Shown here: one piece after another, positions 1-26,414 of the stretch
How positions within the stretch are numbered: position 1 is the first letter of the stretch
Layout: every line of letters starts with the position of its first letter
Source of the DNA: a virus
Direction: 5' to 3' (one strand)
DNA length: 26,414 nt
IMG/VR virus record: IMGVR_UViG_3300042401_000332
Span: 1 to 26,414 of that record
The notes under the pieces: model-generated
Told to the model about the DNA's origin: nothing
Database searches by the model: none
The model's input: the letters and a program-made list of their open reading frames with translations, nothing else
Program-made: the position numbers and the translations under genes

Positions 1-13
1 AATAAATAAATAT

Positions 14-301
14 ATGAGTTCAATAATTAATTTAAGCATTGATTTGTCAAAGGTGGATAAATCTAAATTAGTAGACGGGAAGTATTTAAATACTCAAATC
101 TTTGTGAATGATGACACACGATACGGAAACAACGTATCAATGGCATATAGCCAAAGTAAAGAAGAACGTGAAAGTAAAGTTCAAAAACAATACATCGCAA
201 ACGGTAGAGTAGTTTTCACAGATGGAGCTATCAAAGTAGCTGAAAAGGAAGTTGAAAACGTGGTTAAAACACAAGAAACAAGTTCGGATTTGCCTTTTTG
301 A
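14..301 (+). CDS. SSB-like small DNA-binding protein
   Basis: This 95-residue protein ends in SSDLPF, which resembles the acidic C-terminal tip (DDDIPF type) that bacterial and phage single-stranded DNA-binding proteins use to recruit partners. The body contains short beta-like stretches (residues 24-32 and 58-72) and a charged KEERE segment, consistent with a small OB-like fold, though no family signature proves it. Similar short proteins with a DLPF tail recur in Bacteroidota phages. The ATG at 14 follows an A/T-only stretch with no Shine-Dalgarno, as usual for this group. The gene ends just before a terminator at 325-354, so it closes a transcription unit that began left of the window. Binding to single-stranded DNA is inferred mainly from the tail. 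Confidence 0.6.
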   Translation: MSSIINLSIDLSKVDKSKLVDGKYLNTQIFVNDDTRYGNNVSMAYSQSKEERESKVQKQYIANGRVVFTDGAIKVAEKEVENVVKTQETSSDLPF

Positions 302-324
302 TATAAAATAATTTAACATTTAAT

Positions 325-354
325 AACCTAGCTTGTAATGAGTTAGGTTTTTTT
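325..354 (+). terminator. Rho-independent terminator after the SSB-like gene
   Basis: AACCTAGCT pairs with AGTTAGGTT (9 bp including one G-U wobble) around a 7-nt loop, followed directly by a run of T to 354. It separates the SSB-like gene from the promoter and leader that follow. Confidence 0.85.
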
Positions 355-411
355 ATGCAAAATAATTAAAAATAATTTACTATTTCATGTAATTAATTAA
401 ATATAATTACG

Positions 412-419
412 TAGATTTG
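412..419 (+). promoter_or_regulatory. Bacteroidota-type promoter (-7 box)
   Basis: TAGATTTG matches the Bacteroidota sigma-A -7 consensus TAnnTTTG and is followed by CTTCAT, as at the promoter at 10312. The start of transcription would fall near 424-427. No clear -33 TTG is seen at the usual distance. The position, just after a terminator and before a long leader, supports a real promoter. Confidence 0.65.
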
Positions 420-434
420 CTTCATCAATCAAAC

Positions 435-497
435 ATGGTTGAAACGTTCTTTACTTCTAAGGTTAACATTATACAAGATAAAAGCGAAATTAAGTAG
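435..497 (+). CDS. Possible 20-codon leader peptide upstream of the ribozyme
   Basis: An ATG at 435 opens a 20-residue reading frame starting MVETFF and ending KSEIK, with TAG at 495-497. It lies about 10 nt after the predicted transcription start and stops 4 nt before the outer strand of the hammerhead ribozyme. Its position suggests a leader peptide whose translation could affect folding of the downstream RNA, but an ORF this short could occur by chance. No peptide family is recognised. Confidence 0.3.
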   Translation: MVETFFTSKVNIIQDKSEIK

Positions 498-501
498 CGG
501 T

Positions 502-566
502 GTTTACCAAATCTTATTAAGGTGTGTGCCTTAACTGATGAGTTCAAAAGAACGAAAAGATTAAAC
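502..566 (+). ncRNA. Type III hammerhead self-cleaving ribozyme
   Basis: All conserved core positions of a hammerhead are present. Stem I is TTAAGG (517-522) with CCTTAA (529-534) and loop TGTGTG. The CTGATGA core is 535-541. Stem II is GTTC (542-545) with GAAC (550-553) and loop AAAA, giving the required G10.1-C11.1 pair. GAA is 554-556. Stem III is AATCTT (510-515) with AAGATT (557-562), starting with the required U16.1-A15.1 pair, and extends across an ACCA bulge by GTTT (502-505) with AAAC (563-566). The cleavage triplet is TTA (514-516), which satisfies NUH, so cleavage is predicted after A516. Helix III is the open one, making it type III. It sits in the 5' leader, 16 nt before the gene at 582, so cleavage would leave an mRNA with a 5'-OH beginning in the stem I hairpin. 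Activity is inferred, not shown. Confidence 0.93.
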
Positions 567-581
567 TAAAAAATATAAATT

Positions 582-866
582 ATGGAAATGATGACATTTA
601 ACAAAGCAGTTGAGCAATACGAATTATATAAATCAGATATTGCAAGTATTAAAAAAGTAGCTGAAATAGATAATTTAAAAGAAATATCTGCTATTGCTTA
701 TGAATATTACCAAGAAAAGTTAAGAAGTATTCAAAGCGAATGGAATGAGTTTTACAAAGAAACTGTTTATTTTGATGAAATAAACGCTTCAAAGACAGTT
801 TATAAATATTGGAAAGGTTATGAAATGTCAAGAGACTATTCATACGGTATAGGTATATCAAACTAA
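582..866 (+). CDS. Hypothetical protein, first gene after the ribozyme
   Basis: This 94-residue protein is not recognised. It is mostly predicted helix with many charged residues and aromatic-rich segments (YEYYQ near residue 41, YKYWKGYEM near 74). There is no signal peptide or membrane segment. It starts with M-E-M-M; the ATG at 582 is chosen because it lies exactly 16 nt after a CTAAAAAATATAAATT element that resembles those before the next genes. It is the gene whose mRNA the hammerhead at 502-566 would process, so it heads the early operon. An early host-takeover or regulatory role would fit this place, but nothing in the sequence says which. Confidence 0.75.
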   Translation: MEMMTFNKAVEQYELYKSDIASIKKVAEIDNLKEISAIAYEYYQEKLRSIQSEWNEFYKETVYFDEINASKTVYKYWKGYEMSRDYSYGIGISN

Positions 867-878
867 AAATTAGAAAAT
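863..878 (+). repeat. Start-upstream repeat, copy 2
   Basis: CTAAAAATTAGAAAAT lies immediately before the ATG at 879. Near-identical 16-mers precede the ATGs at 582, 1207 and 1466 at the same distance. It overlaps the TAA stop of the previous gene. CTAA and TTAG can pair weakly. It is probably a translation-initiation element or a duplicated gene-start cassette. Confidence 0.6.
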
Positions 879-1190
879 ATGAACATTTTACAAAAAATTA
901 AAAAATTCGCTGATGATAATAATACTGAATTTAATATATCAGGAAGCAATAGAACAAAAATACATTTTGGTAAGGTTATAAATAATCCTTATAAAATAAT
1001 TAGCAGCAATAATAATACAGTTATTTTTAATCATGTCATGGATAGACTAATACAAGATAAAGAAAAATGCCAAAAATTTACTCAAACAATTAATGGATAT
1101 ATAGCTTTATATATAGATGGAAATTTTAAATTAGAAATCGAAAGAAATTTTAATGGGTACAATACAATATGTGTTTATAAACTTAAATAA
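879..1190 (+). CDS. Hypothetical protein
   Basis: This 103-residue, Asn- and Lys-rich protein is not recognised. An N-terminal amphipathic helix (KIKKFADDNN) precedes alternating beta-like segments through residues 18-100, including a GYIALYIDGNFKLEIER strand pair. It has no membrane segment, signal or metal-binding cluster. It follows the 582 gene by 12 nt and shares its start-upstream 16-mer, so it is cotranscribed with the other early genes. Confidence 0.72.
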   Translation: MNILQKIKKFADDNNTEFNISGSNRTKIHFGKVINNPYKIISSNNNTVIFNHVMDRLIQDKEKCQKFTQTINGYIALYIDGNFKLEIERNFNGYNTICVYKLK

Positions 1191-1206
1191 CTAAAAATTA
1201 GAAATT
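1191..1206 (+). repeat. Start-upstream repeat, copy 3
   Basis: CTAAAAATTAGAAATT directly precedes the ATG at 1207. It differs from the copies at 863 and 1450 by one base each. Confidence 0.6.
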
Positions 1207-1410
1207 ATGACAACTACATACACATACACAACTAAAAAAGGAAATAACGTTGAAGTATTCGATACAAAAGGTTATGTAACATTAACTAGAGATGGTAAAT
1301 TTATTTACGAACACCAGTTCTCTACAATGGGGGTTAAATTACAAGAAATTGAATTACAAAAAGCATTACTTAAAAACAATGTTGAATTTACAAGAGTAGA
1401 AAATAACTAA
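1207..1410 (+). CDS. Hypothetical small protein
   Basis: This 67-residue protein reads as a beta-meander followed by a helix: TYTYTTKKGNNVEVFDTKGY, then TLTRDGKFIYEH, then a helix around residues 41-60 (QEIELQKALLKNN). There are no cysteines and no hydrophobic segment, so a small soluble protein is likely. It is not recognised as a named family. It lies in the early operon between two 16-mer start elements and uses the ATG placed directly after the first. Confidence 0.72.
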   Translation: MTTTYTYTTKKGNNVEVFDTKGYVTLTRDGKFIYEHQFSTMGVKLQEIELQKALLKNNVEFTRVENN

Positions 1411-1421
1411 AATAATCAGGG

Positions 1422-1438
1422 GTGCGACTGTAACGCAC
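1422..1438 (+). other. Small intergenic hairpin
   Basis: GTGCG (1422-1426) pairs with CGCAC (1434-1438) around a 7-nt loop, a GC-rich stem in a very AT-rich gap between two early genes. There is no following T run, so it is not a terminator. It could be an mRNA processing or stability element. Confidence 0.45.
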
Positions 1439-1449
1439 ATTTAACAAAA

Positions 1450-1465
1450 CTAAAATTTAGAAATT
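1450..1465 (+). repeat. Start-upstream repeat, copy 4
   Basis: CTAAAATTTAGAAATT directly precedes the ATG at 1466. The CTAAA/TTTAG half-palindrome is perfect in this copy. Confidence 0.6.
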
Positions 1466-1672
1466 ATGACACACAAAAGGCACATTGAATTTAAAGGAAT
1501 CGAGTTAACAGTTGTTTACCAAGTGTTAGTTTACGAAAGCCACTTTGGTTTAGAAATTCACGAGATATACGTTAGAGATTCAAAAACGGATATTATAGAT
1601 ATGTTAGATGTTCAACTGCATTTAATAGAGGAAGTATTAGAAAACGAATTAAGTCCACGCCATGAGATATAA
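1466..1672 (+). CDS. Hypothetical small protein
   Basis: This 68-residue acidic protein is not recognised. Residues 8-27 look like two strands of a beta hairpin (FKGIELTVVYQVLVYES), followed by HEIYVRD and a C-terminal helix rich in Leu and Glu (residues 45-62). It could be a small dimeric regulator, but there is no diagnostic motif. Its end overlaps the start of the next small gene by 11 nt, which indicates translational coupling. Confidence 0.72.
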   Translation: MTHKRHIEFKGIELTVVYQVLVYESHFGLEIHEIYVRDSKTDIIDMLDVQLHLIEEVLENELSPRHEI

Positions 1673-1841
1673 CGAAGACTGGTTAATTAACCAATACCAA
1701 AAAAGAATTGAGATTTATCAGGAATTGAAAATTAATAACGCTTCAAATCCTAACGAATTAAGAAAGTTAAGAGCGTTAATAATAGCTACAGAAGAATTTA
1801 TAAAAGATTTAAACGATTTAAAAGAAGCAAGAGATGTATAA
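1662..1841 (+). CDS. Hypothetical 59-residue helical protein
   Basis: An ATG at 1662 opens a 59-codon frame (MRYNEDWLINQ...LKEARDV) that overlaps the previous stop by 11 nt and the next start by 8 nt, closing what would otherwise be a gap in the operon. The composition suggests two amphipathic helices (residues 5-24 and 31-57) rich in Lys, Glu and Leu, like a short coiled coil. No family is recognised. The tight overlaps on both sides are the main support that it is translated. Confidence 0.72.
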   Translation: MRYNEDWLINQYQKRIEIYQELKINNASNPNELRKLRALIIATEEFIKDLNDLKEARDV

Positions 1842-2193
1842 ATTTGAACTACCATATCAGTACCGTATAATGAGAATATGCGGTTCTGAACTTAAAAAAA
1901 CTGAACATATATTTAGAGTTAAAACAATTATCCAAAAGCATAAAATTAGTTTAGTTAGTAGAAATAGAGATTTAGTCTTTAAAAGACAGTTGTTAATGTG
2001 GTATCTACGAAATAACACTAATCTAAACCTTAAAAGAATTGGTTTAATATGTGGCAAAAAAGACCACGCTACAGTATTACATGGAGTTAAAACAGTAGAT
2101 AATTATTTAGAATATAACGACAAAGTATTTAAAGAAACAGTAGATGAAATAAACACAGAATTAAAAGCAATATTCACTATTAAAGCATTTTAA
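1834..2193 (+). CDS. DnaA domain IV-like DNA-binding protein
   Basis: This 119-residue protein matches the C-terminal DNA-binding domain of the bacterial initiator DnaA. A helix like DnaA's SR(x)n-ARQ-YL helix (SRNRDLVFKRQ, residues 42-52, then WYLR) is followed by IGLICGKKDHATVLHG (69-84), the DnaA signature usually written G-x-x-DH(S/T)TVLHA. In DnaA this segment contacts the DnaA box. The AAA+ ATPase and oligomerisation domains are absent, so it can bind DNA but not melt an origin by itself. It may act as a regulator, or compete with host DnaA for its boxes. Its target is unknown. It overlaps its neighbours on both sides. Confidence 0.85.
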   Translation: MYKFELPYQYRIMRICGSELKKTEHIFRVKTIIQKHKISLVSRNRDLVFKRQLLMWYLRNNTNLNLKRIGLICGKKDHATVLHGVKTVDNYLEYNDKVFKETVDEINTELKAIFTIKAF

Positions 2194-2194
2194 G

Positions 2195-2365
2195 ATGAAA
2201 CTATTTAAAACTAAAAAAGTAAAAAAAGCAGATTGGAGCGAAAACGTTTACATTCCTAAAAATAATGGAGTTACTAAATCAGTTTCTCAATTATGGTGGG
2301 AGCAGTCAGGTAATTTCAATTCAAGTTTGTACGATAGATTAATGATAATTAAACATAGTAAGTAA
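2195..2365 (+). CDS. Hypothetical 56-residue protein
   Basis: An ATG at 2195, one base after the previous stop codon, opens a 56-codon frame that ends in a TAATG overlap with the next gene. The N-terminus is strongly basic (KLFKTKKVKKADW) and the middle contains SQLWWEQSGNF. No family is recognised. Support comes from the exact fit between its neighbours and from codon use like theirs. Confidence 0.7.
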   Translation: MKLFKTKKVKKADWSENVYIPKNNGVTKSVSQLWWEQSGNFNSSLYDRLMIIKHSK

Positions 2366-2583
2366 TGACAGCAGTAGATTTTTTAATGGATAAACTATTT
2401 GACCCATCATTTGATAATAAAAAACAAATTGAATGGTTTGAACAAGCTAAAGAAATGGAAAAGCAACAAATAATTGAAGCTCATGGAGATAAGCAAAGAC
2501 TTAAAAGTAATCCAAATTCAATTGTAACGTATGGCTACACATATAATGGAGAAATGTATTATAATGATAAATTTAATAAGTAA
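2365..2583 (+). CDS. Conserved Bacteroidota phage small protein (AKEMEKQQI type)
   Basis: This 72-residue protein carries TAVDFLMDKL near the N-terminus, the helical stretch FEQAKEMEKQQIIEAHGDKQR (residues 25-45) and a tyrosine-rich tail. Proteins with a TAVEWL start and an AKEMEKQQI core are frequent in Flavobacteriaceae phages, always of unknown function. It begins and ends in TAATG overlaps, so it is translationally coupled to both neighbours. No enzymatic motif is seen. Confidence 0.78.
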   Translation: MTAVDFLMDKLFDPSFDNKKQIEWFEQAKEMEKQQIIEAHGDKQRLKSNPNSIVTYGYTYNGEMYYNDKFNK

Positions 2584-2822
2584 TGGAAAGAATTAAAAAC
2601 AAAGCAGAAGAGTTGGTTAACAATATGTATAATTGTGATAAATCAACACCTAATGAAGCAATGGCAATGCTTTATAATCATGCAATACAATGTGCATTGA
2701 TATGTGTTGATGAGATAATACAAACTTCTGCATTAGATGAAGATTATAAAGGTTGGGATAGATTAAATTCAACACATAGAAAATATTGGGATGAAGTTTA
2801 TAAATTAATAGAAGAAATGTAA
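2583..2822 (+). CDS. Conserved Bacteroidota phage small protein (KAEELV/CALICVDEI type)
   Basis: This 79-residue protein has a KAEELVNNMY helix at the N-terminus, the central segment HAIQCALICVDEIIQ (residues 33-47) and a C-terminal region ending YWDEVYKLIEEM. The same layout, with a CALI-VDEI core followed by a linker and a YW-EV helix, recurs in phages of Bacteroidota and often sits beside the AKEMEKQQI-type protein, as here. The function is unknown. The hydrophobic core is too short and charged for a membrane span. Confidence 0.78.
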   Translation: MERIKNKAEELVNNMYNCDKSTPNEAMAMLYNHAIQCALICVDEIIQTSALDEDYKGWDRLNSTHRKYWDEVYKLIEEM

Positions 2823-3067
2823 TGACAAAAAACGGAGGAATAAGCGAAGAAACAAGAATTGAAAATAAAGCGATTAGAGAAAGTATTTATTTATTAGAAA
2901 GTACTTATGTAGCTAAAGGCGAAAAAGGTCGTAGAATCATATCTAAAATGCTAATAAACGAATTTAATATGTGCAACACTTCATTAAATTTATGGTTAAA
3001 TAGACATATCGACTTTAAACAAGAAAATTTAAACAGAGTAAAAGAATTTTTAAAACAAATAAAATGA
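2822..3067 (+). CDS. Hypothetical protein, possible HTH
   Basis: This 81-residue protein is helical and basic toward its C-terminus. Residues 37-66 (KGRRIISKMLINEFNMCN then LNLWLNRHIDF) could form a helix-turn-helix-like arrangement, but no clear HTH signature is seen. It starts in a TAATG overlap and its stop is embedded in the ATGA start of the next gene. It is not recognised as a named family; DNA binding is only a suggestion. Confidence 0.7.
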   Translation: MTKNGGISEETRIENKAIRESIYLLESTYVAKGEKGRRIISKMLINEFNMCNTSLNLWLNRHIDFKQENLNRVKEFLKQIK

Positions 3068-3303
3068 TTAAAATATATTTATTAGCATTCACATTATTTG
3101 CGTTAATAGTGATTATTTGTTTCATGGTTGTTCAAACTGTAAACGTACGTAGAGAAATGAAGCAATTAACAGAAGATTATTTAAAACCTAGAAACGATAG
3201 TTTTATTAATCCAAAAGTTAATATTTCAGATACAATTGAGGATTTAGAAAAAGAAGAAAGGTTTTTTAATTGGATGGAAAATGAGAACAAGAATAATAAT
3301 TAA
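3064..3303 (+). CDS. Small inner-membrane protein
   Basis: This 79-residue protein has one strongly hydrophobic N-terminal segment (residues 3-23, YLLAFTLFALIVIICFMVV) followed by a basic VRRE boundary and a charged, acidic soluble tail. This predicts one membrane span with the tail most likely in the cytoplasm. Early phage membrane proteins of this size often alter host physiology or exclude other phages, but nothing identifies a specific job. It starts with an ATGA overlap, and the next small gene begins inside its 3' end. Confidence 0.75.
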   Translation: MIKIYLLAFTLFALIVIICFMVVQTVNVRREMKQLTEDYLKPRNDSFINPKVNISDTIEDLEKEERFFNWMENENKNNN

Positions 3304-3418
3304 AGAATGGTCAAGAGCCATGATAAGAAAGCAAAGGTTTTTTAGAAAGGATTTTAAAGCATTTGCAGTAAGTAAAAAGTGTTGTGGTTGGTATGTAAAT
3401 AATGAAGAAAATGACTAA
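3281..3418 (+). CDS. Hypothetical 45-residue basic protein
   Basis: An ATG at 3281 opens a 45-codon frame overlapping the previous gene by 23 nt. The product is very basic (RTRIIIKEWSRAMIRKQRFFRKDFK), with a CC pair near the C-terminus. It could bind nucleic acid by charge. No family is recognised. Translation is inferred from gene packing: without it there would be a gap. Confidence 0.55.
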   Translation: MRTRIIIKEWSRAMIRKQRFFRKDFKAFAVSKKCCGWYVNNEEND

Positions 3419-3521
3419 AGTAAAATGTAAATCATTAGAACCAAATTCAGTTGATTTAAAATGTAAGCAAATTACAAAAGAAGAAATATTAAAAGAATTT
3501 ATAAAAAAACTAAAAAAATGA
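3402..3521 (+). CDS. Hypothetical 39-residue protein
   Basis: This frame runs from ATG 3402 (or the in-frame ATG 3411) to a TGA that forms an ATGA overlap with the next gene at 3518. The product is Lys-rich with two cysteines (CKSLE and LKCKQ) and ends in a KKLKK tail. The role is unknown. Support is positional; the start is uncertain by three codons. Confidence 0.5.
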   Translation: MKKMTKVKCKSLEPNSVDLKCKQITKEEILKEFIKKLKK

Positions 3522-3772
3522 TTGAAACAAACCATAAAAAACTATTTGCTTGTTGTATTATGATGCCAGTATTAGCTGATTTTTTAGAAGATGTTTTAAA
3601 CGATGAACAAATGCGAGATGATATAATAGATAAACATTTGGCAAATAATATTAAAACGGTAATTAAAAAGCTAATTAAAGCAGATAGCAGATTAATTGAT
3701 AATGCAGATATACAAAGCATTGAAGAACAGAATAACGTTAAATTAAAATTAAGACAATTTTTTGAATTATGA
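3518..3772 (+). CDS. Hypothetical protein
   Basis: This 84-residue, all-helical protein has a mildly hydrophobic N-terminal part (FACCIMMPVLADFLEDVL, residues 10-27), too polar at its end for a confident membrane span, then alternating acidic and basic helices to KLRQFFEL. No family is recognised. ATGA-type overlaps on both sides place it firmly in the early operon. Confidence 0.72.
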   Translation: MIETNHKKLFACCIMMPVLADFLEDVLNDEQMRDDIIDKHLANNIKTVIKKLIKADSRLIDNADIQSIEEQNNVKLKLRQFFEL

Positions 3773-4164
3773 TAGCAGTACACAAAGAATTAAAGTTTAA
3801 AGTTAAAGTAACTAGACTTAACAAAGATAAATTTACAGGAACAGTAACAGAAAGTGATAGTATAATATATCCAATTTCATATTACGGGACTAGTTTTGAC
3901 AGTTCACAATATTCATTTTATTCTGAACCTGGAGATTACGGATATACTAAAACAGAAGTAGAAACAAGTGATTTAAAGACACCTAAACACTACGATAATA
4001 GCAAAGGTTCACTTTATAAGTTTGCAAATGAACAAGGTCTTAATTCGTGGGAATTCGACATTTTAAAACGTACTATAAGAAGTCGTAAAAAAGGTAACTT
4101 CAAAGAAGATTTAGAAAAAACAATTGCAGTAATCCAACTTTATATAAAAGAATATGAAATTTGA
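3769..4164 (+). CDS. DUF3310-like phage protein
   Basis: The 131-residue product has a beta-rich N-terminal part (residues 1-75, with VTRLNKDKFTGTV and a Ser/Tyr-rich stretch) and a C-terminal domain with the layout of DUF3310: KHYDNSKGSLYKFANEQGL (about 79-97), an aromatic helix, SRKKGN and a final EDLEKTIAVIQLYIKEYE helix. In DUF3310 proteins the pattern is HY-(x)n-G-(x)n-R-KKG-ED-KA, widespread in phage early regions and sometimes loosely annotated as nucleotide kinase, without a proven function. The N-terminal extension is longer than usual. It overlaps the next tiny gene by 11 nt. Confidence 0.7.
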   Translation: MIAVHKELKFKVKVTRLNKDKFTGTVTESDSIIYPISYYGTSFDSSQYSFYSEPGDYGYTKTEVETSDLKTPKHYDNSKGSLYKFANEQGLNSWEFDILKRTIRSRKKGNFKEDLEKTIAVIQLYIKEYEI

Positions 4165-4261
4165 ATATTTAATTAAAACTTTAGAAACTTGCAAATTATA
4201 TGTAAGCGATAAAAAGAAAAAAGAAATCGATAAAAAGATAAAAGAATTAACTAAAAAGTAA
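4154..4261 (+). CDS. Hypothetical 35-residue lysine-rich protein
   Basis: An ATG at 4154 overlaps the end of the DUF3310-like gene and opens a 35-codon frame ending 25 nt before a terminator hairpin. The product is a short Lys-rich helix (VSDKKKKEIDKKIKEL). It would be the last gene of the early operon. Support is from position only. Confidence 0.5.
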   Translation: MKFEYLIKTLETCKLYVSDKKKKEIDKKIKELTKK

Positions 4262-4285
4262 ATTGTTAATAAAAATATTTAATTT

Positions 4286-4317
4286 AGCAACGTTATTAAG
4301 TTAGCGTTGCTTTTTTT
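4286..4317 (+). terminator. Rho-independent terminator ending the early operon
   Basis: AGCAACG (4286-4292) pairs with CGTTGCT (4305-4311) around a 12-nt loop and runs into seven T. It lies between the early small-gene cluster and the metallophosphoesterase gene. Confidence 0.88.
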
Positions 4318-4337
4318 ATGTATTAATTAATTGGTTT

Positions 4338-5456
4338 ATGGTTGAGAATATCGACAGAATAATGGAATTATACAGTTCCAACAACTCAAAGCGGGAAACT
4401 GCTCGTTTAATGTGCAAAGAATTAAATATTGAATTTAATGATAATAAACGAAGAAGTATATCTAAATTAATCAGCACTAGAGTTGATAAGGGGGTTATAG
4501 AAGAATGTAAAAAGAATGGTCTTGATTTTGAAAAAGCAACTAATTACTGGCATAAAGGTAAAAACTACTCAATACTTTTTAAAGAGGGAAAAGAAGTATT
4601 TAACTACGAAGATTTTAAAGAAGACTTTATCGGAAGCGTAAAAGATTTAAGACCTAACCACATTCAAATAATTAGAAATAAATCAGATGAGGATTCGCAT
4701 TGTTTGTTTATTTCGCCTAGTGATGTACATATAAACAAGTTATGTGATGCTTTTGAAACAGGTCAAGAGTACAACTCACAAATTGCAGTACAAAGAGTTA
4801 GAGATGCAGTTGCGAGTATAATAAAAAAGTCTGAAGGTTTCAACATTGATAAAATTATATTAATAGTTGGTAACGATATACTAAACACCGACAACACCAA
4901 AGGACAAACTACAAAGGGTACACAACAAGATACACATTTAAAGTGGTACTCAAGTTTTTTAATGGCTAAACAATTGTATATTGATATAATTCAAACACTT
5001 GTATCAATTGCAGATTTAGAAGTTGTTTACAACGTATCTAATCATGATGAAATGTCAGGTTTCTTCTTAATGGATTCTTTATATTCATGGTACAATAACC
5101 ATCCAAATATTGAGTTTAATAGAAGTCCATCACATAGAAAATATTCAATCTATGGTAAAAATCTAATCGGTACAACTCATGGCGATGGAGCAAAACAAAA
5201 TGATTTACCTTTGTTAATGTGTCATGAAGCAAGTGAATTTTGGCATAAATGTAAACACCGTTATTGGTTTACAAACCATATACATCATAAGACGTCAAAA
5301 GATATTATGAGCGTTCAAATAGAATCGTTAAGAAGTCCAAGTCCAGCAGATAGTTGGCACCACAAAAGTGGCTATCAGCATTCGCCTTTAGCTATTGAGG
5401 GTTTCTTATTCCATAAAGAGTTCGGGCAAGTCGCACGCTTAACGGTAATTTTTTAA
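4338..5456 (+). CDS. Calcineurin-like metallophosphoesterase
   Basis: The 372-residue protein carries the metallophosphoesterase motif set in order: DVH (D129, H131), GND with a downstream Asn (179-183), NHDE (235-238), THGD (H281) and NHIHH (H314, H316). These residues bind two metal ions in phosphatases and nucleases such as Mre11/SbcD and related phage enzymes. Residues 1-60 look like an added helical domain, possibly HTH (RETARLMCKELN then SISKLISTRVD). The substrate cannot be told; DNA metabolism is likely from the neighbouring replication genes. The ATG at 4338 follows the terminator by about 20 nt, and no convincing promoter lies in that gap, so transcription probably comes through the terminator or from an unseen promoter. 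Confidence 0.85.
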   Translation: MVENIDRIMELYSSNNSKRETARLMCKELNIEFNDNKRRSISKLISTRVDKGVIEECKKNGLDFEKATNYWHKGKNYSILFKEGKEVFNYEDFKEDFIGSVKDLRPNHIQIIRNKSDEDSHCLFISPSDVHINKLCDAFETGQEYNSQIAVQRVRDAVASIIKKSEGFNIDKIILIVGNDILNTDNTKGQTTKGTQQDTHLKWYSSFLMAKQLYIDIIQTLVSIADLEVVYNVSNHDEMSGFFLMDSLYSWYNNHPNIEFNRSPSHRKYSIYGKNLIGTTHGDGAKQNDLPLLMCHEASEFWHKCKHRYWFTNHIHHKTSKDIMSVQIESLRSPSPADSWHHKSGYQHSPLAIEGFLFHKEFGQVARLTVIF

Positions 5457-5457
5457 G

Positions 5458-5503
5458 CATATAACCTTAAAATAAAATTAAAATTTAAACATATAACCTT
5501 AAA
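5458..5503 (+). repeat. 14-bp direct repeat before the 5506 gene
   Basis: CATATAACCTTAAA occurs at 5458-5471 and 5490-5503, a 32-bp period. The second copy ends two bases before ATG 5506. It may be a duplicated start-region element or an operator pair. Confidence 0.7.
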
Positions 5504-5505
5504 TT

Positions 5506-5721
5506 ATGGCAAAAGTAATATTAGAGTTTGATACTATTGAAGATGAAGACGCAATAAAAGACTGCATAAACGGTTTTAAATGGCGAATGTTAGTTAACGA
5601 ATTAGATAACTATTATAGAAATATGTATAAATATTCAGAAGATGAAGAAGAGGTTGAAATAGCTGAAAAAGTACGTAATAAAATACATGAGTTATTAAAT
5701 GAAAGTGAATTGTTTTTGTAA
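5506..5721 (+). CDS. Conserved Bacteroidota phage protein (MAKVILEFD type)
   Basis: This 71-residue acidic protein begins MAKVILEFDTIEDEDAIKD, continues with FKWRMLVNELDNYYRNMYKY and ends in an EIAEKVRNKIHELLNE helix. Proteins with this start and layout are common in phages and prophages of Bacteroidota and other phyla, usually near replication genes, with no known function. It follows a 14-bp direct repeat and precedes a gene-free stretch with a promoter and a structured RNA. Confidence 0.8.
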   Translation: MAKVILEFDTIEDEDAIKDCINGFKWRMLVNELDNYYRNMYKYSEDEEEVEIAEKVRNKIHELLNESELFL

Positions 5722-5791
5722 CATTTAACTAATTATTATACGTAAAAGTATTATTTATATAACATTTTTAAAAAAAAATAATTAAAAAGTA

Positions 5792-5819
5792 TTGCATTTA
5801 AAATAAATTACTATATTTG
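5792..5819 (+). promoter_or_regulatory. Bacteroidota promoter of the structured RNA
   Basis: TATATTTG (5812-5819) matches the -7 consensus, with TTG (5792-5794) 17 nt upstream as a plausible -33 element. Transcription would start around 5824-5827, exactly where the first hairpin of the structured RNA begins. The rest of the gene-free stretch 5722-5791 is AT-rich, and nothing else is seen in it. Confidence 0.75.
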
Positions 5820-5824
5820 CATAC

Positions 5825-5916
5825 GGTTACGGTCTCACAACATAGTAACTAAAGGAAATTTAAACCCTACAATGATTTAAGACGTGAGACCCTTAATGAT
5901 TTGTAGGGTTTTTTTT
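5825..5916 (+). ncRNA. Kissing-loop structured RNA with intrinsic terminator
   Basis: Hairpin 1 pairs GGTTAC (5825-5830) with GTAACT (5845-5850, one G-U) around a 14-nt loop starting GGTCTCAC (5831-5838). Hairpin 2 pairs 5862-5872 (AAACCCTACAA) with 5901-5911 (TTGTAGGGTTT), 11 bp, then after an internal loop TTAAG (5877-5881) with CTTAA (5892-5896), and has the apical loop ACGTGAGACC. GTGAGACC (5884-5891) is the exact complement of the hairpin 1 loop, so all three helices can form together as a kissing complex. A T8 run (5909-5916) follows, so hairpin 2 is also an intrinsic terminator. The promoter at 5812 would start the RNA at its first stem. It is either a free small RNA of about 92 nt or a leader controlling read-through into the replication genes. 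It does not match tRNA or a riboswitch that I recognise. Confidence 0.85.
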
Positions 5917-5937
5917 ATGTTTAAAATAAATTAAATT

Positions 5938-6135
5938 ATGGAGTACAGATTAAAAACAGAAGACAATGTATATTTAAACATTGTAGAAAATGAAAACTAT
6001 TTATCAAAAATTGAATCAATACAGATTTCAATTGGAATTAAAAAAGATTTTGATGATGCTCATATCTTTTTATCAAAAACAGAATTACACAAGTTAATTG
6101 GTGCTTTGTTACATATTCAAGCTAAAATGAAATAA
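5938..6135 (+). CDS. Hypothetical protein, first gene after the structured RNA
   Basis: This 65-residue protein has a beta-rich first half (YRLKTEDNVYLNIVENE) and a C-terminal helix LSKTELHKLIGALLHIQAKM (residues 45-64). Small proteins ending this way occur near replication genes in Flavobacteriaceae phages; their function is unknown. It starts 22 nt after the T run that ends the structured RNA, so its expression depends on read-through of that terminator. Two bases separate it from the replication initiator gene. Confidence 0.72.
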   Translation: MEYRLKTEDNVYLNIVENENYLSKIESIQISIGIKKDFDDAHIFLSKTELHKLIGALLHIQAKMK

Positions 6136-6137
6136 TT

Positions 6138-6791
6138 ATGAGTGGTTGGATAAAATTACATCGCTCAATAACTGAACATTGGTTATATACAGAAAAACGT
6201 AAATTTTCAAAGTTTGAAGCGTGGAATGATATACTATTAACAGTTAATTATTTACCTTGTAAAACTATTATTAAAGGAAAGGTAATTGAAGTTAAAAGAG
6301 GCGAAAGTGCATTATCATTAGAAAGTTGGGGTAAACGTTGGAATTGGGATAAATCATCAGTAAAACGATTTTTTGAGTTATTAAAAAGTGATGATATGAT
6401 TCAATTAAAAAACGAAACAGTTACGACACGGTTAATTATCTGTAATTATGATAGTTACCAATCAAAAGAAAACGAAGTTGTTACGCAGACGAAACGCAGA
6501 CGAAACGCAGACGAAACGCAGACGAAACCAATAGAAGAAGAAGAAGAAAGTAAAGAAGAAAAAGAAGAAATATATAGAGCGTTTAAACATTTAAAATTAA
6601 CCATAGATGAATTTAAAAAACTAAATGAGGTTTATTTAAAAGAAGATATAGAAACGGTTTTAAATAATATAGAAAACTATAAAACAAATAATAAATATTC
6701 TTCTTTATATTTGACATCTTTAAATTGGTTAAAGAAAGATTATAAGACAAAAGAAGAATCAATTAAAAATCATTATAAAATATCAGTATGA
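6138..6791 (+). CDS. Replication initiator, lambda O/DnaD-like, with iterons in the gene
   Basis: The 217-residue protein starts MSGWIKLHRSI and has a winged-helix N-terminal domain (residues 1-105, with the recognition-helix-like SLESWGKRWNWDKSSVKRFFELL) like phage replication proteins of the lambda O, DnaD and RepO type. A low-complexity linker (116-146) is encoded by four 11-bp repeats and a purine-rich tract. A small C-terminal helical domain (150-210) probably contacts the helicase. The gene overlaps the primase-helicase start by ATGA, as initiator and helicase genes often do. The layout matches lambda O: DNA-binding domain, origin inside the gene, partner-binding domain. It should bind the repeats and load the 6788 product. 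The family assignment rests on domain layout, not on a catalytic motif. Confidence 0.75.
   Translation: MSGWIKLHRSITEHWLYTEKRKFSKFEAWNDILLTVNYLPCKTIIKGKVIEVKRGESALSLESWGKRWNWDKSSVKRFFELLKSDDMIQLKNETVTTRLIICNYDSYQSKENEVVTQTKRRRNADETQTKPIEEEEESKEEKEEIYRAFKHLKLTIDEFKKLNEVYLKEDIETVLNNIENYKTNNKYSSLYLTSLNWLKKDYKTKEESIKNHYKISV
6483..6526 (+). repeat. Four 11-bp iteron-like repeats, candidate replication origin
   Basis: ACGCAGACGAA is repeated four times without a mismatch at 6483, 6494, 6505 and 6516. Each copy has 6 G or C of 11 bases, far above the surrounding DNA. The 11-bp period is one helical turn and not a multiple of three, so each copy is read in a different frame; selection therefore seems to act on DNA, not protein. 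An AT-rich purine tract (6530-6580) follows and could be the melting region. Confidence 0.8.
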
Positions 6792-8557
6792 GTAACTTTA
6801 TAGAATGGAATACTTTAGACTTAAAAAAATTAAGTGGTAAAGAATCAATAAGATGTCCTAAATGCGATGAGGTTAGAACAGATAAGAGAGATAAATCATT
6901 AAAAATAGACCACAACTCTGGAATTGGAAAATGTTTTTATTGTGAAGCATTAACATTTAGAGAAAGTAATTTAGATAAGATTCAAACTAAATATACTTAC
7001 CCAACCCAAGAATGGAAAAATTATACTCAATTATCTGATAAATTAGTTAAATGGTGCTGGAGTGAAAGGATGATTAGTCAAACAACTTTAAATCATTTTG
7101 GTATATCAGAAGAAGAAATATATTTTCCACAAGTTCAGAAGAAACAAAACGCAATTACATTTAATTATTTTGAGGGCGAAATAGTAGTTAACAAAAAATA
7201 CCGTTCATCAGATAAGAAATTCACACAACATACTGGAGGTAAACCAATATTTTATAATATAAATTCAATTATTGGTCAAAAAGAAGTTTTTATTGTTGAG
7301 GGAGAGTTTGATGTTTTAGCAATGTATGAAGCTGGTTATAAAAATGTAATTTCACTTCCTAATGGTGCAAATGATAATGATGATTATTGGATTAACTCAG
7401 AAAAGTATTTAAAAGAAATTGAGCATTTTATTATAGCAACTGATAATGACGATAAAGGAATTGATACAAGAAATAAGATTTCACACCGTTTAGGTCGTTT
7501 TAGATGCACTTTTATTGAATGGATAGGTAAAGATGCCAACGATGATTTAAAAACGTCGCAAATCAAAAATTCTGTAAACAATAAAAAACGCTTTCCAATA
7601 GGCGGAACTTTCAATACATTTGATTTATTAGATGAAACTTTAAGACTTTATAACGAGGGAATGCCAAAAACAATATTTCCAAAGAATGAAATGTTTAGAG
7701 GTTTTGAAAAAGACTTTAGTATAATGATGGGACAATTAACAGTTGTAACAGGTATTCCATCACATGGTAAAAGTAGTTTTGTAGATTGGTACGCTTTAAA
7801 TATTGCAAATGATTACGATTATAAATTATCAATATTCAGTCCCGAGCATAATCCTTTAGGCTTATATAATTCAAAATATGCTTCTTTATCAATTGGCAAA
7901 CCATTCTTTGGAAAAAATAAGATGTCAGAAAATGAACTATTTGAATATACTGAATGGAGCAAAGAAAAATTATATTTTACAACATCAGAAGAAAGCATTA
8001 CACCTGATTGGGATTGGTTACTTGAAAAGTTCAAAGAGCAGATGTTTACTTTTGGGATTAATATGTTTATAATTGATGCTTGGAATAAAGTGTTAATGCC
8101 TAAAGGATTTCAAGGAAAGGATGGAATAGACCAAATATTAACTAGATTAACGTCGTTTTGTATTCAATATAATGTTCATATATTTTTAGTTGCTCATCCT
8201 ACAAAGATGAAGAAAAATGAAAAGAGTGGAAAATACGATATTCCCGACTTGTATAGTGTAAGTGGTTCATCAGACTTTAGAAATCAAACTCATAACGGTT
8301 TATGTGTTTATAGAGAATTTGGAAACGATATTGAAGATGGTTACACAATGGTAATTAATTTAAAAACTAAATACGATTTTCAAGGTAATATCACAAGCAT
8401 GACAAAGTTTAATTGGAATAACGACAATAGAAGATTTTATGTTGATGGTTGTTTAAATTCTAGTCAATCATTGATTAAAAACAAATCAAAACAAATAGAA
8501 GAATTTGAAGTATTTGATTCAATAAAACCAAATACAGAATTTGACGCACCATTTTAA
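6788..8557 (+). CDS. T7 gp4-like bifunctional primase-helicase
   Basis: The 589-residue protein makes RNA primers and unwinds DNA at the phage fork. A zinc-binding domain has CPKC (C23, C26) and CFYC (C49, C52). The TOPRIM primase domain has EGEFD (171-175) and the ATDNDDKG acidic cluster (217-224). The RecA-like hexameric helicase domain has Walker A GIPSHGKS (322-329), Walker B FIID (D430) and the motif around VAHPTK (468-473). Domain order and length match T7 gp4. The tail after 560 is acidic and ends FDAPF, perhaps a protein-contact tip. It overlaps the initiator gene by ATGA and is followed closely by small recombination-module genes. Confidence 0.94.
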   Translation: MSNFIEWNTLDLKKLSGKESIRCPKCDEVRTDKRDKSLKIDHNSGIGKCFYCEALTFRESNLDKIQTKYTYPTQEWKNYTQLSDKLVKWCWSERMISQTTLNHFGISEEEIYFPQVQKKQNAITFNYFEGEIVVNKKYRSSDKKFTQHTGGKPIFYNINSIIGQKEVFIVEGEFDVLAMYEAGYKNVISLPNGANDNDDYWINSEKYLKEIEHFIIATDNDDKGIDTRNKISHRLGRFRCTFIEWIGKDANDDLKTSQIKNSVNNKKRFPIGGTFNTFDLLDETLRLYNEGMPKTIFPKNEMFRGFEKDFSIMMGQLTVVTGIPSHGKSSFVDWYALNIANDYDYKLSIFSPEHNPLGLYNSKYASLSIGKPFFGKNKMSENELFEYTEWSKEKLYFTTSEESITPDWDWLLEKFKEQMFTFGINMFIIDAWNKVLMPKGFQGKDGIDQILTRLTSFCIQYNVHIFLVAHPTKMKKNEKSGKYDIPDLYSVSGSSDFRNQTHNGLCVYREFGNDIEDGYTMVINLKTKYDFQGNITSMTKFNWNNDNRRFYVDGCLNSSQSLIKNKSKQIEEFEVFDSIKPNTEFDAPF

Positions 8558-8567
8558 AAATAAAGAT

Positions 8568-8741
8568 ATGTTAACAGAAAAATATTTAATTGAAAACGGA
8601 TTTTACAAAGAAGTAATAGGTAATAATATTTACTTCATAAAAGGTTGGATAAGATTAGAAAAAAGTTTTTGTGGCTTTATAGTAGCTCAACCTTACAAAA
8701 TAATTAGTACTATTGACGAATTAAAACAAATAGAGAAATGA
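8568..8741 (+). CDS. Hypothetical small protein
   Basis: The 57-residue product starts MLTEKYLIENGFYKEV and has an alternating beta pattern through the middle (NNIYFIKGWIRLEKSFCGFIVAQ), ending in a short helix. A longer frame from 8541 would overlap the helicase end and begin THHFKNKD, but the ATG at 8568 follows an A-rich stretch typical of starts here and is preferred. No family is recognised. It overlaps the nuclease-like gene by ATGA. Confidence 0.7.
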   Translation: MLTEKYLIENGFYKEVIGNNIYFIKGWIRLEKSFCGFIVAQPYKIISTIDELKQIEK

Positions 8742-9082
8742 ATTATAACAATGATTTCAAATTTGATTTAAAAGTAGGTCAAGCAAAAGAACAAGAACTT
8801 GGAAACATATTAAACGATAAAACAATTGAGGTTAAATATGATTTAAAAGCATTAGAAACTAACAACGTTTATGTAGAATATGAAAGTAGAAATAAACCAA
8901 GTGGAATAAGTACAACTAAATCTGATTATTATTGCTTTGCGTTTGGTTTAACTTATCATTTAATTGAAACTAAAATATTAAAAGAACGTTGTAGAAAGTA
9001 TTTAAATACAACTAGAGATAAATTAGGAGGCGATAATAACACTTCAAAAGGAATATTACTACCTATAAACGAATTATTTTGA
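8738..9082 (+). CDS. PD-(D/E)XK-like phage nuclease
   Basis: The 114-residue protein has the features of a minimal PD-(D/E)XK nuclease: a helix with Glu (KVGQAKEQELGN, residues 12-23), then NDKTIEVK where D27 and E31-V-K33 can form the metal and catalytic site, and VEYESRNKPSGI (46-57) followed by TTKSDYY. The E-V-K motif plus a KPSGI-ADYY stretch appears in small phage endonucleases and Holliday junction resolvases. Next to the primase-helicase and NinG-like genes, a role in branch resolution or recombination is likely. The spacing from Asp to ExK is short, so catalytic assignment needs a structure model. Confidence 0.65.
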   Translation: MNYNNDFKFDLKVGQAKEQELGNILNDKTIEVKYDLKALETNNVYVEYESRNKPSGISTTKSDYYCFAFGLTYHLIETKILKERCRKYLNTTRDKLGGDNNTSKGILLPINELF

Positions 9083-9085
9083 ATT

Positions 9086-9352
9086 ATGAACAAAAGATTA
9101 ATAAAATTTTATAAAGGCATTTGTCTTGAAAAGATACATACTAGACTAATAGAGTTAAGAGATTCAAAAACTATAAAAGAAGTAGATAAATTTTTAAAAG
9201 AGTATGCAGGATTCAATCCTAATGTTTCAACTTTAGATATGACATCAGACGAATTAAATGAATTAATAGTTTGGAGTTTTGCTTTTGGTGATGAAATAGG
9301 AATACACTTGAATTTTTTAGATAACGATTGCGATTTTATTAGAGAGCTATGA
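9086..9352 (+). CDS. Hypothetical protein
   Basis: This 88-residue helical protein begins MNKRLIKFYKGICLEK; its C-terminal part is acidic, with WSFAFGDEIGIHL and LDNDCDFIREL. No family is recognised. It is placed between a nuclease-like gene and the NinG-like gene and overlaps the latter by ATGA, so a part in recombination or replication is possible but unproven. Confidence 0.7.
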   Translation: MNKRLIKFYKGICLEKIHTRLIELRDSKTIKEVDKFLKEYAGFNPNVSTLDMTSDELNELIVWSFAFGDEIGIHLNFLDNDCDFIREL

Positions 9353-9876
9353 GATGTAAACAATGCAAACAAAAGTTTGAACCTAAATGGTTTAATCAAA
9401 AATACTGCATGATTAACGACGAATGTATTAAACACTTTGCAGAACAAACAAAGTTGAAAGCCTGGAACGAAAGAAAGACTAAGTTAAAGAAAGAAGTTTT
9501 AACAATTCAAGACTATCTTAAACTAGCTCAACAAGTATTTAATAAATATATTAGATACCGTGATAAAGGAAATGTTTGTATAAGTTGTCAGAAACCAATT
9601 AAAGAAAACAACTGCGATGCTGGGCACTTCTATTCAGCTGGTGGACATTATAACGTTAGATTTGACGAAAATAATGTTCATGCTCAATGCTCAAGACCTT
9701 GCAATAAAGATAAGTCAGGGGATTTATTGAACTATCGAGAAAATTTAGTTAAAAAAATAGGTTACGAAGCATTTGAAAAATTAACAGTAGATTCACAATT
9801 AACAAGAAAGTTTATAGTAGACGAATTAAAAGAATTAATAGAGCATTATAAACAAAAGATAAAAGAACATGAATGA
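9349..9876 (+). CDS. ninG: NinG/Rap-like recombination endonuclease
   Basis: The 175-residue protein matches the lambda NinG (Rap) family, which promotes recombination by cutting branched DNA such as Holliday junctions and D-loops. An N-terminal zinc ribbon-like part has CKQC (C3, C6), C20 and C26. The core has CISC (C77, C80), CDAGHFYSAGGH (89-100), VRFDENNVHAQC (103-114) and NKDKSG (119-124), the expected HNH-like arrangement. The length is somewhat below that of lambda NinG. It overlaps the preceding gene by ATGA and the next small gene by 8 nt. Confidence 0.92.
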   Translation: MRCKQCKQKFEPKWFNQKYCMINDECIKHFAEQTKLKAWNERKTKLKKEVLTIQDYLKLAQQVFNKYIRYRDKGNVCISCQKPIKENNCDAGHFYSAGGHYNVRFDENNVHAQCSRPCNKDKSGDLLNYRENLVKKIGYEAFEKLTVDSQLTRKFIVDELKELIEHYKQKIKEHE

Positions 9877-9997
9877 ATTTGAAACATTAAAAAATTTTTT
9901 CCTTTGGTTTAGAGAAAACGGAGAAAAGTATTTGGGTGCAAGTATTGAACAGATGCTTGAAATATACATTGAAGAAAAAAACAAAGAAAATGAATAA
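9869..9997 (+). CDS. Hypothetical 42-residue protein
   Basis: An ATG at 9869, inside the end of ninG, opens a 42-codon frame with FLWFRENGEKYLGASIEQMLEIYIEE. Short helical proteins with this FRENGEKY-G-S-E-ML layout are found downstream of recombination genes in related phages, which supports translation. The function is unknown. Its stop overlaps the next start. Confidence 0.65.
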   Translation: MNEFETLKNFFLWFRENGEKYLGASIEQMLEIYIEEKNKENE

Positions 9998-10139
9998 ATG
10001 TAATGATAAATTAAATATAGTGGCATATTATATTATAGATGAAAAAGATGTAAAGTACGAAAACGGAAACGTTATACTAAAAAGAAAATATGGAAAACAT
10101 AAAAGAGAAGTTATAAAAATTAAAAATGAAAAAAGTTAA
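9990..10139 (+). CDS. Hypothetical 49-residue basic protein
   Basis: The ATG at 9990 overlaps the stop of the preceding small gene and gives a 49-residue product (MNKCNDKLNIVAYY...). An upstream ATG at 9936 in this frame lies entirely inside the previous gene and is less likely. Alternating strands (NIVAYYIIDEKDV, GNVILKRKYG) and a basic tail are seen. No family is recognised. Confidence 0.58.
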   Translation: MNKCNDKLNIVAYYIIDEKDVKYENGNVILKRKYGKHKREVIKIKNEKS

Positions 10140-10296
10140 AGAAATAAACGCTAAATCAATACTTGAATTTATTGATGAATTAGTAGATAAATACAAGTTA
10201 ACCGAACAGGCAAAAGAGGACTTAATTAAACTATCCAAAAAGTCTTATTGTTTAGGTAGTTCAGACTTATTTAAAATAATGCAAAAATCTTATTAA
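10126..10296 (+). CDS. Hypothetical 56-residue protein
   Basis: An ATG at 10126 overlaps the end of the previous gene by 14 nt and opens a 56-codon frame with two helical stretches (SILEFIDELVDKYKL and TEQAKEDLIKLSKKS). It is acidic then basic, with no motif known to me. It ends 16 nt before the next promoter, so it is the last gene of the replication and recombination unit. Confidence 0.65.
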   Translation: MKKVKEINAKSILEFIDELVDKYKLTEQAKEDLIKLSKKSYCLGSSDLFKIMQKSY

Positions 10297-10311
10297 ATTA
10301 AAAAAGATTAT

Positions 10312-10319
10312 TATATTTG
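10312..10319 (+). promoter_or_regulatory. Promoter giving a near-leaderless mRNA
   Basis: TATATTTG is a perfect match to the Bacteroidota -7 box and ends only 4 nt before ATG 10324. Transcription would start at or within a few bases of the start codon, giving a leaderless or nearly leaderless mRNA. No clear TTG is seen at -33. Confidence 0.7.
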
Positions 10320-10323
10320 CTTC

Positions 10324-10509
10324 ATGGAAAATAGAGAACTTCTTAAACAAATATTGCAATTACCGTTAAGACGTTGGATAATAACTGATTACGGAACGTT
10401 TCAAGACGTACACAAAACTTGTATGCTTTGGTACGATGAGAGTGAACAAATGCAACAGATGTACTTACATATTTTGAAGTTCTACAAAGATTTTAAAACA
10501 AAGAAATGA
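10324..10509 (+). CDS. Hypothetical small protein with its own promoter
   Basis: This 61-residue protein contains LRRWIITDYGTF and DESEQMQQMYLHILKFYKDF; it appears helical and is not recognised. Its ATG lies 4 nt after a perfect -7 box, so it is the first gene of the unit that leads into the sigma-like gene. It overlaps the next small gene by ATGA. Confidence 0.68.
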   Translation: MENRELLKQILQLPLRRWIITDYGTFQDVHKTCMLWYDESEQMQQMYLHILKFYKDFKTKK

Positions 10510-10619
10510 AACGAAGTAAGCAACTACCGAAAAAAATAAGACGTTTAATGTATGGAATGTACATAAAAGGTGCTAATAAGGCTATGATGTTTGAACAATT
10601 TATATGTCTGTTTTGGTAA
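10506..10619 (+). CDS. Hypothetical 37-residue basic protein
   Basis: An ATG at 10506 in an ATGA overlap opens a 37-codon frame beginning MKRSKQLPKKIRRLMYGMY and ending FICLFW. The first half is strongly basic. Its 3' end overlaps the sigma-like gene by 16 nt, which suggests translational coupling. No family is recognised. Confidence 0.55.
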   Translation: MKRSKQLPKKIRRLMYGMYIKGANKAMMFEQFICLFW

Positions 10620-11152
10620 ATCAAATTAACATACTTGCTGCTCAACATAAGCAATGGGTTGCAATAGTTGAAAAGTTCGGAGAGCATACATTCAGCGAAG
10701 ACATAGTACAAGAAATGTACATGAAAGTAATTAGATGTAACCATATAGACAAATGTGTTAACAACGGTAAAGTAAACCGTTCATATGTTTACATGATATT
10801 AAGAACATTGCATGGGGACTTTGATAGGTATAAAAAGGTTTTAATTAAAAAGAAGTTACCAATAGACGAATGTAGATTTCTAACAAACGAAGAAAGTACA
10901 AATGAAGAACAGGAAGCATATGAAAACATCACAAGGTTAATAGAAGAGGAAAGTTTAACATGGCATCCATTCGACAAACTAACTTTTGATATTTACACAC
11001 AAAAGAAATTAAGCATAAGAAAGATTGCAGATAAGTCAAACATTCATTACATGACTATATTTACAACATTAAAGAGATGTAAGCAGAAGTTAAGAGAAAA
11101 TGTAGGCGAAAGCTACGAAGATTATTTAAACAAGGATTTTGAACTAATATAA
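10604..11152 (+). CDS. Sigma-factor-like transcription regulator
   Basis: The 182-residue protein has the layout of an ECF-type sigma factor. Region 2-like helices occupy residues 11-75 (FSEDIVQEMYMKVI, then RSYVYMILRTLHGDF), followed by an acidic linker (95-120) and a region 4-like HTH (LSIRKIADKSNIHYMTIFTTLKRCKQKLRE, 136-165). The SEDIVQE and IRKIA...K-KL spacing is typical. It would direct host RNA polymerase to phage promoters. Its place just upstream of the lipoprotein and terminase genes fits a late-gene activator. It could instead act as an anti-sigma-like decoy or a DNA-binding regulator; the weak region 2 leaves doubt. Confidence 0.72.
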   Translation: MSVLVNQINILAAQHKQWVAIVEKFGEHTFSEDIVQEMYMKVIRCNHIDKCVNNGKVNRSYVYMILRTLHGDFDRYKKVLIKKKLPIDECRFLTNEESTNEEQEAYENITRLIEEESLTWHPFDKLTFDIYTQKKLSIRKIADKSNIHYMTIFTTLKRCKQKLRENVGESYEDYLNKDFELI

Positions 11153-11157
11153 ATATA

Positions 11158-11547
11158 ATGGCAAAGAGAGTAAGAAGAACAAAAGAACAAATAGAAGCGT
11201 CAAAAGGTTTAGGCGATACTATTGAGAAGATAACTACTGCAACGGGAATAAAAGCATTAGTAAAATTTATTGCAGGAGATGACTGTAAATGTGATGAACG
11301 AAAAGAAAAACTAAATAAATTATTCCCTTACAAAAAACTATCATGTTTAGTAGAAGATGAATACAACTTCTTAACAAACTTCTTTGAGGTTAAACATAGA
11401 GAAGCAATTAATCCAAGTGAACAAATTAAATTCTTAACGATATACAATAGAGTATTCGGAGTTAAAGAAGAGCCTACTCAATGTGGTTCATGTTGGAGAG
11501 AGTTTATAAGTAATATGCAAAAAATATATAACGAATATGAAAACTAA
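11158..11547 (+). CDS. Conserved Bacteroidota phage protein with cysteine pairs
   Basis: The 129-residue protein begins with a basic segment (AKRVRRTKEQIEASKG), followed by LGDTIEKITTATGIKALVKFIAGDDC and KCDERKEKLNKLFPY, and near the C-terminus CGSCWREFI (residues 108-116). The CKC, C and CGSC residues could bind a metal ion. Proteins with this GLGDTIEKIT-CDERKEKLN layout occur in Bacteroidota phages just upstream of the terminase genes, without an assigned function. It may take part in packaging or late regulation. It overlaps the lipoprotein gene by 11 nt. Confidence 0.75.
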   Translation: MAKRVRRTKEQIEASKGLGDTIEKITTATGIKALVKFIAGDDCKCDERKEKLNKLFPYKKLSCLVEDEYNFLTNFFEVKHREAINPSEQIKFLTIYNRVFGVKEEPTQCGSCWREFISNMQKIYNEYEN

Positions 11548-11803
11548 ACTATTAATACTTATTTCACTAATTGCATTAAGCTGCAAAAAAGATGAGATTA
11601 AACAAGCGACACCTACAACCTGCGACTGTTACGAAAGGCATGAAGCAATAGACACCTATTTAGGTACAAACGGCCAAACTCAATTAGGTTGGTTATTTCA
11701 ATACAACACAACAACGCAACCAGACTTATGCAGCAAAGAAACAGGAGTTTGGGTATATAGTGGTAATCCTACACAATTTAGATATAAGATAATATGTCAA
11801 TAG
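11537..11803 (+). CDS. Phage-encoded lipoprotein
   Basis: The 88-residue product has a lipoprotein signal: basic start MKTK, hydrophobic core LLILISLIALS, then C16 followed by KKDE. After signal peptidase II cleavage the mature protein would be a lipid-anchored, about 73-residue domain. It has four further cysteines (C29, C31, C65, C87) that could form disulfides in the periplasm or outside. The charged residues just after the lipid-bearing Cys resemble export signals that send Bacteroidota lipoproteins to the cell surface. A surface lipoprotein from a phage would fit superinfection exclusion, as with T5 Llp, by blocking a receptor. That role is inference. Confidence 0.75.
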   Translation: MKTKLLILISLIALSCKKDEIKQATPTTCDCYERHEAIDTYLGTNGQTQLGWLFQYNTTTQPDLCSKETGVWVYSGNPTQFRYKIICQ

Positions 11804-12030
11804 AAATAGAGAGAGTATTCAAGAAGCTAATTAAAAAGATTCCACAAGACCAAAAGAATAAAGAGTTTTATTTACTTTGCTTTGGTTTAGCATTCTACAA
11901 CAAAGAAAAATACAAAGGTTATAAAGTATTCAATGTGGAAAGCGAAAGGGATGAAGTAACAATAATATCAAAGGATGACTTTGTAAGAATGTTTACCGAA
12001 GATATAGAAGAGGCAAATGTCGTTAATTGA
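11794..12030 (+). CDS. Hypothetical protein
   Basis: This 78-residue protein has an N-terminal basic helix (IERVFKKLIKKI), an aromatic middle (EFYLLCFGLAFYNKEKYKGY) and an acidic tail. The hydrophobic middle is short and mixed, so it is probably soluble. It is not recognised. It overlaps both the lipoprotein gene before it and the small gene after it. Confidence 0.68.
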   Translation: MSIEIERVFKKLIKKIPQDQKNKEFYLLCFGLAFYNKEKYKGYKVFNVESERDEVTIISKDDFVRMFTEDIEEANVVN

Positions 12031-12205
12031 ATTAATAGAAAGAGAAAGAGAAAGGCACTCTTTACAAGGATATAAATTAAAAAGAGTACAAGCATCAACA
12101 ATACATGAAAAGGATTCACAAATAGTTATAGACAAATATAATTGTGAAGTGTATTTTAATTCAAAGTATAAAGATGATTTTGTAGTAACAGTTTGGAATA
12201 AATAA
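12017..12205 (+). CDS. Hypothetical protein
   Basis: This 62-residue protein begins with an Arg/Glu helix (LIELIERERERHSLQGY) followed by strands (QIVIDKYNCEVYF, DFVVTVWNK). It is not recognised. It overlaps the preceding gene by 14 nt and ends one base before the small terminase gene, so it belongs to the late transcript. Confidence 0.65.
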   Translation: MSLIELIERERERHSLQGYKLKRVQASTIHEKDSQIVIDKYNCEVYFNSKYKDDFVVTVWNK

Positions 12206-12206
12206 G

Positions 12207-12608
12207 ATGGCGAAACATAAATACATAGAAACACCCGAAATAATGTATGAACTCTTTGAAAAGTATAAGAGCAAAGTGCATGAAAATCCTAGATACAATT
12301 ATCAGTTAGATAAAACGGGTAAAATTGTTCCCGTACCTTTAAGAGTACCGTTAACCTTTGAAGGGTTTTATGTTTACTGTTATAATGAAATCGGTTGTAT
12401 AGACCAATACTTCGAGAATAGAGATGAAAGATATACAGAATATGTTGCTATCTGTTCACGTATAAAGAAAGAAATACGTAACGACCAAATCGAAGGAGGC
12501 ATGGTTGGACAATATAATGCAAGTATAACACAACGTTTAAATGGCCTTGCTGAAAAGACACAAAACGAAAACAAAACAGTAGACAAATTCGAGTTTGGCA
12601 ACGATTAA
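12207..12608 (+). CDS. terS: Terminase small subunit
   Basis: The 133-residue protein resembles the small terminase (DNA-packaging gp3-like) of Bacteroidota phages. It has an N-terminal YIETPEIMYELFEKYK helix, an LTFEGFYVYCYNEIGCIDQYF segment (residues 49-69) that may form the DNA-binding part, ICSRIKKEIRNDQIEGGMVGQYNASITQRLNGLAEK (82-117) typical of this family, and a C-terminal acidic tail. It recognises the packaging start and stimulates the large subunit. The gene overlaps terL by 14 nt. Confidence 0.85.
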   Translation: MAKHKYIETPEIMYELFEKYKSKVHENPRYNYQLDKTGKIVPVPLRVPLTFEGFYVYCYNEIGCIDQYFENRDERYTEYVAICSRIKKEIRNDQIEGGMVGQYNASITQRLNGLAEKTQNENKTVDKFEFGND

Positions 12609-13791
12609 AGGATATACACCCCATGAGTATCAAAAGAAGATACATGATAGTATTAGATTTGATAATCATAAATACTATGTATTAAACATTGGTAGGCAGT
12701 TCGGTAAAACTATGTTAGGAATTAACTCAATGTTAGATTGGGCTATTAATAATAGAGGTTGCCATATTGCATGGGTCACGCCTATCTACAAACAAGGAAA
12801 GAAAGTATTTGATGAATTTGAAAAGGCTACAACTAGAAGCGGTCTTTTTGAGTATAATAAAAGTGAGTTAACTATTAAAGGCTTTGGAAGTACTATAAGT
12901 TTCTTTTCAGGAGAGCGACCAGACAATATAAGGGGTAATACATTTGACTATCTTATAATGGATGAGATTGCATTTAGTAGACCTGAACTATGGGATGAAG
13001 TATTAAGTGCAACTGTACTTGTTAAGGGTAAAAAAGTTTTATTTATTTCAACTCCTAAAGGAAAAAACCATTTTTATAAATATTCTTTACAACATAACTA
13101 CGATGATAGGTGGAAATATTTTCACTTTACAAGTTATGATAATCCAATGATTGACTCAAAGGATTTAGATGAGCGTAGAAGAAGTTTACCCGACCATATA
13201 TTTAGACAAGAATACCTTGCTGAATTTATAGACAATAATAGCGGCCTATTTAGAAACGTTAAAGCTAATGTAATAGAATACAAAGCTGAACAAGAGGAGT
13301 TATATGGGGGCCTAGATATTGGTAGAGCAGATGATTATACTGTTTTAACTATTATAAACAGACATAATGAAATGGTTTATTGTAATAGGTGGAGGCATGA
13401 CGAATGGAACAATATAATTAATAAGGTTGCAGCAGTAATAAATGAATATCAATGTCAAACATATGTAGAGGTTAATAACCAAGGAGACGTATTCTATGAG
13501 ATGCTACAAGGCAAATGTTATGACTTAATAGATTCGTTTGTTACAACGTCCAAAACAAAGCCTATAATGATTGAGGATTTAGCTTTAGCGTTTGAGCAAA
13601 ACAATATTAAGATACTAAATAAACAGTATTTAATAGATGAGTTAGAAGCATTCACTTATATCTATAACGAGCGAACTAGAGGGGTACAATATTCAGCACC
13701 TCAAGGAATGCATGATGATAGCGTAATGAGTTTAGCATTAGCATATCAGTCAAGAAAAGATTTCAAAGGAGGTCTTCCAAATATTCGATAA
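12595..13791 (+). CDS. terL: Terminase large subunit (packaging ATPase-nuclease)
   Basis: The 398-residue protein drives DNA into the prohead and cuts the concatemer. Walker A is GRQFGKT (33-39), Walker B is YLIMDE (119-124, catalytic E124), and STP (152-154) is the coupling motif. The RNase H-like nuclease domain shows GGLDIG (D241), VEVNNQG (292 region) and MHDDSV (D374, D375). The start must be a non-ATG codon: a TAG at 12580 closes the frame and the first in-frame ATG (residue 40) lies after Walker A, so TTG at 12595 is chosen. This overlap with terS suggests coupled translation. Confidence 0.95.
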   Translation: MATIKGYTPHEYQKKIHDSIRFDNHKYYVLNIGRQFGKTMLGINSMLDWAINNRGCHIAWVTPIYKQGKKVFDEFEKATTRSGLFEYNKSELTIKGFGSTISFFSGERPDNIRGNTFDYLIMDEIAFSRPELWDEVLSATVLVKGKKVLFISTPKGKNHFYKYSLQHNYDDRWKYFHFTSYDNPMIDSKDLDERRRSLPDHIFRQEYLAEFIDNNSGLFRNVKANVIEYKAEQEELYGGLDIGRADDYTVLTIINRHNEMVYCNRWRHDEWNNIINKVAAVINEYQCQTYVEVNNQGDVFYEMLQGKCYDLIDSFVTTSKTKPIMIEDLALAFEQNNIKILNKQYLIDELEAFTYIYNERTRGVQYSAPQGMHDDSVMSLALAYQSRKDFKGGLPNIR

Positions 13792-13822
13792 TACAAATAA
13801 TAAAATTAAACGTTTTAACATT

Positions 13823-14518
13823 ATGAAATTAGAGTTAATTATTCCCGAAAGTTTGAATGAAGTTCCTTTGTTACATTACCAGCAATTTGTTGACGATGTG
13901 AAAGGAAGTGAGGATAACGACTATATCGGTCAAAAGTTAGTCGAAAGATTTTGCGGAATACAATTAAAAGAAATAGTTAAGATTAAACAAAAGGATATTT
14001 TAAACCTTACTAATCATTTTAACGAACTATTCAAAAAGAAGAACGATTTTAAACCTAGATTCAAGATTCAAGGAGTTGAGTTTGGTTTCATTACAGATTT
14101 AGAGAACATCACAAGTGGCGAATACATAGATTTAGAAAAATACTTACAAGACGTTAATACGCTTCATAAAGCTATGGCGGTTATGTACAGACCAATCGTT
14201 AAAGAAAAGGGAGACAAATACGAAATAGAGCCATATCAAAGTGCTATTAACTACGCTGAAGTAATGAGATACGCTCCACTTTCAAACGTACTTGCTGCAC
14301 AGGTTTTTTTTTGGAGTTTAGGACAACAATTGTTGAAAGCTATTCCTACCTTTTTGGAGAGGGAAATGAAGAAGATGACCAAGAAACAACAAGCGACTTT
14401 AGTGGAGCAACTCAATTTGCAAAACAGTGGGGATGGTATACAAGTATATATGAACTCGCTCAGGGGGACGTTAGAAGATTCGATGAAGTTACAAAACTTT
14501 CCATTCATCAATGTTTAA
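13823..14518 (+). CDS. Conserved phage protein, zero-frame product of a frameshift pair
   Basis: This 231-residue protein, conserved in Bacteroidota phages, begins MKLELIIPESLNEVPLLHYQQF, has VEFGFITDLENITSGEYIDLEKYL (residues 85-108), KAMAVMYRPI (116-125) and EVMRYAPLSNVLAAQVFFWSLG (146-167), and ends with a basic helical tail. Its frame passes through a T9 run at 14304-14312. From there the -1 frame is also open and codes for a protein-like sequence (14311-14565). The family could be a tail assembly chaperone comparable to lambda G/GT, where such frameshifts are the rule, but that assignment rests on the frameshift and position. It follows terL and uses an ATG after AACGTTTTAACATT. Confidence 0.78.
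   Translation: MKLELIIPESLNEVPLLHYQQFVDDVKGSEDNDYIGQKLVERFCGIQLKEIVKIKQKDILNLTNHFNELFKKKNDFKPRFKIQGVEFGFITDLENITSGEYIDLEKYLQDVNTLHKAMAVMYRPIVKEKGDKYEIEPYQSAINYAEVMRYAPLSNVLAAQVFFWSLGQQLLKAIPTFLEREMKKMTKKQQATLVEQLNLQNSGDGIQVYMNSLRGTLEDSMKLQNFPFINV
14303..14313 (+). promoter_or_regulatory. Slippery T9 run, candidate -1 frameshift site
   Basis: The zero frame reads GTT TTT TTT TGG across nine T (14304-14312). A -1 slip on T TTT TTT moves ribosomes into TTG GAG and joins 163 zero-frame residues to 84 residues encoded in the -1 frame, a 247-residue product. Transcript slippage on the T run would give the same fusion. Confidence 0.65.
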
Positions 14519-14565
14519 CATGGTTAACATATAAGAAACAAAGACAAGAAATATTTAAGGAATGA
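14311..14565 (+). CDS. -1 frame extension (frameshift-dependent product)
   Basis: The 84 codons read in the -1 frame relative to 13823-14518 have an acidic linker (FGEGNEEDDQETTSDF) and then ATQFAKQWGWYTSIYELAQGDVRRFDEVTKLSIHQCLTWL, which looks like a real folded segment: the KxWGWY-xxIYELA-GD pattern followed by an H-x-LTWL-YKK helix recurs in proteins of related phages. It lacks an ATG; an independent TTG start at 14311 is possible, but the T9 run makes fusion by frameshift the better model. Its end overlaps the next gene's ATG by 4 nt, so this frame is where coupling with the downstream gene occurs. Confidence 0.72.
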   Translation: MEFRTTIVESYSYLFGEGNEEDDQETTSDFSGATQFAKQWGWYTSIYELAQGDVRRFDEVTKLSIHQCLTWLTYKKQRQEIFKE

Positions 14566-15017
14566 AAGGACACTTACAAATAATAGATGCAATTCGTACA
14601 CAGTTAGAAGCTGATGAATTTGTTAATACGGTAACAGAGGGAAGTTTATTCGATATTGATTTAGCTAAAGTAACGATGTTCCCTTTGTCGCATATTATAG
14701 TTAACTCATTCCAATTTAGCGAGAATGTAATTAGATGTAACCTTTCTATACTTGCAATGGATGTTGTCGACTTATCTAAGTCAGAAGTAACGGATGTGTT
14801 CAAAGGAAATGATAATAAGCAATATGTAATTAATACGGCTCTATTAACTTTAAATAGATTATACCAACAATTAAGACATGGTAGTTTAGTTGATAGTGGA
14901 TATATTGTAGACGGTACGCCAACAGTTGAACCATTTGAGGAAAGATTTGAGAATTATATCGCAGGTTGTACTATGACATTAGACGTTTCATTTTTTCCCG
15001 ACATGACTGTATGTTAA
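14562..15017 (+). CDS. Probable tail completion or neck protein
   Basis: The 151-residue protein has an N-terminal helix (QIIDAIRTQLEADEFVNTV), strands around SHIIVNSFQFSENVIRCNLSILAMDVVD (residues 43-70), a helix after NKQYVINTALLTLNRL and a strand-rich C-terminus (EERFENYIAGCTMTLDVSFF). This alpha-beta pattern with a final FENYIAG(C/W) strand pair resembles small head-tail joining and tail-terminator proteins. The gene lies between the frameshift pair and an HK97 gp10-like gene, the usual setting for such proteins. The family assignment is by layout only. Confidence 0.62.
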   Translation: MKGHLQIIDAIRTQLEADEFVNTVTEGSLFDIDLAKVTMFPLSHIIVNSFQFSENVIRCNLSILAMDVVDLSKSEVTDVFKGNDNKQYVINTALLTLNRLYQQLRHGSLVDSGYIVDGTPTVEPFEERFENYIAGCTMTLDVSFFPDMTVC

Positions 15018-15523
15018 ACAATGGGGTTCAAAAGGAGTTAAAACGATTCACAGACTACGTAGTTAAAGAAGCACGTACAAACTTAACACGTCTAAAAAAG
15101 AATAGCACAAAGACGTTATATGATAGCTTAAAAGGGAATGTAAAAGTATCTACAAACTCTTTTGAAATGTCTATTGAGATGGAGGAATACGGGCATTTTC
15201 AAGACAAAGGGGTAAGCGGTAAAAAAGTAAAATACAACACACCTTATTCATATAAATCAAAGATGCCCCCACCAAGCAAATTAGATAAATGGATAGTTAG
15301 GAAAGGTATTGCACCACGTGACAAAAATGGAAACTTTATAAGTCGTAAGTCTTTACAGTTTTTAATTGCACGAAGCATATTTAACAATGGAATTAAACCG
15401 AGTTTATTTTTAACTAAACCATTTGAAGCAGCATTTAAAAAACTACCAGACGAATTAATTGAGAAGTTCGGTTTAGAAGTTTTAGATTTATTTGATTTCA
15501 CAATACAAAAACCAAAGAAATGA
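15011..15523 (+). CDS. HK97 gp10-like head-tail joining protein
   Basis: The ATG at 15011 overlaps the previous stop and gives 170 residues; a longer frame from 14966 would run inside the upstream gene and is rejected. The sequence has LKRFTDYVVKEARTNL, a beta segment SFEMSIEMEEYGHFQDKGVSG (the conserved E-YG-FQD-GVSG of this group), a KMPPPSKLDKWIVRKGIAPR stretch and FLIARSIFNNGIKPSLFLTKPFE. This matches the HK97 gp10/tail-completion family as seen in Bacteroidota phages, which sits at the junction of head and tail. It overlaps the next gene by ATGA. Confidence 0.78.
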   Translation: MLNNGVQKELKRFTDYVVKEARTNLTRLKKNSTKTLYDSLKGNVKVSTNSFEMSIEMEEYGHFQDKGVSGKKVKYNTPYSYKSKMPPPSKLDKWIVRKGIAPRDKNGNFISRKSLQFLIARSIFNNGIKPSLFLTKPFEAAFKKLPDELIEKFGLEVLDLFDFTIQKPKK

Positions 15524-16575
15524 GTAACAGAATATTTGCACGTTCGCCTTATATTATAGAGGTTAACGAGTCAGGACAAACAAGTAGTAAAATAGAGGTA
15601 TTTTTATGGAATAGTGGAAGTGTTCCAAGTTCACCACAATACACACTTAGTAAAGCAATACCAAGTACAACGAATTTACAAACGTTATATAATGTTAGTC
15701 CTTTGATTCGTGAGTATATTAAGTTCGCTAATCCATCGTTAAACTATAATTCGGTTGGTACTGCTTTGTTCAATCAATCTTATTGCAACGTTCAAATTAA
15801 GCGATATAAGAATACGGGTACTTTATTAGATACGACTACTTATTATGGTTTTGACGGTTACTCAGAATATACGGATGGATATAACTTTGATAGAGGTCAA
15901 TATTTACTAGATGAGGGTACGTATTATTATTACTACGATGATTCATCTACATACATTAACACTAAAGCAGGCGACATTACTTTAGAAGTTGAGAACGGTT
16001 GGAAAGCAAAGTTTACTAATCTAGTAAGTGGAGCAACTACAACGGGGACATTCAATTCTAGTGGATTAAAAACAGTTCATAGAGTTAGTGGCACGTATTG
16101 GGCAGATGGTAACAAGTTAGAGATTACAGATGCTTCAAATAATGTATTAAGAACTTACTACTTTAAACCAATTGAAGAATGTAAGTACACACCTTTACCG
16201 ATTGACTTTATTAACAAGTTTGGAGCATGGCAAAGAGAATGGTTTTTTAAGGCGAGTTACGACAATATCGAGATACAAAATACTGAATACAATTTAATGC
16301 CTAGCGTTTTGCCTAGTTATAGCACCAAAGAGGGACAAACTAAAACATTTAACACGAACGCAAAAGAAAACATTCGAGTGAATACGGGTTGGGTAAACGA
16401 AAACTTTAAAGCAACTATTCAAGAGATAATGTTAAGTGAAAGAATATTATTAAATAACTTACCTGTTAGATGTAGAACTAAAAACATTGAAAAGTTTAAA
16501 TCTATTAATTCAAAAACTATTAACTATACTTTAGAATTTGATTACAATTTCAACACTTTAAACAACGTATTATAA
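15520..16575 (+). CDS. Tail structural protein
   Basis: The 351-residue protein is beta-rich with many Thr, Ser, Asn and Tyr residues, typical of virion proteins. It starts MSNRIFARSPYIIEVNE. The middle has a YYYYYDD tract (residues 136-142) and repeated YTDGYNFDRGQYLLDEGTYY-like strands, then PLPIDFINKFGAWQREWFFKASYD (near 226-249). A FINKFGAWQ-WFF segment is characteristic of a conserved, unnamed tail protein of Bacteroidota phages. Its neighbours indicate a baseplate or tail tip component. It overlaps the next gene in TAATG. Confidence 0.72.
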   Translation: MSNRIFARSPYIIEVNESGQTSSKIEVFLWNSGSVPSSPQYTLSKAIPSTTNLQTLYNVSPLIREYIKFANPSLNYNSVGTALFNQSYCNVQIKRYKNTGTLLDTTTYYGFDGYSEYTDGYNFDRGQYLLDEGTYYYYYDDSSTYINTKAGDITLEVENGWKAKFTNLVSGATTTGTFNSSGLKTVHRVSGTYWADGNKLEITDASNNVLRTYYFKPIEECKYTPLPIDFINKFGAWQREWFFKASYDNIEIQNTEYNLMPSVLPSYSTKEGQTKTFNTNAKENIRVNTGWVNENFKATIQEIMLSERILLNNLPVRCRTKNIEKFKSINSKTINYTLEFDYNFNTLNNVL

Positions 16576-18950
16576 TGAGAAAAGTCGACTTATATATTGA
16601 AACGGTTGAGAATAGTGGAAACTACTCTAAAATAGAATTATTTAATAACGAAGAAATAACAGTATCTAGTTCGATTCAAAATGTTAACGATATTAGTAAA
16701 ATATTTACAGACTATTCACAGTCTTTTACAGTTCCCTCAAGTGTTGTTAACAATGCAATATTTGAACACTTTTACAATAACGATATCGACACACTTTTAG
16801 ACCATAACCTACGTAGAAACGCTTTTATTGAAATTGATTACATGCCTTTTAGAACGGGTAAAATTCAATTGGAAAAAGCAATGGTTAAGAATAACCAAAA
16901 CGAAAACTATTCGATTACGTTTTATGGGGAAACACTTTCGTTAAAAGATAAGTTCGGGGATGCTAAATTAAAGGATTTAGATGTTACTTTTGTAGATGCT
17001 CCTTATTCTGGTTCAGATGTACAAACTGCAATAACAAACACGACTGATGTAGATGTACGCTACCCTTTAATAAGTTCGCAAAGACAATGGACATACGGAG
17101 ATTCAACGTCTACAGATATAAGTGTTGTTGGAGGTAAAATGAATTACACGGAGTTATTCCCTGCTTTAAAAATTTCAAAGATATTTGAAGCGATTGAATT
17201 GAGATGGTCAATTGACTTTCAAGGATTGTTTTTAACAGACACTAGATTTACTAATTGTTTTCTTTACTTAAAGAATAAAGAAACATTTGAAATATTTACG
17301 GAAGCACAAAAAGTAAATGTAGTAACTTCAGACAATCATTTAGATAGTGCAGCAGGATTTCAAATAATTAATCCAACTACTGATATAGTTAACTTTAAAT
17401 ATTGGCGACAATTTAATTACTTCTTATATGGAAATCAGTCTTTAGAATTGGTTATAAGTGGATGTTCAAATTTAACTGCAACTTACTATATCGAAATTTA
17501 TGAAAACAATACTTTAATAAAAACATTAACGGGTTCAGGGAATAACACATACAACATAATAAGTTATGCAACTGTTAATGGTTTAGATAAACAAGTTTAT
17601 TGTATTGTTAAATCAAATCAAACGGTATCTTTAACATTTAACTATAATTATGTTGTTGAAGAGACTTACGATTTTGGTTTGGCTTCAGGTGGTTCAAGTA
17701 ATGTTATAAGTGAAAGCGATATTGTTTACGGTATAGGTGCTTCGCAAACGCTTACAACAACTTATATCGATTTAGCTTCATTCATGCCTGATATGACTGT
17801 TTACGATTTCCTTAGTGGTATATTCAAAAACTTTAATTTAACGTGCTACGCTAAAAGTAAAATGATATTTCAAATTGAACCTTTAGAAGATTGGTATAAT
17901 AAGGGGCGAATAATAGATATAACTAAATATACAACAACTGAAGAAATAAGCGTTTCAAGAGTTCCACTTTATAAAACAATTAAGTTTGAACATGAGCAAA
18001 GTCAATCGTTCATGAATAGAGAGTTTTTTGATTTGTTTGGTAAGGAATATGGCGATTTAAATAATACTTACAACTACGACGGAGCAGACTATCAAATTAA
18101 AGTGCCTTTTGAAAACTTATTACATAATGAGTTTGATGGTACGATGACACAAGTTGGTTATTGCTTAACTAAAAAGCCAGACTTTAAACCTTACATTCCT
18201 AAACCTATTTTGCTTTATATGTATGAACAACAAAGTACATCTATAAAGTTCTACGACGGTTCAACAACTAATACGCTTACAACTTACATGCCATTTGGTC
18301 AGGACATGAAGAAAAGCACTGTTAACTATTCTTTAAATTGGGGTTCTGATAATTCAAGTCTTTTAAATGTGCCCATTACACAAGGTAAATTTGCAACTTA
18401 TTACTATGGTTACTTATCTAACTTATTTAATAAAAAGAATAGGATTACAAACGTTAAAACAATATTACCATTAAGCATACTTACAACGCTTAAATTAAAC
18501 GATAGGTTAGTGATTAGAGATAAACGATATATCATTAACCAAATGAATAGTAAGCTAACAAATGGCGAAGTTAATTTGGAATTGATAAACGACTTTAGAC
18601 CTGTTAAACCTAACACAACGTTTAAAGCAAAGAAGCCAACAAGCGTTGTAGATGTTGAAGTATTATTTCCTAACTATGTTAAGAGTGCAAGCATAACAAC
18701 AACAACGGGAGGAGTAACTATTTCGCCAAGTTTAATTACAAGTGAACAACGTATTGCAGTAACCGTTCCAACTGATACAAATGTTTACTATGGTCGAATC
18801 ACTGAAGATGGTAACATAAGAGTTTCTGAAACGTTTTCAAATAGAATCACAGAGGGTGGCGACAACAAGGTAATCGAGTTAGAAATAGAATACACTTTTG
18901 AAGATGGAACAATTGATAAATATTACAGTTATATAATACAAGAACAATGA
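16575..18950 (+). CDS. Large tail or baseplate protein
   Basis: The 791-residue protein is the largest in the window. It begins MRKVDLYIETVENSGNYSKIELFNNEEITVSSSIQNVNDI, followed by DYSQSFTVPSS and ENYSITFYGETLSLKDKFGD (about 110-130). Later parts include FMPDMTVYDFLSGIFKNFNLTCYAKSKM, which looks like a tail-hub domain. The C-terminal 130 residues are Thr- and Ser-rich strands. It has the marks of a gpD/gp27-like tail hub or baseplate protein: size, a beta-rich body and position before the tape measure. The exact assignment is inference. It shares its TAATG start with the preceding gene and overlaps a 52-codon gene at its end. Confidence 0.7.
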   Translation: MRKVDLYIETVENSGNYSKIELFNNEEITVSSSIQNVNDISKIFTDYSQSFTVPSSVVNNAIFEHFYNNDIDTLLDHNLRRNAFIEIDYMPFRTGKIQLEKAMVKNNQNENYSITFYGETLSLKDKFGDAKLKDLDVTFVDAPYSGSDVQTAITNTTDVDVRYPLISSQRQWTYGDSTSTDISVVGGKMNYTELFPALKISKIFEAIELRWSIDFQGLFLTDTRFTNCFLYLKNKETFEIFTEAQKVNVVTSDNHLDSAAGFQIINPTTDIVNFKYWRQFNYFLYGNQSLELVISGCSNLTATYYIEIYENNTLIKTLTGSGNNTYNIISYATVNGLDKQVYCIVKSNQTVSLTFNYNYVVEETYDFGLASGGSSNVISESDIVYGIGASQTLTTTYIDLASFMPDMTVYDFLSGIFKNFNLTCYAKSKMIFQIEPLEDWYNKGRIIDITKYTTTEEISVSRVPLYKTIKFEHEQSQSFMNREFFDLFGKEYGDLNNTYNYDGADYQIKVPFENLLHNEFDGTMTQVGYCLTKKPDFKPYIPKPILLYMYEQQSTSIKFYDGSTTNTLTTYMPFGQDMKKSTVNYSLNWGSDNSSLLNVPITQGKFATYYYGYLSNLFNKKNRITNVKTILPLSILTTLKLNDRLVIRDKRYIINQMNSKLTNGEVNLELINDFRPVKPNTTFKAKKPTSVVDVEVLFPNYVKSASITTTTGGVTISPSLITSEQRIAVTVPTDTNVYYGRITEDGNIRVSETFSNRITEGGDNKVIELEIEYTFEDGTIDKYYSYIIQEQ

Positions 18951-19105
18951 TAGCACAACTTATTCAACTATTACAAATATCAGATTTTTACGGTCAAAGT
19001 GAATTTATTGATATTGCGAAAGGAAAGTTTAAAATTGAAACTACTATTAAGGGAACTTATAAGCAAGGAGTTAGAAAAATTAAAGCAATAAGAAATGGCT
19101 ATTAA
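18947..19105 (+). CDS. Small conserved protein before the tape measure
   Basis: An ATG at 18947, in an ATGA overlap, opens a 52-codon frame that overlaps the tape measure start by 11 nt and fills the gap between two large tail genes. The product starts MIAQLIQLLQISDFYGQ and ends with a basic GTYKQGVRKIKAIRNGY tail. No family is recognised. Its tight overlaps support translation and a tail assembly role. Confidence 0.68.
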   Translation: MIAQLIQLLQISDFYGQSEFIDIAKGKFKIETTIKGTYKQGVRKIKAIRNGY

Positions 19106-20921
19106 AAAGGAAATTGAGTTAGAAGTAAAAGTTGATAGCGTAGGCACACTTAAACAACAACTAAAGGAAGCTCAAAGAGAGGTTGAAACATTAGCAGCCA
19201 AATTCGGGGCAACGTCTGAAGCAGCGACAAATGCAGCAAAAAGAGCAGCAGCTTTAAAAGATGAAATAGGTGATGCTAAAGCCTTAACGGATGCCTTTAA
19301 TCCTGATGCTAAATTCAACGCTTTCGGTAGTGCATTACAAGGTGTTGCAGGTGGTTTTAGTGCAGTGCAAGGTGCTATGGGACTTGTAGGTGTTGAATCG
19401 TCAGCAGTCGAAGCTACATTGTTAAAGGTTCAAAGTGCAATGGCTTTAAGTCAAGGAATCAATAGTGTAATGGCTGCAAAAGATTCTTTTACTAACCTTG
19501 CTGCAGTAATTGGTAAAACTGCATTAGGTCAAAAGTTGTTAACTGCTGCACAAGTAGCTGGAGCAGTTACGATGCGAGTTCTTAACGCTGTTATGGCTGC
19601 GAATCCTATCTTCTTAATTATTGCTGCAATTACTGCATTGGTGGGGGCATTCGCTTATTTCACAAGTTCAACAGAAACTGCAACGGCTGCAAATGATAAG
19701 TTAAACGCTTCATTAAAGAATCAAGAAGATTTATTAAATATTAATAACGAAAATCTAAAGAAGTCAGGCGAGAGAAGATTAAAACTATTACAAGCACAAG
19801 GAGCAGGAGAGCAGGAAATTCACGACCAAACTATTAAGAACTTAAAGAATGAAGAAAAAGCGAGGTTAAGCAATTTGGATTTTGTTAAGACTAAGATTAG
19901 TGAGAAACGCCAAATATTAGCGAGAGCATACGAAGAAGAAGATGAGGAATTAATTAAATCAACAGTTGAAGAAATTAACCAAGCAAGGGCGAAGTATTAC
20001 GAATTAATAAGGTTAAAAAGAGATAACACAAACAACTTACTAGTTGAAGAAGAAAGCTACGCTAAAAAATTACGTGATAAGAAAGCAGCAGAGGACAAAA
20101 AAGAATTAGAAGATGCAAAAGCTGCACAAGCTGAAGCAAATAAAAGAGCTGAAGAGCGGAAAAGGAAAAAAGCTGAAGCCGCAAAGATACAAGCAGAACA
20201 AGACAAAATAGAGCAAGAAAGACGTGCTATGATGGCACAAGGCGAAATAGATGCAGATGCTGCAGCATACGCTTATTTTGCAGAACAAGACAAAAAGAAA
20301 GCTGATGAGAAAGAAGCAGCAAGGCTTAAAGAGTTAGAAGATGAACAATTATTAGCTAATTTAAAAGAAGAAATAAGGCTAAAAGAAGTAAGGGACGAAG
20401 AAGACAAAGAAGCTAAATTAAAACAATTAAGAGCAAACCAATTACAAGGAACATTAGACACGTTAAACGCATTAGCAAACCTTAGTGAATTATTTGCCGG
20501 TAAATCAAAAGCACAACAAGAAAGAGCATTTAAAATACAAAAGGCAGTTAACATCGCTACTGCAGTTATAGACACTTATAAGGCTGCAAATGCTGCTTTG
20601 GCTTCTGCTCCTCCTCCGTTTAGTTTTATCGCAATGGGTGCTGCAATTACTGCTGGTTTAGTTAACGTAAAAAAGATAGCTTCTCAAAAGTTTGAGGGGG
20701 GTGCTGCTTCAAGTGGTGGTGGAGGCTTTAGTGGTGGAGGCTCAAGTCCTAGTGGGATGAATGGCTCAACTGTAATAACTCCAAACTTTAACATAGTAGG
20801 TAATAACGGTCAAAACCAATTAGGGCAATTAGGTTCGCCAATTCAAGCCTACGTTGTAAGTAGCGACATGACAAGTCAACAACAATTAGATAGAAACAGA
20901 TTAAGAAATGCAACGTTCTAA
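19095..20921 (+). CDS. Tape measure protein
   Basis: The 608-residue protein sets tail length. It begins with a helical, Ala-rich segment (IELEVKVDSVGTLKQQLKEAQREVETLAAKFG), has a hydrophobic stretch at 150-190 (AANPIFLIIAAITALVGAFAYF) that may enter the membrane at infection, a long charged coiled coil about 200-450 rich in KEE, RKKAEA and EQ, a second Ala-rich hydrophobic part near 480-530, then a Gly/Ser-rich linker (FEGGAASSGGGGFSGGGSS) and a beta tail ending QQLDRNRLRNATF. This order is typical for Bacteroidota siphovirus tape measures. From the usual ratio of about 0.15 nm per residue, the tail would be around 90 nm long. The last bases overlap the upstream ATG of the protease frame. 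Confidence 0.88.
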   Translation: MAIKKEIELEVKVDSVGTLKQQLKEAQREVETLAAKFGATSEAATNAAKRAAALKDEIGDAKALTDAFNPDAKFNAFGSALQGVAGGFSAVQGAMGLVGVESSAVEATLLKVQSAMALSQGINSVMAAKDSFTNLAAVIGKTALGQKLLTAAQVAGAVTMRVLNAVMAANPIFLIIAAITALVGAFAYFTSSTETATAANDKLNASLKNQEDLLNINNENLKKSGERRLKLLQAQGAGEQEIHDQTIKNLKNEEKARLSNLDFVKTKISEKRQILARAYEEEDEELIKSTVEEINQARAKYYELIRLKRDNTNNLLVEEESYAKKLRDKKAAEDKKELEDAKAAQAEANKRAEERKRKKAEAAKIQAEQDKIEQERRAMMAQGEIDADAAAYAYFAEQDKKKADEKEAARLKELEDEQLLANLKEEIRLKEVRDEEDKEAKLKQLRANQLQGTLDTLNALANLSELFAGKSKAQQERAFKIQKAVNIATAVIDTYKAANAALASAPPPFSFIAMGAAITAGLVNVKKIASQKFEGGAASSGGGGFSGGGSSPSGMNGSTVITPNFNIVGNNGQNQLGQLGSPIQAYVVSSDMTSQQQLDRNRLRNATF

Positions 20922-20925
20922 AATT

Positions 20926-21510
20926 ATGAAAAAGATACAAGACATTGAAATGATAATAAGCGATGAAAGCGTTGACGGTGTCTTCGCAATTTCGCTAGTA
21001 GATAAGCCAGCAATTCAAGAGGACTTTATTTATTTATCTTCACATGAGATTGAATTAAAGGTAGTAAACGAAGAAAAAAGAGAGGTTGTTGGTATTGCTT
21101 TAGTACCTGATAAAAAGATTTATAGAAACATAGATGGAGAGGAGTTTAACATCTATTTCACTTCACAAACTATTGAAAAGACTAATGAACTTTTCATGAA
21201 GAATCTTAACCTAAATAAAATTACTTCACAACATGAGAGGGACGTTGAGGGTGTTAGTGTAATTGAAAGTTGGATTGTTGAAGATTCTAAACAAGACAAA
21301 TCAAACATCTATAAACTTAATGCACCCGTTGGAAGTTGGATTGTTAAAATGAAAGTTTACAACGATAGCGAATGGGTACGTGTTAAGAATGGAGAGTACA
21401 AAGGTTTCTCAATTGAGGGTAAATATAAAGAAGCTGATATTAAAGCGAGTGAACAAGTTTCTGAAACAGATGAATTAATCAAAGAAATAGAAAACTTAAT
21501 TAATGAGTGA
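20926..21510 (+). CDS. XkdF-like prohead protease
   Basis: The 194-residue protein matches the XkdF family of phage serine proteases, which trim scaffold and capsid during head maturation. Signals are FAISLVDKPAIQEDFIYLS near the N-terminus, VVGIALVPDKKIYR, TSQHERDVEGVSVIESWIVED with the catalytic His (about residues 103-123), and GSWIVKMKV-(x)n-GEYKGFSIEG (about 140-166), where the serine of FSIEG is the likely nucleophile. An in-frame ATG at 20908 lies in the tape measure end; ATG 20926, after AAAATT, is preferred. It sits before the scaffold and capsid genes, as expected. Confidence 0.85.
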   Translation: MKKIQDIEMIISDESVDGVFAISLVDKPAIQEDFIYLSSHEIELKVVNEEKREVVGIALVPDKKIYRNIDGEEFNIYFTSQTIEKTNELFMKNLNLNKITSQHERDVEGVSVIESWIVEDSKQDKSNIYKLNAPVGSWIVKMKVYNDSEWVRVKNGEYKGFSIEGKYKEADIKASEQVSETDELIKEIENLINE

Positions 21511-22795
21511 AATACCATATTTCGTAAGGTATAAAGACGTAACCACTTTAGACGGTACGGAAAGCATTTATTTAGATGCTTCGGATTCTGATGTCCCAAA
21601 GAAAATATTGTACAGTAATTTCGCTTCGGGTATTAGTGCGATTTCAAGTGGAAATATAGTTTTCGTTTCAAGTAAATCAGACTTACCAACTGCAGTAAGT
21701 GGGGTTATTACTTTAGCTGATGCGATAAGTTATTTCTTCACTACTATTGTTGATTTAACGGGAGACAGGTTAGTTTGTGGATTAAATACGGTTATATTAG
21801 GAGCAAGTTCGGAAAACTGTTATATTAAATCTACGGGTTTAAGTTCATCAACTGCTTTAGTTACTTCGGTTTATTCTTTGCCTATTCGTAACATATCATT
21901 CACACACGGAACAGTATTTAATTTAGATGGCGATGGGGTTACTACTGCCTTAGATTGGTTCGGAATTAACTTTGTGAATTGTGCAACTATTGGAACGATT
22001 AAAGACTATTCCAATTTTGTAATGGGGGATAGTGCCTTTCTTAATTCAAGTGGAATGACATTCAACGGAAGTATTGGAACAATTGCCTTTGGAAACTGTT
22101 TATTTGATTGTTCAACGGGTGGAACTGCTATTACATTAGCAAGTACATTGACAGTTAGTAGACGTTTTAGAATTATATACTCTTCATTTGTTACATTGTC
22201 AGGGGAAACATCTATAAACGTTTCAACTTCTGCAACGATTAGTGATGAAAGATATATTTTAGATACTGTAAATTTTTCGGGTGGCGGTACTTATATCAGT
22301 GGAGTTACTCAAACATCTAATAAAACTTTATTTACCAATTGTGTAGGGATAGCGAATACAACTACAAGAGGTTTTTATTACATGGTTAATAACACAACAG
22401 ACACACCAATAGGGGTAATAAACGTTAACACATGGGTAAAGGCATTAGGCACAACAACTGCAGACTCAAACAATTCTAAATTTACACATACAAATAATAA
22501 ATTAACTTATACGGGGGCTTTTAACACTTCGTTTTTAGTTACTGTAAATACTGCAGTTAGAGCAGGAGCAAGTAATCAAAACATTAGTATAGGCATAGCC
22601 AAAAACGGTACAATATTACCAAATTCAGAAATGACAATTAGAACGTCAACGTCTAATCAAGAACATCCTGGAAGTACTCAATATCAAATTGATTTAGTTA
22701 CTAATGATTACGTTGAATTATTCGTTAAAAATAATCAGTCAACAGATGTTAGGGTATCAGATTTGAATTTTTCAGTAGTTAAAATTTTAGTTTAA
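21503..22795 (+). CDS. Beta-helix fibre-like protein with C1q/TNF-like tail domain
   Basis: The 430-residue protein begins with a short attachment-like segment (PYFVRYKDVTTLDGTESIYLD). Residues about 60-280 show repeating short strands with N/C/G turns (FVNCATIGTI, MTFNGSIGTIAFGNCLF, FTNCVGIAN), the pattern of a parallel beta-helix. The last about 140 residues (VNTWVKALGTTTA, FLVTVNTAVRAG, ISIGIAKNGT, YVELFVKNNQSTDVRV) read as a jelly roll like C1q/TNF domains, often used by phages to bind receptors or surface sugars. It lies between the protease and the scaffold and capsid genes, not with the tail genes, so a head fibre is likely; a tail receptor-binding protein is the alternative. It overlaps the protease gene. 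Confidence 0.68.
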   Translation: MSEIPYFVRYKDVTTLDGTESIYLDASDSDVPKKILYSNFASGISAISSGNIVFVSSKSDLPTAVSGVITLADAISYFFTTIVDLTGDRLVCGLNTVILGASSENCYIKSTGLSSSTALVTSVYSLPIRNISFTHGTVFNLDGDGVTTALDWFGINFVNCATIGTIKDYSNFVMGDSAFLNSSGMTFNGSIGTIAFGNCLFDCSTGGTAITLASTLTVSRRFRIIYSSFVTLSGETSINVSTSATISDERYILDTVNFSGGGTYISGVTQTSNKTLFTNCVGIANTTTRGFYYMVNNTTDTPIGVINVNTWVKALGTTTADSNNSKFTHTNNKLTYTGAFNTSFLVTVNTAVRAGASNQNISIGIAKNGTILPNSEMTIRTSTSNQEHPGSTQYQIDLVTNDYVELFVKNNQSTDVRVSDLNFSVVKILV

Positions 22796-22807
22796 TATAT
22801 AAATATA

Positions 22808-23008
22808 ATGGGAAGAAAAAAGAAAACAGAAAGCCTTACAAGTCCACAAGGTGGCAATAGAGGTTGCATTTGTGAGGATGGCACATATTCAAAAGAATGT
22901 TGCGACGGAACTTTACAAGCTCAAGGAGTTGGAGCTTTACAACAACATACTATCTCAAACGTTACAAACACGAATGTAGAACGTACAATAACCGTAGCTA
23001 GAGGTTAA
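22808..23008 (+). CDS. Conserved cysteine-bearing small phage protein
   Basis: This 66-residue protein starts basic (MGRKKKTESL) and has GCICEDGTYSKECCDGTLQAQGVG (residues 19-42), with four cysteines in a short loop, likely a metal site or disulfides. Proteins with this C-x-C-x-DGTYS-x-CCDG-QG motif recur beside the capsid genes of Bacteroidota phages. The C-terminal part is Thr- and Asn-rich. It may be a minor head protein. The function is unknown. Confidence 0.75.
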   Translation: MGRKKKTESLTSPQGGNRGCICEDGTYSKECCDGTLQAQGVGALQQHTISNVTNTNVERTITVARG

Positions 23009-23048
23009 GTATATATAACAGAGTAATTAACTAAACGTTTAAAGAATA

Positions 23049-23654
23049 ATGAAAGATAAATTAAAAAGCGTTAGAGAGTTTTTAGAGCAAAAATTCAACG
23101 TAAAATTAAAGTTAGAACAAATGGAAGTAAAATTAGCACAAATGAAACTTGCTGATGGTGTTACTGTTTTGGAATTCGATGCCTTAGAAGTTGGAAAAGA
23201 AATTTTCATTGTTTCAGAAAATGGAAATGTTCCAATGCCTATTGGAGAGTATGAATTAGAAGACGGTCAAATGTTGGAAGTTTACGAAGACGGTATCATT
23301 GGAGAGATTAAAATGCCTGAAGCAAAAGAAGAAGAAGCACCAATGGAGCAGCCAACGGAAGAAGTACCCGTTGAAGCGTCAGTTGAAGCACCACAAACTG
23401 CAAAAAAAACAGTTGAAACAGTATCTAAAGAGACGTATTTCTCAGACATGGAAGAATTAAAGAGAGAAATTACTGAACTTAAAGAACAGTTGAAACTAAA
23501 AGAGGAGGTTAAAGAAGTAGTATTGGAAGAAACTCCAAAACCTATAACTTTCAATCCTGAAAACGTTCATAAAATGGAGCAAATTAAATTAACTGCTCAA
23601 AGAAACCTATCTACTAGAGATAGAATTTTAAACACTATTTACAACAACAAATAA
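23049..23654 (+). CDS. Probable capsid scaffold protein
   Basis: The 201-residue protein lies between the protease and capsid genes, the usual place of a scaffold. It has a charged N-terminal helix, a small beta domain (residues 34-90: ADGVTVLEFDALEVGKEIFIV, VPMPIGEYELEDGQMLEVYEDGIIGEI), an acidic Pro/Glu-rich disordered part (92-125, with EEAPMEQPTEE), a coiled coil (132-160) and a basic C-terminal tail that may contact capsid subunits. This composition fits scaffolds, which are removed during maturation, probably by the XkdF-like protease. The ATG follows AACGTTTAAAGAATA. Confidence 0.78.
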   Translation: MKDKLKSVREFLEQKFNVKLKLEQMEVKLAQMKLADGVTVLEFDALEVGKEIFIVSENGNVPMPIGEYELEDGQMLEVYEDGIIGEIKMPEAKEEEAPMEQPTEEVPVEASVEAPQTAKKTVETVSKETYFSDMEELKREITELKEQLKLKEEVKEVVLEETPKPITFNPENVHKMEQIKLTAQRNLSTRDRILNTIYNNK

Positions 23655-23666
23655 AATAAATAACAA

Positions 23667-24623
23667 ATGGCAACTACTGCAACGATTACAAGTACATATG
23701 CTGGTCAAGATTCAGCGAAGTACGTTAAAGCTGCTTTATTAAGTGGAAACACTTTATCTAGTGGAAAAATTACAATTTTACCAAACGTTAAATACAAAAC
23801 TGTATTACACAGATTATTGACAGACGGTTTAATTAAAGACGCTTCATGTGACTTTACTGCTACTTCAACAGTAACTTTAAATGAAAAAGTATTAACACCA
23901 AAAGAGTTACAAGTTAATTTACAATTATGTAAAAAAGATTTTCATTCAACATGGGAAGCTGAATCAATGGGAATGTCTGCACACGATGTTTTACCTAAAA
24001 ACTTTTCAGATTTTTTAATTGCTTACGTTATTGAGAAAGTTGCTGCACAAGTAGAAACTGCAATTTGGACAGGTGCTACAGGTACTTCAGGTTCTATTGA
24101 CGGATTCATGACGCAATTAACAGTTGACGCTGCTTTACCAACTGCGAATGAGGTTGCTGGTACTCCTGTAACTGCTTCAAACGTTATTACAGAGTTAGGG
24201 AAAATCGTTGATGCAATTCCGGCTACACTTTACGGACGTGAAGATTTATACTTGTATATTTCTCAAAACATTGCTAGAGCATACGTAAGAGCATTAGGTG
24301 GATTCGGAGCTTCTGGATTAGGTGCTAACGGTTCAAACGCACAAGGCACACAATGGTATCAAAACCTTTCTGATTTAACTTTTGACGGTGTAAAAATCTT
24401 TGTTGCAAATGGTTTAGCTTCTAACACTGCGATGGCTACAACTTCTGACAACTTGTTTTTTGCGACTGGTTTACAAAATGACGCTAATTTAGTGAAGGTC
24501 ATTGATTTAGCTGATTTGGACGGCTCAGAAAATGTAAGAATGGTTATGAGAATGACTGCTGCAGTTGGTTACCATACAGTTGGAGATATCGTAACATACG
24601 GAATTACTAACGCTGCTAACTAG
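23667..24623 (+). CDS. Major capsid protein (HK97 fold)
   Basis: The 318-residue protein, 12 nt after the scaffold gene and followed by a strong terminator, is the major capsid protein. Features are a Thr/Ser-rich N-terminal arm, LHRLLTDGLIKDASCDFTATSTVTLNEKVL (48-77), an IWTGATGTSGSIDGFM stretch (135-150), ITELGKIVDAIPATLYGREDLYLYISQNIARAYVRAL (about 171-207) that looks like the spine helix and P domain, and a C-terminal strand region VIDLADLDGSENVRMVMRMTAAVGYHTVGDIVTYGI as in HK97-like capsids. It makes many Ala-, Gly- and Thr-rich turns. There is no long N-terminal delta domain; scaffold function is supplied by the separate upstream gene. Confidence 0.9.
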   Translation: MATTATITSTYAGQDSAKYVKAALLSGNTLSSGKITILPNVKYKTVLHRLLTDGLIKDASCDFTATSTVTLNEKVLTPKELQVNLQLCKKDFHSTWEAESMGMSAHDVLPKNFSDFLIAYVIEKVAAQVETAIWTGATGTSGSIDGFMTQLTVDAALPTANEVAGTPVTASNVITELGKIVDAIPATLYGREDLYLYISQNIARAYVRALGGFGASGLGANGSNAQGTQWYQNLSDLTFDGVKIFVANGLASNTAMATTSDNLFFATGLQNDANLVKVIDLADLDGSENVRMVMRMTAAVGYHTVGDIVTYGITNAAN

Positions 24624-24641
24624 TATTAGCAAAAATTAATT

Positions 24642-24674
24642 AAAGGGTGGTGCAAAAAACGCCACCCTTTTTTG
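24642..24674 (+). terminator. Strong terminator after the major capsid gene
   Basis: AAAGGGTGGTG (24642-24652) pairs with CGCCACCCTTT (24660-24670, one G-U) around a 7-nt loop, followed by T to 24673. It is the strongest intrinsic terminator in the window and ends the capsid transcript. Confidence 0.92.
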
Positions 24675-24687
24675 TTTAATTATTTTG

Positions 24688-24695
24688 TATATTTG
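24688..24695 (+). promoter_or_regulatory. Promoter of the GIY-YIG gene, near-leaderless
   Basis: TATATTTG, identical to the boxes at 5812 and 10312, ends 4 nt before ATG 24700. It would restart transcription just after the capsid terminator, giving a leaderless or nearly leaderless mRNA. A TTTG at 24671 lies only 13 nt upstream of the box, closer than usual. Confidence 0.7.
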
Positions 24696-24699
24696 ATTT

Positions 24700-25092
24700 A
24701 TGAAAGCAACAATTTATAGTATAACAAATCCGATAGGAGAAGTATACATAGGGAGTACTAAAAGTAAATTAGGACAAAGATTAAATGAACATAAGTACAA
24801 CATTAAAAGAAAACGAAAAGGTAAAATATACGATAGTTTTAATCTATATGGATTTGAAAAACATAAAGTAGATATTATTTCTTTAGTTGACATAGATGAA
24901 TCTTATGAATTAGAACACTTTATAATTGAAACGTTTAAACCAAAATTAAATATAACTCATAAATACAATGCAACTGCAACGGATAAAAAATGGGTTAATT
25001 ATAAAGGTAAAGAGTTTCAAGTTTATAAAGAAGATATAAAAGAATATTATAATTTAGGTCGAATTAAAAAAATTAAAAATTATGAGTTGTGA
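24700..25092 (+). CDS. Free-standing GIY-YIG homing endonuclease
   Basis: The 130-residue protein has the GIY-YIG nuclease core: IYSITNP (5-11), VYIGST (15-20, the YIG element), an Arg (R27) and His (H31) in the RLNEH helix, and ELEHFIIETFKPKLN (70-84), which holds the catalytic Glu and the structural Asn. The N-terminal GIY element has the degenerate form IYS. A short basic C-terminal part (KYNATATDKKWVNYKGKEF) could bind DNA. It has its own promoter and interrupts the capsid-tail order; its end overlaps the next gene's start by 11 nt. It is a self-spreading element with no expected role in the virion. Confidence 0.88.
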   Translation: MKATIYSITNPIGEVYIGSTKSKLGQRLNEHKYNIKRKRKGKIYDSFNLYGFEKHKVDIISLVDIDESYELEHFIIETFKPKLNITHKYNATATDKKWVNYKGKEFQVYKEDIKEYYNLGRIKKIKNYEL

Positions 25093-25630
25093 TTTAGCAA
25101 ACGGTAGAGCGGAGAGTTGTAAAGATGCGGTAGGCGGTATTGATATCATTTATATAGCAAATTTCAATCCGACTATGCAATCAGATTTAACGTACGACGG
25201 AACGTCTACGGATATGATTACTGATGTAAATAATATTAGTAACCTTTACAAATTCTCTTTAAAAGGGAATAATTCTTTTGTACAAAAAGGTACATCTTCA
25301 AGAGAAAACGGAACAACGTTCTTTGAACAAACATTAACTATTGACCTGAAAAAGCAAGATGTTGCAACTACTAAAATGGTAAAATTACTATCTTATGGTA
25401 GACCACACATCGTTGTTAGAAATAGACAAGGGCAATACTTTTTGGCTGGTTTGGAGTTCGGAATGGATGTAACTGAAGCATCAATTGACAATGGAACGCA
25501 AATGGGCGACTTCAATGGTTATAAATTAACTTTTACGGGAATGGAGAGAATTCCTGCAAATCATTTGAACTGTTCAACAGAGGCTGGTTTAGCGACTTTG
25601 TTTAGTTCTGCAACTGTAGTTACTTCTTAA
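25082..25630 (+). CDS. Probable major tail (tube) protein
   Basis: The 182-residue protein, conserved in Bacteroidota phages, begins MSCDLANGRAESCKDAVGGIDIIYI and has LYKFSLKGNNSFVQKGTSSRENGTTFFEQTLTIDLKK (55-91), RPHIVVRNRQGQYFLAGLEFGMDV (107-130) and TQMGDFNGYKLTFTGMERIPANHL (about 139-162). The beta-sandwich pattern, with two strand hairpins and a final F-GY-LTFTG strand, fits a tail tube subunit. It comes soon after the capsid gene and is followed by a terminator, as expected for an abundant virion protein. A minor tail role is possible. Its ATG lies inside the end of the GIY-YIG gene. Confidence 0.72.
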   Translation: MSCDLANGRAESCKDAVGGIDIIYIANFNPTMQSDLTYDGTSTDMITDVNNISNLYKFSLKGNNSFVQKGTSSRENGTTFFEQTLTIDLKKQDVATTKMVKLLSYGRPHIVVRNRQGQYFLAGLEFGMDVTEASIDNGTQMGDFNGYKLTFTGMERIPANHLNCSTEAGLATLFSSATVVTS

Positions 25631-25649
25631 AATTAACTATTACTACTTT

Positions 25650-25682
25650 AAAAGGCTATCTTTAATTAGGTAGCCTTTTTTA
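25650..25682 (+). terminator. Terminator after the probable tail tube gene
   Basis: AAAAGGCTATCT (25650-25661) pairs with AGGTAGCCTTTT (25668-25679, one G-U), a 12-bp stem around a 6-nt loop, followed by T. It would reduce transcription into the next gene and the portal gene. Confidence 0.9.
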
Positions 25683-25717
25683 TTTTAACAAATTAATCAT
25701 TTCAACGTTTTAAGATT

Positions 25718-26050
25718 ATGATAGTTTTAAAAGAAATCGGTACGGCTCAAACGTTTAGTTTCATTCCAAGAAGTGATACTTACACGACTATGACTATAAC
25801 AGATGAACAAACAAATGTAACCACTACGGTGGCAATAACTAGTTCAACGAATGTAAGCTATTACCATACTATTACAGCGACTTTCTCGCTTAAAGAGGAG
25901 CATACATATAGGTTAGAGGTTTTAAACTCAACAACACCCGTTTATATTGATAAAATCTACTGTACTAATCAGACTATTTCAGACTACACAATAAATAAAG
26001 ATACGTACACAAGTACAACAACATCAAACGACTTCATAATTTTAGATTAA
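25718..26050 (+). CDS. Small structural protein, beta-rich
   Basis: This 110-residue Thr-rich beta protein begins MIVLKEIGTAQTFSFIPRSDTYTTMTI and ends with IYCTNQTISDYTINKDTYTS, a pattern seen in conserved small proteins near the portal gene of Bacteroidota phages. Its strand pattern suggests an Ig-like sandwich. Its start follows CAACGTTTTAAGATT, nearly identical to the sequence before the 13823 start. It overlaps the portal gene by one base in TAATG. A head decoration or tail adaptor role is possible. Confidence 0.68.
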   Translation: MIVLKEIGTAQTFSFIPRSDTYTTMTITDEQTNVTTTVAITSSTNVSYYHTITATFSLKEEHTYRLEVLNSTTPVYIDKIYCTNQTISDYTINKDTYTSTTTSNDFIILD

Positions 26051-26414
26051 TGGATAACGAAAAAATACAAGTAATCAATTTAGCTGAATATAAAGCACCG
26101 ATTATTAATGAAAGTACTAGAGAAGATTGGGTTGAATATGGCGAGGATAATAATTATTTCCAATTCTTAATTGATAGACACATAAATAGTGCTACAAATA
26201 ACGCAGTAATTAACAACATTACAAGACTTATTTACGGTAAAGGCTTAACTGCATTAGATGCTAATAAAAAGCCAAATGAGTTTGCTCAATTAATTACTTT
26301 GATTAGTTCGGATGACTTACGAAAAATTAGTGTTGAAGCGTATTTGTTGGGACAATGTGCTATTCAAGTTCACTACGATAAGAAACGTACAAAGATATTA
26401 AAAGCGTATCATAT
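26050..26414 (+). CDS. Portal protein, partial (cut by the window end)
   Basis: The first 121 codons are present. Signals are STREDWVEYGEDNNYFQFLIDRHINSATNNAVINNITRLIYGKGL (about residues 22-66), the N-terminal clip of phage portal proteins of Bacteroidota, and SVEAYLLGQCAIQVHYDKKRTKILKAY (about 95-120), the following helix-strand part. The portal is the ring through which DNA enters the head. It starts by TAATG overlap with the previous gene. Its place after the capsid and tail tube genes, not directly after terL, is unusual. Confidence 0.85.
   Translation, partial: MDNEKIQVINLAEYKAPIINESTREDWVEYGEDNNYFQFLIDRHINSATNNAVINNITRLIYGKGLTALDANKKPNEFAQLITLISSDDLRKISVEAYLLGQCAIQVHYDKKRTKILKAYH

Follow-up and report, generated by a model that had tools for sequence, protein, structure and literature searches.

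A kissing-loop RNA with its own promoter box and intrinsic terminator ahead of early replication genes in Bacteroidota phages

Introduction

What might a stretch of about 92 nt, in which a promoter box, two hairpins with complementary loops, and a terminator follow one another directly, do ahead of phage replication genes? The question is raised by positions 5824 to 5916 of a 26,414-nt virus record, called the window throughout, which carries replication, terminase, and tail genes of phage type. The element is placed where the decision to begin replication is made, in phages of a host branch, the Bacteroidota, in which gene control is almost unknown. By sequence comparison, the observation of a kissing-loop element with a promoter and a terminator is confirmed here, and the interpretation given to it in the initial annotation is partly supported.

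Results

Architecture of the element

All parts of the element lie on the plus strand. Its -7 promoter element, TATATTTG (5812 to 5819), perfectly matches the Bacteroidota sigma-A motif TAnnTTTG, and a possible weak -33 element, TTG (5792 to 5794), is located 17 nt 5' of it, at a spacing that is not sharply kept in relatives. As the -7 element of Flavobacterium spans -12 to -5 (PMC6847099, PMC9723704), transcription would start at about 5824 to 5825, at the foot of the first stem. The consensus promoter previously claimed at this stem therefore stands as a Bacteroidota -7 box, which is retained in nearly all relatives found from their loops alone, but its -33 element is weak and it is absent from the list given by an E. 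coli-type promoter scan of the window. From the promoter position and the terminator, an RNA of about 92 nt is predicted to extend from 5824/5825 to the T-run (5824 to 5916).

The extreme 5' end of this predicted RNA is occupied by hairpin 1 (5826 to 5849), in which the arms GTTAC (5826 to 5830) and GTAAC (5845 to 5849) enclose a 14-nt loop, GGTCTCACAACATA (5831 to 5844), containing the kissing element K1, GGTCTCAC (5831 to 5838). A 12-nt linker leads to the terminator hairpin (5862 to 5911), whose arms pair 5862 to 5872 with 5901 to 5911 and 5877 to 5881 with 5892 to 5896 on either side of a symmetric internal loop (5873 to 5876 and 5897 to 5900). The 10-nt apical loop consists of AC followed by the kissing element K2, GTGAGACC (5884 to 5891). 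With a predicted folding energy of -16.5 kcal/mol (z = -4.5) and a T8 run directly at its end (5909 to 5916), the second hairpin is, as had been annotated, an intrinsic terminator by sequence and fold. Within its internal loop, tandem G-A pairs are possible (TGA...TGA; TGAA...GGAT in relatives); this is the best-conserved part outside the apical loops and may be a structural motif or a protein site.

Upstream of the element, the ORF list contains a 71-aa frame (5506 to 5721). The first downstream ORF on that list, of 65 aa (5938 to 6135; weak match to phrog_7002), has its ATG at 5938, 21 nt past the T-run, and is followed on the same strand by genes for a DnaD-like helicase loader or replisome organizer (6138 to 6791; phrog_2514, E 2.7e-25) and, in the same operon, a DNA primase/helicase (6788 to 8557; phrog_239, E 3.9e-80). 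An ORF of five codons (ATG TTT AAA ATA AAT TAA, 5917 to 5934) begins where the T-run ends and precedes the 65-aa ORF.

Complementarity of the loops in relatives

The exact loop pair at a spacing of 30 to 60 nt is present in at least 119 viral stretches and, with promoter and stem 1 as well, in at least 56 distinct sequences, nearly all of them with an overall spacing of 59 to 66 nt; these and the following counts of relatives are lower bounds, and the relatives are not phylogenetically independent. As the loops of the 56 sequences are invariant by selection, relatives were then sought without using the loops. Promoter and stem 1 alone gave at least 170 distinct matches in two viral scans. Among the matches listed, 108 of 170 have a terminator-like hairpin downstream, and in 103 of these 108, loop 1 is perfectly complementary to hairpin 2 over at least 7 nt, compared with about 13 when partners are shuffled; the five exceptions comprise two parsing errors and three non-members. 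The other loop-blind selection used only the downstream protein: of 21 distinct loci that encode a relative of the window's DnaD-like protein, 18 have a kissing element (at least 7 nt of complementarity) within 900 nt upstream of it, with counts of 0, 0, and 0 in the complement, reverse, and downstream controls. For a more distant replication protein family, the element was found in 16 of 70 cases (controls 1, 0, and 0). Among all the loci fetched, of which there were 468 in the first run, the architecture occurs 236 times with reverse-complementary loops, against once with reverse and twice with complement loops, and reverse-complementary loops outnumber direct repeats by 281 to 6.

Covariation leads to the same picture. 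About 162 distinct type I RNAs, the form found in the window, contain 26 different loop 8-mers, and for every one of them the terminator loop holds the perfect reverse complement. Among these 8-mers, GGTCTCAC is over-represented, having itself served among the search patterns. When 27 members were aligned without gaps, 98.5% of cells were paired and two-sided changes were seen in 19 of 28 pairs, a result that none of 500 shuffles reaches. Changes on both sides affect all five pairs of hairpin 1, 9 of the 15 pairs of the terminator hairpin, and 5 of the 8 pairs of the kissing helix, where 100% of cells are paired in members that were obtained with a descriptor requiring complementarity. When the geometry was fixed and mismatches were allowed, 109 of 112 kissing duplexes were perfect, and two of the three imperfect ones contained G-U wobbles. 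RNAalifold, applied to relatives carrying only GGTCTCAC, took the kissing pairing as a nested helix; the RNAalifold model (R1) was dropped for a model with a hand-specified structure (R2). The complementary loops first noted at 5831 to 5838 and 5884 to 5891 are thus present, and a proposed search of relatives for compensatory changes in them gave such changes, with complementarity kept in both loop-blind selections. By these comparisons, the element is a two-hairpin RNA with complementary loops that change in a compensatory manner, as is characteristic of a kissing-loop RNA.

Some close relatives differ in the loops in a concerted fashion. L357 and L406 share identical 78-nt flanks and differ by 2+2 compensated loop changes, the near-identical RNAs of L344 and L257 differ by 4+4 paired loop changes, and those of hemulen6-1 and snusmum6-1, phages isolated on one host strain, show 2+2 loop differences. 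Across L357, L406, L427, and L457, the flanks are identical or nearly so, with two compensated changes per loop and no intermediates seen, and inverted-repeat templated correction is a possible mechanism for such a change. Fast diversification of the loops as a general rule was rejected, as K overall evolves no faster than the stems; the few concerted swaps remain.

Forms and distribution

The design recurs in hundreds of Bacteroidota phages, in which the sequences vary while the loops stay matched. Named carriers are the Flavobacterium phages snusmum6-1, hemulen6-1, elemo, and 11b; a Blast search with the RNA against named phages found snusmum6-1 only, because the sequence is too divergent and a structural descriptor is needed. 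Type I has a 14-nt hairpin 1 loop, a 10-nt terminator loop, and 8-mers of roughly the form S-N-T-Y-Y-S-A-C. The two loops are exchanged in type II (hemulen6-1 at 14768, snusmum6-1 at 14691, and elemo), and type III, with an 8-nt loop and seven pairs, precedes NUMOD4-HNH genes (hemulen6-1 at 13733, snusmum6-1 at 13656). Flavobacterium phage 11b carries a sequence-unrelated form in the same place (at 33638; loops CGGGCAGG/CCTGCCCG), and others are found in L481, L490, L499, L504, and L568. Olleya phage Harreka_1 and Cellulophaga phage phi19:3 probably have further unrelated forms, with complementary stretches that were read by eye. Across classes, stem lengths, loop lengths (7 to 17 nt), and spacing differ widely.

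Several phages carry two or three elements with distinct loops, each before its own gene. The three leaders of snusmum6-1 (L472), at 9715, 13656, and 14691, are of different forms and loop codes and precede a helicase, an HNH endonuclease, and the replication region. NUMOD4-HNH genes (L469:13733 and L472:13656; also in L285, L311, L384, and L458) have their own short-loop kissing terminator, with loops GTCGTCG/CGACGAC or GTTACGG/CCGTAAC and a T-run a few nucleotides from the ATG. The locus L481 is 94% identical to the window over 2.7 kb (6067 to 8741), its DnaD-like protein being 99% identical, yet its leader is of a different form (loops CGTGAGA/TCTCACG) and the start of its 65-aa ORF is also of another class. 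It therefore follows that the module was replaced as a unit, in an apparent module exchange.

The annotation of the element as belonging to no known RNA family agrees with searches of Rfam 15, in which the window matched nothing at gathering score, seven loci matched nothing at E <= 5, and six loci from other classes matched nothing at E <= 1. Literature searches of partial coverage found no description of the element. Among Bacteroidia genomes, model R2 matches 0 of 395, which is weak evidence given its strict filters, and the promoter and stem pattern gives a single match, attributable to chance; a bacterial RNA captured by phages was rejected as an origin on these two results. Two genome contigs that do match the element are short or phage-like, and a scan of genome contigs with the exact loops returned mostly chance matches. 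On these searches, the element family is phage-borne and nearly absent from host genomes.

Coupling to the downstream start codon

In the 212 members of type I, mechanical ORF calls usually place the upstream frame in the same direction as the element, with its end about 20 nt short of hairpin 1, and the distance from the T-run to the next ATG has quartiles of 12, 17, and 19 nt. An ATG follows within 20 nt for 78% of kissing terminators (median 18), as opposed to 6% of generic terminators in the same loci (median 95). With the T-run this near the start codon, there is no room for a separate promoter, and downstream mRNA must therefore normally cross the element. The first downstream gene varies among phages, and the neighbors include O-like or primosomal replication initiation proteins, Prim-Pol, HNH endonucleases, and small ORFs. 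The initial placement of the element ahead of replication genes is borne out in the window by the DnaD-like/primase operon, but the same architecture also precedes HNH endonuclease and other early genes, and the link to an initiator is therefore not exclusive.

The commonest upstream neighbor of type I is a small protein with the DnaA C-terminal helix-turn-helix (PF08299; a cluster of 64, for example L075:3911-4315), which suggests an origin-linked position. At L477:1-160, the same place as in L226, a kissing-loop RNA without a TAnnTTTG box comes directly after the 3' part of an apparent tRNA gene, with which it is possibly co-transcribed; ARAGORN makes no call there because the contig is cut. 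In elemo phages (L470, about 5600 to 6018), the kissing-loop RNA and the replication protein have an annotated tRNA-Met gene just ahead of them.

Folding and alternative pairing

When the RNA is folded up to the end of K2, the K1:K2 pairing, treated in a nested model, is the best structure (-13.2 kcal/mol); with the 3' arm fully made, the terminator hairpin becomes the better structure (-16.5 kcal/mol), and it leaves room for the kissing contact to be kept. As the pairing is best before the terminator closes and the terminator is best after, a kinetic role in terminator formation is plausible. No conserved antiterminator or other alternative helix appears in the covariation ranking (APC-MI), and a classical two-state switch is therefore not indicated: the element has the terminator between promoter and start codon that is expected of an attenuator, but not the mutually exclusive antiterminator. 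Elsewhere in the contig, the phage's own K occurs 14 times, against 21.2 expected from foreign K, and this lack of enrichment gives no sign of another target in the phage; a trans target within the same phage was rejected on this basis.

Discussion

Of the small RNA and the attenuator that were originally proposed as alternatives, the tight coupling to the start codon favors the attenuator or leader, although not one with an antiterminator helix. We regard the chances as evenly balanced that the element is a cis-acting leader or attenuator of the early replication operon, in which kissing tunes the folding of the terminator, and it would then probably control the timing with which the replication genes are switched on. 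RNA polymerase would start at TATATTTG, and hairpin 1 would be made at once. The apical loop of the terminator, on emerging, could pair with the hairpin 1 loop already in place, at a time when the terminator still lacks its 3' arm, and this contact would set how well the terminator hairpin then forms and hence how much polymerase, from the element's own or an upstream promoter, is supplied to the replication genes. The terminator hairpin also lies within the translation initiation region of the next gene and so may set the level of translation; in F. johnsoniae, structure just before a start codon lowers initiation (PMC6847099). We infer both that the RNA is made and that its pairing influences termination or translation; as to the direction of this influence, we lean toward kissing stabilizing the closed, off state. 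Terminated 92-nt copies may also give feedback in trans. Counted against the leader are the missing antiterminator helix, its own strong promoter, as would be expected of a stand-alone small RNA, and the variation among phages in the first gene downstream.

Terminated RNAs that are self-complementary in two loops, together with concerted switches of loop pairs, make a role in trans a serious rival, albeit one that we judge unlikely. The terminated 92-nt RNA would rise with the number of genome copies, and its loops would pair with nascent leaders of the same phage kind, in a feedback akin to plasmid copy control in which joint changes in both loops would create new specificities. Having its own promoter and terminator fits such an RNA, as does a K1 that is matched by K2 but by no other site in the contig, and as do the near-identical RNAs that differ by paired loop changes alone (L357/L406, L344/L257, and hemulen6-1/snusmum6-1). 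However, the rate at which K evolves argues against general diversifying selection, intramolecular pairing should outcompete pairing in trans, GGTCTCAC is common to many different phages, and an RNA acting in trans would not need to be tightly coupled to a start codon. It is decidedly unlikely, in our view, that the kissing complex serves as a compact RNA at the start of the early transcript, recognized by its shape by a protein or RNA polymerase or protecting the RNA. The architecture is retained where sequence is not, through many unrelated classes and swapped loops, the 5' hairpin lies at +1, the symmetric internal loop is conserved, and there are several copies per genome, but stems, loops, and spacing that vary so widely would be unusual for a shape-specific protein site.

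Ordinary insulation, by which a promoter would give a dead-end transcript and kissing would merely aid terminator efficiency or RNA stability without regulation, would account for a strong terminator that lacks an alternative helix. We consider it very unlikely, as it would be odd to keep a promoter whose transcript ends 92 nt later, and equally odd to place a terminator less than 20 nt from the start codon of an essential early gene when the distance for generic ones is about 95 nt. Inverted repeats near a promoter could also be operator half-sites of a phage repressor in the DNA, and K1 and K2 would covary in that case too. This can hardly be credited, since the position of K is exactly that of the loops in two hairpins that covary separately, direct repeats are nearly absent (6 against 281), the phage's own K is not repeated elsewhere, and G-U wobbles account for two of the three imperfect pairs.

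A broader principle, previously undescribed, can be put forward tentatively, although we think it rather doubtful as a whole: a kissing-controlled terminator would gate early genes widely in Bacteroidota phages, with hairpin 1 addressing the terminator loop by an 8-nt code, and the codes would be orthogonal within a genome and exchangeable between phages, allowing a phage to sense its own copies or to keep its leaders private. The idea that pairing sets terminator efficiency is directly testable, as compensated loop pairs exist on identical backgrounds and carriers can be cultured (hemulen6-1, snusmum6-1, 11b, and elemo). The element brings in an abundant class of RNA whose loops covary with unusual clarity, and Bacteroidota genetics would gain from it a collection of orthogonal kissing pairs that is ready for use.

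Comparison with known systems

The put RNA of HK022, which modifies host RNA polymerase in cis so that terminators further downstream are suppressed, likewise has two hairpins near the start of an early phage transcript and several copies per genome. It has a conserved sequence and is not itself a terminator, whereas one hairpin of the present element is. In the IncI/IncB RepZ system, a leader pseudoknot activates translation, and a counter-transcribed Inc RNA blocks this. The parallel with RepZ drawn in the initial annotation extends to loop-loop pairing ahead of a replication gene and to nothing beyond this resemblance. The second hairpin of the element is instead a terminator, and in the window the minus strand shows no TAnnTTTG across it (5831 to 5945). 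RepZ control further involves translation of a leader peptide, which opens the pseudoknot; the five-codon ORF of the window begins past the terminator.

In the CI immunity of satellite phage P4 and the c4 immunity of P1, a replication operon has in its leader a small RNA that works through complementary loops and through premature termination, and P4 needs Rho-type termination and RNA processing. The element differs in that its terminator is intrinsic and in that its own K is not enriched at other sites of the contig, whereas an exposed loop of the P4 type has complementary sites in other parts of the replication-operon leader. An immunity RNA for lysogeny was the first idea considered and was weakened, as LMO phages carrying the element have been described as virulent. 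The hemulen and snusmum phages are described in this way (PMC7077304), and lysogenic immunity is therefore not the role of the element there.

In phage T4, RNA structure directly before HNH and GIY endonuclease genes limits their expression (PMC2988022), and type III elements resemble these leaders in lying directly before NUMOD4-HNH genes, which the window's own element does not. The T4 leader hairpins sequester the Shine-Dalgarno site rather than forming a terminator that has a kissing partner (PMC2988022). With riboswitch- and T-box-type attenuators, the element shares a promoter, a structured 5' leader, and an intrinsic terminator just before the start codon, and loop-loop contacts are known from some riboswitches. 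Unlike these attenuators, it has no conserved aptamer sequence, antiterminator helix, or Rfam match, and its 5' hairpin is instead predicted to pair with the apical loop of the terminator itself.
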